Source: Bacteroidota bacterium
Lineage (GTDB): Bacteria; Bacteroidota; Bacteroidia; Cytophagales; Cyclobacteriaceae
Direction of reading: 5' to 3'
DNA: 64,000 bases
Assembly (NCBI GenBank): GCA_947470895.1
Contig: CANIVF010000007.1
Coordinates: 36,274-100,273, forward strand
Shown: one piece after another, positions 1 through 64,000 of the stretch
How the letters are laid out: every line of letters begins with the position of its first letter
How positions within the stretch are numbered: the first letter of the stretch is position 1
The notes under the pieces: generated by a model
Seen by the model: the letters and a program-made list of their open reading frames with translations, nothing else
The model's database searches: none
Told to the model about the DNA's origin: nothing
Program-made: the position numbers and the translations under genes

Positions 1-501
1 GATGAGATAAATTAACACAGAGAGCAATGCGCTTCCAACCAAAGCACCCAATAAATAGCCTTTGAGTTTATCAGCAATAAAAGTTTTAACCGTAGTTTTA
101 TTGAAACCATACTTTTCCTCAATCACGAAAGTACCATACCATTGAAAAGGTATAGTGAGAATATCAGATGTAATAATAATAGAGCCAAAGAAAATGAGAG
201 CCAGGATGATCTCATTCGTAAAGAATGGTCGTAATACACTGTCCACCCAACCGAAGCCTCCAAACACGAGCATGCCCAAGGAAAGAAGAAAACTAAATGC
301 AGCTATGATAAAGGAAAAATGAGTTTGATCCTTTTGATAATCGAGCGACTTTTGATATTTCTCTTTATTATAAAATCCTTCTACCACGATAGGAATATCC
401 TTGCGTTGGGCCTTTAGGTTCAGATAATCCAATAACTGATCGAACAAGTAGATGACAACGGAAATACACAGTATTACCGATAAAATGGTTTCAGGCTTCA
501 T
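1..501 (-). CDS. M48 family (Ste24/CAAX prenyl protease 1-like) metallopeptidase, N-terminal part, runs off the window start
   Basis: Not in ORF track (no stop in window). Reverse translation from ATG at 499-501: MKPETILSVILCISVVIYLFDQLLDYLNLKAQRKDIPIVVEGFYNKEKYQKSLDYQKDQTHFSF...FQWYGTFVIEEKYGFNKTTVKTFIADKLKG; 'EEKYGFNKTT' and the membrane segments match the Ste24 N-terminal domain. Confidence 0.85.
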   Translation of the reverse strand, partial: MKPETILSVILCISVVIYLFDQLLDYLNLKAQRKDIPIVVEGFYNKEKYQKSLDYQKDQTHFSFIIAAFSFLLSLGMLVFGGFGWVDSVLRPFFTNEIILALIFFGSIIITSDILTIPFQWYGTFVIEEKYGFNKTTVKTFIADKLKGYLLGALVGSALLSVLIYLI

Positions 502-507
502 AAGTAA

Positions 508-1842
508 TTAGTTCTTGAGGAGGTTCTTAATGGCCTCAGTAGTTTTTTCAAAGTTAAAATCGGTCAGTACGGTTTTAAAATTCTCCTTCACGGCATCGTT
601 CATCAAATTTCCAATGCTTCCCTCATGGGTATGGTCAACTTGGGTTGAATAGGTGAACTTATTTTGTTCAATATCCATCCCTATTTTTTTATACGCATCC
701 CGGAATGGCATGCCCGACAAAACTAATTTGTTGACTTCCTCTACACTAAACAAGTATTTATATTTTTCATCGCTCAGGATATTCTCTTTTACCTGAATGG
801 CTGAGATCATCAGATGCGTCATACGTAGACAATCTTTCAAAGTGCCAATTGCTGGAAACAGTTTCTCCTTCAATAATTGTAAATCGCGATGGTAGCCGGA
901 CGGAAGATTGGCAGTGAGCAACGTAAGTTCATTGGGTAACGCTTGTAATTCACTACACTTCGCACGTATCAATTCAAATACATCAGGATTTTTTTTATGA
1001 GGCATGATGCTTGAACCCGTAGTCAATTCATCCGGAAAGGAAATGAAGCTGAAATTCTGGTTTAAGAATAGGGTGGCGTCCATGGCCAACTTGCCCAGTG
1101 ATGAGGCCACATTACTCATGGCTTGTGCCATAATACGTTCAGTTTTACCGCGGCCCATTTGTGCATACACCACATTGTAATTCAAATCAGCAAATCCAAG
1201 TAACCTTGTGGTCAAGGTTCGGTTAAGTGGGAACGATGAACCATAACCGGCTGCGGATCCCAACGGGTTTTTATTTATAATCCGGTAAGCTGACTGTAAC
1301 GTAATGGTATCATCCATCAAACTTTCCGCATAGGCACCAAACCATAATCCAAACGAAGAAGGCATGGCTAATTGCAAGTGTGTGTAACCGGGCAAAAGTT
1401 TGTCTTTGTGTTCTTCGCTTTTGAAAATCAGTAATTCAAAGAGCGATTTTATTTGATAGACTAAATCTTCAATTTCATTTCTAAGATAAAGTTTTATATC
1501 CACCAGGACCTGATCGTTGCGCGATCGGCCACTGTGTATTTTCTTTCCCACATCTCCTAACTTCCTGGTGAGTAGTAGTTCTACTTGCGAGTGAATGTCT
1601 TCAACGCCATCCTCGATTTTAAAATCGCCAGAAATGATTTGATTATAAATCTTTTTTAGCTCGAGGCTCAGCAAGGCAAGTTCTTCTTTCGTGAGCAAGG
1701 CAATGGACTCCAGCATGGTAATGTGGGCCAGAGAACCGAGTACATCAAACGGAGCTAAATGCAAATCCAATACATTATCTTGCCCGGTAGTGAAGTCGGT
1801 TACTTCTTTAAGTGATTCCTTGTCTTTTGTCCAGAGTTTCAT
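508..1842 (-). CDS. argH: argininosuccinate lyase
   Basis: 444 aa; GSSIMPHKKNPDVFELIRAK signature, HSGRSRNDQV. Confidence 0.96.
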   Translation of the reverse strand: MKLWTKDKESLKEVTDFTTGQDNVLDLHLAPFDVLGSLAHITMLESIALLTKEELALLSLELKKIYNQIISGDFKIEDGVEDIHSQVELLLTRKLGDVGKKIHSGRSRNDQVLVDIKLYLRNEIEDLVYQIKSLFELLIFKSEEHKDKLLPGYTHLQLAMPSSFGLWFGAYAESLMDDTITLQSAYRIINKNPLGSAAGYGSSFPLNRTLTTRLLGFADLNYNVVYAQMGRGKTERIMAQAMSNVASSLGKLAMDATLFLNQNFSFISFPDELTTGSSIMPHKKNPDVFELIRAKCSELQALPNELTLLTANLPSGYHRDLQLLKEKLFPAIGTLKDCLRMTHLMISAIQVKENILSDEKYKYLFSVEEVNKLVLSGMPFRDAYKKIGMDIEQNKFTYSTQVDHTHEGSIGNLMNDAVKENFKTVLTDFNFEKTTEAIKNLLKN

Positions 1843-1887
1843 ATTTGATTTCCGGTTACAAGTTACCTGATGCCGGTCAGTTTTGTC

Positions 1888-2463
1888 TTATAAAATATTG
1901 TGAAGTTTCAGGTATTGCAGCAGTATGATCGTTTTCCCGTCTTTGATTTCACCTGTTTCTATCATCTGCCCTGCTTTTTCAAAAGGCAACTCAAGTACTT
2001 CGATGTCTTCGTTTTCACCAACGCCTCCACCTACCGAGGTTTTCATTTCTCGGGAATATTCGGCAATGAAAAAATATAATATCTCCGTTACCGATCCGGG
2101 CGACATATACGCCTGAAAGATCTTCTTTACTTCGCGGACGGTAAATCCTGTTTCTTCTTCCGTTTCTCTGCGTATGCAGTCTTCCGCGTTATCAAAATCA
2201 AGAAGTCCTGCACAGGCCTCTATGAGCATGCCTTCAGCGTTTCCATTGATATAAGTGGATAATCGAAACTGCCTGGTGAGAATGACGGTTTTATTTTCTT
2301 TATTATAAAGCAGAATTGTGGCTCCATTGCCACGATCATACGACTCTCTATTTTGTTGAGTCCAGTTTCCATTCTTTAACAAAAGATCAAACGTTATTTT
2401 TTTTAACGTGTACCAATTGTAAGAAAGGACTTCTGTTTTTAAAATGCGTACATGATCGCTCAT
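1888..2463 (-). CDS. nudK: NUDIX hydrolase, GDP-mannose pyrophosphatase-like (NudK type)
   Basis: Nudix box [22 protein letters not shown]; overlaps the argE stop by 4 bp. Confidence 0.8.
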
Positions 2464-3521
2464 TGTATTATTCTTTCGAGAAGTGAAATGTAAGAATCAA
2501 TTCCTTCTTCTATTTCGTGAACAAAGATAAATTCATCGGCACTGTGCGAACGAGCAGAATCTCCCGGGCCCATCTTGATAGAAGCGGTTGGGATCAATGC
2601 CTGATCGGACGTAGTTGGAGAACCATAAAGATTTTTACCTAGCGATTTTCCGGCTACGACAAGAGGATGATTATCCGGCACACCTGACGATCTCAATCGC
2701 AGAGATCGTGGTATCACTTCGCACGAAACGTTTTTATTAATGATATCGAGTACTTCTTCGAGTGTGTATGCATCCGTTACACGCACATCTACCGTAAATT
2801 TACATTCAGGCGGAACTTGATTATGGGCTTGTCCTGCCTGAATTACCGTTACAGACATTTTTATACTGCCTAACGAGTCAGATATTTTTGAAAACTGATA
2901 GGTGCGAAACCATTCAATGTCTTGCAACGCCTTGTAAATGGCATTCACACCTTCTTCTCGCGCAGCATGACCAGCTTTACCTTTAGCAATACAATCCAGT
3001 ACAAATAAACCTTTTTCGGCAACAGCTATATCCGTTAGGGTTGGCTCACCCACAATCGCAAAATCAATTTTTGGAAGATCATTCCAAATGAGTTCAATAC
3101 CATTCGTTCCAGAAATTTCTTCTTCTGCGGTGGCAGCGATCACTAAATTATATTTCAGATTCTGTACTTGATAGAAGTAGAAGAATGTCATGATCAATGA
3201 CACTAATGGTCCACCAGCATCGTTGCTTCCTAGTCCATAAAGTTTTCCATCTTCAATATCTCCAGAGAATGGATTGCGCGTGTATCCAGGATTTGGTTTT
3301 ACCGTGTCGTGATGGGAGTTAAGTAGGATGGTTGGTTTGGCAGGATCAAAGAATTTGTTTTTTGCCCACACATTGTTTCCTTTTCGATTTGCCTCCATAC
3401 CATGATACTTGAAAAAACTCATGAGCAAGTTGGCAGTCTTTTCTTCTTCCTTGCTAAAAGAAGGAATAGAAATCAATTGCTGTAACAAGCCTGAAGCGAT
3501 ATGGGGCAAGTGCTCCTTCAT
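2460..3521 (-). CDS. argE: M20 family N-acyl-ornithine deacylase (acetyl/succinyl-ornithine)
   Basis: M20 motifs [29 protein letters not shown], within arg operon. Confidence 0.88.
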
Positions 3522-4309
3522 GATTGTGTGATCAGTGTGCCTTTGGTATCGTAGCCCATGTTTGCCAACAGGTTGGTGTGCTCGCCAATTAATACTTCTT
3601 TCACTCCTGATTGAATGGCACTGAATGCATTTTCAAGTTTCGGTAAAATGCCATCATGAAAAGAACCCTTCGCCAATAACTCCTTATATAACGAATGATT
3701 AAGATTACGAATAACAGAGTCTTCTTTATTCACATCGGTAAGCACGCCTTGTTTTTCAAAACAGAAAATCAAACGCACATCAAAGTGCTTACTTAGGGAA
3801 ATCGCTAGCACCGATGCAATCGTATCAGCATTGGTATTTAACATGACTCCGTTTGCATGAGTTAGCGGAGCGAAAATAGGAATGACATTTTGTTTCAATA
3901 AAAAATACAACAACGTGCTGTTCACACTATCCGGGGTAATGTCCCCTACCAAACCATAATCTACTTCTCCTACAGGACGCTTCACTGCTTTGATCAGGTT
4001 ACCATCGGCACCCGTAACGCCCATGGCGTTGCAATGATCCGCTTGAAGGGCAGCCACGATTTGCTTATTCACCAAACCACCATAGACCATCGTGACAAGA
4101 TCAAGTGTTTGAGCATCGGTGATTCTTCTTCCTTTGGCATAATGGGATTCAATGCCAAGCTGTTCTCCTAGCTTGGTTGCAATCTTACCACCACCATGAA
4201 TCAATATCTTGGGTGCCTGAATGGTTGCAAAGTCTTTTAAGAAACTCTTTAACGATTTTTCTTCGTCCAATACATTGCCACCGATTTTTATGATGTATAA
4301 TTTGTTCAT
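3518..4309 (-). CDS. argB: N-acyl-glutamate kinase
   Basis: YIIKIGGNVLDEE, ILIHGGGK; start moved to ATG at 4309 (MNKLYIIKIGG) rather than the ORF-track start at 4342. Confidence 0.93.
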   Translation of the reverse strand: MNKLYIIKIGGNVLDEEKSLKSFLKDFATIQAPKILIHGGGKIATKLGEQLGIESHYAKGRRITDAQTLDLVTMVYGGLVNKQIVAALQADHCNAMGVTGADGNLIKAVKRPVGEVDYGLVGDITPDSVNSTLLYFLLKQNVIPIFAPLTHANGVMLNTNADTIASVLAISLSKHFDVRLIFCFEKQGVLTDVNKEDSVIRNLNHSLYKELLAKGSFHDGILPKLENAFSAIQSGVKEVLIGEHTNLLANMGYDTKGTLITQS

Positions 4310-4366
4310 ATAAAATTTAAATTGACAAAGTACAATTGGCAATAAAATTTACCTACTGCATTTTGC

Positions 4367-5326
4367 CTATTGCTTACTGGATTTAAGTAGTTCTGCCAAT
4401 ACAGCCTGTGCTGCCCACACCCGGTTGCCCGCCTGTTGCGTTACTATGCTGCTTGTGCCATCTAATATTTCATCGCTAAGTTCTACATTTCTTCTTACTG
4501 GCAGGCAATGCATCACTTTTGCGTTGTTTGTCGTGGCAAGTTTTTCGTTGGTCAGCATCCACTCAGGATCATTGCAATAAATTTTCCCGTAGTCGGTGTA
4601 GGTGCTCCAGTTTTTTATGTACACGAAATCAGCATCTTTTAAGGCTGCGTCCTGATCGTGTGTAATCGTTGCGCCTTTTGTAAATTTACTATCCAACTCG
4701 TAATCTTCAGGATGAGTGATGACGAAGTCGGCCCCACCCCAGGCATTAAGCCATTGGGAAAAACTATTGGCAACACATTGCGGCAATGCTTTTACGTGTG
4801 GTGCCCAGGTTAGTACAATTTTTGGTTTTCTTTTTTCTTTGAAGGCTTCCTTTATCGTAATGATATCAGTAAGACTTTGCAAAGGATGCAAGGTTGCGCT
4901 CTCCAAACTTAATAAAGGAACGCCAGCGTATTTGATAAATTGATTGATGTATAACTCACTATAATCGTCCTCTTTATTTTTCAAAGAAGGGAAGGTGCGA
5001 ACCCCAAGAATATCGAAATACTTTCCGAGTACAGGTGCAGCTTCTTTCACGTGCTCTACAGTAGTGCCGCTCATGATGGCCTCATCTTCAAATTCGAGTG
5101 TCCAACCATCTTGCCCAACGTTGAATACGATGGCATCCATGCCTAGATTCTTAGCAGCTATTTGTGTGCTGATGCGTGTGCGCATGCTTGGATTGAGAAA
5201 GAGCATCCCCAATCTTTTGTTATGACCTAGCGCAGCGTCTTTAAATGGATTGTCTTTGTATGCCAATGCGTTCTCAACCAGTTGTGGCAAATTGGATACT
5301 TCGTTTACAGAAAGAAAATGCTTCAT
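4367..5326 (-). CDS. argF': N-acyl-ornithine carbamoyltransferase (ArgF'-type, probably N-succinyl)
   Basis: FLNPSMRTRISTQIAAKNLGM carbamoyl-phosphate motif, MHCLPVRRNVELSDE; resembles Bacteroides succinylornithine transcarbamylase. Confidence 0.9.
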   Translation of the reverse strand: MKHFLSVNEVSNLPQLVENALAYKDNPFKDAALGHNKRLGMLFLNPSMRTRISTQIAAKNLGMDAIVFNVGQDGWTLEFEDEAIMSGTTVEHVKEAAPVLGKYFDILGVRTFPSLKNKEDDYSELYINQFIKYAGVPLLSLESATLHPLQSLTDIITIKEAFKEKRKPKIVLTWAPHVKALPQCVANSFSQWLNAWGGADFVITHPEDYELDSKFTKGATITHDQDAALKDADFVYIKNWSTYTDYGKIYCNDPEWMLTNEKLATTNNAKVMHCLPVRRNVELSDEILDGTSSIVTQQAGNRVWAAQAVLAELLKSSKQ

Positions 5327-6459
5327 GATAACGCGGGCTTTTTTAGTTCTACAGAAAGGGCCTCCAAAAGAATATCGGCTTCGGGCCTGGTTAAAGCTAA
5401 TGAAGGAAGAAGTCGCACGGTGTTCGGTTTGGCTTCACCGGTAAATATATGGTGTTTGAATAATAAATCTTTTCTTAAGTTAGCCAAGGAATCGGGCAAG
5501 TCAAATCCGATCATCAAGCCTCTGCCGCGCACTTCCTGTATGGAAGCAAACGAACAGAGTTGCTCCATCCAGTAATTTCCTAATATGACAGCATTGGTCA
5601 TCAGGTCTTCTTCTTCAATTACCTCCAGCACTGACAAGGTGGCTGCGCATGCTAAGTAGTTTCCACCAAACGTAGTCCCTAACATACCACTCCATGGTTT
5701 GATATCAGGATGAATCAATAGACCACCAACAGGAAATCCATTACCCATTCCTTTAGCGATGGTAATCAAATCAGCTTCAATGCCTGCATACTGATGAGCA
5801 AAGAATTTTCCAGAACGACCGTATCCGGATTGAACTTCATCAAGAATGAGTAATGCTCCAACTTTTTTACACTGGACAGAAAGAAATCTCAAAAAAGAAT
5901 CATCTGGCAATTGAATTCCACCAACACCTTGTATGCCTTCGATGATGACAGCGGCAATGTCTTTATTGATGGCTTCCGCCAATGCTTTTTCATCATTCAA
6001 AGGAAGAAAGATAATGTCATGGCCTGCATTAAAGGGAGCAACAATCTTTGGATTGTCTGTTGCGGCTACAGCGCCAGAAGTTCTTCCGTGAAACGCTTTC
6101 TTAAAAGCGATCACCTTTTTTCTACCCGTAATGAATGATGCAAGTTTCAAAGCATTCTCGTTGGCTTCAGCACCAGAATTGCAAAGAAAAAATTGATGGT
6201 TAGGGTATCCTGAAAGCTCTCCCAGTTTTTCAGCTAGCTTTTCCTGCATCGAGTTTTTTACACTGTTCGAATAGAAACTGATTTTATCCAACTGACTTTT
6301 CAGTGCTTCTACAAAATGTGGATGATTGTGACCAATAGAAATTACGGCATGACCTCCATATAAGTCTAAATATTTTTTTCCTTCACTATCCCAAAGCCAG
6401 GAGCCAGTAGCTTTTACTGGTTCGATGGGGAACAGTGGATAAACATCAAATAACTTCAT
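5323..6459 (-). CDS. argD: acyl-ornithine aminotransferase
   Basis: Class III PLP aminotransferase; LILDEVQSGYGRSGKFFAHQ, ITIAKGMGNGFPVGG. Confidence 0.93.
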   Translation of the reverse strand: MKLFDVYPLFPIEPVKATGSWLWDSEGKKYLDLYGGHAVISIGHNHPHFVEALKSQLDKISFYSNSVKNSMQEKLAEKLGELSGYPNHQFFLCNSGAEANENALKLASFITGRKKVIAFKKAFHGRTSGAVAATDNPKIVAPFNAGHDIIFLPLNDEKALAEAINKDIAAVIIEGIQGVGGIQLPDDSFLRFLSVQCKKVGALLILDEVQSGYGRSGKFFAHQYAGIEADLITIAKGMGNGFPVGGLLIHPDIKPWSGMLGTTFGGNYLACAATLSVLEVIEEEDLMTNAVILGNYWMEQLCSFASIQEVRGRGLMIGFDLPDSLANLRKDLLFKHHIFTGEAKPNTVRLLPSLALTRPEADILLEALSVELKKPALS

Positions 6460-6522
6460 CGTACATATTCAAAAGTGAAAATTGAATTAATTGCCTACTG
6501 CTGATTGCCTACTCCCTGCTTT

Positions 6523-7500
6523 TTAAAAAACGGTGCTCTTCAGCCTCAAACCCTCTCTCTCATCAAAACCAAACATCAAGTTCATGTTCTGTACGGCTTG
6601 TCCACTGGCACCTTTCAAAAGATTATCAGTGATCGAATGAATCGCTAGTTTGTTTCCTACTTTCTCCAAATGGATCAAGCACTTGTTGGTATTCACCACT
6701 TGTTTTAAGTCGATCATCTCATCGATCACGTGAGTGAACGGATGGCTTGCATAATATTCTTTATAGAGTTCGTTCGCTTCTTCAACACTCAGCGAGCATT
6801 CCAATACAGAAGTAACAAAGATACCACGCGTGAAATCTCCGCGCCAAGGCACAAAGTTGACTGACCCTGAAAAATTGGCTTGAAGGCTTTTGAGTGTTTG
6901 ATTGATCTCACCCAAATGCTGATGGGTTAATGTTTTGTAAGCAGAAACATTATTTGCTCGCCATGTAAAGTGTGTCGTGTCTTGTAGTTTTTGCCCGGCA
7001 CCAGTTGATCCTGTGATTCCTGTAGTATGTACTTCTTTGAGTAAGCCTGCTTTCGCTAAGGGTAGTAATCCCAGTTGAATGGTGGTAGCAAAGCAACCTG
7101 GGTTGGCAATACTTTGTGCTGACTTAATTTTCTCGCGTTGATATTCAGGAAGCCCATAAACAAACTCACGATAGCCTGCAGTGTCACCTAATCTGAAATC
7201 ATTTCCAAGATCGATCATGCGGGTTGATGAAGTAAAATTATTTTCGCTCAATAGTTTTTTACTTTCTCCGTGACTTAAGCAAAGAAAAAGAACATCTACT
7301 GGTTGATTAAAATCGGAAGTATAAATTAAATCGGTTTCACTAATTAAATCTGCATGAGTTGCAGTTACGGGTTTGCCCGCCTGACTTCTACTTTGCACAA
7401 AAGCAACTTTAACATGAGGATGAAGGAGAAGAAGACGCAACGTTTCTCCTCCGGTATATCCTGCTCCACCGATAATGCCTGCATTTATTTGTTTTGCCAT
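6523..7500 (-). CDS. argC: N-acyl-gamma-glutamyl-phosphate reductase
   Basis: GIIGGAGYTGGETLRLL, NPGCFATTIQLGLLPL. Confidence 0.95.
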   Translation of the reverse strand: MAKQINAGIIGGAGYTGGETLRLLLLHPHVKVAFVQSRSQAGKPVTATHADLISETDLIYTSDFNQPVDVLFLCLSHGESKKLLSENNFTSSTRMIDLGNDFRLGDTAGYREFVYGLPEYQREKIKSAQSIANPGCFATTIQLGLLPLAKAGLLKEVHTTGITGSTGAGQKLQDTTHFTWRANNVSAYKTLTHQHLGEINQTLKSLQANFSGSVNFVPWRGDFTRGIFVTSVLECSLSVEEANELYKEYYASHPFTHVIDEMIDLKQVVNTNKCLIHLEKVGNKLAIHSITDNLLKGASGQAVQNMNLMFGFDEREGLRLKSTVF

Positions 7501-7572
7501 ATTTTATTAAGCTAAAAGCTAAAAGCATAAAGCTCAAAGCTTTTGTCATGACTTAAATTAGCTTTAAGCTTT

Positions 7573-8775
7573 CTACTTTTGGCTTTCCGATTCATTTTTC
7601 ACTTGATGATATATCGCCACCTGATTTCCGAAGATTTTGGTAAAACCTTTCACATCATCGGCCGTCCAGCCTAAATTCATCTCACCGTACTTGCCAAATT
7701 TGGCCGACATTAAATCGTATTTGCTTTCTATGCCATTAATCTGGAATCGGTAAGGATGTAGCGTAAGGGAAACTTCACCGCTTACATTTTGTTGTGAACT
7801 GGTGAGGAATGCTTCCATGTCGCGCATGATGGGATCGAGGTATTGGCCTTCGTGCAACCAGTTGCCATAGAATTGAGCTAACTGATCTTTCCAACTCATT
7901 TGCCATTTAGTGAGCACGTGTTTCTCTAAGGCGTGATGTGCTTTAATGATCAAGACCGGAGCAGCTGCTTCAAAGCCAACACGGCCTTTTATGCCAATGA
8001 TCGTATCACCCACATGAATGTCACGACCAATCCCATAAGGACCAGCGATAGTTTGCAGATAATGAATGGCATCGACCGAATGCGAAAATGATTTTCCATT
8101 CACCGTCTTCAGTTCACCTTTTTCAAATCCAAGCTTCACTTCTTCGCTACCTTGTTTTGTCATTGGTGTTGGCCAAGCTTCTTCAGGTAATTGACCTAAT
8201 GAATTCAGCGTTTCTCTTCCTCCCACGGAAGTCCCCCAGATGCCTTTATTAATAGAGTACTTGGCTTTCTCAAAATTGAAAACAACACCTTTTGATTTCA
8301 GGTATTCAATTTCTGCTTCGCGACTTAGTTTCAGATCGCGAATGGGCGTAATGATTTCTGTGCCCGGAGCAAGAATCTGAATGATCATGTCGAAGCGCAC
8401 CTGGTCGTTGCCGGCAGCTGTGCTTCCGTGTGCTACGGCATCTGCTTTTATTTCTTTCGCATAGCGTGCTGCTGCCAATGCTTGCGACATGCGCTCGGCA
8501 CTCACACTCAATGGATAGGTTCCATTTTTCAACACATTACCAAATACGAGAAAGCGTATTACTTTTTCGTAATAGTTACGGGTTTCATCTACGGTGATAT
8601 GCGATGCAACACCTAAACTCAGTGCGCGCTTCTCTATATCCTTTACTTCTTCTGCATTAAAACCTCCGGTGTTCACGGTGATCGTGTGAACTTCGTAGCC
8701 CAGGTCTTTTGATAAATAAATGGCGCAGTAGGAAGTATCTAATCCTCCGCTAAATGCTAAAACAACTTTCTTCAT
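7573..8775 (-). CDS. argG: argininosuccinate synthase
   Basis: KKVVLAFSGGLDTSYCAIYL, AHGSTAAGNDQVRF. Confidence 0.96.
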   Translation of the reverse strand: MKKVVLAFSGGLDTSYCAIYLSKDLGYEVHTITVNTGGFNAEEVKDIEKRALSLGVASHITVDETRNYYEKVIRFLVFGNVLKNGTYPLSVSAERMSQALAAARYAKEIKADAVAHGSTAAGNDQVRFDMIIQILAPGTEIITPIRDLKLSREAEIEYLKSKGVVFNFEKAKYSINKGIWGTSVGGRETLNSLGQLPEEAWPTPMTKQGSEEVKLGFEKGELKTVNGKSFSHSVDAIHYLQTIAGPYGIGRDIHVGDTIIGIKGRVGFEAAAPVLIIKAHHALEKHVLTKWQMSWKDQLAQFYGNWLHEGQYLDPIMRDMEAFLTSSQQNVSGEVSLTLHPYRFQINGIESKYDLMSAKFGKYGEMNLGWTADDVKGFTKIFGNQVAIYHQVKNESESQK

Positions 8776-8788
8776 CGATAATTATGGA

Positions 8789-9535
8789 TTACCAGAAAAA
8801 TAAAAAACTTAACATCGAAGACTTCTTTCCTTCATCGCCCTCTTTTTTCTTCCATCCTTTCAACAGGACGAACTGTTTGAATTGCACCCAGCGCTCAAAC
8901 AACTTGAAGTTTCCGGCAAACTCGCGCTTGCGGTGGTGCTCCAGATCTCCTTCAGGAGTAACCACTGTTTTAGCAAGCTCGGCTTTTTTCCTGGCATCTT
9001 CTACCGGATCGAAAAGCATGGCGGTGCACATACAGTTCTTGCGCCCCTTGCTCATAAGTATTTCAAAGTTCACACAACTGCGGCAACCTTTCCAGAATTC
9101 CTCATCGGTAGTCAGCTCTGAATAGGTAACAGGTTCGTAGCCAAGTTCTGAATTGATTTTCATTACTGCTAAGCCGGTTGTTAATCCAAAAATTTTAGCA
9201 TTGGGATATTTCTTGCGCGACAGTTCAAACACCTTGCGTTTGATTTGAGTAGCGACTCCTGATTTCCGAAATCCAGGCGATACGATGAGGCCTGAGTTGG
9301 CCACATAGTTTTCAAGTTCCCAGGCTTCAATATAACAAAAGCCTACCCATGTATCATCCGGTGTAACGGCAATCACGGCTTTGCCTTCTTCTATTTTCAT
9401 TTTGATGTAATCAGGCGAGCGTTTGGCAATACCGGTGCCTCTGGCTTTCGCAGATTCTGCCATCTCGTTCGTGATGGTTTCAGCGTAATGAGCGTCTGCA
9501 GCCGTAGCTGCTCTGACAATTATATTTTGATTCAA
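8789..9535 (-). CDS. GNAT-family N-acyltransferase, putative first step of arginine biosynthesis (argA-like)
   Basis: GNAT fold residues (AVTPDDTWVGFCYIEAWELENYVANSGLIVSPGFRKSGVATQIKRKVFEL), first gene of the arg operon; start codon is TTG (9533-9535). Confidence 0.82.
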   Translation of the reverse strand: MNQNIIVRAATAADAHYAETITNEMAESAKARGTGIAKRSPDYIKMKIEEGKAVIAVTPDDTWVGFCYIEAWELENYVANSGLIVSPGFRKSGVATQIKRKVFELSRKKYPNAKIFGLTTGLAVMKINSELGYEPVTYSELTTDEEFWKGCRSCVNFEILMSKGRKNCMCTAMLFDPVEDARKKAELAKTVVTPEGDLEHHRKREFAGNFKLFERWVQFKQFVLLKGWKKKEGDEGKKSSMLSFLFFW

Positions 9536-9544
9536 TGTAATTCT

Positions 9545-9800
9545 GAGTTTAAATAAATGATCTGATAGAAATGCATTAAAAGCACTTCAGGCGTGACCTG
9601 CCTTGCAGATCCGCCATACGTATGTTAGTAAGAAAGGTATCAGATTCTGATTTGCCTTCGGAAGCTCTTGAACCCCGGTCGGGGTGAGAGTTCGTTGCAA
9701 ATGAGCGTTATTGCCGGGATGGCAAAGCTGATTGTGGAGTCAGCGGGCTCAAAAGGGGCAAGTGTTGTTTTCAAGTTCAGTTGTTGCGTTTAAATCGTCA
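9545..9800 (-). ncRNA. candidate structured 5' leader RNA of the arginine operon
   Basis: Consecutive inverted repeats at 9590-9615, 9639-9651, 9672-9685, 9711-9725 and 9727-9744 directly upstream of the first arg gene; non-coding and less AT-rich than the 9800-9900 promoter block. Confidence 0.45.
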
Positions 9801-9903
9801 GATAAAATGCATCATAATTTTTTACAAAAATAATGTATAAAAAAATGAATATTTCAATTGTTAGTTCATTTTTATAAAAGTTTTTTGAAGGAGCAACTCA
9901 CGG

Positions 9904-10467
9904 ATGGAAAAATTTCTTGATCAATACGGATACATCGCACTGCTGATTGGCACCTTCATGGAAGGAGAGACTGCCATACTCATGGCTTCATCATTGATCT
10001 ACAAAGGTCTTTTTAATTTCCCGTTCACCGTGCTGGCTGCCTTCTCCGGTTCGTTTATCAGTGACTGGATTTATTACCTCATCGGCCGACTGAATGGAAA
10101 ATATTTTCTTGCCAAGCGACCAAAGCTCAGTGAGAAAGTAAAGCCTGTCACGAATTTCTTTCATCAGAATAAATTTCAAATCCTGTTCAGCTACCGGTTT
10201 CTATATGGCTTCAGGATCATCATTCCATTGGTGATTGGTATGAGCGGACTTCGACCGCTACAATACCTTTTCTATAGCATTGTAACCGGCCTCTTGTGGG
10301 CAACCACCGTAAGCACGACTGGCTATTGGATCGGCCGGTTACTTGATTTGCGGGTTCAATCTTTTGAAGAGAACATACTCTTTATCGTACTTGGTTTTGG
10401 CACGCTGGGGATGTTGATCGGCTACACTATTAAAAACATAGCCATGCTGAAGATTCATGTGGAGTGA
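9904..10467 (+). CDS. DedA family membrane protein
   Basis: EKFLDQYGYIALLIGTFMEGET, FSYRFLYGFRIIIPLVIGMS. Confidence 0.9.
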   Translation: MEKFLDQYGYIALLIGTFMEGETAILMASSLIYKGLFNFPFTVLAAFSGSFISDWIYYLIGRLNGKYFLAKRPKLSEKVKPVTNFFHQNKFQILFSYRFLYGFRIIIPLVIGMSGLRPLQYLFYSIVTGLLWATTVSTTGYWIGRLLDLRVQSFEENILFIVLGFGTLGMLIGYTIKNIAMLKIHVE

Positions 10468-12927
10468 TCATTCATACCGCAATGTGTTGCTTGGGTTGGT
10501 CATGGCCGCTTTCAACGTTTGTGTGCTCACGATTATCAATGCAAGCATGACTGCGGCCACCGCTGTCAGCAAGTAGATCACCACATTCATATCGATATGG
10601 TAAGCGAATGTGTCCAGCCATTGATTCATAAAATACCAGGCCAGTGGCCACGCAATCAGGTTAGCTACTACTATTAGTATCACAATCTCCCTGGAAAGAA
10701 GCGTGAGGATGCTCGGTACAGAAGCGCCCAACACTTTTCTGATTCCAATTTCTTTTACTCGTTGCAACGTGTTGAAGGTAGCCAGACCAAAAAGACCTAG
10801 ACAAGCAATGAAAATGGCCAATCCTGAAAAAATGGTGAACAGTTGGCTTTGCTTATGTTCTTCTTCATAAAGGCGTTGATAGTTATCACTTAAAAATTTG
10901 TAGCTGAATGGCCGCTTGGGTAAAAACTCTTTCCAAACTTTTTCAATGTGTTCTAGGCCTTGCGGGATCTGATTGCCGGAAATCTTAATTGAAATGTTAT
11001 TATAAAAACCACCCGGGCGCGAAAAGAAAACAAGAGGAACGATGGGTTGATGCAACGATTCGAAATGAAAGTCTTTCACTACGCCTACCAATTTACCTTT
11101 TGTGTTGGCGTAACTGAAGTCTTTATCAATTCCTTCACCTGGTTTATCCCAGCCATAAGCCTTGGCAGCGGTCTCATTGATGATGAAGGCAAGGGAGTCA
11201 TCCGTAGGGATGGCTTTTGATAAATCCCGGCCGGCTTGCATTTCCATGCCGTAGGTTCTGAAAAATTCATTGTCGATGGCAACATATTTTGTTGTGACGG
11301 AAGAGTTAATCAGGCTATCGCCTTTTGTTATTAACGGAGGGCCAGAACTATCAAGCAATCTTCCGGTTGGAATACGTGACGAGCGTCCTACATTTTCTAT
11401 GGCGGCAAATTTGGTAAGCTCGTTATAAAAAGCCTCGTAGGTGTCGTTTATCTCATTGTAATAACTGAGTGTTACTATTTGATCTTTGTCATAACCAAGA
11501 TTGCGCGTGTTCAGATAATTCAATTGTTGGAATGTAATCGCAGTGGCAATCAACAACACAATTGAAATGGAAAACTGGGTTACCACCAGTGATCTTCTTA
11601 CAAAGCCTTTCCCTTTTGAAGAACCTTGCTGACCTTTTAAAACAAGAGCAGGCTTAAAGCTGGATAGAATAAAAGCTGGATACAATCCCGCCAGGATGCC
11701 AACGACCACGGCAAAGCCAATAAGCCCTGCATAAAGCTGCCAGTTAGTAATGGGATTCATGCTAAGTCCCTTTCCAGTAAATCCATTCAACCAGGAGATA
11801 CTTACAAAGGCAAGGATTACTCCCAATACCAAAGCAAAGAATGAAATCATGACCGACTCACTCAGGTATTGATTGATCAATTGACTTTTGAACGCGCCCA
11901 CTACTTTTCTTAACCCCACTTCTTTGGATCGCTTGGTGGCGCGTGCTGTTGACAGGTTGATAAAATTGAAACAGGCAATCAGAATGATGAAGATGCCAAT
12001 CACCGACATCATGCGCACGTTGTTGATGTTGCCATTTACCTCCAGTTCATCATCAAGGTGAGAGAGCAGGTGAATGTCGGTAAGTTTTTGAAGAAAGAGG
12101 GTGGTTGATTTGGAGGCGACAAAATCCTCAGGCGCTCCGTAGTTAGTCTTGGCAAAATTGCCGTAATGACGATTGAGAAAATCAGGAAAGCCTGATTCAA
12201 TTTTCTTAGCATCGGCTCCTTCGTTTAATAATACATACGTACCAAAAGAATTATTTCCCCAATTTGTTTCGAGCCCTTTTCTTCCATATATGTTATCATC
12301 TTCTATCGTGCTGAATGAAACCAGGTATTCCGGATGCCAGTGTGATTGATTAGGAAAATCGGCAAACACGCCTGTTACTTCGAGATCAAATTGATTGTTG
12401 GCCCGCAGTCGTTTACCCAACGCATTTTCATCACCAAAGAATTTCTTTGCGGATTTCTCCGATAACATAATGGTGAACGGTCGCGTCAACGCTGTGTTTT
12501 TTTCTCCGGCTTTTACTTCAATGTCGAAGATTTTGAAAATGTCAGGTTCTGCTACGAAGAGAAAATCTTCTGAAAAGTTTTTCGCCAACTCACCGTTTTC
12601 TTCCAGGCCAATCACTAATCCAAAGTTGATCGTGCGTGCTATCACTTCAATTTCGCCAAAATCATTTTTTAATAGTGGCCCAATGGGTGGCGCTACGTTA
12701 GCCAAGTGTAGATTGGGCACTCCGTCTTTATTCAGAAAATTTCGAGTCACACGATAGGTTCTGTCCGCTTTTGAATGATATCGGTCATAACCTAGTTCAT
12801 CCGCTACGAAAAGATAGATTAGTATGCAGCACATCATGGCCATGGCCAATCCGGCAATATTAATGAAGGCCGTGAGCTTGTTTCTTAAAACGGATCGAAG
12901 CGCAACTTTCAGATAATTTCGAATCAT
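10468..12927 (-). CDS. ABC transporter permease, MacB/FtsX two-module Bacteroidota type
   Basis: 819 aa; MacB_PCD plus two FtsX modules (RATKRSKEVGLRKVVGA, LQRVKEIGIRKVLGASV). Confidence 0.92.
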   Translation of the reverse strand: MIRNYLKVALRSVLRNKLTAFINIAGLAMAMMCCILIYLFVADELGYDRYHSKADRTYRVTRNFLNKDGVPNLHLANVAPPIGPLLKNDFGEIEVIARTINFGLVIGLEENGELAKNFSEDFLFVAEPDIFKIFDIEVKAGEKNTALTRPFTIMLSEKSAKKFFGDENALGKRLRANNQFDLEVTGVFADFPNQSHWHPEYLVSFSTIEDDNIYGRKGLETNWGNNSFGTYVLLNEGADAKKIESGFPDFLNRHYGNFAKTNYGAPEDFVASKSTTLFLQKLTDIHLLSHLDDELEVNGNINNVRMMSVIGIFIILIACFNFINLSTARATKRSKEVGLRKVVGAFKSQLINQYLSESVMISFFALVLGVILAFVSISWLNGFTGKGLSMNPITNWQLYAGLIGFAVVVGILAGLYPAFILSSFKPALVLKGQQGSSKGKGFVRRSLVVTQFSISIVLLIATAITFQQLNYLNTRNLGYDKDQIVTLSYYNEINDTYEAFYNELTKFAAIENVGRSSRIPTGRLLDSSGPPLITKGDSLINSSVTTKYVAIDNEFFRTYGMEMQAGRDLSKAIPTDDSLAFIINETAAKAYGWDKPGEGIDKDFSYANTKGKLVGVVKDFHFESLHQPIVPLVFFSRPGGFYNNISIKISGNQIPQGLEHIEKVWKEFLPKRPFSYKFLSDNYQRLYEEEHKQSQLFTIFSGLAIFIACLGLFGLATFNTLQRVKEIGIRKVLGASVPSILTLLSREIVILIVVANLIAWPLAWYFMNQWLDTFAYHIDMNVVIYLLTAVAAVMLALIIVSTQTLKAAMTNPSNTLRYE

Positions 12928-13077
12928 GATGCGAGGGGTGTTATATTCTTAGAACTGAAATTTTCGATAAAGGTTACATGCCAATGACCTTCTGTTTTCT
13001 ATTTGGTTGCATTCATGCGATTTTCAAGTTGATCAAATCGAAAACCTTCTTAATTTACACTCTTAATTTTACTCAAT

Positions 13078-14778
13078 ATGTATATACAAGGAGATGCTGC
13101 CAAAGAAATGACTTATGATGCGATTGTCATCGGATCTGGAATGAGTGGAGGCTGGGCCGCAAAAGAATTGTGTGACAAAGGATTGAAGACCCTGGTGCTG
13201 GAGCGCGGCCGCGAAGTGAAACATCTTGATGATTATCCAACCACCACGATGAATCCCTGGGAATTTCCCTATCGTGGTCGTTTGCCAGTTGAGGTGAATG
13301 AAGCAAACCCGATTGCAGACCGCTGTTATGCATTCGGTGATGCCACCAAACATTTTTTTGTAAAAGATGCAGAGCATCCTTATGTGCAGGAAAAACCTTT
13401 CGATTGGATTCGCGGATATCAAACCGGTGGAAAATCGTTATTGTGGGCTCGCCAGGTTCAGCGATGGAGCCGCTTTGAATTTGAAGCGCCAGGCCGCGAT
13501 GGTTTTGCAGTAGACTGGCCGATTCGTTATGATGATCTCGCACCGTGGTATTCATACGTAGAAAAATTTGTGGGCATCAGTGGTAATCGCGATGGTCTTG
13601 AAACATTGCCCGACAGTGAAGTGATGAAAGCGTGGGAAATGAATTGTGTGGAGAAACACATTCAACAACGAATAAAAGAAAGCTATAAAGATCGGAATTT
13701 TGTGATTGGAAGATGTGCGCACCTCACTGAGCCGCAAGAAATTCACAAACAACAAGGGCGGGGACAATGTCAGGCGCGCACATTATGTGAACGAGGTTGT
13801 CCGTTTGGCGGGTACTTTAGTTCGAATTCTTCCACATTGCCTTGGGCGATGAAGACAGGCAACATGACCTTGCGCCCGTTCTCGGTGGTTCACTCTATTA
13901 TCTATGATGAGAAAAAAGGAAAGGCTTCTGGTGTGCGCGTGATTGATGCCAATACCAAAGAAGTGTTTGAATATTATGCGCGCATCGTTTTTGTGAATGC
14001 GGCTGCGCTCAATAGTAACTTACTTTTATTGAACTCAACGTCTAATCGCTTTCCGAATGGATTGGGCAACGATAATGGCTTGCTTGGAAAGTTTGTAGCC
14101 TTTCATAATTATCGTGGCACCGTGAGCTCAACCTTTGAAGGTTACGAGGATACCTATTATTATGGACGCAGACCCACCGCGATCATGATGCCTTCATTCC
14201 GCAACGTGCGCAAACAAGAAGAAGATTTCATGCGCGGTTATATGACCTTCTACTCAGCTTCACGAGCAGCCACACAAAGCGAAAATATTGGTGCACAATT
14301 GAAAGAAGCAGTTTCCAAACCGGGCACATGGCAAGTATCGATGATGATGCAGGGCGAAACTGTACCGATTGAAAGCAATCATGTGCGTTTGAGCATAGAT
14401 CAAAAAGATGCGTGGGGCATTCCACAACTGATTACATTTATTGAGCACACGGATAACGATGTGAAAGTGATGAATGACTTCTTGGTGCAGGCACAAGAGA
14501 TGCTGGACAAAGCAGGTTGTAAAAACATTGTTCCTCACGATAGCAACCAAGCACCGGGTTTGGACATTCACGAGATGGGCGGTGTGCGCATGGGTCGAGA
14601 TCCAAAAACTTCCTTGCTGAACAAATGGAATCAATTCCATAATTGTAAGAATGTGTTTGTCACGGATGGTGCGTGTATGACGTCAGTAGGAAATCAAAAC
14701 CCCTCTCTCACGTTTATGGCCATGACAGCTCGCGCGGCAAATTATGCGGTGGATGAGATTAACAAAGGGAATTTGTAA
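13078..14778 (+). CDS. GMC-family FAD oxidoreductase (glucoside 3-dehydrogenase / gluconate dehydrogenase large-subunit type)
   Basis: VIGSGMSGGWAAKELCDKGLKTLVLERG dinucleotide-binding motif; C-terminal HEMGGVRMG and NPSLTFMAM; CQARTLCERGC cysteine cluster. Confidence 0.9.
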   Translation: MYIQGDAAKEMTYDAIVIGSGMSGGWAAKELCDKGLKTLVLERGREVKHLDDYPTTTMNPWEFPYRGRLPVEVNEANPIADRCYAFGDATKHFFVKDAEHPYVQEKPFDWIRGYQTGGKSLLWARQVQRWSRFEFEAPGRDGFAVDWPIRYDDLAPWYSYVEKFVGISGNRDGLETLPDSEVMKAWEMNCVEKHIQQRIKESYKDRNFVIGRCAHLTEPQEIHKQQGRGQCQARTLCERGCPFGGYFSSNSSTLPWAMKTGNMTLRPFSVVHSIIYDEKKGKASGVRVIDANTKEVFEYYARIVFVNAAALNSNLLLLNSTSNRFPNGLGNDNGLLGKFVAFHNYRGTVSSTFEGYEDTYYYGRRPTAIMMPSFRNVRKQEEDFMRGYMTFYSASRAATQSENIGAQLKEAVSKPGTWQVSMMMQGETVPIESNHVRLSIDQKDAWGIPQLITFIEHTDNDVKVMNDFLVQAQEMLDKAGCKNIVPHDSNQAPGLDIHEMGGVRMGRDPKTSLLNKWNQFHNCKNVFVTDGACMTSVGNQNPSLTFMAMTARAANYAVDEINKGNL

Positions 14779-14785
14779 TAGGTAC

Positions 14786-15952
14786 TTACTTTTTGGTCTT
14801 AACCTTACCAAAATTCTTATCTTCCATTAAATGATCCTCACCTTTTTCATAAATAACATTTGAGCGGCCAACAATGAGTGGATCCACTCTGCCGATCATT
14901 TGAACATCTTTATTACTATAGGGAATCTTATTTAAGATATAGCGCACGGCATTTAATCGTGCCCTTTTTTTACAATTGGATTTTACCACGGTCCAAGGAG
15001 CATCGGAGGTGTCAGTGTGAAAAAACATTTTTTCTTTTGCATCGGTGTACTCATCCCATTTATCCAGCGAGGCTTTATCAATGGGTGAAAGTTTCCATTG
15101 CTTTAAGGGATGGGTTTTTCTGTCTTTAAACCTTCGCCTTTGTTCGTCCTGGCTCACTGAAAACCAGAATTTAAACAAAATGATACCACTACGAACCAGG
15201 TTGCGTTCAAATTCAGGAGCCTGTCTCATGAATTCAAAATATTCGTCCTTGGTGCAAAAGTTCATCACTCTTTCTACACCGGCACGGTTATACCACGAGC
15301 GGTCGAACAGCACAATCTCTCCGTTTGTCGGCAAGTGTTTTACATAGCGTTGAAAATACCATTGGCCTCGTTCTTCATGAGTTGGTTTTTCTAAGGCTAC
15401 CACTCTGGCACCACGTGGATTCAAATGTTCCATCATTCGCTTGATCGTTCCACCTTTTCCGGCTGCATCTCTTCCTTCAAAAAGTACAATCACTCTGCTT
15501 CCTGTTTCTTTCACCCAAGCTTGTAATTTCAGTAGCTCAACCTGTGTATTATATTTTTGAAACTCATAATTTTTCCTCGACATTAAATATTTGTAAGGAT
15601 AACCACCCTCTTGCCAGCCATCTGCCAATTCAGAATCTCGGCTTAGTTTGGCTGGATTAAGTTTTAGCTCTTCCTTTAAAATTTTCAATAAAAGTCTTTT
15701 CTCTTCAGAAGGAAAATTCGCCAGGTAGTTTTCAACGATCGCTCGTTTATCACCAGGTTGCTTAAACTTATCTTTTAGTGCAGCAGCCTCGCTGTTCAGT
15801 TTAGCTCTCATTTTCCGATTTACGGTATTCGCTCTGGCCTCTTCTGGGGTATCTCCTGAAATGATATCACCTGAGCTGGCTTTAGTGGATTGATGTTTCA
15901 ACGCCTGCTCTTCGCTGATGACGGGGGTTTTCTTCTTTGCTATTTTTGTCAC
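14786..15952 (-). CDS. ppk2: polyphosphate kinase 2 family protein
   Basis: VIVLFEGRDAAGKGGTIKRMMEHLNPRGARVVALEKPTHEERGQWYFQRYVKHLPTNGEIVLFDRSWYNRAGVE. Confidence 0.93.
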   Translation of the reverse strand: MTKIAKKKTPVISEEQALKHQSTKASSGDIISGDTPEEARANTVNRKMRAKLNSEAAALKDKFKQPGDKRAIVENYLANFPSEEKRLLLKILKEELKLNPAKLSRDSELADGWQEGGYPYKYLMSRKNYEFQKYNTQVELLKLQAWVKETGSRVIVLFEGRDAAGKGGTIKRMMEHLNPRGARVVALEKPTHEERGQWYFQRYVKHLPTNGEIVLFDRSWYNRAGVERVMNFCTKDEYFEFMRQAPEFERNLVRSGIILFKFWFSVSQDEQRRRFKDRKTHPLKQWKLSPIDKASLDKWDEYTDAKEKMFFHTDTSDAPWTVVKSNCKKRARLNAVRYILNKIPYSNKDVQMIGRVDPLIVGRSNVIYEKGEDHLMEDKNFGKVKTKK

Positions 15953-16114
15953 TGATTATCTAATCTTAAATGACGCGCTTTTTTGTTGATTTTTTAATGT
16001 ATTGGGGAATGATTTATATTATTGTTTTCTCATCTCCATCAGGACGTCTTAATTCGATTAGATTGAAACCTAAATCTTACTTATGTTTGAATATTATTTC
16101 GTTAAATAAACAGA

Positions 16115-17248
16115 GTGGAAATGAATTTTGAAACCAATGCCGTACATGCCGGACACCTGGAAGATTTGAATGCCGGCTCGGTGACAAACCCCATTTACTT
16201 GTCTACCACCTTCGAACGCGATAAAGATGGCAACATAGCACCTAAGGGCTATATCTATTCGCGTCTAGCGAATCCAAACCGAAGTGGGCTCGAAGCAAAA
16301 CTAACCGCACTTGAAAAAGGTGCTGATGCGATGGCCTTTTCATCGGGTATGGCTGCAGCGATGGCCTTGTGCCATTCCATCATGGAGCCTGGTGCTCATG
16401 TGATTATTCCGGATGATTGTTATCATGGTATCGCTCATCTCGTAAAAAACATGTACACGCGTTGGGGTATCACTTATTCCGAGGTAGATATGGTCAACCC
16501 GGTCAATGTAGAGAAAGCGATAACAGAAAAAACAAAATTGATTCTTATCGAAACGCCTTCCAATCCTCTTTTAAAAATTGCTGACATAGCGGAAATCTGT
16601 GCGATCGCAAAAAAAAGTAATGTTCTTGTGGCTTGTGATAACACCTGGGCAACTCCTTATATCATACAACCGCTCACGATGGGTGCGGATTACTCTATTC
16701 ATTCGTCTACCAAATATTTTGGAGGCCATTCGGATGTGATTGGAGGATGCGTGATTGTGAGAGAAAGTAATGAAGCATCAAAAAAAATTCGTGAATATCA
16801 GACCATCGGTGGTGCGGTGCCTTCACCATTTGATTGTTGGTTATTGGATAGAAGCATTGCCACACTACCCATAAGGATGGATGCACAAACTAAAAATGCC
16901 GGTGTTATTGCTGATTTTCTGTATGGACATCCTAAAATTGAACGCGTGTATTATCCTGGACTAACATCACATGTCAATCATCAAGTAGCCAAAAAACAAA
17001 TGAAAGAAGTCTATGGCGGCATGCTTTCGGTGTTGGTGAAAGGTGGAAGAAAGGAAGCTATGCATGTTGCGAATAGCCTTTCTATTTTTAAACATGCCAC
17101 CAGTTTGGGAGGTGTCGAAAGTTTGATTGAACATCGTATGTCGGTAGAAGGTGATCATCCAAAAAGTCCGGATAATTTATTGAGACTTTCCATCGGCATC
17201 GAGCACATCGATGACTTGCTGAACGATATCAAAAAAGCGTTGGATTAA
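16115..17248 (+). CDS. trans-sulfuration PLP enzyme (cystathionine gamma-synthase/lyase family)
   Basis: ADYSIHSSTKYFGGHSDVIGG PLP-lysine motif; SLGGVESLIEHR. Confidence 0.92.
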   Translation: MEMNFETNAVHAGHLEDLNAGSVTNPIYLSTTFERDKDGNIAPKGYIYSRLANPNRSGLEAKLTALEKGADAMAFSSGMAAAMALCHSIMEPGAHVIIPDDCYHGIAHLVKNMYTRWGITYSEVDMVNPVNVEKAITEKTKLILIETPSNPLLKIADIAEICAIAKKSNVLVACDNTWATPYIIQPLTMGADYSIHSSTKYFGGHSDVIGGCVIVRESNEASKKIREYQTIGGAVPSPFDCWLLDRSIATLPIRMDAQTKNAGVIADFLYGHPKIERVYYPGLTSHVNHQVAKKQMKEVYGGMLSVLVKGGRKEAMHVANSLSIFKHATSLGGVESLIEHRMSVEGDHPKSPDNLLRLSIGIEHIDDLLNDIKKALD

Positions 17249-17269
17249 TATTCATGAATAGATTTTAAA

Positions 17270-17899
17270 ATGACCACGCTTTCCCGAATTCTGAATCATA
17301 AGATTATTGCCATCATACGAGGCGCCCAGCCTGATGACATTTTACATATAGCCCATGCTTTGTGCGAAGGAGGGGTGAAAATTTTGGAAGTAACCCTTAA
17401 CTCTCCGGATGCTTTATCATCGATCAACAAGATAGCAACACGCATGGATACCGAAGTATTCGTAGGTGCAGGCACTGTGCTGGATGCAGCGATGGCTAAG
17501 GAAGCCATTGATTCAGGCGCTCAATTTATTATTTCACCCTCTCTTGACTTGGAAACTATCTACGCCACTAAAGAAGCCGGAGCGGTTAGTATTCCGGGTG
17601 CGTTCACTGCCACCGAGATTTTTGCAGCCTATAAAAATGGTGGTGATATTATCAAAGTTTTTCCTGCCTCCATAGGACCCGCATATATTAAAGATCTCCG
17701 TGGACCTTTTCCTCACATTCCACTCATGCCCACCGGTGGAGTTAACCTTAACAATATTCAAGATTTTAAAATGGCAGGAGCAGTGGCTTTCGGCATTGGT
17801 GGTGGGTTGGTAGACACATCCCGAAAAATATCTGATCAGTATTTACTTGAGATTTCCGAAAAAGCCAGAAAATATGTGGAGACGGTTAATGAAGTTTGA
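17270..17899 (+). CDS. eda: KDPG/KHG (KDPGal) aldolase
   Basis: GGVKILEVTLNSPDA, FVGAGTVLD, IKVFPAS, PHIPLMPTGGV. Confidence 0.92.
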   Translation: MTTLSRILNHKIIAIIRGAQPDDILHIAHALCEGGVKILEVTLNSPDALSSINKIATRMDTEVFVGAGTVLDAAMAKEAIDSGAQFIISPSLDLETIYATKEAGAVSIPGAFTATEIFAAYKNGGDIIKVFPASIGPAYIKDLRGPFPHIPLMPTGGVNLNNIQDFKMAGAVAFGIGGGLVDTSRKISDQYLLEISEKARKYVETVNEV

Positions 17900-17938
17900 T
17901 TTATTCACCTTGAATAGAAAGTGTTGTCCTAAAAAAAA

Positions 17939-18907
17939 TTGTTCATGCATACTTTTTTAAGTTGTGATTGGGGAACTTCCACATTTCGATTGCGATCAGT
18001 TAATGCTGACACGCAATCTGTAATAAGCGAAGTAACGACTCATCAGGGTATTGCGGAAACTTATGCGCTATGGAAACAAGAGGGGCATGATGAACGGAAT
18101 AGATTTTCTTTTTATCAATCATTCATTGAGAATCAGCTAGCAAGACTGCAGGAACAGAGCACCGACTCCTTGTTCCATTTACCTTTGATTATTTCTGGTA
18201 TGGCATCATCCAACATGGGTATGGTTGAGCTTCCTTATAAAGAGCTTCCATTTGCTATGGATGGCAGTGATCTTGAATTAAAAAAAGTAAAAACGACAGA
18301 GTGTTTTCAGCATGAAATGGTGTTGATTTCTGGGGCTAAGACTTCCAACGATGTCATGAGAGGTGAAGAAATTCAACTGATCGGCTGCGATTTAAAGTCT
18401 AATGCAGAACATATTTATATTTTCCCAGGCACACACTCTAAACACGTTACAGTAATAAATCAAAGAGCGGGTGATTTCAAAACGTATATGACGGGTGAAT
18501 TTTTTCACCTTTTGTCGATGCAAAGTATACTTTCAAAATCAGTTCAAGGGAACAATCATGCATTGATCGGAGATTTACTCAAGAGTTTTGAAGATGGCGT
18601 AACTCAGAGTGTTCATAATAATTTATTGCACAATGCATTTCTGGTGAGGACTAATCAGGTGCTTGGTAATTTATCGATGGAAGAGAATTACTTTTATCTC
18701 AGTGGATTATTAATCGGGACAGAACTTAAAGCGTTAGTCGACCGGCCGGTTGAGTTAACTGTTGTTGGCAATGAACTGATGCAACACTTTTACGTCTCAG
18801 CTCTAAAAAAATTAGGAATGACCAACGTGAATGTCGTTGATGTAGATAAAGCATTGGTGAAAGGACACTGTAAAGTTTATCATCTGCTAAATGGCGGCAT
18901 TCTTTAG
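17939..18907 (+). CDS. dgoK: 2-dehydro-3-deoxygalactonokinase (DgoK family)
   Basis: SCDWGTSTFRLRSVN, SGMASSNMGMVELPY, FPGTHSKHV, MTGEFFHLL. Confidence 0.88.
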   Translation: MFMHTFLSCDWGTSTFRLRSVNADTQSVISEVTTHQGIAETYALWKQEGHDERNRFSFYQSFIENQLARLQEQSTDSLFHLPLIISGMASSNMGMVELPYKELPFAMDGSDLELKKVKTTECFQHEMVLISGAKTSNDVMRGEEIQLIGCDLKSNAEHIYIFPGTHSKHVTVINQRAGDFKTYMTGEFFHLLSMQSILSKSVQGNNHALIGDLLKSFEDGVTQSVHNNLLHNAFLVRTNQVLGNLSMEENYFYLSGLLIGTELKALVDRPVELTVVGNELMQHFYVSALKKLGMTNVNVVDVDKALVKGHCKVYHLLNGGIL

Positions 18908-18911
18908 GGAG

Positions 18912-20087
18912 CTACTTTAGACTTTTTATGATTCTGTTGATGTTAATACCTTTTTTCAATTCATTGATTTCGTTGGGAGTAAAATAAGTCAACTCATTTC
19001 GCTCGAGAATCTTGCTGGAAGATTCGGTCATATTTCCTGTGGCGTCTTTAATTTTATTTAAATCGAGTGCAAGATGCATGGCCAAAAATGGATATGCAGC
19101 AAATCGTTTACTTTCTCCATAGTCATGTTTTTCGTAAGTGAGATGCACATTCTCAACTAACGATGCTTGGTCATATAATTCATAAACGTGTTTTGCAAAA
19201 GGATATTCAACGGTTTCGGTATTCTTTGTCCAATCATCGCCATCAGAAATTAATAGCATGGGCCTTGGCGCAGCAACACATGCAATTTCAATATTGGAGA
19301 ACACAGTGTTTCCCATCCTATGAACAGGCATTCCACTTTCGCAGGTGCAACCTCCAAAGAAATGCGATGAAACCATTACCACAGGAAGGGATACTTTAAT
19401 TCTGTCATCCAAAGCAGTGAGCATGAACGATTGCGTTCCACCACCGGATTCTCCAGTTACACCAATTCGGTTGGGATCGGCTTCTTTTAATGTTAAGAGA
19501 AAGTCGATGACACGCATGCTATTCCATGTTTGTATTTGCAATGCCTTTTCAATTTTATGTTGCAACTGCACGCTTTCTCCATAGCCAATCATATCGAAAG
19601 AGAAAACTAAAGCACCCATTTTGGCAATTGCAGCGCAGCGTAATTGCATAATTTTTGAAAACCGTCCACCACTTTCGGTATCACTGTAATGACCGTGTGT
19701 GCATAGAATTACGGCCAGCGATTTGTTTTTAAATTTTCCGGTTGGTTTGTAGAGATTGCCAGTAACGAAAAAGCCAGGCGTACTTTCAAAGATTACGGCT
19801 TCTACTGAATATCCATCCAATATTTTTTTATTTCTGAACTTAGGATTCAATGGTGTTCTTTTTGGTAGTGTCTCCAGTTCCATGCCCTTTCTGAGGTTTT
19901 GCTTTATGCTATCCCCATGTTGTGTCCAGTCGGATAACAAGCTCAAACGCGATTGCACCACAGCTAGTTTTTGTGCTCCCTCTTGTTCAGTGTAATAGGC
20001 GCCCTGACAGAGATTACTCGTTTGGGCACTCAACATGGTGCAGATGAATAAAGGAAAAATGGCAAGCCTTATCAGGTTAAAATTCAT
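18912..20087 (-). CDS. secreted alpha/beta-hydrolase, acetyl xylan esterase-like
   Basis: Signal peptide; RIGVTGESGGGTQSFMLTALDDRIKVSLP nucleophile elbow. Confidence 0.82.
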   Translation of the reverse strand: MNFNLIRLAIFPLFICTMLSAQTSNLCQGAYYTEQEGAQKLAVVQSRLSLLSDWTQHGDSIKQNLRKGMELETLPKRTPLNPKFRNKKILDGYSVEAVIFESTPGFFVTGNLYKPTGKFKNKSLAVILCTHGHYSDTESGGRFSKIMQLRCAAIAKMGALVFSFDMIGYGESVQLQHKIEKALQIQTWNSMRVIDFLLTLKEADPNRIGVTGESGGGTQSFMLTALDDRIKVSLPVVMVSSHFFGGCTCESGMPVHRMGNTVFSNIEIACVAAPRPMLLISDGDDWTKNTETVEYPFAKHVYELYDQASLVENVHLTYEKHDYGESKRFAAYPFLAMHLALDLNKIKDATGNMTESSSKILERNELTYFTPNEINELKKGININRIIKSLK

Positions 20088-20114
20088 GTCAAGATTTTAT
20101 TTTGATTAATTCTT

Positions 20115-21491
20115 TTATCCGAAGGTCTGCGCAAGACTATAGATGGCCACCCATGCAATAGATGCCACACTGATCCAGAAAATAATATTATAGAATCTGC
20201 CGGAAGGTAATTTTTGTATAAGGCTATATTTAAACTGCCAGGCGGCAAAAACAACCAGCATCAACATGAACGATCCAATAATTCCTCCTGACAATACCAT
20301 GAGTACGGGCAGCTCTATGTAACAATAGATGCATGCCCAGATAAAGGGAATAACGAATGCTAAAATCGTTACTAGCTTCTTTCTCTTTTTCAAATCCGAA
20401 AAATCAAACCATCCGAGTTGTCCGAACAAATCTGGAAATACACGGGTCCAGTAAGCAAGTGTTGCAAACACACTGGAAAATAGAACAAAGAATGCGCCCA
20501 CCAGGTACATCGTCTTTGCACCGACACCAAGCGATTGGGTGTAGATCAAAGCCAATGTTTCAATCACCCCGTTACCATTCGGAATGATTTCATTGCCATG
20601 TAAAATGGCGGCACCCAATAGGTAGAAAACAATGGTAATCAACGTGTAGAGAATCATAGCGACTACTGCATCTAAATACATCACATTGATCCAACCGTTT
20701 GCACGCTCCTTCCAGGCAGGAGATCCATCGGGCACACCGGCATAGCTCGCGTACCCTTTTTCGAGACACCAGTAATTGTAGGCGATGATTTCATCACTGG
20801 CTACTCCCGTGATTCCAAAAGCGCCCATGGCCACAGCAATTTCTTCACCGGTAAGGCGAAAGCGAAAACCGTTGATTATTTCACTGAATGAAAATGCAAA
20901 TTCGGTGAATTGCACAGATACCAATGATGAAACCGTAAAGAGCGTGAACATCATAATCATGAAGAGCGATACTTTTTCGATAAATCCATAGCGGCCATCA
21001 TAGATTAAGGCGGCACCCATAGCGGCCGTTACAAATGCCCAAACGTAAACAGATAAACCGGGAAACATTAAGTGTAGCACGACTGCGGTGCCACCAACAA
21101 TTCCACCAATTTGAATTACCTTAAGAGATTGCATCACTAGGAGCATCCATACAGCCCATGTTCCTTTTCCAAACTTTATTCCCGGAAGTTTATTGAATGC
21201 CTGCACTGAAGTTTCTCCGGTGAGAATGGCATGTCTTCCAAACTCGAGTTGCACAGCCACTTTAGCAAGGCAACTGACGAGGATGATCCATATCGCAGCA
21301 AAACCTGCTTTAGCTCCAAGCACGGTGGTAGCAATTAATTCTCCGGATCCTACAATGGAAGCGGAAAGAATAAAGCCGGGGCCTAGAAATTTCAGCATCC
21401 CGCTGAGCGATGAAGGTGGTTGTTTAATGGATGTATTGGTGATGAGGTATGGGTCGGTAAGGGTTTGCATAAGTTGAAAGCTACTCATCAT
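20115..21491 (-). CDS. Nramp family divalent metal transporter
   Basis: GPGFILSASIVGSGELIATTVLGAKAGFAAIW; multi-TM. Confidence 0.85.
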   Translation of the reverse strand: MMSSFQLMQTLTDPYLITNTSIKQPPSSLSGMLKFLGPGFILSASIVGSGELIATTVLGAKAGFAAIWIILVSCLAKVAVQLEFGRHAILTGETSVQAFNKLPGIKFGKGTWAVWMLLVMQSLKVIQIGGIVGGTAVVLHLMFPGLSVYVWAFVTAAMGAALIYDGRYGFIEKVSLFMIMMFTLFTVSSLVSVQFTEFAFSFSEIINGFRFRLTGEEIAVAMGAFGITGVASDEIIAYNYWCLEKGYASYAGVPDGSPAWKERANGWINVMYLDAVVAMILYTLITIVFYLLGAAILHGNEIIPNGNGVIETLALIYTQSLGVGAKTMYLVGAFFVLFSSVFATLAYWTRVFPDLFGQLGWFDFSDLKKRKKLVTILAFVIPFIWACIYCYIELPVLMVLSGGIIGSFMLMLVVFAAWQFKYSLIQKLPSGRFYNIIFWISVASIAWVAIYSLAQTFG

Positions 21492-21639
21492 TTGATAAAA
21501 CCGGAAATGACTTTTACTGAAACTTAAAAGTCCGTGTTGAGTGGCGCCTAAGCAGGATGATACCCGATATTCGCGTTACTTGTTAAAAGTGGCCTATTCA
21601 TTCAGGAAAAACTTATAAAGCATTTAAATAAGAACTGTA

Positions 21640-22464
21640 TTATTTTAATGGGGGCTCGCAAGAAAGAGTAAAATTTGAAGTTCTTGCAATGTCGTTATTT
21701 TCTCTTTTAATAATCTCTTGAGTGGCATAGTTCTCATTGTCATAAGTGTGATTATATGTTTGAGTACTAATTATATTTCCCTTTTCATCAAAACTATCAA
21801 GTTTGGTTATATTATTTGTAGAAAAGAACGATCTTCCTATGTATGCCAAAAAGGTATAGTATTCTTTTGGGTAGGGCTGAATTTTGGTATCGAATTCAAA
21901 ATTCTGAATATAAGTTGAAATCAGATTTCCACCGGAATAAGTCTTGTAAATTGATTTTTTGACATTTTGCCCAAGGTATTCAAAGTTCTCTGATTTGAAG
22001 AATTCCAGTTTCTGAGAGGCTGAGGATAATCCGTAAGTATCACGTTTTATTACATGTCCTTGATTATCGTGTGTGAAAATCAATGAATCGAACGTTTTTT
22101 CGGAATTTTTTCTAGTAATGTATTCTATGATGCTATTGGCATTATAAGTAATGTAAAACGTGAAGTTAACAACCGAATGTGCTTCAAGATCTACTTTGTT
22201 GAGTTTTTTATCCTGATAGTAAAGTGAAAAATTATACCAGGTAATATCGGTTGTTGTGTATTTAGAAACGAAGTTTTGATCGTTATAGTTGAAAGTTTCT
22301 TCTACAGGGCTAGCGTTTTGTTGGGTGTAGTTCACTTTAGCGAGATATTTTGTTTGACAAATGGCAACAGGAATTTCAGAATCGTCTGAGCAGCTTAAAA
22401 GCAGTGACAGTAAAACCAATAGGTAGATGCTATTCTTATGCATTGATAAATTGTTTATAGGCAT
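21640..22464 (-). CDS. hypothetical lipoprotein
   Basis: Lipobox-like LLSLLLSCSDDSE; NYNDQNFVSKY / EETFNY-type beta repeats common in Bacteroidota lipoproteins. Confidence 0.7.
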   Translation of the reverse strand: MPINNLSMHKNSIYLLVLLSLLLSCSDDSEIPVAICQTKYLAKVNYTQQNASPVEETFNYNDQNFVSKYTTTDITWYNFSLYYQDKKLNKVDLEAHSVVNFTFYITYNANSIIEYITRKNSEKTFDSLIFTHDNQGHVIKRDTYGLSSASQKLEFFKSENFEYLGQNVKKSIYKTYSGGNLISTYIQNFEFDTKIQPYPKEYYTFLAYIGRSFFSTNNITKLDSFDEKGNIISTQTYNHTYDNENYATQEIIKRENNDIARTSNFTLSCEPPLK

Positions 22465-22618
22465 GAAAGAAAGTGAAACAACTTAAGTTATACAAGTGAA
22501 TTTTCTTAGTTTGTTGAGAAAATATCTAACGATTCTATCACCCGCTGACATCACTGTGCTTCTTACAAGCAATACGAATAGAACATAAACTCATTCAACA
22601 GTATTTTACACTTGAACC

Positions 22619-22690
22619 CGATGCGGGAAAAACTCCGTATTGCGATACGGGAAAAATACCCCCATACGATACTGGGAAAATCCCGTTGTC
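22619..22690. repeat. three tandem 24-bp repeats (CGATRCKGGGAAAAn...)
   Basis: CGATGCGGGAAAAACTCCGTATTG / CGATACGGGAAAAATACCCCCATA / CGATACTGGGAAAATCCCGTTGTC starting at 22619, 22643, 22667: exact 24-bp period. Confidence 0.85.
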
Positions 22691-22780
22691 TCGCACTAGG
22701 AATTGTGTTTGCTTTACTGATGTCAACACGGAGTTGAACATCAACAGATCGCTAACCTCAAAAACCTAAATTTATTTATT

Positions 22781-22987
22781 ATGAATCTACGTAAGAACAA
22801 GAAAAACCTGCCTTCAACAATAAACCCTGATGCTATTTCTGAAATAGAATTTGCAGTGCTTGCATCTACATGTGAGGGGTTAAGTTGTTTAGAAATTGGC
22901 CAAGAAATCCGCAGAAGCCATCGCACGGTTGAAAAGTATAGGAATCACCTATATCAAAAACTTCATGTATGGAATAAAAAAAATTAA
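22781..22987 (+). CDS. orphan LuxR-type HTH domain protein (68 aa)
   Basis: ISEIEFAVLASTCEGLSCLEIGQEIRRSHRTVEKYRNHLYQKLHV matches a GerE/LuxR HTH with no receiver or sensor domain. Confidence 0.72.
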   Translation: MNLRKNKKNLPSTINPDAISEIEFAVLASTCEGLSCLEIGQEIRRSHRTVEKYRNHLYQKLHVWNKKN

Positions 22988-23540
22988 TTAAAGTCGCCTC
23001 TATACTATTCAAGTTATAGCGGAGGAAATAATTCTATTAGTTGACCGGAATAGGTAAGGAAATGTTACTTATTCAATGCGGCCAATTGTCGACTTTGTTC
23101 TGCATAGTAGGGAACGTGGTCATATATCCATTCTGTTTTTAAAGCATTGGGATTTATCCCAATGCTCTGAGGATCAGACATAAAATCACTGCCAGAGATT
23201 TAATGGGTGCCGTGTGCAACGTGATATCCCTATTTTTGCAGGTATTGTGATGCGCTTGATTGGCGCTGGTATTGGTTAGTCTTTCCCATCACCTTTTTTG
23301 AAATGCCACCAAAGCCATCGCATCGATTCGTCCGATGGTCGCCTGATAATGTTGTCCATTCAAACAATATTCCAGGGAATAGGCAGTGTCGCAAATTTTC
23401 CAATATTTTTCAAATGAATTAGGTATCTACTCGTTGAATATTTTCTTTGCGACTATGAAGGAGTTGTATATTTATGGAAAGATCTCCCTACAAACATACG
23501 ACTCCTATGGGGTCAATGCCCATCTATAAATACATTACTT

Positions 23541-24260
23541 ATGGAAACTTTAACGTGTGCGATTTCCGGCAAAGAGTGTTCCCCGGAACATGCCGTGCCT
23601 TTATCTGCTTTGCATCAAACTATTCAGCAGTATGTCTTTAGAAATTATCCGGGCACTACTACCGATAGCATTATCTCCGATGGGCAACTCATTAATTTGG
23701 AAAAGAATTACCTCAATGAAATCCTCACGAACGAATTGGGAGAGCTGGATGTCCTGGAGAAGGAAGTGCTCAACAGTATTTCGCAGAGTAAAATACTCAG
23801 TGAAAAAATTGAAGACATCATGGACAAAGAGACTACTTTCGGAGATCGCCTTTCTGATAAGGTGGCCTCCTTTGGAGGTAGTTGGAAATTCATCATTGCG
23901 TTTTTCTCGTTCATGGCCTTTTGGATTGTGTTGAACGTAGTGCTTCTTCATGATAAAGTGTTCGATCCTTATCCGTTTATCCTGCTCAATTTGTTATTGT
24001 CTTGTTTGGCATCTATTCAGGCTCCTCTGATTATGATGAGCCAAAATAGGGTTGAGGCAAAAGATCGTACTCGTAGCGAACATGATTATAAAATCAATTT
24101 GAAGTCAGAGCTGGAGATACAGTTGCTAAACAAAAAAATTGATCACTTACTTATTCACCAGAATAAACACCTTCTGGAAATGCAGCGCATACAAGCGGAG
24201 ATGATGGAAACGATCGCAAGGAGGTTTACCGATAAAAAAAATTCTAATCCACCCACATAA
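23541..24260 (+). CDS. DUF1003 domain membrane protein
   Basis: GDRLSDKVASFGGSWKFIIAFFSFMAFWIVLNVVLL...PFILLNLLLSCLASIQAPLIMMSQNRVEAKDRTRSEHDYKINLKSELEI. Confidence 0.9.
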   Translation: METLTCAISGKECSPEHAVPLSALHQTIQQYVFRNYPGTTTDSIISDGQLINLEKNYLNEILTNELGELDVLEKEVLNSISQSKILSEKIEDIMDKETTFGDRLSDKVASFGGSWKFIIAFFSFMAFWIVLNVVLLHDKVFDPYPFILLNLLLSCLASIQAPLIMMSQNRVEAKDRTRSEHDYKINLKSELEIQLLNKKIDHLLIHQNKHLLEMQRIQAEMMETIARRFTDKKNSNPPT

Positions 24261-24469
24261 TGGAAATAATAATGGAATCGGTAATCACTTGCCCTCATTG
24301 TGGTCATCAGAAAATGGAAATCATGCCGACTAATGCATGTCAGTATTTTTATGACTGCAAACAATGTAACGTGCTATTGAAACCTAAACCTGGTGACTGT
24401 TGTGTTTTTTGTTCTTATGGAACTGTGAAATGTCCACCCGTTCAACAATCGAGGAGTTGTTGTTCTTGA
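24260..24469 (+). CDS. GDCCVxC-domain cysteine-rich small protein
   Basis: CPHCGHQKMEIMPTNACQYFYDCKQCNVLLKPKPGDCCVFCSYGTVKCPP contains the signature GDCCVFC. Confidence 0.88.
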   Translation: MEIIMESVITCPHCGHQKMEIMPTNACQYFYDCKQCNVLLKPKPGDCCVFCSYGTVKCPPVQQSRSCCS

Positions 24470-24498
24470 TTCATTGAATCCCAGGATTAGTGAATACA

Positions 24499-25920
24499 CT
24501 AGCAAACGGTGACTACCTCCATATTCAACAGTTGACCTAGCTTTTGAATTTTTGAACTGATATGTCCAACGCCAATGGCACAATGATGTGCAGGACCGTG
24601 ACTGTTCCAATCGTTTACAAAGCGTTTTGCTCCGATAGAAAATTTGTAACGGCTATTGGTATTTCCAATTTCAAGAATAGGACCGGGTACTGATTCACCT
24701 TCAGCCACTAGAAACATCAATTTGTCTTTTTGTTCAACCAAGGATAGCAAGGTAACAGGGCCATTCTTTACGCTCATTTCAACGGAAACACCTTTGCCCA
24801 CTTTGCCATGATACACACTTAAGGGTCGGACTTTTGTTTTTCCTTCGGCAATAGCAAGATGGCCAGGACCATCGTGCCCCATTAACACCACATCGTCTTT
24901 CAAATCCATTGCATAGTATTCGGTGAACGAACCACCAGCACCAAAACTGTCCATGATCTTCATGGCTTGCGCATTCTTGATTTCATATTCACCAGCCACA
25001 GGAATTCCGCGGGCAGTCAACAAGGAATTGCCAAGAATGATCGAACTTATTGCTTCTTCATTTTCAAAATTACCCGTGCCTTTGTAATAATAGGCCATCG
25101 AACCCAGCTTATATTTTTTCACCAGTCGATCAAGCGCAATGGAGGTGATGGCTGCCTTCTCAAGATCATCCACAGAACAATCAGATTGCACATCGAATAT
25201 ATGATGAAATAAGTTCAGCCGTTCTTTTAGTTCGTCTTGTTTCACCTGTTTCCTCAGTGCAGCTAGTTCTTCTACTTCCAGCAATTCAATGTGTCCACCA
25301 AAGTGTGCGTATTGTTTAGTGAGATCCGTATAAATATCAAGCATGCCGCTATAGTAATGTCCCATGCAACCCAGGCGGTTATAGAACATGGTGTTTGCCA
25401 CTTTCGCAGCTTCTACCCATTCTGTAATTTCTTTCCAGCAATCCGGATCATCATGAAGCATGCCAGTGATCTGATGAAATTTTATTCCGACACGTTTAAA
25501 TACGTTAGCAATTTCAGGTACAGGGCAAGGAGAACAGTGGGCGAGCCATTCACCGGTCATTTTAGTGCGGTCTGCCAGCGCATTGAACGATGCATAATCG
25601 ATGGCTGCTTCGGGAGATAAATTTAAAATTATCACAGGCACTTTGGCTCGCTGCACCACGGGCAATACCGTAGACGAAAGTGCATAGGTAGTCACATACA
25701 AAAAGATAATGTCAACATCTTCTGTTTTAAATTTGCTACCAGCAAGAAATGCTTTGTCTATTGTATCGACCAACCCTGCATTGACAATATCCGGATGAAT
25801 GGTGGAAAGATTATCTTCCACCACCTTTAAATAGCCTTCAAGTCGTTCTTTTAATCCTATAAACTGTGGCCAGTAAGTATCGAGGCCGATGGCGAATAAA
25901 CCGATTTTTAAGGAATACAT
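24499..25920 (-). CDS. L-fucose/L-arabinose isomerase family protein
   Basis: 473 aa; MYSLKIGLFAIGLDTYWPQF..., GCMGHYYSGMLDIYTDLT, SFGAGGSFTEYYAMD..GHDGPGH. Confidence 0.85.
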   Translation of the reverse strand: MYSLKIGLFAIGLDTYWPQFIGLKERLEGYLKVVEDNLSTIHPDIVNAGLVDTIDKAFLAGSKFKTEDVDIIFLYVTTYALSSTVLPVVQRAKVPVIILNLSPEAAIDYASFNALADRTKMTGEWLAHCSPCPVPEIANVFKRVGIKFHQITGMLHDDPDCWKEITEWVEAAKVANTMFYNRLGCMGHYYSGMLDIYTDLTKQYAHFGGHIELLEVEELAALRKQVKQDELKERLNLFHHIFDVQSDCSVDDLEKAAITSIALDRLVKKYKLGSMAYYYKGTGNFENEEAISSIILGNSLLTARGIPVAGEYEIKNAQAMKIMDSFGAGGSFTEYYAMDLKDDVVLMGHDGPGHLAIAEGKTKVRPLSVYHGKVGKGVSVEMSVKNGPVTLLSLVEQKDKLMFLVAEGESVPGPILEIGNTNSRYKFSIGAKRFVNDWNSHGPAHHCAIGVGHISSKIQKLGQLLNMEVVTVC

Positions 25921-25938
25921 GAGCTTTGTTTTAACCAG

Positions 25939-27729
25939 TTATGATGTTTGATTCCCACCAATGTGGAAGCCCAGCGTACTTCTTCTTGAATTAGTCTCTT
26001 TAATTTCAAATTCTTTTACATCATCGAGAATGATCGTTTCCATCAGTTGAGGAGTGCGCGCTTCTTTTTTCATGGCTGCCAGGCGCAGGTTTTGGTTCTT
26101 CACACTTTCGCCAACCACCTGGCGCACTGTGCGTGCGTTGCCAAAATGTTTGTCTTTATTCTCATGTAAAAAAGCAAAATAATTTTTCAGATGCGTAGCT
26201 GCTGCGTTTTCTGGTTTTACACCTTCCGTACTAAATATCCCCATGGCGATGGTAAACATTTCATCCACAGAGTAGTCATCGAAAATAAAATATTTATCGA
26301 AGCGCGATTTTAAACCGGGGTTTGACTGAATAAACTCCTGCATGTTATCCGTATATCCGGCCACGATCACACCAAACTTTCCCCGCATATCTTCCATCCG
26401 TTTTAAAATGATTTGTACAGATTCACCACCAAAATCAAATTGCGCACCTTTTCCACTGGCCAACGAATAAGCTTCATCAATGAATAAAACTCCACCCATG
26501 GCCTCATTGATTTTTTCTCCAGTCTTTATAGCCGTTTGGCCTACGTAGCCGGCAACTAAGCCCTCGCGGTCTATTTCAACGAGATGACCTTTTTCAAGAA
26601 TCCCTAAGCCTTTATAAATTTTAGCGAGTATTCGGGCTACCGTTGTTTTTCCTGTGCCGGGATTCCCGGTGAACACCGTGTGTAATGAGAATTTGTTGAG
26701 CACATCTTTTCCGGTTTCCTGGTAGAAGCGTACAAGTTGGACCATCTCATTCACTTCGTTTTTGATATTTGTTAAACCGGTGAGTGCATTTAATTCAGCA
26801 AGACTTTCGAATAGAAGATCATCAGGATTTTTTTCTGTATTGTTTTGTGCCGCTGGTTGTTTAATCATATGCCCTGAGCCTGTGATCAAGCGTACATTAC
26901 CTTCTTCCTGTGTTTCGCCTACTGTGAAAGGTGCTGTCGCAATCAGGTTGTCCATAAACACCACTTCCAACGAATAATTATCATGGCTCCAGCGTCCAGG
27001 TGTGTCGCCACCCCAGCCTGAATAAATGGTATAGGTTTGTCCGCTGGTGTTAGCGGCTATATAGGTCAATTGAGATGGTCCTCCTTTAAGTCGACTAGCT
27101 TCATCATAGAAGTTGAAAAAAATTTCCGAGAAATAATCCTTGGGTGTCTTGTTTCTGATCTTCAGCTCGCACCAGATGTATCGGGTTTCTTTTTGAATGA
27201 ATTTTTTTAGATATTTTTTGTCAGCTATCGTAGAAGCTACACCATCACCTTCAAATAGTTTGATGGATTCGATTTCAAAGAAAAGATTTTCACCTTCTTT
27301 GGCCTGACCAATGTCTTCAATATAGAATTTACCTTCTCCTACTTTCACATCATCAATGTAACCTTCCCATACGTAATCTCCGCGAAACCAGTAAGAGCCA
27401 ACAGTGGCATTTCCCCACGATTGACGAACGAAAATGATATTTTCATCTTTTGTGATGGTTCTCTTTGCCTCCAGATCACAGAGTTCATTTTTATTACTTC
27501 CGTTGATGTAAAAACATTTCAGACGCATGGAAGCTTCCCAGTCACTTTCATCAAATAGCTTGTTGTAAAAGGAGAACTCTGCACGCATATAAGTTGTTTC
27601 GTACCGATCGAAAACCTTCCGGTATTTCTTGGTCGCATCGGCCATCCATTCATTTGACGAATGTACCTTAACGTCACGAAATTTATAGTTGATAGCTCCC
27701 TTACCTTCTTTGTTATTTGATGAATCCAT
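25939..27729 (-). CDS. AAA+ ATPase of CbxX/CfqX-SpoVK type with long N-terminal beta-rich region
   Basis: Walker A GNPGTGKTTVARILAKIYKGLG, Walker B GGVLFIDEAYSLA, GYTDNMQEFIQSNPGLKSRFDKYF. Confidence 0.88.
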   Translation of the reverse strand: MDSSNNKEGKGAINYKFRDVKVHSSNEWMADATKKYRKVFDRYETTYMRAEFSFYNKLFDESDWEASMRLKCFYINGSNKNELCDLEAKRTITKDENIIFVRQSWGNATVGSYWFRGDYVWEGYIDDVKVGEGKFYIEDIGQAKEGENLFFEIESIKLFEGDGVASTIADKKYLKKFIQKETRYIWCELKIRNKTPKDYFSEIFFNFYDEASRLKGGPSQLTYIAANTSGQTYTIYSGWGGDTPGRWSHDNYSLEVVFMDNLIATAPFTVGETQEEGNVRLITGSGHMIKQPAAQNNTEKNPDDLLFESLAELNALTGLTNIKNEVNEMVQLVRFYQETGKDVLNKFSLHTVFTGNPGTGKTTVARILAKIYKGLGILEKGHLVEIDREGLVAGYVGQTAIKTGEKINEAMGGVLFIDEAYSLASGKGAQFDFGGESVQIILKRMEDMRGKFGVIVAGYTDNMQEFIQSNPGLKSRFDKYFIFDDYSVDEMFTIAMGIFSTEGVKPENAAATHLKNYFAFLHENKDKHFGNARTVRQVVGESVKNQNLRLAAMKKEARTPQLMETIILDDVKEFEIKETNSRRSTLGFHIGGNQTS

Positions 27730-28035
27730 AAAAATAAATTTACGGTTTAAGTTAGTAAAACAGTTTATAGGTTTTGCAAGTGGATATAGGAATATTTCCG
27801 AAGGAGCAATGAAATTGCCTTTATCAGGATCAAATGGACATGTGAAGCCGATTTTGTATCAGTTAAACTTCGAAACTATAGCGCTGTCTATATCTGTTTT
27901 GGTATGGCAAATTCGCCAGCGGGCTGTTGTCAGGGATTGTTGCATTTCATAAATCAATAAGGTAGATGTCAGGTTCTGCCTGGGTAAGAATGCAAATCTG
28001 TCCGTACCAGCTGATTTGAATGAAATAATTACTGA

Positions 28036-28194
28036 ATGAAAGGGGTGAGTAATGAGGTGTATTCTTTAATGGATAAGTATATTGCCAACGAAGCATCTGT
28101 TTGCGAACAGGTTGTTATAAAAAACCTTTTGAAGGAAAACGAAGAGTTGGTAACCGTATTTAAAGAACTCAAACAATATTATCACTTGAAATAG
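28036..28194 (+). CDS. 52-aa ORF resembling the N-terminal segment of FecR-family anti-sigma factors
   Basis: Below the ORF-track cutoff. ATG at 28036, TAG at 28192-28194: MKGVSNEVYSLMDKYIANEASVCEQVVIKNLLKENEELVTVFKELKQYYHLK. Confidence 0.4.
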   Translation: MKGVSNEVYSLMDKYIANEASVCEQVVIKNLLKENEELVTVFKELKQYYHLK

Positions 28195-28440
28195 AAGTCG
28201 GAAATTCACGACTAGGTATCAGCATTTAAAAAACTCAATGAAAGAGTAAAAAAATGACTAATCTCCCTTCATGGTAATTTACCTGTAAAATGATGTCCAT
28301 GTCTTCTTGCTGCGTGTATGTATCTGTTTGCGACCTGATGAACTTTGGGGAATACTCCATCAATGGTTATCAAAGGATCGAAAGTCTGTTTAAATTAACC
28401 TCCTGATAATAGAAGGGCGATCTTGTTGAAATATAATGAA

Positions 28441-29268
28441 ATGAAAATACTCTTTTTTATAACCCTATTCACTCTTGTTGTATTTACCGCGCAGGCAAAT
28501 GATAGATGCGCTCATTGGAAAAAAATAAAGGTGTTGGTGTATACCAAAAACGGAAAAGGATATGTACATGAAAATATTCCGTATGCTGTAAATAGTATTC
28601 AAAAGCTTAGCAAGCAATATGGTTTTAAGATCGATGTATCGGATAATGCGTCTGTATTTACCGAGGATAATCTTAAACAATATTCCTTGCTGGTTTTCAC
28701 CAGCACTAACAACGATGTATTTGATACCGATGTACAACGCCTGGCATTCAGGCATTTTATTGAAGCAGGCGGAGGCTTTGTAGGAATACATTCTGTTGTT
28801 GGCACCGAGCGCAATTGGGCGTGGTTTAAAATGATGTTGGGAGGAACGTTCGCCTGGCATCCTAAATTTCAAAAATATAAAATCAGTGTCATCGACCCGG
28901 GTCACCCATCCGTGGCAGGTTTACCCAAAGTTTGGGAGAAGGAAGATGAATGTTATTTTCAAAAAGAAATGTATCCTGGCATTCGCACTGTTATGGCGCA
29001 TGACTTGAGCTCGCTGGAGGATACTGAGAAAGAAAAGATAGCGACTAGTGCCGGAGTATTTTCATTACTTTATCCCGCGGTGTGGTATCAGCAATTTGAT
29101 GGTGGCACGATCTGGATAACAGCATTGGGTCACGACAAGAAAGATTACGAAGATCCTATTTTTATTCAGCATGTTTTTCAGGGAATAAAATTTGTAGCAA
29201 GCCAGACAAAATCAAAAGACCATAAAAAAGCATATTCAAAGTCGAAGGACGATGCGGTGCAATATTGA
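28441..29268 (+). CDS. ThuA domain-containing secreted protein
   Basis: LVFTSTNNDVF...FRHFIEAGGGFVGIHSV, GGTFAWHPKFQKYKISVIDPGHPSVAGLP, WITALGHD; start moved to ATG 28441 (signal peptide). Confidence 0.9.
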   Translation: MKILFFITLFTLVVFTAQANDRCAHWKKIKVLVYTKNGKGYVHENIPYAVNSIQKLSKQYGFKIDVSDNASVFTEDNLKQYSLLVFTSTNNDVFDTDVQRLAFRHFIEAGGGFVGIHSVVGTERNWAWFKMMLGGTFAWHPKFQKYKISVIDPGHPSVAGLPKVWEKEDECYFQKEMYPGIRTVMAHDLSSLEDTEKEKIATSAGVFSLLYPAVWYQQFDGGTIWITALGHDKKDYEDPIFIQHVFQGIKFVASQTKSKDHKKAYSKSKDDAVQY

Positions 29269-29317
29269 TAAGATGAAGATGTATTTACCATTGGGCCAAT
29301 AACAAAACCAAACAAGT

Positions 29318-30715
29318 ATGAAATCAAAATCAGGTTTATCAAGAAGGTCGTTTATAGAAAAATCGTTGAAAGGAGCGGTAGGTACTTCTTTTTTTGTCAG
29401 TGGGTTTCCTACTATTGTGCCCGCTTCAGTGTTTGGAAAAAAAGCACCGAGCAATCGTATTAATATTGGTGCTATTGGCTATGGTCGCATTTCGCGGGGT
29501 CATGATTTACCCGGTGTTTGGAAACATGATTACGCACAAGTAATGGCTGTTTGTGATGTGGATACCAAAAGAGCCGAAGATGGAAAAAAACTAGTGAATG
29601 AATATTACACCAAAAAAAACGGAAAACCTTTCGATGGTGTGAAAGTGTATCATGATTATAAAGAGTTAGTGAAGAACAAAGATATTGATGCCGTATTGAT
29701 CAGCACTCCAGATCACACACATGCCATGATCGCTATCGCGGCTGCCATGGAAGGCAAACATATTTATATGCAGAAGCCGGCATCACTTACGATTTTAGAA
29801 GGAAGAATTGTAAGTGACTATGTTCAGAAAAGCGGAGTTGTCTTTCAAATAGGAAGTCAGCAAAGATCGTGGGAGCAGTTTAGGGTGGCTGCTGAGTTAG
29901 TGCGCAATGGTCGCATCGGTCAATTGAAAACGGTGTATGTAGGATTGCCGGGAGATCCTTCCGGTAATGAAGAACCTGAAATGCCGATACCAAAAAATCT
30001 TAACTACGACATGTGGTTGGGGGCAACACCAGAAGTGTATTACACAGAAAAAAGAGTTCATCCGCAAGCAGATTATGATCGTCCGGGTTGGTTGCGTTGC
30101 GAACAATTTGGTGCAGGTATGATCACGGGCTGGGGCTCTCATCATATTGATTCTGCTCATTGGGGAATGGGCATGGAGCGTTCTGGTCCGATCGAAGTTT
30201 GGGGGCATGCCGAATTTCCGAAGAGCGGATTGTGGGATGTGCATGGTGTTTTCAAAACAGAAGCCATGTATGCGAATGGAGTGAAGATGGTAGTCAGTAA
30301 CGAACTACCCAACGGAATAAAATATGAAGGCACCGAAGGTTGGATCTTTGTAACCCGCGGTAAGTATTCGGCAACATCCAGTGATCCGGTAACTAACTCT
30401 GATGGCTCAAAGCCATTAGACGCCAGCGATCCTAAAATACTTAAGTCTGTGATCGGTCCGAATGAATTTCATTTTATGGTGAGTAATGATCATCATGCCA
30501 ACTGGCTGGAAAGTATTCGTGATAAAAAACCAAATATTGCGCCTGTTGAAGAGGCTCATCGTTCTTGCTCTACGTGTCTCGTGCATCATATTGTAATGAA
30601 ACTGGATCGTAAAGTGTATTGGGATCCAACCATAGAAAAATTTAAGAATGATGAAGAGGCAAACAAAATGCCGAGCAGACCTCAAAGGAAACCTTATGTA
30701 CTGAATGTGAAATAA
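29318..30715 (+). CDS. Gfo/Idh/MocA family oxidoreductase with Tat-like signal
   Basis: N-term LSRRSFIEKSLKGAVGTSFFVSG; NIGAIGYGRISRG; MQKPASLTILEGRIV. Confidence 0.92.
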   Translation: MKSKSGLSRRSFIEKSLKGAVGTSFFVSGFPTIVPASVFGKKAPSNRINIGAIGYGRISRGHDLPGVWKHDYAQVMAVCDVDTKRAEDGKKLVNEYYTKKNGKPFDGVKVYHDYKELVKNKDIDAVLISTPDHTHAMIAIAAAMEGKHIYMQKPASLTILEGRIVSDYVQKSGVVFQIGSQQRSWEQFRVAAELVRNGRIGQLKTVYVGLPGDPSGNEEPEMPIPKNLNYDMWLGATPEVYYTEKRVHPQADYDRPGWLRCEQFGAGMITGWGSHHIDSAHWGMGMERSGPIEVWGHAEFPKSGLWDVHGVFKTEAMYANGVKMVVSNELPNGIKYEGTEGWIFVTRGKYSATSSDPVTNSDGSKPLDASDPKILKSVIGPNEFHFMVSNDHHANWLESIRDKKPNIAPVEEAHRSCSTCLVHHIVMKLDRKVYWDPTIEKFKNDEEANKMPSRPQRKPYVLNVK

Positions 30716-30769
30716 GGATCACTCAACGAGCTGTATAATAAACAACCTTAGGATAACACGTTAATTATA

Positions 30770-32143
30770 TTGATGAAAACAATTTACACACTCTCTTTTC
30801 TTGCTTTAGTTATGTCTTGTTCAAGTCCTACAGAAAATAAAGAATCAGACAAGGCTGTTCGTTTGATCACGGTCGATCCAGGACATTTTCATGCTGCCCT
30901 AGTGCAGAAATCGATGTATGACAATGTGGATTCGGTAGTTCATGTTTATGCACCTGAAGGAACCGATGTAGAATTTCATTTGAAACGAATAGATGCATTT
31001 AACACACGGGCTGAGAACCCTACACACTGGAAGGAAGAAGTTCATTATGGCGATGATTTCTTTGAAGAAATGATCAACCAAAAGGCTGGAAACGTGGTTG
31101 TCCTTTCGGGAAACAATAAGAAGAAGGCAGAATATATTTCCAAATCATTGCAGGCTGGCTTTAATGTGTTGGCCGACAAGCCCATGATTATCAAAGCAGA
31201 AGACTTTGAAGTTTTAAAAAGCGCTTTTGAAACTGCGAAGCTGAACAATCTGCTCTTGTATGATATTATGACCGAACGCTTTGAAATCACCACGATGCTT
31301 CAAAAGGAATTTTCGATGTTGCCGGATGTGTTCGGAGTTTTACAAGATGGAACACCGGATAATCCATCGGTAACCAAAGAAAGCGTTCATCACTTTTATA
31401 AGTATGTTTCCGGCAGCATTCTCACACGTCCAGCGTGGTTTATGGATGTGGCTCAGCAAGGCGAAGGAATTGTTGATGTAACAACCCATCTTGTTGATCT
31501 CGTGCAATGGGAATGTTTTCCAGACCAGGTTTTGGATTATACCCATGATGTTGAGTTGATCAATGCCAAAAGAACAACTACTGAAATGACGTTGAGTGAA
31601 TTCAAGGCCATCACTAAACTTGATGCGTTTCCTGAATATTTAAAAGAGAACGTGGTCAACGACACTGTTCTTAAAATCTATTCCAATGGGGAGATTAATT
31701 ATAAATTGAAAAACGTACACGCTAAAGTTTCTGTCATTTGGAATTACAAAGCTCCGGAAGGAGCAGGTGACACTCATTACTCCATCATGCGTGGGACAAA
31801 AGTCAACCTGATTATCAAACAAGGAGCAGAGCAACAATATAAGCCGGTTCTTTACATTGAACCTCTTACTCATGACGCTCAGTTTGAAACGACTTTGATG
31901 GATAATTTGAAACCAGTTCAAACTAAATATCCGGGTGTTGAATTGAAGAAACTTGAATCGAGTTGGGAAGTGATCGTTCCGGATTCATATAAAGAAGGAC
32001 ACGAAGCACATTTTGGTCGTGTGATGGAAAAATTTCTGGAGTATCTGAACAATCATAACATACCGGATTGGGAAGTGCCCAACATGCTGGCCAAATACTA
32101 CACGACCACAAAGGCGTTGGAGTTGGCCAAACAAAAAAAGTAG
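30770..32143 (+). CDS. Gfo/Idh/MocA-like putative oxidoreductase, lipoprotein
   Basis: Lipobox LALVMSCSSP; VLADKPMIIKAEDFEVLK; long C-terminal domain. Confidence 0.82.
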   Translation: MMKTIYTLSFLALVMSCSSPTENKESDKAVRLITVDPGHFHAALVQKSMYDNVDSVVHVYAPEGTDVEFHLKRIDAFNTRAENPTHWKEEVHYGDDFFEEMINQKAGNVVVLSGNNKKKAEYISKSLQAGFNVLADKPMIIKAEDFEVLKSAFETAKLNNLLLYDIMTERFEITTMLQKEFSMLPDVFGVLQDGTPDNPSVTKESVHHFYKYVSGSILTRPAWFMDVAQQGEGIVDVTTHLVDLVQWECFPDQVLDYTHDVELINAKRTTTEMTLSEFKAITKLDAFPEYLKENVVNDTVLKIYSNGEINYKLKNVHAKVSVIWNYKAPEGAGDTHYSIMRGTKVNLIIKQGAEQQYKPVLYIEPLTHDAQFETTLMDNLKPVQTKYPGVELKKLESSWEVIVPDSYKEGHEAHFGRVMEKFLEYLNNHNIPDWEVPNMLAKYYTTTKALELAKQKK

Positions 32144-32159
32144 TCTTCTGAAATCTGTA

Positions 32160-33185
32160 TTGTCTTACGTGAAAAAGTTAACATGCATCTCACCCGGAAA
32201 CTTTGAGTATGGAGAATCGGAACGACCGTCACTCACCAGGGATCATGCTATTCTGAAAATAAAACGCATCGGTATTTGTGGTACTGATCTTCATGCCTTT
32301 GAGGGAACCCAACCCTATTTTAATTATCCCAGGATTCTTGGTCATGAACTGGCTGCCGAGTTGGTAGAGGTTGATGGAAGGGATGATTTCAAGCAACATG
32401 AAATCGTTGCGTTTATTCCATACTTCAATTGTGGAACTTGCATTGCTTGCCGGAACAGAAGACCAAACTGTTGTGTAAGTCTTAAAGTTTCCGGAGTTCA
32501 TATTGATGGAGGAATGGTAGAGTATCTGTCGGTGCCTTCCTACTCATTGGTTCATGGAGATGGTTTAGATCTTGATTCGCTTGCTTTGATTGAACCACTG
32601 GCCATTGGAGCACATGGCGTTAGAAGAGCCGGAATTAAAGAAGGTGAATTTGTATTAGTGGTGGGCGCTGGTCCCATTGGATTAGGTACGATGGAGTTTG
32701 CCCGAATTGCCGGAGGCCAGGTGATTGCATTAGATCTGGTTGATTCACGCTTACAATTCTGTAAACAAAATTTAGGCGTTCCATTCACGATTAATGGATC
32801 CAACTCCGATGTTGTAGAACAATTGAAAGAGATCACAGACGGTAATATGCCCACGGTAGTGATTGACGCAACGGGAAGTCGGGGAGCAATTAATGGCGCA
32901 TTCAATTTTATGGCCCATGGTGGTCGATATGTTCTGATTGGATTGCAGAAAGAGATGATCAGTTTCAGTCACCCGGAATTTCATAAACGCGAAGCAACGC
33001 TCATGAGCAGCCGAAATGCAACGCGTGAAGATTTTGATCATGTGATCAGTTCAATTAAAAACGGATCGATAAATCCTACCAATTACATCACTCACAGGGT
33101 TGGATTTGATCAGGTGAAGGATCAGTTTGCATCATGGCTAAATCCTGCTAACGGAGTGATCAAGGCAATGGTGGAGATGGTGTGA
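32160..33185 (+). CDS. zinc-binding MDR alcohol/polyol dehydrogenase
   Basis: GICGTDLHAFEG, GHELAAE, CGTCIACRNRRPNCC structural zinc site, VVGAGPIGLG. L-galactonate dehydrogenase-like role is only inferred from context. Confidence 0.88.
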   Translation: MSYVKKLTCISPGNFEYGESERPSLTRDHAILKIKRIGICGTDLHAFEGTQPYFNYPRILGHELAAELVEVDGRDDFKQHEIVAFIPYFNCGTCIACRNRRPNCCVSLKVSGVHIDGGMVEYLSVPSYSLVHGDGLDLDSLALIEPLAIGAHGVRRAGIKEGEFVLVVGAGPIGLGTMEFARIAGGQVIALDLVDSRLQFCKQNLGVPFTINGSNSDVVEQLKEITDGNMPTVVIDATGSRGAINGAFNFMAHGGRYVLIGLQKEMISFSHPEFHKREATLMSSRNATREDFDHVISSIKNGSINPTNYITHRVGFDQVKDQFASWLNPANGVIKAMVEMV

Positions 33186-33217
33186 GAAATTATCAATAAA
33201 GTAAACTTGCTCCTGAT

Positions 33218-34057
33218 ATGACATTACAAAGTTCAATACGATTCGCTACAAACCCTCAGGACTTTAAGGGTTATGATACCTCTAAACTCAGACAGCAATT
33301 TCTGATTGAAGATTTGTTTATAGATAATACCATTCAAGTGGTGTACTCACACTATGATCGACTCATCATTGGTGGTGTTAAACCGATGGGTGGTGAAGTG
33401 AAACTCGAAACGTTTGATTCGCTGAAGTCGTCTTATTTTCTCGAGCGAAGAGAGATGGGTATTGTCAATGTAGGAGATGCAGGGGAAGTGAAGGTCGATG
33501 GAAAAAGTTACATACTCCAAAACAGAGAAGCACTTTATATTGGTAGAGGTCTTGAGAATGTTTCATTTTCAAGTCAGGCCGGTGGTGCTGCACTTTTTTA
33601 TTTTAATTCAGCTCCGGCCCACGCATCTTATCCAACAAAGAAAGTTAGTTTAGATGAAGCCGAGATTGTTGAACTGGGTGGCTCGAACAATGCGAATAGC
33701 AGAGTCATTCGCAAGCTCATCGTTCATCCCCATGTGCAAACATGTCAATTGCAAATGGGCCTTACTGAATTAAAGTCTGGAAGCATCTGGAATACCATGC
33801 CACCGCACACACATGATCGAAGGATGGAAGCCTATTTCTATTTTAATATCCCGGAAGGAAACACAGTCTGTCATTTCATGGGAGAGCCCAATGAAACGAG
33901 GCACATTTGGGTGCAAAATAATCAGGCAGTCATTTCACCGCCATGGTCAATTCATAGTGGTGCGGGCACATCAAACTATTCTTTCATCTGGGGAATGGCT
34001 GGCGAGAATCTTAATTATAGTGATATGGATATGGTGAAGCCGAATGAGCTGAGGTAA
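33218..34057 (+). CDS. kduI: 5-dehydro-4-deoxy-D-glucuronate isomerase
   Basis: RREMGIVNVGDAG, ALYIGRGLENVSF, TMPPHTHDRRMEAYFYFNIPE, SIHSGAGTSNYSFIWGMAGEN. Confidence 0.95.
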   Translation: MTLQSSIRFATNPQDFKGYDTSKLRQQFLIEDLFIDNTIQVVYSHYDRLIIGGVKPMGGEVKLETFDSLKSSYFLERREMGIVNVGDAGEVKVDGKSYILQNREALYIGRGLENVSFSSQAGGAALFYFNSAPAHASYPTKKVSLDEAEIVELGGSNNANSRVIRKLIVHPHVQTCQLQMGLTELKSGSIWNTMPPHTHDRRMEAYFYFNIPEGNTVCHFMGEPNETRHIWVQNNQAVISPPWSIHSGAGTSNYSFIWGMAGENLNYSDMDMVKPNELR

Positions 34058-34176
34058 AATGTTTTGAGATTTGTTTGACTTCGAGCAAGTCCTAAAAACA
34101 CACGAATACCAGTGTTTAGATTGTGTGTAACAAGTTTGGCAATGGCATTGGTGTGGCTTGGAAATGTTTTAATCTA

Positions 34177-36728
34177 TTACTTGCTGATTAAAATTTGTTT
34201 TGAAATTAGTTCTTCACCTCTCTGAATATGCAGGTAATATAATCCGTTTTGAATGTCGCTAACATCGAGTACGATCTTTCCATCTTTACTTTCTCCTTTG
34301 CGCAATTCAACATTATATGAATTTAGTAACGCAGCCGTAAAGTTGTCAGGAAAACTTACACCTGGATCTTTACCAAATCCAACATCAGAAATTGTCAAGC
34401 TTGATTCAGTAGATTCGATTGTCAAGTTACTTGAAGCAGGGTTTGGATAAACTGCAATTCGTTGCTGCTGCCCACCTCCGCTACTGACGTTTATCGTGAG
34501 ATTATGCGTCCAACTAGAGCCACATAAAGAGTTATTTGCTGAACAGTTTAGGGTATATGTGCCGCCTACCGATGATGTTTTAATACCAGGAGTTGACGTA
34601 TTTCGGCCACTAACAAAAGAGAACCCTGATGGCAAGACCCATGTATAGGATGTAGCACCAGGAACGAAGTCAACTTGAAAATTGTATATACAGCCAGCGC
34701 ATAGGGTTACGGGATCAACGCCTCGTTGACCACTAGGATAAATCAATGTAGAATTGCTCGCATCAGGCAGACCTACATAAATAGATTTACTAACACCTGC
34801 ACCAGAGCAATAACCTCCATTATAGGTGGCTATAACTGTTGCGTAACCGTTAAAATTGTTTATACTTGTTGCATAACCACTGGATGAATTGATTTGCAAT
34901 CCGCTGGAATTGTCAGATGACCACGATACCGTTGAGCCCGATGGGACTGTTTGTAGCGAATATTGTTGAGATGTACATAACGAACTAGATCCTGTAATGG
35001 TTGAGTTTGGATTCTCAAAGCCAAGAACAGTGTAGGCAAAATTAACACTGGCCGGAGTTGAGGGATAGTAACCAATATATTGATTGGAGGATGACCATAT
35101 CTCATATACGTATGTTCTTAAAGTAACTCCCGTGCTAGTAAGTGTACCAGGCACAATTTCGCAGAAGCCTTCACCAAAATTGGGATTAGCCGGACTCCAT
35201 CCTGTTGAAAAAACACCCCTGCCCCAAACACCGGTGATTGAACAGAAAGGCTTGGGGAACGTTATAGTTTTTCTTACCTCATACTTTTTAGCAGTATATG
35301 TGCCAGATGCTAAGTTAGCATGTGCTGAATAAAGACTTATCTGTGATTGAGCTGTCGAATTAAAGACAGTGCCACCGCTTACAGTCCATTGATTTAAAGA
35401 ATATGGTGCACGTAAAAAGTCTAAAGCTTTTTTTGCATTTATTCGCCCATAACCATATGCTTCAGTGAAATTTTGGCCATTCATAGCATTAACTTTATCG
35501 GCACTAAGTCTTATGATATTCACTATATCATCATTAGCTAAATTATGATTATATCCTTTTAGCAGAGACGCTAATCCTGAAACAAATGGTGCGGCAAATG
35601 AAGTTCCTGTTACACCAATATACTCGCTGGCTTCTGTTGTTGTCCGGACGTTAGCACCTGGGGCTACAACATCAAGATGATTTCCTTGTCCTGAAGTGTT
35701 CACTATAACATCATTAATACTAGTTCCCCAACTGCCATGACATTGTCATATCCACCTGGATAAGAAACAACACCTGGCTGCAGTAATTGATGATTCCCAG
35801 ATGCTGCAATTGCTACTCTATTTTGCTTATACACGTATGCAAATGCTTGTCTATGGGTAAGATTATATAATCCCTCAATACCGTTTCCAAGATTGTCATA
35901 TCCCGATATTGAACTCCAACTGTTATTTAGTACATAAACATTGGGACTATAATCAACTGTTCCAGTTATGATTTGATACATAACGGAAGGGTCTCCACCT
36001 GTAAGATCCATTCTTCTAGCGTAAATTTTTGCATTCCAGTCAACTCCTGCAATCCCTTGACCATTTCCGCCAATAGCTGCTGCCACACCAGCCACTTTTA
36101 TTCCATGTCCAGCTTTTGAATAGCCTTGATCACTGAAGATAATTTTACTTGCAAAATCAGGATGGGGATTTATACCATAATCTATGATCGCGATGATGTT
36201 ATTCGGGTTACCTGTATAGATGTCCCATGCAGCCTCTGCGTTAATATCAGCTCCAATATTAGTATTGTTTTTTAAACCCCATTGTAGATTATAGTCTGTA
36301 TCATCAGGTGAAACATTGGGAGCATCTAATACAAAAGGTTCAGCGTATAAAACCTCCTCCATTTTGTTAAGGTCACTAAGTATCTCCGATTTATCCTTAC
36401 CCTTAGGGACTTTCACCTTGAAGAGTTTTGCAAGATTGAGTTTGGCTATTTTACTTCCATCTGATAATATTTTAATAGTATCAGCTTCATTAAAATCTGG
36501 GGAGCTTGGGGTTATGTATTCTTCTGAGAGCCCCATTGTTGCAAGTCGGTTTTTGAGTTCGTGCGCTTTAAACCTAGTTGATATTTTGGCCACATTTTCC
36601 GTGATTGTTTTTTCGCGTTCAACACCTTTCATGAAATATACTAAGATGTAATCATTAGGGTTGAGTAATTGTTGAGCATCTAGTTGGTAAGCAAAAAGGA
36701 TCAAAATAATCAGGTTAAAACTTTTCAT
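34177..36728 (-). pseudogene. S8 (subtilisin-like) serine protease with T9SS type-A C-terminal sorting domain, split by a frameshift at the C-run 35726-35729
   Basis: ORF 35703-36728 carries Asp (IIAIIDYGINPHPD), His (GHGIKVAGVAAA) and Asn (VLNNSW); ORF 34177-35703 carries Ser (GVTGTSFAAPFVSGLASLL) and CTD (YPNPASSNLTI...YYLHIQRGEELISKQILISK). Confidence 0.85.
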
Positions 36729-36739
36729 AACATTATTAT

Positions 36740-37777
36740 TTAGTTTGACATAATGACGAAAGAATTATAGGTTAGTTGCTTTTGATTGGTGCCATCTGTA
36801 TTCATAATCCACAAAGTGCCATCGTTCTGGTTTGATAAAATTCCCTGATCTTTTTGAAATACTATTTTAGATCCATCAGGAGACCAGCAAAAATTGTTTA
36901 TCGGTGCATTTATGAGTTTTTTAAAGTTATTTCCTTGCGAATCTATCCGACATAGATGAAGTCCAGTCCCATCAGAGAAGTTACTGATGAAGCCAATATG
37001 TGATCCTGTTTTAGAGTATTTGATTTGCTGAATATCTCTTGAAGGAAGTTCAAAGAACTTAAAAAAATGTTTTTTACTGTTGTCAAATGAATATACCCAA
37101 AGTGAATCGCCCAAGATTTTCCCTGATTCAGACAGTGCAACAGTACTATATAGCAATGAATTAGAATTAGGATCCCAAGTCGAAAATATTCCATATTTTC
37201 CAATTAGCTCACTTGTGTTTATAGTTGATGATTTGAACCAAATTCCGCAGGGTAGACCTATGCTACAATTTGATTGAGAAAATGAAATTTTGTTTCCATC
37301 TGGCCCCCATGCGGGAAAGAAATTACGTCCCTCAGTAGTTAGTTGCTCAATTTGAGTTGTATCAAATTTTTGCCCATCAAAAGGCATTTTGAATATTTGT
37401 GCGTTCTTGACAAAAGCAATCCACTTTCCGTCAGGGCTCCATGCTGGTGTCTGTAGCTTATACGGTAGAATTCTTCTTTTAATTGTTCCATCCATGTTAA
37501 TCAACCAAAAACCTACTGAGTCTTCCTTGTATTTAAAATCAGCAGGTAATGGCTTGCAGCCTTTAAGGGGAGAATCTAAAATGACCTCCTTGATGGGTCT
37601 ATGGTTAAAACCAATAATATTTCCGGAAGGATGCCAGATTGGATCCTCATAAGGAGGATCGGCTACAATGCCGGAGTTAATGCAAACAGGTTGGTCATTT
37701 TCACAAGAGCTTATCGTCAATAAGGTAATTATTGAAAAAAGGACTAAAAGAGTATTTAGGCTCAATTTTAAGAACAC
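36740..37777 (-). CDS. TolB/PD40 beta-propeller lipoprotein
   Basis: Lipobox LLTISSCEND; repeated 'PAWSPDGKWIAF', 'FPAWGPDGNKISFS', 'CWSPDGSKIVFQ'. Confidence 0.83.
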   Translation of the reverse strand: MFLKLSLNTLLVLFSIITLLTISSCENDQPVCINSGIVADPPYEDPIWHPSGNIIGFNHRPIKEVILDSPLKGCKPLPADFKYKEDSVGFWLINMDGTIKRRILPYKLQTPAWSPDGKWIAFVKNAQIFKMPFDGQKFDTTQIEQLTTEGRNFFPAWGPDGNKISFSQSNCSIGLPCGIWFKSSTINTSELIGKYGIFSTWDPNSNSLLYSTVALSESGKILGDSLWVYSFDNSKKHFFKFFELPSRDIQQIKYSKTGSHIGFISNFSDGTGLHLCRIDSQGNNFKKLINAPINNFCWSPDGSKIVFQKDQGILSNQNDGTLWIMNTDGTNQKQLTYNSFVIMSN

Positions 37778-37791
37778 GGAAATTTTGAAGC

Positions 37792-38238
37792 TTAGTTGGT
37801 GATTGATAAAATTATAATTTGGTCATCATGGATATTTATATACTCATTAAAGTATGATGTGTTTATATTCGCTCTACAAATAGGAAAGACCTTTTCGCTA
37901 TTATTCGCATGGCGATACTTTATTTTAATTGGGAAATCACTCCATGCTGTGTCTGGAAAAATGCAATAGAGTTCATAGTTCTTAAAATATTCTGGAGGGA
38001 ATTGATACAAACCAATCGGGAAGCTGTAATTTACCATAGTGTCTTTTTGAGATGGTATATTGATAATAAACCCAACACTTCCTCCATTCGGTTCCCCAAC
38101 TCCTGTACAAGGATCGAACCCTATTACAAAACCATCTGAGAAATTTTCACATGTTGGGCAGGTCGGGCCATCTTTGTAATGGCATCCATTCAATGCTAAT
38201 ATTCCTATAACAAAAGAAATATATATTAAGGTTTTCAT
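37792..38238 (-). CDS. hypothetical lipoprotein
   Basis: From ATG 38238: MKTLIYISFVIGILALNGCHYKDGPTCPTCENF; ORF-track start at 38304 adds a non-signal extension. Confidence 0.65.
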   Translation of the reverse strand: MKTLIYISFVIGILALNGCHYKDGPTCPTCENFSDGFVIGFDPCTGVGEPNGGSVGFIINIPSQKDTMVNYSFPIGLYQFPPEYFKNYELYCIFPDTAWSDFPIKIKYRHANNSEKVFPICRANINTSYFNEYINIHDDQIIILSITN

Positions 38239-38611
38239 GCCATAAGTATTTTTATTTTTGACAATCATATTATGAATGTAAACAATCTGAATGTTAAGAC
38301 ACAATGATTTAGTGTTAATTAGGTATCGTTGAGTCTTTTTGTTACTCTGGCGTTAAATATTTTTGAAATCAAAGCAAATGACTCCATTTTCTTAACATTA
38401 CAGAACAGAGAGAAATGTTTAGAATATGCTCATTTTGAATCTGTTTAAAAATTGCTAAAAAGATTTAGGCACGACTGAGTTTCCAAGTGTGGAGACTGGA
38501 CTAATAGATGGTGAAGTCGCCTTTCGGCAGCATAGTGGCGGCTATATAGCTGGTACTAATTGGCCAATCTTTCTGGATTATGCCAGCCTGTATTTTAAGT
38601 GAGAAAATTTA

Positions 38612-38655
38612 AGCCACAGATTCACTGATTATTTTAAATCAGTGAATCTGTGGCT
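38612..38655. repeat. perfect 19-bp inverted repeat, 6-nt loop
   Basis: AGCCACAGATTCACTGATT-ATTTTA-AATCAGTGAATCTGTGGCT. Confidence 0.9.
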
Positions 38656-38668
38656 AACCATCTAATTT

Positions 38669-39838
38669 CTATTTTAAATACGTGGCTATCCCCAGCTCCA
38701 AACCACGCAACTCGGCAAGGCCTCTTAATCTTCCAATAGCAGTATATCCCGGCAATGTTTTTTTAGTGAGATCATCCAACATCTGATGTCCATGATCAGG
38801 TCTCATTGGAATGGATTGTCCTGTGCGTTTCATCAACAAAATAATCTCACGAACTACCGCAGGCATATCGGTATCACCATCAAGATGATCGGCTTCATAG
38901 AAATTTCCTTCTGCATCGCGTCTTGTGTTTCGTAAATGTAAGAAATGAATGTGATCACCTAAGCGGTTTACCATGCCAGGTAAATCATTGGTGGACCGAA
39001 CTCCGTATGATCCGGTGCAGAAGCAAAGTCCGTTGGCAACGGAAGGAGCAGCTGCTAATAATTCCTTTGCATCTTGTTCGGTGCTCACCACCCGTGGAAG
39101 TCCAAGGATGGGATATGGAGGATCGTCTGGATGTATGGCTAATTTAAGCCCGAGCGATTCCGCAGCAGGGACTATTTGTTGTAAGAAATAAAACAGGTGC
39201 TCCTTTAATTTTTTCGCATCGATGTGCGCGTAGGTCTTTAGTGCCGTGAGGATTTGTTCTTCGGTGAATCGTTCTTCGCTTCCAGGTAATCCCAGTAATG
39301 CATTATTAAAAAGCGTTTCTTTTTCAATGGCTGTCATGCTCTCGAAGCGACTTTTTGCTTTCGTTATTTCGTCTGCGGTATACTCCTTTTCTGCACCTGG
39401 GCGCTTCAGCAGAAAAAGATCGAAAGCAACGAATGCTGATTTTTCAAAACGAAGTGCTTTACTTCCATCGGGCATTGTATATCGAGGATCTGTCCGCATC
39501 CAATCCAGGATGGGCATAAAATTATACGTTACTACTTTCAATCCGCAGGTAGCTACATTTTTTAAACTGATTTTATAATTCTCAATCCATTGCTTGAAGT
39601 CACCGGATTGTTTTTTGATGTGTTCATGAACAGGTAAACTTTCGATTACAGTCCAGGTGAGGCCGGCATCTTCCACTTGTTTTTTGCGGATGTTAATTTC
39701 TTCTACTGTCCAGATATCTCCTACAGGAATATGGTGTAAAGCGGTGACCACGCCTGTGCATCCTGCCTGCCGAATATCTGATAAGCTTACCGGGTCTTTC
39801 GGCCCGAACCACCTCATGGTTTGTTCCATCAAATGCAT
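38669..39838 (-). CDS. uxuA: mannonate dehydratase
   Basis: [65 protein letters not shown]. Confidence 0.97.
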
Positions 39839-39900
39839 AAACGATTCTTTATGGTTAATTCATTAGTATTTTAAACTTCTGCAAAGGTATCAAACAGAAT

Positions 39901-40671
39901 TTATAATCTCGGAATAGTGAGCCCGCCATCCACCATGATCACCTGGCCAGTTGAGTAAGGAAAATTTCCTGTAGCCAGCGAGGCAACAACACTTCCAACG
40001 TCATCAGGAAATCCCCACCGTTTTTGAACGGTCAGGCCATCTTCAATTAACTTATCATATTTAGCTTTTACACCCGATGTCATATCGGTGCTGATGATGC
40101 CCGGACGCACCTCGTAAACAGGAATATTATACTCGCCCAATCGTACAGCGAATAATTGAGTAGACATACTCAGTCCTGCTTTTGAAATACAATATTCGCC
40201 TCTGTTAACAGAAGCTACTGTGGCCGAAATGGATGATACATTAATGATGCAGCCTTTAAATGTTAGGTCAGAATGTTTCTGCTCAATCATCCAATTTGCT
40301 GCCCGTTGAGTTAGGAAATAATTTCCTTTTAGATTGGTTGAAACGACATCATCAAAACTCTCTTCCGTAGTTTCAAGCACATCGCGTCTTTCTTTTGGTG
40401 CGATGCCGGCATTGTTCACCAACACATTCAGTCTTCCAAAATGATCTTTGACTTGTTGAATTATTTTTTTTCGATCCGGTGAAGAAGCAATACTTCCCTG
40501 GCAATAGATCACATGAGCGCCTACATCTTCTAATGTTTTTATAGCATCCTGAACAGCCGATTCTTCTCTAACCCCATTGATCGCAATATCAAAACCATTT
40601 TTTGCAAGATGACATGCAATCCCAAATCCAATACCCCGGCTTCCTCCGGTAATCAAGGCAACTTTTTTCAT
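39901..40671 (-). CDS. SDR family oxidoreductase (3-ketoacyl-ACP reductase-like)
   Basis: ALITGGSRGIGFGIA, NNAGIAP, YCISKAGLSM. Confidence 0.88.
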   Translation of the reverse strand: MKKVALITGGSRGIGFGIACHLAKNGFDIAINGVREESAVQDAIKTLEDVGAHVIYCQGSIASSPDRKKIIQQVKDHFGRLNVLVNNAGIAPKERRDVLETTEESFDDVVSTNLKGNYFLTQRAANWMIEQKHSDLTFKGCIINVSSISATVASVNRGEYCISKAGLSMSTQLFAVRLGEYNIPVYEVRPGIISTDMTSGVKAKYDKLIEDGLTVQKRWGFPDDVGSVVASLATGNFPYSTGQVIMVDGGLTIPRL

Positions 40672-40748
40672 TTGATATTTTTAATACTAATTCTACTTGT
40701 CATCATGAATCATGAGCTCATACTGCCACCTTGCCTACTGTCTACTTT

Positions 40749-41894
40749 TCAAAGAGCAGGCACATCGACCCAGCAACGTTTTCTCCAGCTTTCAATTCCT
40801 TTCTCAGCTAACTGTACGCCACGAGCGCCATCGCGTAAATCCCATGGAAATGGTTCATCTTTTACAACATGCTTTAGAAATAATTCCCATTGTGCTTTGA
40901 ACGCGTTATCATACTGTTCCTGCTCCGGAACTTTCGACCAGCCTTCAAAGAAATTAATCGGTTGAGCGATATCCGGATTCCAAACGGGCTTTGGTGTGTT
41001 GCCATAATGTTGGATATAACATTCACGTAAGCCGGCAACAGCTGAACCCTTTGTTCCATCCACTTGAAGCGTGAGCAAATCATCGCGTCTCACGCGCACT
41101 GACCACGATGAATTAAAGTGAGCGATCACTCCACCTTCCAATTCAAAGGTAGCATAGGCGGAATCATCGGCTGTACATTTGTATTGCTTGCCCTGTTCAT
41201 CAATTCGCTGCGGAATATGCGTTGCACCGAGACACGATACGGCTTTTACTTTTCCAAAAACATTGTCGAGTACATAGCGCCAATGACAAAGCATGTCGAC
41301 AATGATTCCGCCATCATCTTCTTTTCTGTAATTCCAGGAAGGACGTTGAGCAGGAATGTTGTCGCCTTCAAACACCCAGTATCCAAACTCACCTCTTATG
41401 GAAAGAATTTCTCCGAAGAAGCCTTGTTGGATTAAACGTTTTAATTTCATAATGCCCGGCAGCCACAGTTTATCCTGAACCACTCCGTTTTTAAGTTTCG
41501 CATCGGTGCAGATTTTATGAAGTTCCAATGCAGTCTTTGTGTCCACAGCAATCGGTTTTTCACAATAGATATGCTTGCCGGCTTTTACGGCTTTACGCAC
41601 AGCATCAGCACGTCTTCCCGTTGTTTGCGAATCGAAATAGATAATGTTATTCGGATCAGCCAATGCTTCATCCAGGTTGGTAGTCATCTTTTTAACTCCT
41701 GATAGTGCACAAAGTTTTTCAAGTTTATTCACATCACGACCTACTAATATCGGATCAGGCATGATCGTTTCACCAGCATTGACTTTTACGCCACCTTGCT
41801 TCATGATTTCAGCAATGGATCGTAACAGGTGTTGGTTGGTTCCCATCCGGCCTGTTACACCGTTCATGATGATTCCTACTTTGTGTACTTGCAT
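40749..41894 (-). CDS. Gfo/Idh/MocA family oxidoreductase
   Basis: IIMNGVTGRMGTNQHL; IYCEKPIAVDTKTALELH. Confidence 0.9.
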   Translation of the reverse strand: MQVHKVGIIMNGVTGRMGTNQHLLRSIAEIMKQGGVKVNAGETIMPDPILVGRDVNKLEKLCALSGVKKMTTNLDEALADPNNIIYFDSQTTGRRADAVRKAVKAGKHIYCEKPIAVDTKTALELHKICTDAKLKNGVVQDKLWLPGIMKLKRLIQQGFFGEILSIRGEFGYWVFEGDNIPAQRPSWNYRKEDDGGIIVDMLCHWRYVLDNVFGKVKAVSCLGATHIPQRIDEQGKQYKCTADDSAYATFELEGGVIAHFNSSWSVRVRRDDLLTLQVDGTKGSAVAGLRECYIQHYGNTPKPVWNPDIAQPINFFEGWSKVPEQEQYDNAFKAQWELFLKHVVKDEPFPWDLRDGARGVQLAEKGIESWRKRCWVDVPAL

Positions 41895-41898
41895 GATC

Positions 41899-42732
41899 TT
41901 ACGAGTTTTCTTTATAATCCTTGATAATATTATTTAAAAATTGAGATTGATCTTGACTCCAGAATTTGTTAGAAAATATTTCCACTTCATAGAAACCATT
42001 AAACCCGGTTTCCTCTACCCAGCCTCTCATTTTTTTCACAGGGATACAACCTTCTCCCATCAAGCCACGATCATTCAAAAAATCGGTGGTCGGCACATTC
42101 CAATCGCAAATATGAAATGCGAAGAGATGATTATTTTTTCCACACCGTTTTATTTCTTGTTCCAGAGTTGGGTCCCACCAGAGATGATACACATCCACTG
42201 CTACTCCAACATAAGATGAATTTATATTGACAGCCATATCATTGGCTTGTGCCAGCGTATTGATGGCAGAACGCGTGTCAGCATACATAGGATGTAATGG
42301 TTCGATCGCCAATTTAACACCCGCACTTTTTGCTTCAGGTAGAACCGCTTCGATACCATCCTGTATTTGTTTTCGTGAATCTTCCAAGGATTGATTGGCC
42401 TCAGCACCACAAACCAAAACAACCATCGGTGCTCCCAGCTCTGCAGCCTCCTCAATGGCTTTTCTATTATCATCGATCGCTGTTTTTCTTTTAGCTGCAT
42501 CGATGGATGGAAAAAATCCGCCACGACAAAGTGATACAATGTTCAAACCAGAATCACGCAAGAGTTGGCCGGTTTGCTTTATGTTTCTTCCATGCAACGC
42601 ATCGCGCCATACGGTGATTCCCTTTACACCAGCAGCAGAAAATTTTTGTGCAGCCGTTTCAATGCTCCACGGTTTTGTAGTGATGGTGTGAACGCACAAC
42701 TGAGACAGGTCGGTTAGTGGCTTTGCTCTCAT
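41899..42732 (-). CDS. sugar phosphate isomerase/epimerase (TIM barrel)
   Basis: AAGVKGITVWRDALHG, KLAIEPLHPMYADTRSAINTL, GFYEVEIFSNKFW. Confidence 0.87.
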   Translation of the reverse strand: MRAKPLTDLSQLCVHTITTKPWSIETAAQKFSAAGVKGITVWRDALHGRNIKQTGQLLRDSGLNIVSLCRGGFFPSIDAAKRKTAIDDNRKAIEEAAELGAPMVVLVCGAEANQSLEDSRKQIQDGIEAVLPEAKSAGVKLAIEPLHPMYADTRSAINTLAQANDMAVNINSSYVGVAVDVYHLWWDPTLEQEIKRCGKNNHLFAFHICDWNVPTTDFLNDRGLMGEGCIPVKKMRGWVEETGFNGFYEVEIFSNKFWSQDQSQFLNNIIKDYKENS

Positions 42733-44102
42733 TGCACACAGTTAAAGAATGTATAATATTTTTCTTTTTGAATGATGCGATGGAGATAGAGGCACACTTC
42801 ACGAATATGATAGTCGCCCCACATACTTGATTCACCGTTAGGGATTTTACTTCTCTTTGGAATAAAGTCCCAACCGTTTGGCCGGTGATAGATGGAATGA
42901 AGCAGCAAGCCTTCATGCGATGGATTAGTGCTCAGATAAGGTTCATCCAAAAGAGTGTTTATTACGGTGAGTCCGGCTTGCCAATACTGCTTACCACTTT
43001 GGTCATTTCTATCGTGAAGGTATTTGCCTAGTCTTAACAATCCTTGAGCTGCAATTGCTGCTGCCGAACTATCCACAGGTTCATGTTCATTATAAGGATC
43101 TGCAGGTTTATTTAAATAGTCTCCCAATTTGTACAGGTTCGGAGCACCGGTATCCCAGTAGGGAATACCATCCACTGGTGTATTTGAAATATAGAAATCG
43201 CAAGTTGCTTTCGCAGCCTTCACCATAAAAGAGGAGAGGTTTTCTTTACCTCCTAAATCGTTCAAGTCTTTTTCATCTACCGTATCGAGCCATTCTAACT
43301 CTTCGGCAAATCCACACATGGCCCAGGCAAGGCCTCTCGTCCATGTGGTGAAACCGGTGTAGCCTTGCTGTGAATTCGGGCAACGGAAGTTTCCATCTTT
43401 CACATTGAAAACACTTTCGTGTGCAGTTCTTCCCCACATATCATAGGAGTCGCGACCTTCTCCATAGTAAACAGAATATTCGGCTGTGGCACGAATGTGT
43501 TGCATTGCCCTTTCCAATAAATTAATTTTCACATCGCCTTCCGCCTGAAACACATGACCTAAACTATGACTGACGACAAGTGCCCGGCATGATCGGATGG
43601 TATCAACGAATAGCGAGTGAGCCCCATTGAAGGAATGAATAAAGCCTCCATTTTTAATAGCTGTCCAGCGGCTTGCTTGCACCGCTCCGGAAATCTTTAA
43701 TGCTAATTCATAGAAATTCTTTTCCCACTCATTGATTGGTATTTTTCCTTCGTTCATGAGGCGAAGAAGATTGCCGTAGGTGCTCACATTATTGAAGCCG
43801 TGATCATGCACCCCGATGTGACTCACATGCGGAGCCATCACCTCAACGGTTTTTCGTTTTGCTGATTCTAAGAAACTTTTTTCACCGGTTGCGTCAAATT
43901 GTAAAATTCCAGACCCGTATTGGAATCCTTGTGTCCATTCGGTCCAGCCGCGGGTGGAGTACCTTCCATCCATGGTGAATACCGGAGATCCTTTACTCAC
44001 ATCATAATTTTTTTCAATAAGGTTAATTTTCTCTGCCGAAAGTTGCCAGAAACGTAGAAGTTTGCGCGAGAGATCCGAGGGACTTAGTTCGAGGTTGACC
44101 AT
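42729..44102 (-). CDS. glycoside hydrolase family 88-like (unsaturated glucuronyl hydrolase)
   Basis: HIGVHDHGFNNVSTYGNLLRL, YTGFTTWTRGLAWAMCGFAEEL, WDTGAPNLYKLGDYLNKPADPYNEHEPVDSSAAAIAAQGLL; start chosen at ATG 44102 (MVNLELSP). Confidence 0.82.
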   Translation of the reverse strand: MVNLELSPSDLSRKLLRFWQLSAEKINLIEKNYDVSKGSPVFTMDGRYSTRGWTEWTQGFQYGSGILQFDATGEKSFLESAKRKTVEVMAPHVSHIGVHDHGFNNVSTYGNLLRLMNEGKIPINEWEKNFYELALKISGAVQASRWTAIKNGGFIHSFNGAHSLFVDTIRSCRALVVSHSLGHVFQAEGDVKINLLERAMQHIRATAEYSVYYGEGRDSYDMWGRTAHESVFNVKDGNFRCPNSQQGYTGFTTWTRGLAWAMCGFAEELEWLDTVDEKDLNDLGGKENLSSFMVKAAKATCDFYISNTPVDGIPYWDTGAPNLYKLGDYLNKPADPYNEHEPVDSSAAAIAAQGLLRLGKYLHDRNDQSGKQYWQAGLTVINTLLDEPYLSTNPSHEGLLLHSIYHRPNGWDFIPKRSKIPNGESSMWGDYHIREVCLYLHRIIQKEKYYTFFNCVQ

Positions 44103-44130
44103 GGAAAAATTTAAAGTATCGATTTGAAAC

Positions 44131-44179
44131 AAATTAATAGTAATTGCAAGTACTTTAATGACGAAAATTAATAGTAATT
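44131..44179. promoter_or_regulatory. duplicated operator-like element AAATTAATAGTAATT (44131-44145 and 44165-44179)
   Basis: Two exact 15-bp copies, 34 bp apart, each containing AATTA-N4-TAATT, in the divergent GH88/uxaB promoter region. Confidence 0.5.
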
Positions 44180-44239
44180 CCCCTAATGGTGTAAGGGTTA
44201 GTTTATGTTCCTGGAGTCTTAATTTTATAAAAAGCGTTT

Positions 44240-45688
44240 ATGCAAGCTGAGATACCCGTTCGTAAGCATGTTCACGAATTAGCCAGAAATCAATACCCGG
44301 TAAAAATTATTCAATTCGGAACAGGCAATTTTCTAAGAGGCTTTGCCGATTGGATGGTGCAGGAGATGAACCAAAAAGTTGGACTCGATGCCGGAGTTTG
44401 TGTGGTACAAAGTATTTCCAATAGCAATACAATTGAAAATCAGGAAGGCGTATTCACGGTTATCGTCAAAGGGATTCGAAAGAAAGAGTTTGTTAGTCAG
44501 CAATTTAAAGTGGATGTCATTCAGCGGGTTGTAAATCCTTATCACGACTTCGAAGCTTTTTTAAATGAAGCCACTAACCCTGATCTACGGTTTATCATTT
44601 CAAATACCACTGAAGCAGGAGTTAAGTTTTCATCTCAGGATGTCACTCTTGAAGCCGTAGCATCAACTTTTCCAGGCAAACTAACTCAATTACTTTTTAA
44701 GCGATTTCAGCACAAGCTTGACAATAGCTTGTTGGTTTTGCCAACAGAACTAATCCCTCAAAATGGTGCTGAATTAAAATCGTGCATACTTCAGTATGCA
44801 GAGCTCTGGTCATTTCCAGTAGAGTTCAGCACGTGGTTAAATGCTCATGTAACATTTTGCAACACGCTGGTAGATCGCATCGTGTCGGGATTTCCTAAAA
44901 AACCGAAAGAGACGGTGTTTGCCGAACTTGGCTACATCGATGAATTAGTCGTGGAAGCTGAATGGTTTCATTTATGGGTAATTGAAGGCCCCAGGTGGAT
45001 TGAAGAAGTATTACCATTTAAAAAGGCGGGACTCAACATTATTTATACCCACGACTTAAAGCCATATCAGTTGCGTAAAGTTCGTATTCTGAATGGAGCG
45101 CATACCTGCATGGCATGTGTAGGGTATTTGGCCGGCTTGAATACCGTTCGCGAGGCCATCGAGCATCCCATCGTAGGCCTATACATCAAGCGGATAATCT
45201 ATGATGACATCATGCCTCAAATACCGGGTGATCTTCCGGAGTTGGAGCACTTTGCTGAAGAAGTCATTAATCGCTTTCGCAATCCGGCTATTGATCACCA
45301 ATTGATTGCGATAAGCCTTAATAGCTTTTCAAAATTTAATGCACGCGTATTGCCTTCTTTATTGACGCAGTTAGATAAGAGTAGTTTATTATCACCTCGT
45401 TTTGCATTTGCATTTGCTTCATTGATTTTCTTTTATCGTGGTCTGAGGGGAGGAGAGGAGATTCCATTAAAGGATAGCGAGGAGATAATTAGCTTTATGC
45501 ATAAACTTTGGGAGGAGGGGGGCTATTCAAAATCAGGAATGGAGAGCATATGCAGAAAAGTATTGGCCCAACAACAATGGTGGGGAAGGGATCTTACCTC
45601 AATTCCACATCTGATTGAAATGACAGGCTATTATTTATATGAAATAGATCAACATGGTATTTTGGATAGTCTGGAGGAAATGCCATAG
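44240..45688 (+). CDS. uxaB: tagaturonate reductase (altronate oxidoreductase)
   Basis: IIQFGTGNFLRGFADWMVQEMN, RKVRILNGAHTCMACVGYLAGLNTVREAIEHP. Confidence 0.95.
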   Translation: MQAEIPVRKHVHELARNQYPVKIIQFGTGNFLRGFADWMVQEMNQKVGLDAGVCVVQSISNSNTIENQEGVFTVIVKGIRKKEFVSQQFKVDVIQRVVNPYHDFEAFLNEATNPDLRFIISNTTEAGVKFSSQDVTLEAVASTFPGKLTQLLFKRFQHKLDNSLLVLPTELIPQNGAELKSCILQYAELWSFPVEFSTWLNAHVTFCNTLVDRIVSGFPKKPKETVFAELGYIDELVVEAEWFHLWVIEGPRWIEEVLPFKKAGLNIIYTHDLKPYQLRKVRILNGAHTCMACVGYLAGLNTVREAIEHPIVGLYIKRIIYDDIMPQIPGDLPELEHFAEEVINRFRNPAIDHQLIAISLNSFSKFNARVLPSLLTQLDKSSLLSPRFAFAFASLIFFYRGLRGGEEIPLKDSEEIISFMHKLWEEGGYSKSGMESICRKVLAQQQWWGRDLTSIPHLIEMTGYYLYEIDQHGILDSLEEMP

Positions 45689-45792
45689 AAAAATACAGGA
45701 ACTACTGACATTATCGGTTTGATTTACCATAAATAAACTAATTGTACGCTGTTAAGTGACTTATTCTTATTTTGAACTAGAAAGCAAGGAGT

Positions 45793-47478
45793 ATGAATTT
45801 GAATACCAAAGCGAAGGAAGGAAATACATTCGATGCTATTGTGGTCGGTTCTGGCATTAGTGGTGGATGGGCTGCAAAGGAACTCTGTGAAAAGGGATTA
45901 AAAGTGCTAATGTTGGAAAGAGGAAAACCGGTGGAGCATCCGCATTATGACACAGCCACTAAAGACATTTGGGCGATGTCGCATTGCGGACTTCTGACCG
46001 AAGAAGACAAACGAAAAAGTTTTATACAAACTCGCCACTATTCATTTCGTGCCGATAATAAGCAATTCTATATCAACGATTTGGAAAATCCTTATCATGA
46101 AATTAAGCGTTATGATTGGATACGGGGCGATGTGGTGGGTGGCCGGTCTCTACTTTGGGGAAGGCTTTCTTGGCGTTGGGGTGATCTTGACTTTGAAGCC
46201 AACAAAAAAGATGGACATGGAGTCGATTGGCCGATCCAATATAAAGATTTAGCGCCATGGTATGATTACGTGGAGTCATTCATCGGAGTGAGTGGAAAGG
46301 CAGAAAATATCCCGCATGTGCCCGATGGAAAATTTCAGCCTCCCATGGAAATGAATTGTGTAGAGAAAGATTTCAAAACGAAAGTAGAAGAAAAGTTTTC
46401 GGATAGAAAACTAACTATTTGCAGAACGGCCAACCTCACAGAACCTGTAATAGGCCGCGGCCAATGTTTGTACCGTGATCTTTGCCATAGAGGATGTCCT
46501 TACGGAGCATACTTCAGTACTAATGCAAGCACGCTACCTGCAGCTTTTGCTACGGGCAATCTTACGCTACGCCCAAATTCGCTGGTCAATAAAGTAATCT
46601 ATGATGAGAAATTGGAGAAAGCCATCGGAGTTGAATTAATTGATACCTCAACCAATGAGGTGATGGAGTTCTATTCAAAAATTATTTTTCTTAATGCAGC
46701 AACATTGGCTACCGCATTCATCTTATTAAACTCAACCAGTGGCCGTTTTCCCAATGGGTTGGGAAATGGCAGTGATCAGGTTGGCAGAAACTTAATGGAT
46801 CATCATAAGCAGGCTGGTGCTAGTGCGAAAGTAGAAGGGTTCGATGATCAGTATTATTCAGGCCGAAGACCAACCGGTGTTTATATGCCACGATTTCGCA
46901 ACATTAAAGAGCAACGGACAGATTATATCCGTGGCTTTGGTTTGCAGGGTGGCGCAGGACGCGGAGGATGGAATCATTCTGATAAAATTGGTAAAGAATT
47001 AAAGATTGCGGCACAAACTCCTGCAAGTTGGCAAATGAATTTAGGAGGCTATGGTGAATGTTTGCCATATGCCGAAAATCGAGTTACCCTAAACACTGAC
47101 TTAAGGGATAAGTGGGGAAGGCCCACGTTAAGTATCGACTGCGAGTTCAAAGAAAATGAAAAAGCCATGCAACTGGATATGGCCAACTCGGCAGCGGAAA
47201 TGATGGAAGCGGTAGGCTATAAAAATGTGAAGCCTTATGTGAATACCGCTTTTCCTGGCAATGCCAATCATGAAATGGGTACCGCAAGGATGGGCAGTGA
47301 TCCGAAGACTTCTGTACTAAACGCATTCAATCAAATGCATGAGGTGCCCAATGTATTTATTACCGATGGATCCTTTATGGCATCTTCGTCTTGTTTAAAT
47401 CCATCATTGACCTACATGGCCGTTACAGCACGTGCTTGCGATTATGCCGTGCGTGAATTAAAAAGACAAAATCTATAG
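45793..47478 (+). CDS. GMC-family FAD oxidoreductase (paralogue of 13078-14778)
   Basis: IVVGSGISGGWAAKELCEKGLKVLMLERG; CLYRDLCHRGC; NHEMGTARMG; CLNPSLTYMAV. Confidence 0.9.
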   Translation: MNLNTKAKEGNTFDAIVVGSGISGGWAAKELCEKGLKVLMLERGKPVEHPHYDTATKDIWAMSHCGLLTEEDKRKSFIQTRHYSFRADNKQFYINDLENPYHEIKRYDWIRGDVVGGRSLLWGRLSWRWGDLDFEANKKDGHGVDWPIQYKDLAPWYDYVESFIGVSGKAENIPHVPDGKFQPPMEMNCVEKDFKTKVEEKFSDRKLTICRTANLTEPVIGRGQCLYRDLCHRGCPYGAYFSTNASTLPAAFATGNLTLRPNSLVNKVIYDEKLEKAIGVELIDTSTNEVMEFYSKIIFLNAATLATAFILLNSTSGRFPNGLGNGSDQVGRNLMDHHKQAGASAKVEGFDDQYYSGRRPTGVYMPRFRNIKEQRTDYIRGFGLQGGAGRGGWNHSDKIGKELKIAAQTPASWQMNLGGYGECLPYAENRVTLNTDLRDKWGRPTLSIDCEFKENEKAMQLDMANSAAEMMEAVGYKNVKPYVNTAFPGNANHEMGTARMGSDPKTSVLNAFNQMHEVPNVFITDGSFMASSSCLNPSLTYMAVTARACDYAVRELKRQNL

Positions 47479-47527
47479 TGGATAAAAGAAACCGACTAGA
47501 TTTGATATCATAAAATTGAACTACCTC

Positions 47528-49258
47528 ATGAAGAAAGGCCTGATTATTTTAAGTAGCGTTTTGTTCCTCTTGTATTTGAGCTCGTGTACTAAAAATACAT
47601 CAATCGATCCAAGATCTATTCCCACCGATTCAGCATCGATTGCCATCGGAAAAACTAAGTTTAGTCAAAATTGTGCTTCATGTCATAATTTCAAAAAGGA
47701 CGGCATCGGTCCGCAATTAGGTGGACTAACCAGAACCATCGATACCGAATGGATCAGAGAATTCATTAAAAATCCAAAAGCGAAAATTGCATCGGGCGAT
47801 GAACGAGCAAAAGAGCTGTTCGAACAATATAAAACCGAAATGATTTCGTTTAGTTTTCTTACTGATGATGATTTGAACTCCATCCTGGCATTTATGCACA
47901 CCAAGGGAACGCCCGTGGAAGATCCACGTAAAACAGCCATAGATCCCAATGCTCTGAAGAATCCAATTCCTGAACCAATAGCGATGTCGAACCTCGTGGT
48001 GGAGCTAAAGCCTTTTATTCAGATTCTTCCATCAGGAGAGAACAATCCATTGACGCGTATCACTAAACTCACGAATCAACCTAATACGGATAAATTATTT
48101 TTGAATGATCTCCGCGGCAAGTTGTATTTTCTGAATGGGGATAAACCAGAAGTATATCTAGACATGGAGAAAGAAATGCCGAAGTTTATTCACACTCCAG
48201 GGTTGGCAACGGGTTTTGGTAGTTACGCTTTCCATCCGGAGTTCGAAAAAAATGGATTGCTTTATACGACACATTCCGAGCCGCCTAATTCTGCCAAGGC
48301 TGATTTCAACTATCCGGATTCTATTCAGGTGGCATTGCAATGGGTGGTCTCAGAATGGAAAACAAAAACACTAGGAGCTTTTCCATTTGCTGGTAAAAGT
48401 CGAGAGCTTTTTCGTATCAATATGGTTGACCAGATTCATGGCGTTCAGGAAGCAGCCTTTAATCCGCTAGCTAAACCGGGTGACGAAGATTATGGTTTAT
48501 TATACATAGGAGTAGGGGATGGCGGCAGTGCAGAAAAGGGGTACCAATTTCTTTGCGACAATACCGAAAAAATATGGGGGTCTGTTATTCGTATTGATCC
48601 AAGCGGAAGCAATAGTGTGAATGGTCACTATGGTATTCCTGATTCTAATCCGTTAGCAAAAGATGAAAACCCAAATACAGTAAGAGAAATATTCGCCCGC
48701 GGCTTCAGGAATCCGCATCGCATTATCTGGGATCAATCAGGGAGAATATTTATTGCTAATATTGGGCACCATAATGTCGAGAGTTTATATTTGATTCAAC
48801 CGTTCAGTAATTGCGGTTGGCCTTATCGTGAAGGAACATTTGTGATTGACCCATCACAAAATATGCATAACATATATCCGCTTCCCGCTGATGATGCTAA
48901 AAATAATATCACCTATCCTGTTGCTCAATACGACCATGATGAAGGCAACGCTATTGCCGGAGGGTTTGAATATGCAGGAAAGAATTTACCCGAACTAAAA
49001 GGCAAGTTTGTGTTTGGTGATATTGTAAAAGGAAGGATGTTTTACATTGAAATGAAAGACATCAAACCAGGAACGCAAGCGACAATTAAAGAATGGCAGC
49101 TTTCCATTGATGGTAAAATTACTACACTCTCCAAACTTTGTGGTTCAGATAAGGCGGATGAACGTTTTGGACAGGATAGAAACGGAGAGCTTTACCTTAC
49201 CACCAAACCCGATGGAATGGTTTATCGTTTGGTGAGTTTTAAAATCACCAATGAGTGA
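47528..49258 (+). CDS. cytochrome c domain fused to PQQ-dependent (glucose/sorbosone-type) sugar dehydrogenase, lipoprotein
   Basis: Lipobox FLLYLSSCTKN; heme motif CASCHNF; later GDGGSAEKGYQFLCDN, RGFRNPHRIIWD, GEGTFVID-type propeller. Start moved to ATG 47528. Confidence 0.85.
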   Translation: MKKGLIILSSVLFLLYLSSCTKNTSIDPRSIPTDSASIAIGKTKFSQNCASCHNFKKDGIGPQLGGLTRTIDTEWIREFIKNPKAKIASGDERAKELFEQYKTEMISFSFLTDDDLNSILAFMHTKGTPVEDPRKTAIDPNALKNPIPEPIAMSNLVVELKPFIQILPSGENNPLTRITKLTNQPNTDKLFLNDLRGKLYFLNGDKPEVYLDMEKEMPKFIHTPGLATGFGSYAFHPEFEKNGLLYTTHSEPPNSAKADFNYPDSIQVALQWVVSEWKTKTLGAFPFAGKSRELFRINMVDQIHGVQEAAFNPLAKPGDEDYGLLYIGVGDGGSAEKGYQFLCDNTEKIWGSVIRIDPSGSNSVNGHYGIPDSNPLAKDENPNTVREIFARGFRNPHRIIWDQSGRIFIANIGHHNVESLYLIQPFSNCGWPYREGTFVIDPSQNMHNIYPLPADDAKNNITYPVAQYDHDEGNAIAGGFEYAGKNLPELKGKFVFGDIVKGRMFYIEMKDIKPGTQATIKEWQLSIDGKITTLSKLCGSDKADERFGQDRNGELYLTTKPDGMVYRLVSFKITNE

Positions 49259-49361
49259 GCAAAGAATTCAACCTAAGGTAATGTCCGGTGATTGATTTCA
49301 TAGTATTGGATCAAGATTCAATACTCTTCAGGTTGGTGAGCTAGCGGAGGGGGTGACACTA

Positions 49362-50255
49362 TTATTTTTTTCTGGCCTGAGCTTCTTTAAGCATGGCGCT
49401 AAAAACATCACGTTGTTCGATCATGGCTTTTACTTTGTCAACCGGATCGGTTCTGCATTCCAAAAGAATCCATCCTTTGTAATCCATATTCACAAAAAGA
49501 CTTATAAGCTCCTGATAAGGATATGTGCCGATGTTCATTTCTCGCACATGTACAGTGTCACCCAGTCTGTTTTTTACCAGGTTGAAATTATGCTCCAATC
49601 CTCCGCCTATAAGATCCTGATCATTACAATTCCAACACACATAAACATTTGGGTTGTTGGCCACATCCATAATGGCTTTGATGTTGGGCAGTTCCTGGGT
49701 TTCTTCACCATGAACTTCAAGCCTTATTTTTTGTCCATGCTCACCGGCAAACTTCCCCACTTCGTTCAGCGACTTTCCGATTTGCTCAATCGTTTTTTTA
49801 TGTGGCACATCTTTATGGAAGGCATTGGGTTTTACTTTCACACCATCACCGCCAATGTCAGCGCTCAGTTTGATAAACGCTTTCGTGTCTTCGATAGATT
49901 TTTTTAGGTTGTCTTGGTCGGGAAAGTCATATTGTTGATTGGTACCCATGCCTATGATTTTTATCGGACTATCCGAAAATATCTTTTTTACTTCTTTGCG
50001 TCTGGCTTCGGATATCGTGGGCTCAACACCATGTGCATGTTTTATCCGAAGTTCAACGCCATGAACATTGGCGGCTGAACAATTTTTAATGAGTGTGGGC
50101 ACATCCCAGTCTTTACCCCATTGGTAAGTCACCAGACCTAATTTCATTTTAGTTTTAGCCGCTTGTGGCGACATGAAACCACTGGCCATAAAAGCCCCGG
50201 TGAGTAAGGACAAATCCCGGATAAAAATTCTCCTGCTTTGCTTTGCGTAGAACAT
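49362..50255 (-). CDS. sugar phosphate isomerase/epimerase (TIM barrel) with Tat-like N-terminus
   Basis: KQSRRIFIRDLSLLTGAFMASGFMSPQAA; KLGLVTYQWGKDWDVPTLIKNC; WILLECRTDPVDK. Confidence 0.85.
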   Translation of the reverse strand: MFYAKQSRRIFIRDLSLLTGAFMASGFMSPQAAKTKMKLGLVTYQWGKDWDVPTLIKNCSAANVHGVELRIKHAHGVEPTISEARRKEVKKIFSDSPIKIIGMGTNQQYDFPDQDNLKKSIEDTKAFIKLSADIGGDGVKVKPNAFHKDVPHKKTIEQIGKSLNEVGKFAGEHGQKIRLEVHGEETQELPNIKAIMDVANNPNVYVCWNCNDQDLIGGGLEHNFNLVKNRLGDTVHVREMNIGTYPYQELISLFVNMDYKGWILLECRTDPVDKVKAMIEQRDVFSAMLKEAQARKK

Positions 50256-50444
50256 AAGGTGGCTGGTTCAGAATTTTAGTTGAAAGTTTGGTATGGAGTG
50301 TTATAAAGAAGACGTAATTTTCCTTTATTGCCCTTAATATCCGCGCGAAAAATAAACTATTCTATTGTAAGTATACGACTGTTAAATTACGTCATCATCT
50401 GTACAAGGCTTAGTCTTTATCAAAATATAACTGTGAATCAACCG

Positions 50445-51803
50445 ATGATCAAAAAACTGACCTTATTTGTTGCTCTGCTTACTGTTGCAGGATTCTCCTT
50501 CTCGCAAGGAAAAGAGGAGTGGGAGAACCTCTTCAATGGAAAAGATTTCAACGGATGGAAACAACTCAATGGCAAAGCAAAATATGAGATTCAGAATGGT
50601 GAAATTGTAGGTACTACGGTCGCCAATGAACCCAATTCATTTATGGCCACCGAAAAAGACTACGGTGATTTTATTCTGGAGCTTGAATATAAAGTGCCGC
50701 AGGGCATGAACTCCGGCATTCAGTTTCGCAGCCTGAGTAAGCCCGATTACATGAACGGCCGGGTGCATGGATACCAATTCGAAGTCGATCCATCGGATAG
50801 AGGTTGGACTGGTGGCATCTATGATGAAGCACGCAGAGACTGGCTTTACACCATGGAATATAACACGGCAGCGAAATCAGCATTCAAAAAAGATCAGTGG
50901 AATAAAATACGATTGGAATGCATCGGAACGAGTTTGCGCACCTGGGTGAATGGTGTAGCAACTGCTCACGTGGTGGATGATGTTACGGTAAGTGGATTCA
51001 TTGCCTTACAGGTTCATGCGATCGGCAAGGACGATCAGCCGGGCAAGCAGATTCGCTGGCGCAACGTTCGCATTCAAATAAAAAATCTTAAACCTTCTCC
51101 GGCCAATGAGGTGTTTGTGATGAATTTCATTCCCAACAATCTGTCTGAAGCAGAAAAGAGTAATGGCTATCTATTGTTATGGGATGGCAAATCTTCAACA
51201 GGCTGGCGTGGCGCATACAAAGAAAAATATCCAGAGAACGGATGGGAGATTAAAGACGGAACGCTAAGCGTCATGAAATCAGCAGGAGCTGAATCTGTAA
51301 ATGGTGGCGATGTGGTTACCAGTAAAGAGTTCGGTGCTTTTGATTTGCAATTTGAGTTTAAGCTGACCGAGGGCGCCAATAGCGGTGTAAAATATTTTGT
51401 TACTGAGAGTGAAGGCAATAAAGGTTCAGCCCTTGGACTTGAATATCAGATTCTGGACGATGCTACACATCCTGATGCGAAACAAGGTGTGGTAGGCAAT
51501 CGTACACAAGCATCCTTGTATGATCTTATACCTTCTATCAAAGAAAGACGCGGTCAGCACAAAATTGGTGAATGGAATAATGGCCGGGTTATTGTTTATC
51601 CGGATAACCGGGTAGAGCATTGGCTCAATGGTTATAAAGTTGTGGAGTACAAGCGAGGTACACCGATTTATAATGCCCTGGTGGCAAGAAGTAAATATGC
51701 CCAATATGAAAACTTCGGTATGGCTGTAAAAGGAAGAATCCTTTTACAGGATCATGGCGATAACGTTTCATTCAGAAGTATTAAAATCAAAGAATTAAAT
51801 TAA
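50445..51803 (+). CDS. secreted protein with two tandem DUF1080 (3-keto-disaccharide hydrolase) domains
   Basis: Domain 1: EWENLFNGKDFNGWKQLNGKAKYEIQNGEIVGTTV...GMNSGIQFRS; domain 2: LLWDGKSSTGWRGAYKEKYPENGWEIKDGTLSV...GANSGVKYFV. Start at ATG 50445 (signal peptide). Confidence 0.9.
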   Translation: MIKKLTLFVALLTVAGFSFSQGKEEWENLFNGKDFNGWKQLNGKAKYEIQNGEIVGTTVANEPNSFMATEKDYGDFILELEYKVPQGMNSGIQFRSLSKPDYMNGRVHGYQFEVDPSDRGWTGGIYDEARRDWLYTMEYNTAAKSAFKKDQWNKIRLECIGTSLRTWVNGVATAHVVDDVTVSGFIALQVHAIGKDDQPGKQIRWRNVRIQIKNLKPSPANEVFVMNFIPNNLSEAEKSNGYLLLWDGKSSTGWRGAYKEKYPENGWEIKDGTLSVMKSAGAESVNGGDVVTSKEFGAFDLQFEFKLTEGANSGVKYFVTESEGNKGSALGLEYQILDDATHPDAKQGVVGNRTQASLYDLIPSIKERRGQHKIGEWNNGRVIVYPDNRVEHWLNGYKVVEYKRGTPIYNALVARSKYAQYENFGMAVKGRILLQDHGDNVSFRSIKIKELN

Positions 51804-51824
51804 TCTTAACATTTACATAGACTT

Positions 51825-53183
51825 ATGAAAAACTCGAGAAGGGACTTCATTAAAAAATCGGCTATGGCTACAGCCGGAACATACCTGGGAGCGCTGGCGT
51901 TCAGTCCAAAAAGTTATGCGAATATTATAGGTGCCAATGATCGTGTGCGTGTGGGCGTGGTTGGATTTTCGGATCGCTTCCGTGCTTCATTGATGCCTGC
52001 CTTTGGCGATCATTATAAAGAATTGAATTTTGATATCGTGGCGGTATCCGATATATGGAAACGAAGACGTGAAGAAGGACAAGCCATGCTTAAAGAAAAG
52101 TTTGGTCATGATATTAAAACCTTTGTGAATAACGAAGCACTATACGGTGCTAAAGAAGTTGATGCGGTAATTATCAGCACAGCGGATTTTCAGCACGCAC
52201 TTCATACGGTTGAAGCGGTAAGGGCGGGTTGCGATACGTATACAGAAAAGCCATTCGCAGAAACGATGGAAGATGCACGTGCTGCACTAAATGCTGTTCG
52301 CGAATCAAAGAAGATCGTGCAAATCGGTTCGCAACGTAGAAGCGGAAGAAATTATCATGAAGCGGCAAGCTTTGTAAAGTCAGGACAGTTTGGCCCTATT
52401 ACTATGGTTGAACTTTCATGGAATGTAAATCAGCCCGGTCGCTGGAGAAGAAAAGCATTAGTAGAGCAAATAAAAGAAAGTGATACCGATTGGGCCCGCT
52501 TTCAAATGAATCGTCCAAAGGAGGCGTGGGACCCACGTAAGTATTTGGAGTTTCGTTTATTCTGGCCTTATTCTTCTGGCCTTGCTGGTCAGTGGATGAG
52601 TCACCAGATCGATACCGTGCATTGGTTCAGTGGATTGAAAAATCCGAGAAGCGTAGTGGCGAATGGTGGAATTTATATGTGGAAAGATGGTCGCAAAAAC
52701 TGGGATACGGTTACAGCCGTATTTGATTATGGCCCATCCAATGATTCTAATACCGGCTTCCAGGTTAGCTTCGCTTCACGGATGCATAATGGTGACGAAA
52801 GACCAGCTGAAATCTATTATTCCAATGGTGGTGAAATGAATTTGAATACCAACAAAGTATCACCGACAGGAGGCTTGCGCGAAAACTTTGCGAAAGCCAT
52901 GGGTATGAATGCTAACCTGTTGCCTGATAAAGATCTTAATGTGGTGGATCAAAAAGTGATCACTTCGGCAAATACAGGCAACGATCCACTCACATCGGGC
53001 CATATGCGCAACTGGATGGAAAGTGTTCGCGATCGTAAAGAACCCAACGCTCCTGTTGAAGCGGGATATTCACACGCTATTGCGTGCATCATGGTGAATG
53101 CAGCAGTTCAAACAGGATTGAAAGCTACCTTTGATGAGAAGACCCAAGAAGTAATGGCTGGTGGAAAAGTATTTAAATACTGA
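51825..53183 (+). CDS. Gfo/Idh/MocA family oxidoreductase with Tat-like signal
   Basis: NSRRDFIKKSAMATAGTYLGALAFSPKSYA; VGVVGFSDRFRAS; YTEKPFAETMEDARAAL. Confidence 0.92.
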   Translation: MKNSRRDFIKKSAMATAGTYLGALAFSPKSYANIIGANDRVRVGVVGFSDRFRASLMPAFGDHYKELNFDIVAVSDIWKRRREEGQAMLKEKFGHDIKTFVNNEALYGAKEVDAVIISTADFQHALHTVEAVRAGCDTYTEKPFAETMEDARAALNAVRESKKIVQIGSQRRSGRNYHEAASFVKSGQFGPITMVELSWNVNQPGRWRRKALVEQIKESDTDWARFQMNRPKEAWDPRKYLEFRLFWPYSSGLAGQWMSHQIDTVHWFSGLKNPRSVVANGGIYMWKDGRKNWDTVTAVFDYGPSNDSNTGFQVSFASRMHNGDERPAEIYYSNGGEMNLNTNKVSPTGGLRENFAKAMGMNANLLPDKDLNVVDQKVITSANTGNDPLTSGHMRNWMESVRDRKEPNAPVEAGYSHAIACIMVNAAVQTGLKATFDEKTQEVMAGGKVFKY

Positions 53184-53187
53184 TTGA

Positions 53188-54249
53188 TTGAAACGCATGA
53201 GTCAAATAAATAGAATCATGAAAACAGGGGCGATCATCACGTCCCTGTTTTTATTCGTAATAAGTATGGGCTATGCACAGAAGCCAGTAAAATTTGTTCA
53301 GGATGAAAAGAGTAAAAAAGTAGATGTGTTGATAGATGGAAAATTATTTACTTCATACATCTATCCGGATGATCTTGACAAACCAGTTTTGTATCCAATC
53401 TATACATCAAATGAAACTGTGATTACCCGTGGCTTTCCAAGAAATTCCCGCGCTGGCGAACGTGTTGATCATCCACATCATGTTGGCTTGTGGTTTAATT
53501 ACGGTGATGTAAATGGTCTTGACTTCTGGAATAACTCTTACGCGATTCCTGCCCATGAAAAACCTAAGTATGGAAGTATTCGTCACCAAAAAGTGGTGAA
53601 GGCAGAAGGTGGAAAAAGTAAAGGAATGTTAGTCGTTGAAGCTCATTGGGTGGATAGCAAAGGCACTGTTTTATTGGTAGAAGAATCCACCTTTGTGTTT
53701 TCAGGAACTGATAAACTCAGAACCATTGATCGCACCACAAAACTTACTGCACAAAAAGAAAAAGTGGTTTTCGAAGAAACTAAAGAAGGCATGCTGGGCC
53801 TTCGTCTTGATCGTGCATTTGAAGAGCCATCTACTAAGCCAGAAGTATTTACCGATGCTGCAGGAAAACCAACCACCGTTGCCGCACTTAATAATGAAGG
53901 AGTGAACGGTGTATATCGGAATAGCAAGGGCGATGAAAAAGGAAATGTGTGGGGCAAACGTGCGGACTGGGTTTCTCTTTCAGCCAACAAAGGAAGTGAA
54001 CCCATCACCGTAGCGATGGTCGATAACAAAAAGAACATCGGTTATCCGGCTCACTGGCATGCGCGTGGTTATGGCTTATTTGCCGTAAATAACCTTTCAT
54101 CAAAATCATACGTGCCTGCCGATGAAGAATTCATCAGTACATTAAATCCAGGGGAGTTAATCGTTTTTAAACATCGGATACTTTTAAACTCTGGGAAGTT
54201 TTTAAGTGATGAAGAAATGAATAAACAGTTTTTAGATTTTAATAAGTAA
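53188..54249 (+). CDS. PmoA-family (DUF6807-like) secreted protein
   Basis: LFTSYIYPDDLDKPVLYPIYTSNETVITRGFPRNSRAGERVDHPHHVGLWFNYGDVNGLDFWNNS. Confidence 0.85.
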   Translation: MKRMSQINRIMKTGAIITSLFLFVISMGYAQKPVKFVQDEKSKKVDVLIDGKLFTSYIYPDDLDKPVLYPIYTSNETVITRGFPRNSRAGERVDHPHHVGLWFNYGDVNGLDFWNNSYAIPAHEKPKYGSIRHQKVVKAEGGKSKGMLVVEAHWVDSKGTVLLVEESTFVFSGTDKLRTIDRTTKLTAQKEKVVFEETKEGMLGLRLDRAFEEPSTKPEVFTDAAGKPTTVAALNNEGVNGVYRNSKGDEKGNVWGKRADWVSLSANKGSEPITVAMVDNKKNIGYPAHWHARGYGLFAVNNLSSKSYVPADEEFISTLNPGELIVFKHRILLNSGKFLSDEEMNKQFLDFNK

Positions 54250-54258
54250 GCGTTTTCC

Positions 54259-55086
54259 ATGACACAAATAACCAAGCAACTATTCTCTGTTGAAAATAAA
54301 GTAGCGGTGATCACCGGAGGAACTGGAGTATTAGGTTCTGTGATGGCCAAAGGCATGGCCGATGCTGGCGCTCATGTGATCATTGTTGGTCGCAGGGTAG
54401 AGGCAGGTGAAAAAGTAGTGGGAGAAATTCGGAAAGCCGGAGGCAAAGCAACATTCTTTCAGGCCGATGTATTGAATAAAGAAGAGCTTCAAAAAGTAAA
54501 AACCCAGATTCTCTCTTCAGCAGGCACGATTGATATTTTGATTAATGGCGCAGGCGGTAACATGCCCGGAGCCACCATTCCGCCAGACAAAACCTTTTTT
54601 GATCTGGATACCGAAGCGTTTCAGCAAGTAGTTGATTTGAATTTGTTGGGCACCGTATTGCCTTCCCAGATTTTTGGTGAAGTAATGGCAGTCAATAAAA
54701 AAGGAATCATCATCAACATTTCATCGATGTCTGCCTTCAGGCCAATCACCAGAGTGGTCGGTTATTCTGCTGCGAAGGCCGCGATTGATAATTTCACACA
54801 ATGGCTAGCTGTAGAGTTAGCGAAGAAAGTAGGGCAAGGTATTCGCGTAAATGCGATAGCTCCTGGTTTTTTTATAACAGAACAGAACCGAGCCTTGCTC
54901 ACAAATACGGATGGAACTCTCACCGCACGCGGTAATGCTGTGATCAATCAAACTCCGTTTGGAAGATTTGGGGAGGCAGATGAATTGGTTGGAACATTAT
55001 TATGGCTTTGCTCTGATGCATCCAAATTTGTTACCGGTGTAGTTGTTCCGGTTGATGGTGGATTTAATGCATTTTGTGGGGTTTAA
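54259..55086 (+). CDS. uxuB: SDR-type fructuronate reductase / D-mannonate oxidoreductase-like
   Basis: SDR motifs AVITGGTGVLGSVMA, GYSAAKAAIDNFTQWLAVELA; immediately upstream of uxaC; resembles the SDR (YjmF-type) UxuB rather than the long-chain polyol dehydrogenase type. Confidence 0.7.
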   Translation: MTQITKQLFSVENKVAVITGGTGVLGSVMAKGMADAGAHVIIVGRRVEAGEKVVGEIRKAGGKATFFQADVLNKEELQKVKTQILSSAGTIDILINGAGGNMPGATIPPDKTFFDLDTEAFQQVVDLNLLGTVLPSQIFGEVMAVNKKGIIINISSMSAFRPITRVVGYSAAKAAIDNFTQWLAVELAKKVGQGIRVNAIAPGFFITEQNRALLTNTDGTLTARGNAVINQTPFGRFGEADELVGTLLWLCSDASKFVTGVVVPVDGGFNAFCGV

Positions 55087-55121
55087 AAATAGACATAAAG
55101 ACAACGGACTATACTGGTTTT

Positions 55122-56525
55122 ATGAGCAGCATTAAATTTTTGGACGAGAATTTTCTTTTACATTCTGAAGAAGCCAGACAGCTTTATCATCATCATGCGG
55201 CAAAGGCTTCCATCATCGATTATCATAACCATTTATCACCAAAAAATATTGCCGAGAACAGGCAGTTCACCAACCTTACTGAAATCTGGTTAGAAGGTGA
55301 TCATTACAAATGGAGAGCCATGCGAACCAATGGTATTGATGAGCGGTTCTGCACAGGCAGCGCCAGTCCGGAAGAGAAGTTTATGAAATGGGCGGAGACG
55401 GTGCCTAATACGATACGCAATCCACTTTATCATTGGACACACCTCGAACTCAAGAGATATTTTGACGTGACGGAATTGTTAGACTCTAAATCGGCAAAAG
55501 CTATTTACGATCATTGCAATGCTTTGCTGAATAAGGATGAATTCAAAGTGCAGGGGTTATTATCCATGATGAAAGTTGAAGTAGTTTGTACCACCGATGA
55601 TCCAACCGATGATTTACACCATCACAAGGCGATGGCTTCATCAACCACGTTGAAGATGTTCCCGACATTTCGTCCAGATAAATCATATTCGTTTGATGAT
55701 CTGGTTGCCTACAAAACATACATTCAAAAATTATCACAGGCATCTTCAGTCGAAATCAATTCATTGCAAAGTTTGTTTAAAGCGCTCGAAAACAGAGTAG
55801 ACTTCTTTCACGCACAGGGTTGTCACGTTTCTGATCACGGCCTCGAAATACTTCCGTTCAGCAAAGCATCATTAGGTGAAGCGGAAAAATTATTCGACAC
55901 AGCATTAAACGGTGGCACACTTTCGTCAGAGGAAAAGATTGGACTCCAATATATTATTTTAAGTCATCTTTGCCGTTTGTATCATGCTAAGGGATGGATA
56001 CAGCAATTTCATTTAGGAGCGCTTCGCAATAACAACAGCCGCATGCTGCGCCATTTGGGTCCTGATACCGGGTTCGATTCGATGGGCGATTTTTCACAGG
56101 CACAAACCATGTCGCGATTCTTTGATCTCTTGGATAACAGTAATCAACTTGCTAAAACGATTATCTATAATTTGAATCCATCCGATAACGAATTGTTCGC
56201 CACGATGACAGGCAATTTTAATGATGGAAGCACTCCAGCCAAAATGCAATGGGGTAGTGGCTGGTGGTTCCTCGATCAGAAAGATGGCATGGAGAAACAA
56301 ATGAATACCCTTTCCAATATGGGTTTGCTTTCGCGATTTGTTGGTATGGTAACAGACTCGCGCAGTTTTCTTTCCTTTCCCCGTCACGAATATTTCAGAA
56401 GAATCCTGTGTAACATGATTGGTGAAGATGTGAAACGGGGTGAATTACCCAACGACATGCAACACCTTGGAAAGATGGTTGAGGATATCTGTTTCAATAA
56501 TGCCAAATTGTATTTCGGTTTTTGA
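55122..56525 (+). CDS. uxaC: glucuronate (uronate) isomerase
   Basis: IDYHNHLSPKNIAENRQFTNLTEIWLEGDHYKWRAMRTNG; GMVTDSRSFLSFPRHEYFRRILC; start moved to ATG 55122. Confidence 0.96.
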   Translation: MSSIKFLDENFLLHSEEARQLYHHHAAKASIIDYHNHLSPKNIAENRQFTNLTEIWLEGDHYKWRAMRTNGIDERFCTGSASPEEKFMKWAETVPNTIRNPLYHWTHLELKRYFDVTELLDSKSAKAIYDHCNALLNKDEFKVQGLLSMMKVEVVCTTDDPTDDLHHHKAMASSTTLKMFPTFRPDKSYSFDDLVAYKTYIQKLSQASSVEINSLQSLFKALENRVDFFHAQGCHVSDHGLEILPFSKASLGEAEKLFDTALNGGTLSSEEKIGLQYIILSHLCRLYHAKGWIQQFHLGALRNNNSRMLRHLGPDTGFDSMGDFSQAQTMSRFFDLLDNSNQLAKTIIYNLNPSDNELFATMTGNFNDGSTPAKMQWGSGWWFLDQKDGMEKQMNTLSNMGLLSRFVGMVTDSRSFLSFPRHEYFRRILCNMIGEDVKRGELPNDMQHLGKMVEDICFNNAKLYFGF

Positions 56526-56558
56526 ATTAGTGCTTATTCATAAATAGAACCCGTCAAG

Positions 56559-57884
56559 ATGAGTGATGTTACCAGTAATCCCCCTTTTCAAACGGTTAAA
56601 AACTATCGATGGACTATTTGTGCATTAGTATTTTTTGCCACCACTGTCAATTATCTTGATCGACAAGTAATCAGTTTGTTAAAATCGGTTCTTTCGGTAG
56701 ACCTTAAATGGGATGACGGTGATTACGCCAATATTGAAATTGCCTTTAAGTTGGCTTACTCCATTGGTATGCTGGGCGCAGGCAGAATCATCGATATGCT
56801 AGGAACGAAGAAAGGCTATGCTGCTGCTACAGGTTTATGGAGTATTGCAGCGATCGCTCACGGTTTTGCCAGTACCACTTTTGGCTTTATTGTAGCCAGA
56901 GCATTTTTAGGCGTAACCGAAGCTGGAAATTTTCCAGCAGCGATTAAATCTACCGCAGAGTGGTTTCCAAAAAAAGAAAGAGCATTTGCCACCGGAATTT
57001 TCAATTCGGGCACCAACATCGGTGCCATTATTGCACCACTCACAGTACCTTTTATAGCCGTTGCCTGGGGATGGCAATGGGCATTTATTATCACCGGAGC
57101 TATCGGTTTTATCTGGTTGGTTTTATGGCAATTGTATTACACCACACCGGGGGATTCTAAAAAATTGAGTAAGGAAGAATTTGATTATATTCATTCCGAC
57201 AAAGAAGACGAAGCCCTTGAAAAGGCTGGAAAAAATGAAAAGGTAAAATGGATAACACTCCTGGGTTATCGACAAACGTGGGCTTTCGCTTTGGGTAAGT
57301 TTTTGACAGATCCGGTTTGGTGGTTCTATCTGTTCTGGTTACCTGATTTCTTGCAAAGTGAATATCATTTAAGTTTAATTGAAATAGCGGTACCCGTTGC
57401 TGTGGTTTATCTGATATCAACGATTGGCAGCGTGGGTGGTGGATACCTTCCTATGTTTTTAATAAACAGAAATATGCCTGCGTTTAAGGCAAGAAAAACA
57501 GCCATGCTCGTTTTTGCGCTGTTTGTGTTGCCAGTAGTGTTTGCCCAATATGCCGGTGAAGTTAACATGTGGTTAGCCGTATTAGTGATCGGTATCGCTG
57601 CAGCGGCACATCAGGCGTGGAGTGCCAATATATTTACTACCGTATCCGATATGTTTCCAAAAAAGGCCATCGGGTCTGTAACTGGAATTGGTGGTATGGC
57701 CGGAGGAATGGGGGGTATAGTACTTTCATGGGCTGTTCAGAAAAACCTTTTCGTTCACTATCGGGAGATTGGCCAAATAGAAAAGGCTTACTTTATCATG
57801 TTCCTCATCTGCGGAGCAGCATACTTATTGGCCTGGCTTGTGTTACATTTACTTGCTCCTAAAATGAGCAAGTTGAAATTCTAA
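56559..57884 (+). CDS. exuT: MFS hexuronate transporter (ExuT-like)
   Basis: YRWTICALVFFATTVNYLDRQVISLL; GVTEAGNFPAAIKSTAEWFPKKERAFATGIFNSGTNIGAII. Confidence 0.88.
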   Translation: MSDVTSNPPFQTVKNYRWTICALVFFATTVNYLDRQVISLLKSVLSVDLKWDDGDYANIEIAFKLAYSIGMLGAGRIIDMLGTKKGYAAATGLWSIAAIAHGFASTTFGFIVARAFLGVTEAGNFPAAIKSTAEWFPKKERAFATGIFNSGTNIGAIIAPLTVPFIAVAWGWQWAFIITGAIGFIWLVLWQLYYTTPGDSKKLSKEEFDYIHSDKEDEALEKAGKNEKVKWITLLGYRQTWAFALGKFLTDPVWWFYLFWLPDFLQSEYHLSLIEIAVPVAVVYLISTIGSVGGGYLPMFLINRNMPAFKARKTAMLVFALFVLPVVFAQYAGEVNMWLAVLVIGIAAAAHQAWSANIFTTVSDMFPKKAIGSVTGIGGMAGGMGGIVLSWAVQKNLFVHYREIGQIEKAYFIMFLICGAAYLLAWLVLHLLAPKMSKLKF

Positions 57885-57984
57885 TCGTGAAAAAAAATCA
57901 CTCCATGGGGCTACTTCAATCCGAACAGATCGGATTACAATCAGTTTAAATTATATTGCACAATAAATAAGCTAAAGCATACGT

Positions 57985-59634
57985 ATGCAGAAAGTATTGA
58001 AAGTACATCCCGATGACAATTTGATTGTAGCATTGCAGGATTTGGCAGCTGGCGAACAAGTTTCTCTGGATGGTGAAATGTTTGCTGTCGTTTCTCCAAC
58101 ACCAGCAAAGCATAAGTTTGCGGCTGCGCAGTTGAATCAAGGTGATCGGGTGCTCATGTATGGAGTATTAGTTGGCCGCGCAGTGCAACCCATTCAACGT
58201 GGTGAGATAATTACGACCTTCAATGTGAAGCACGCATCAACTCCACCGCAAATCAGAGATTTCAATTATCAATGGAAGGCTCCGGATGTGAGCCGTTTTG
58301 CTCATCGTACTTTTAATGGATTCCATCGCTCGGATGGTAAGGTGGGAGTAGCGAATTACTGGATCGTTATTCCGCTCGTTTTTTGCGAAAACAGAAACAT
58401 TGAAATGCTTCGCGAGCTGTTGGTGGATAAATTGGGATATCAGGGTCCGAAAACGATGGGGCTGGATATAGATAAGTTAGTACAGCATTATAGAAGTGGT
58501 GCTACTGCCGATTCATTCTTAACAGAAGATATCTTAATCAAAGAAGCGGATGTTTCATTTCAACGTGTCTTTAAAAATGTCGATGGCATTAAATTCTTAA
58601 AGCATGAAGGTGGCTGCGGAGGAACGCGTCAGGATAGTGATGCTCTTTGTGCGTTGCTCGCAGGTTATGTTAACAATGCGAATGTAGCAGGCGCAACGGT
58701 GTTGAGCCTGGGTTGCCAGAACGCACAGGTGAAAGTTTTTGAAGATGCTGTAAGGAAAATAAATCCATCATTTGATAAGCCACTATATATCATCGAGCAA
58801 CAAGAGAGTAAATCGGAACCAGATTTTATTGCCGATGCGGTTCGCAAAACATTTGCTGGATTAGTGAAGGCGAATGAATGCAAGCGAACTCCTGCTCCGA
58901 TCAGTAAGTTGGTGGTTGGTCTGGAGTGTGGGGGCTCGGATGGTTTCTCTGGTATTTCGGCAAATCCTGTATTAGGTTATTTCAGTGATATGCTCGCAGT
59001 ATTAAATGGATCTCCGGTTCTCTCTGAGTTTCCTGAACTGAATGGAGTAGAGCAAAATCTGGTTGATCGTTCCGTCTCTCAACCTGTGGCCGAGAAGTTT
59101 GTTCACTTAATGAAACGCTATCAGGAAAGTGCCGTTAAGGTTGGTTCAGGTTTCGATATGAATCCTTCTCCGGGTAATATTAAAGATGGTTTGATTACTG
59201 ATGCCATGAAATCAGCAGGAGCAGCAAAAAAGGGAGGAATATCGCCTGTGGTTGATGTACTGGATTATACTGAACAAATCACGAAACCAGGTCTTAGTTT
59301 ACTTTGCACACCCGGTAATGATGTTGAGTCAACTACTGCATTAGTGGGTTCCGGTTGTAATCTTCTTTTATTTACAACGGGTTTAGGAACGCCTACGGGC
59401 AATCCAATTGCACCCACAATCAAAGTGTCCAGCAACGCAAAGTTAAGTCAGAGGATGCGTGATATCATTGACATAGATACAGGTTCGATCATTTCAGGAG
59501 AATCAACGATTGAATCCAAAGCGATTGAATTGATGGAGTATGCACTAATAGTAGCCAGTGGCGAAGCGGTACCTCATGCGGTGCGTTTACAACAAGATGA
59601 CTTTATCCCGTGGAAACGTGGTGTGTCTCTGTGA
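57985..59634 (+). CDS. uxaA: altronate dehydratase
   Basis: N-terminal SAF-like domain; FKNVDGIKFLKHEGGCGGTRQDSDALCALLAGY; LVVGLECGGSDGFSGISANP; FTTGLGTPTGNPIAPTIKVSSN. Confidence 0.95.
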   Translation: MQKVLKVHPDDNLIVALQDLAAGEQVSLDGEMFAVVSPTPAKHKFAAAQLNQGDRVLMYGVLVGRAVQPIQRGEIITTFNVKHASTPPQIRDFNYQWKAPDVSRFAHRTFNGFHRSDGKVGVANYWIVIPLVFCENRNIEMLRELLVDKLGYQGPKTMGLDIDKLVQHYRSGATADSFLTEDILIKEADVSFQRVFKNVDGIKFLKHEGGCGGTRQDSDALCALLAGYVNNANVAGATVLSLGCQNAQVKVFEDAVRKINPSFDKPLYIIEQQESKSEPDFIADAVRKTFAGLVKANECKRTPAPISKLVVGLECGGSDGFSGISANPVLGYFSDMLAVLNGSPVLSEFPELNGVEQNLVDRSVSQPVAEKFVHLMKRYQESAVKVGSGFDMNPSPGNIKDGLITDAMKSAGAAKKGGISPVVDVLDYTEQITKPGLSLLCTPGNDVESTTALVGSGCNLLLFTTGLGTPTGNPIAPTIKVSSNAKLSQRMRDIIDIDTGSIISGESTIESKAIELMEYALIVASGEAVPHAVRLQQDDFIPWKRGVSL

Positions 59635-59681
59635 TCGTTTAAGATATTAGAAATTTAAATCTTGGGTTCGTATTGGTACGG

Positions 59682-60668
59682 TTAGCGGATCGTACTATCC
59701 ATAATTTGCATAGAGACCAGCGCATCTTCTAGCGAACATGGATTTTTTCCTTCACCCCTGAAATACTTAACCACCTCCTCAATCATGGGCTGTTGTATGT
59801 GCGGTGGATTGATAAACTCAAATACTTGTCTGCCTGCTGAAGTCTCCATTTCCAATGTGGACTGCCGAAAGAATGAAAACTTAATCATTCCATTATCACC
59901 AATGATTTTGCAAGTATCGTCCACGGCACTTTCGTGCACATTAAATGACCACAAGCCGGTAAGAAAAATATCGTCAGAGAAAACAGCCTCCAGTGAAGTC
60001 ATGTCAGGAGCGTTATACTTTTTGTCCTGGTTAAGTGATTTGCCAGTGACTTCGTTGGGTTTGCCAAAGAACCAATACATTAAATCCAATTGGTGTGGGG
60101 CTAGGTCATGAAATAAGCCACCGCCTGATAGAACTGGGTTTACTCGCCAGTTGTCATCAGTTTTAGTAATGATGTTTTTCGTTGGCGATTGCAACATGTT
60201 AATGATTACCGCTTTTACCTTTCCGATTTTCTGCTCTTCCAGTAATGATTTTACTTTTTTGAATAAAGGCAAAGCACGTCTATAGTAAGCACCTGACACT
60301 GGCACCTGATATCGAATGGATGCATCCAGCATGCGTTTGCACGATGCGGCATTCATCGCAATAGGTTTTTCTATATAAACGGGCTTGCCGGCTTCCATCG
60401 CTTTGATGGCGTACTCTTCATGAGAGGCAGGTGGCGTGGCAATGTAAATGGCATTTACTTCAGGATTGTCAATCAGTTGTTGCGCATCGTTATAGTACTC
60501 CGGCACGTGATGGCGCAAGGCGTAGTCCTTAGCTTTGACCAGGTCACGCCTCATCACAGCAATCAATGATGAGTTGGCAATTTTAGAAAACGCAGGACCG
60601 CTTTTTACTTCGCACACATCGCCACATCCAATAATTCCCCAGCGAAGATTTTCCTTGCGAAAATTCAT
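59682..60668 (-). CDS. Gfo/Idh/MocA family oxidoreductase
   Basis: RWGIIGCGDVCEVKSGPAF; PVYIEKPIAMNAASCKRML; LFHDLAPHQLDLMYW. Confidence 0.9.
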   Translation of the reverse strand: MNFRKENLRWGIIGCGDVCEVKSGPAFSKIANSSLIAVMRRDLVKAKDYALRHHVPEYYNDAQQLIDNPEVNAIYIATPPASHEEYAIKAMEAGKPVYIEKPIAMNAASCKRMLDASIRYQVPVSGAYYRRALPLFKKVKSLLEEQKIGKVKAVIINMLQSPTKNIITKTDDNWRVNPVLSGGGLFHDLAPHQLDLMYWFFGKPNEVTGKSLNQDKKYNAPDMTSLEAVFSDDIFLTGLWSFNVHESAVDDTCKIIGDNGMIKFSFFRQSTLEMETSAGRQVFEFINPPHIQQPMIEEVVKYFRGEGKNPCSLEDALVSMQIMDSTIR

Positions 60669-60684
60669 TTTTAATCGGGAGCCA

Positions 60685-61545
60685 TTAATTTCTTCTGATC
60701 AGGACAAAATCACCACCTTCATCACCCGCATTCTGAATTTCTCCATACAGCGGTTTGGTGCCTGCATTGTTTCGCATCGCCATGCGCACAGAATCAAAGA
60801 GCTCTTCGGAAGGTAAATATTTGTTTTCATTTTCCGCCAATGTCTTTAAAAGGTATTTCATAAATACACTTTTGTCGGGTACGGTAGTGAGCGAACCGCT
60901 CGTCATGGCTTTTCTGCTGGCTCGCTTCATCATGTTGGCGATGTCCACGCTGGCGTTGTTGAGGGCCGAGCGTGTTTTAAAGATACCTCCACTAAAACAC
61001 GCATCGGCTATGAGTAGCGTATGTTTAGAGTTGATGGCACCAATATTTTCAACAAGTGCGCTGTTGCGAAACCATCTGGCTCTGTTTTTTTCCTGAGCAT
61101 CTGACGGCAACCAATAGCCAATGTTGGTCTTCTCATCAAAGTATCCATGGCCTGCATAAAAGATTACGAGATTGTCGGCCGGGGTTATGCGATGACTTAG
61201 GTTGTCAAACGCTACGTTAAGTTCTTCAAAAGTCGGGTTAGATAATACCATGACATCGGCAGAATCAAAAGTGTATTGACCAATCAGAATTTCCTTTAGT
61301 TCTTTTGCATCTTTCAGTGGTTCGTTCAATGAAACAATAGCGGAATCCTGGTATTCCTGCACACCAATCAATAGTGCATAATTCCGTCTGGCTTTCGATG
61401 TCTCTGCGTCAGCAAGTAACGATTTAGGCCTGAAGGTAACATGCACCGGGTTGCTGGTACCTTCTGTTTCCTGTGCATGGGTCGAGAATGAAAACACGAG
61501 TATCATCCAGGCGGTGATTAAAAATGAAAACAGCTTGTTGTTCAT
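60685..61545 (-). CDS. secreted caspase-like (C14 family) protein
   Basis: Signal peptide; ALLIGVQEYQDSAI; His motif NLVIFYAGHGYFDE; Cys motif TLLIADACFSGG. Confidence 0.88.
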   Translation of the reverse strand: MNNKLFSFLITAWMILVFSFSTHAQETEGTSNPVHVTFRPKSLLADAETSKARRNYALLIGVQEYQDSAIVSLNEPLKDAKELKEILIGQYTFDSADVMVLSNPTFEELNVAFDNLSHRITPADNLVIFYAGHGYFDEKTNIGYWLPSDAQEKNRARWFRNSALVENIGAINSKHTLLIADACFSGGIFKTRSALNNASVDIANMMKRASRKAMTSGSLTTVPDKSVFMKYLLKTLAENENKYLPSEELFDSVRMAMRNNAGTKPLYGEIQNAGDEGGDFVLIRRN

Positions 61546-61557
61546 AAAGTCCGCAGT

Positions 61558-64000
61558 TTATTGAATGATTAGTTTTACTCTCTTCTCTGCGCCAGGCCCT
61601 ACTTTCAGGGTAACTATATACAGACCGGCAGGCTCTTTGGGTTTCCAGTTGAGCACATGATAGCCTTTGCTAAAACGATCATCTAAAAGTGTGGCTACTT
61701 CTTTTCCCAGGCTATTGTAAACACGAACGGTTACGTTAGCATTATCCAACGATTCAGAAATAAAGATAGGAATTTTCACTTCTTCATGCGCTGGATTTGG
61801 GAAGGGGATACCAATGGCTGGCAATTCCTTTTCCAATACCCGGTTGATATAATTCTGGTCCCCAAAAATAATGCGCAGTGATTTACAGGCTGATGAAAGC
61901 TGGATTTCGGTTTCTTTGGTCATGTCGATCACGCGTTGTGTGGCGAGATCCAACAGAATAAGCTGCTGCTCTCCGGGCTTGTCGATAGCAGGCCATTGTA
62001 ATTTCAAAGGCTCATCACCGGAATACGCTACCGTAAATGGCCATGTGAAATGATCTTGCGTGGGCACTACATCTTTGGTGAGTGGTGTTGTTGAAGTAGA
62101 AGAGAAAACCAACTCAGGCATATTCAAACCTTCTAATAGTGGAACACCCGTTCTGTCAAAATCATCTTGGTCAATTAATTTTGCTTTAGGATGCATGCCT
62201 ATGCCACTGGTTTCATTGGTAAGGTCACCGTTCGTTACGCTAATAGGAATAGACCATTGATTTTTTAACAAATCAATTTTTTCACTGGATATTCTTCCAC
62301 CTGTAATTGATGTATTGCGAAGTGTTGGAACCTTGATATCAACATTTGATGTGCTTTTAATAAAAGCACCTTGATAGCGACCCAACTCTACCCCAAGAGA
62401 TAATGTTCCATTCTTAAACCGATATATTGAAGTTTCTACACCGGCAGGGTTGCCATTTGCAGTTAGTACTTCTGTCCAGGAGATAGGGAAGTTGTAAGGG
62501 TTACCAATCAAATTCCAGCCGCTGACCAGACTGATTGTGAAAGGGTTATTTTCATCGATCAGTAAATCACTTCCTGCGGCCGTGCCTTCTCCCGGATTAA
62601 TCGTTGTGCTTTTTCGAGCAATCAACCAGTACCCTTTGCCTGGTTCAATAAGGCTGAAAGCACCAGTTCCGTACTCACGATTTGCTCTTCCATTGTCTTT
62701 CGGCCCGTAATCGAATAATCTCCATTGCGTATTATCAACTCCACCTAACGCGCCAAAAACTGTACTCACTGTTTTATCGGTCAGTAGTAGGGGAACTGCA
62801 ATGGTCTGATAATTACTTAATTTATCGCCAAACGAAAGAGAGGGAATTACCTGGTCGCTTGAGGAATTTGGATAACTCACATAGGCTTTACCTGTGTTGC
62901 TTGTAACTGCAGTGGCGCTTTGATTTTTATCGGTTACTTCAAAATAATATTTGATACCGATAAGATCGGTGAGGTCAGAAGATGCTATGACTTTTTCAAA
63001 TTTATTACCACTGTTGGTAACGGTCACACTCTTCAAGGCAGACGAAGGCTCGCTGATACCTTTATATTTTAACACTACGCCACTAGCCTTGGCGGCACTG
63101 TTCACGGTGATACTCACCGTTAAAGTTCCTCCCTTATCAAAGGCTGCCGGAAATGTCTCCAGCGTGATTTGCACGGGATCAGGAAGCGTAGTTGTATTTC
63201 CTTGTAGTGGAGTTGTGGTTAAATAATTTGTTAATGTAGTACTGCCGTTATAGGCATAAATCTTATAAAAGTATTGTGTGCCTGATGATAATGCGGTTTC
63301 ATTAAATGTAGTGGCAGTGCCTACGTAGGCAATGGTGCCATCACCCAACGCATTGCCTTTTGTGTAGGTTGTTCCATCTACCGGATCGGTAGTAGGAGCA
63401 GATGCTGCTTTGCGTATAACAATGTATCCACCATCTGGTGCTGGTGAGGCAGCAGTAAAGTTTACTGTGTAAGAAGTAGTTGTGGTGGTGCTAAAAGTAA
63501 GGTTGGTTGGCTGTGCAGTAGGGGCTGGGCCAAATACTCCGAAAGTACTCATATGAACGATACTCCACTTACCATTAGCATCCTGGGCTCTAAAAGAAAT
63601 TTTATGTGTGCCCGTACTTAATGTGGATACATCCACAGAAAGATCTACGAGAGATACTGAGGTTCCTGGTGTGATGGTAACAGTCTTGTTCTTCGCCACA
63701 CCTGGCCCAAATCCGGCATCATCATCAAAGAAATATTCTAATCGGGTGATGTTAGGCGCTGAGGCTAATGAGGAGGCAGGTAGTTTATAGAAAGGTGAAG
63801 TAAACGCAGTGCTCCACTTACCGTTTGCATCTCTGGCCCGGAATGTAATGGTATGAAATCCGTCTGTCACAGATGCTAAGGAAACATTCACCACTTGATT
63901 AGTAATAGTTGTTCCTGCTGTGATGGGCACATCGGTGCCAAGGCCTGCGCCTAAGTCTCCATCAATAAAATATTCGAGTTTGTTTACGTTCGGTGCTGCA
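61558..64000 (-). CDS. large surface protein with repeated beta-sandwich units, FN3-like region and T9SS C-terminal sorting domain; 5' end beyond window
   Basis: Frame stays open past the track's M (63930) to the window end: ...AAPNVNKLEYFIDGDLGAGLGTDVPITAGTT; C-term GIPFPNPAHEEVKIPIF...GLYIVTLKVGPGAEKRVKLIIQ. Confidence 0.88.
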   Translation of the reverse strand, partial: AAPNVNKLEYFIDGDLGAGLGTDVPITAGTTITNQVVNVSLASVTDGFHTITFRARDANGKWSTAFTSPFYKLPASSLASAPNITRLEYFFDDDAGFGPGVAKNKTVTITPGTSVSLVDLSVDVSTLSTGTHKISFRAQDANGKWSIVHMSTFGVFGPAPTAQPTNLTFSTTTTTSYTVNFTAASPAPDGGYIVIRKAASAPTTDPVDGTTYTKGNALGDGTIAYVGTATTFNETALSSGTQYFYKIYAYNGSTTLTNYLTTTPLQGNTTTLPDPVQITLETFPAAFDKGGTLTVSITVNSAAKASGVVLKYKGISEPSSALKSVTVTNSGNKFEKVIASSDLTDLIGIKYYFEVTDKNQSATAVTSNTGKAYVSYPNSSSDQVIPSLSFGDKLSNYQTIAVPLLLTDKTVSTVFGALGGVDNTQWRLFDYGPKDNGRANREYGTGAFSLIEPGKGYWLIARKSTTINPGEGTAAGSDLLIDENNPFTISLVSGWNLIGNPYNFPISWTEVLTANGNPAGVETSIYRFKNGTLSLGVELGRYQGAFIKSTSNVDIKVPTLRNTSITGGRISSEKIDLLKNQWSIPISVTNGDLTNETSGIGMHPKAKLIDQDDFDRTGVPLLEGLNMPELVFSSTSTTPLTKDVVPTQDHFTWPFTVAYSGDEPLKLQWPAIDKPGEQQLILLDLATQRVIDMTKETEIQLSSACKSLRIIFGDQNYINRVLEKELPAIGIPFPNPAHEEVKIPIFISESLDNANVTVRVYNSLGKEVATLLDDRFSKGYHVLNWKPKEPAGLYIVTLKVGPGAEKRVKLIIQ

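Follow-up and report, generated by a model that had tools for sequence, protein, structure and literature searches.

What controls the arginine operon of this Cyclobacteriaceae genome (a draft of 4.92 Mb), and does the hairpin-rich DNA in front of the operon play a part in it? The window, i.e., the whole stretch of 64,000 nt analysed here, carries the operon on its minus strand (Table 1). Its argF′ gene specifies an N-acyl-ornithine carbamoyltransferase and its argE/dapE-like gene an ArgE/DapE-like deacylase, while argG (argininosuccinate synthase) directly follows the GNAT gene in 104 of the 105 loci from relatives with enough sequence. The start codon of the GNAT gene is often not AUG. A gene for a NudK-like NUDIX hydrolase (1888–2463, minus strand) lies inside the operon, before argH, and shares 4 bases with the deacylase gene upstream of it. 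The divergently oriented gene for a DedA-like membrane protein (9904–10467, plus strand) is an upstream neighbour in part of the genus only. A Chitinophagaceae-like GNAT gene is also present in L056 and L113, contigs labelled as Beijerinckiaceae and Oligoflexia MAGs, and L056 additionally carries a Chitinophaga-like Arg leader; these contigs are probably mis-binned.

Table 1. Features of the arginine operon leader and its surroundings (window coordinates, except for the last row).
Feature	Position	Strand	Basis or remarks
Predicted −33 TTG element, Bacteroidota-type promoter	9855..9857	−	Read from sequence
Predicted −7 box TATTTTTG (TAnnTTTG)	9825..9832	−	Read from sequence
Leader peptide ORF, TTG start, 44 codons, MKTTLAPFEPADSTISFAIPAITLICNELSPRPGFKSFRRQIRI-stop	9640..9774	−	Frame conservation, pN/pS
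Hairpin GCTGA..TCAGC, in ORF	9727..9744	−	Kept in 8 close relatives
Hairpin TTGCC..GGCAA, in ORF	9711..9725	−	Kept in 8 close relatives, hardly variable
Hairpin ACCCC..GGGGT, in ORF (codons S-P-R-P-G)	9672..9685	−	Conserved, changes one-sided only
Control region CGA AGG CAA ATC AGA ATC TGA (R R Q I R I stop)	9640..9660	−	
Palindrome ATCAG..CTGAT over the I-R-I-stop codons; candidate antiterminator 5′ strand	9639..9651	−	
Hairpin P region, right after the stop codon	9616..9639	−	Weak in window, strong in many relatives
Hairpin A, long stem noted earlier; candidate terminator stem	9590..9615	−	Swap test
Hairpin B GAAGTGC..GCATTTC with U-rich tail	9568..9588	−	Folding, swap test
GNAT acetyltransferase, operon gene 1	8789..9535	−	NCBIfam PRK07757-like, below cut-off
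Remaining operon: argG, argC, argD, argF′, argB, argE/dapE-like, NUDIX (NudK-like), argH	508..8775	−	
Chitinophagaceae-type hairpin, example (CUGAUAGGACGAGC..GCCCCUAUCAGUGAAAA)	L059:2395-2433		

The initial annotation had proposed the leader as a candidate cis-regulatory RNA, an attenuator or a new metabolite-sensing element, without a convincing ORF. The inverted repeats that it named are all present on the minus strand where it had placed them, and the leader does fold strongly (295 nt: −75.5 kcal/mol versus a mean of −54.7 kcal/mol; z −5.35; 0/200 dinucleotide shuffles). In the AT-rich DNA upstream, −33 and −7 elements can be predicted from the Bacteroidota promoter consensus; their spacing of ~22 nt is similar in relatives, which also keep a TTAATTTTGTAAAA-like −7 box, and transcription is predicted to start near 9819. 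Covariance models of the known Rfam riboswitch, leader and T-box families gave no match at the gathering threshold, neither in the window nor in 14 relatives. A cis-regulatory leader or attenuator is supported by these data and by those given below: the element is conserved, structured and covarying, and it separates the arg operon from a Bacteroidota-type promoter. The supposed lack of a convincing ORF did not hold. The leader contains a TTG-initiated ORF, which overlaps four of the five hairpins listed earlier, wholly or partly, and whose coding frame is conserved in the relatives from the genus. This peptide frame, with its synonymously variable Arg codons, is the most conserved element of the leader, and a new metabolite-sensing RNA is unsupported.

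The ORF ends in S-F-R-R-Q-I-R-I-stop, and direct reading locates an I-R-I-stop end at the matching place in the genus relatives. The last four codons are I-R-I-TGA in 32 out of 32 leaders from the genus and family, compared with UGA in 14 of the 50 stop codons among the genes of the window. Over these 32 leaders, the final 12 bases read ATN-MGN-ATY-TGA, with a G at the first base (Val for Ile) as the single exception; the remaining changes in the tail are all synonymous, and all six Arg codons are represented. CGA and AGG together make up 61% of the Arg codons in the genus tails versus 22% in the genes of the window. Within-clade pN/pS ratios were 0.52, 0.46, 0.23 and 0.34 in the ORF frame and about 0.9–1.9 in the other frames; judged by these ratios, purifying selection is confined to the ORF frame. 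Clades of the genus with unrelated N-termini share the tail (...NRRPLRRIRI, ...AIRRIRRQIRI and ...GLRRIRI). When an Arg-tailed ORF is defined as one of at least 15 codons with at least three Arg among the last nine, it occurs in 31 of 31 genus and family leaders; by the same definition, five reverse strands and 4.6% of the dinucleotide-shuffled sequences have one.

The ORF starts with UUG (9772–9774 in the window; leaders L002–L030) in nearly all members of the genus, and this weak start codon may be part of the control. In one MAG (L004), the leader frame is broken at about codon 34, where a C/G run (CCCCGCCC-GGG) lacks a single base; because the tail is intact, the deletion is possibly an assembly error.

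Beyond the genus, the strict RRQIRI-stop DNA pattern gave a single match in 295 genomes of the class, that in the window's own genome; with the pattern matching the source genome only, the wider relatives were collected via the GNAT protein. Among the 87 leaders so obtained from other Bacteroidota families, Chitinophaga, Sediminibacterium, Niabella and Terrimonas included, 57 have an Arg-tailed ORF as defined above (3.2% of shuffles) and 30 do not under this strict definition. The tails now read, e.g., SRRPRI, SRPRRRPVF, PRPRRGC, LVRR or RRRPRRPRA: they differ outside the genus but keep Arg, so that Arg codons, and not a fixed peptide, are what is retained. Three order-level relatives (L035, L039 and L042) have leader ORFs that are far richer in Arg (RRRRR, RRHLRLRRRA and RRRPRRPRA), at a variable distance from the gene. 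In all, these comparisons of sequences provide good support for the translation of an Arg-coded leader peptide, and since the Arg codons are invariant yet synonymously free, they suggest the ribosome as the sensor rather than an RNA aptamer.

Downstream of the stop codon, we assessed the helices with an alignment-free swap test, in which strands are exchanged between species; if a helix covaries, its cognate strands pair better than the exchanged ones. Covariation, the absence of which would have spoken against the initial annotation, was found and is strongest in hairpin A, with z −11 to −13 (−11.4 on 20 representatives) and arms that pair at −12.8 kcal/mol with their cognates but at about −5.9 kcal/mol when swapped (0/4000 permutations). 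In L011, L012 and L014, where automatic placement was wrong, hairpin A was set by hand; L026 and L030, which have no clear hairpin A, were left out. Hairpin P yielded z −6.1 (20 representatives; 0/4000) and hairpin B z −4.1. In the alignment of close relatives, double changes affect six pairs, three of them in hairpin A.

Transcription termination at the stem of hairpin A is partly supported. T accounts for a fraction of 0.49 of the 4 nt immediately past hairpin A, versus 0.25 of the leader preceding it. In the window, the U-tract is imperfect (CGCC-UGAAGUGCUUUU), with a U-run that starts eight bases beyond the stem, and a terminator scan detected only a weak 5-pair site at 9600–9588, where 0.4 sites are expected by chance. 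Such a U-tract would suit a different output of the same Arg-coded leader peptide, namely Rho-dependent termination, control of GNAT translation or mRNA decay. Several Chitinophagaceae leaders, too, are without an obvious terminator past their conserved hairpin (described below), and there is a precedent in Salmonella speF, where the Arg codons of orf34 act via Rho and RNase G (PMC6386406). We consider an output of this kind unlikely, albeit a serious contender, given that three covarying hairpins separate the stop codon from the gene, that U-richness rises past hairpin A and that the GNAT start, ~55 nt past hairpin A, is not obviously sequestered.

The I-R-I-stop RNA is a candidate for the 5′ strand of an antiterminator. 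In the swap test, pairing of the segment from stop−12 to stop+3 with hairpin A, on its 5′ arm, gave z −3.5 (30 leaders), and z −2.4 on the 20 representatives (51/4000), a value to be read in the light of the many segments tested; of the 15-nt segments between −135 and +21, only those at −15..+3 pair clearly better with this arm from their own species. The pairing is strong in L024, L027, L022 and L017 and weak in L002, L012 and L016; in L024 and L027, it involves CCGUAUUU or CCGCAUUU with AAAUGCGG and encloses hairpin P. Equilibrium folding with a ribosome at stop−8 or at stop+10 gave no consistent change in the pairing of hairpin A (Wilcoxon p 0.93), for which co-transcriptional folding may be the cause. 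The antiterminator is thus partly supported, and the exact terminator and antiterminator are provisional.

The proposal that we favour, with considerable confidence, is ribosome-mediated, arginine-specific attenuation of the arginine operon by this leader, with arginine likely sensed by ribosome stalling. The comparative support for this proposal consists of the conserved frame and Arg codons, the covariation in hairpins P, A and B and the lack of ArgR (see below), all of it drawn from genome sequences. The leader transcript would be ~290 nt long, and the ribosome would initiate at the TTG (9774) and make a peptide of 44 residues. With charged tRNA-Arg plentiful, it would pass the Arg codons, reach the UGA and cover the RNA around the stop codon, whereupon hairpin A could form, transcription would end and the arg operon would be off. 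With arginine scarce, the ribosome would stall at the CGA-AGG pair, ~20 nt before the stop codon, and the free I-R-I-stop RNA could engage the 5′ arm of hairpin A in a helix around hairpin P; transcription would then proceed into GNAT-argG-argC-argD-argF′-argB-argE-nudix-argH. The geometry is compatible with this scheme. The first Arg codon of the RR pair lies 21 nt upstream of the end of the stop codon, and a ribosome stalled there would have its leading edge near stop−8, just before the I-R-I-stop strand; this strand would thus be left free, whereas a ribosome at the stop codon would cover it.

Alternatively, the sensor of free arginine or ornithine might be the nascent peptide itself, within the exit tunnel, and the ribosome would then be arrested close to the stop codon or on it, in the manner of the fungal arginine attenuator peptide or SpeFL. 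The constancy of I-R-I-UGA in all 32 genus and family leaders, both Ile (bar the one Val) and the UGA included, could be understood in this way, but RNA pairing with hairpin A also accounts for the constraint on the Ile and stop codons, and the non-genus tails are wholly different save for their Arg codons, which fits codon sensing. Arrest by the peptide therefore appears improbable to us. Even less credence is due to an ordinary small protein acting in trans, with the hairpins incidental: purifying selection does act in a frame-specific manner across the whole ORF, but beyond the clades the N-terminal sequence and the length vary while the Arg tail alone is kept, the ORF always adjoins the arg operon, and the RNA 3′ of the stop codon covaries.

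As for the hairpins within the ORF, GCTGA..TCAGC shows one double change, in L008, and in two sequences one of its pairs is broken. We regard a metabolite-binding riboswitch as the least probable reading of all, for in spite of the strong folding and the conserved hairpins, several of which lie within the ORF, conservation tracks codons, the ORF hairpins scarcely recur beyond close relatives, RNA structures vary among families where Arg codons persist, and the Rfam models matched neither the window nor its relatives.

In Chitinophagaceae, we identified another hairpin. In 41 leaders of this type, a conserved hairpin, CUGAUAGG-ACGA-GCAA...UUGC-C-CCUAUCAG, comes after the Arg tail and has the stop codon within its 5′ strand. 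Pairing holds in 95.5% of the cells, as compared to 31–42% in slid controls, and both sides are changed in 39 cells versus 15.5 in shuffles; none of the four members tested has an Rfam match. This hairpin is a candidate new RNA motif. The RR codons lie 15–21 nt upstream of the end of the stop codon in these leaders, and the hairpin would presumably stay intact under a stalled ribosome and be opened by a terminating one.

Bacterial arginine operons are textbook targets of the repressor ArgR. Searches for ArgR (PF01316) found it in 0 of 18 relatives, 0 of 13 genomes from other families that carry such a leader and 0 of 118 genomes of the order; the same search was positive in nine of 14 control genomes, a Bacteroides among them. 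Arg-coded leader peptides could be a general replacement for ArgR in the Bacteroidota that lack it (Cytophagales, Chitinophagales and at least some Sphingobacteriales), with family-specific RNA switches that include the Chitinophagaceae stop-codon hairpin (CUGAUAGGACGAGC...GCCCCUAUCAG), which would melt only when a ribosome gets as far as the stop codon; we advance this generalisation tentatively, at slightly less than an even chance. If confirmed, the leader would account for the control of a near-complete arginine-pathway operon in ArgR-less lineages, with a sensing logic that is retained while the RNA hardware varies between families, and it provides a concrete regulatory element that can be tested, in a phylum about whose regulation little is known.

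In a survey of Actinobacteria, arginine operons were without a conserved RNA element (PMC1262725), and the literature links arginine regulation in other species to T-boxes. In the open-access literature, we found no prior report of a leader-peptide attenuator on a full bacterial arginine operon. The class of mechanism, the leader-peptide attenuator of trp and his operons, is known; as a target, the arginine operon is apparently undescribed as far as we found. The trp, his, leu, thr, pheA and ilv attenuators likewise consist of a short ORF with codons for the pathway's amino acid before its stop codon, then hairpins, and a biosynthetic operon downstream. The present leader differs from the trp/his type in being arginine-specific, in its occurrence in Bacteroidota, in its UUG start and imperfect U-tract, and in that no Shine-Dalgarno sequence is expected and no Rfam leader family matches. 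The fungal arginine attenuator peptide (arg-2/CPA1) is also a uORF product that controls an arginine biosynthetic gene; this system is eukaryotic, and its arrest, induced by free arginine, depends on the peptide sequence. In Salmonella speF, consecutive Arg codons in orf34/SpeFL are likewise used such that the rate of translation sets alternative RNA structures, but the target is ornithine decarboxylase, the output goes via Rho and RNase G, the peptide is unrelated and the physiological role is another (PMC6386406). Staphylococcus aureus rbfL similarly uses the rare Arg codons of a leader peptide to sense arginine limitation; it differs in that a biofilm regulator is repressed, at the level of translation, and in that it overlaps the downstream ribosome-binding site (PMC13009471). 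Within the same phylum, the elements named in the part of the Flavobacterium psychrophilum report considered here are such as pheA and hisG rather than arginine ones, but there, too, leader peptides precede amino-acid operons and attenuation is suspected (PMC9723704).
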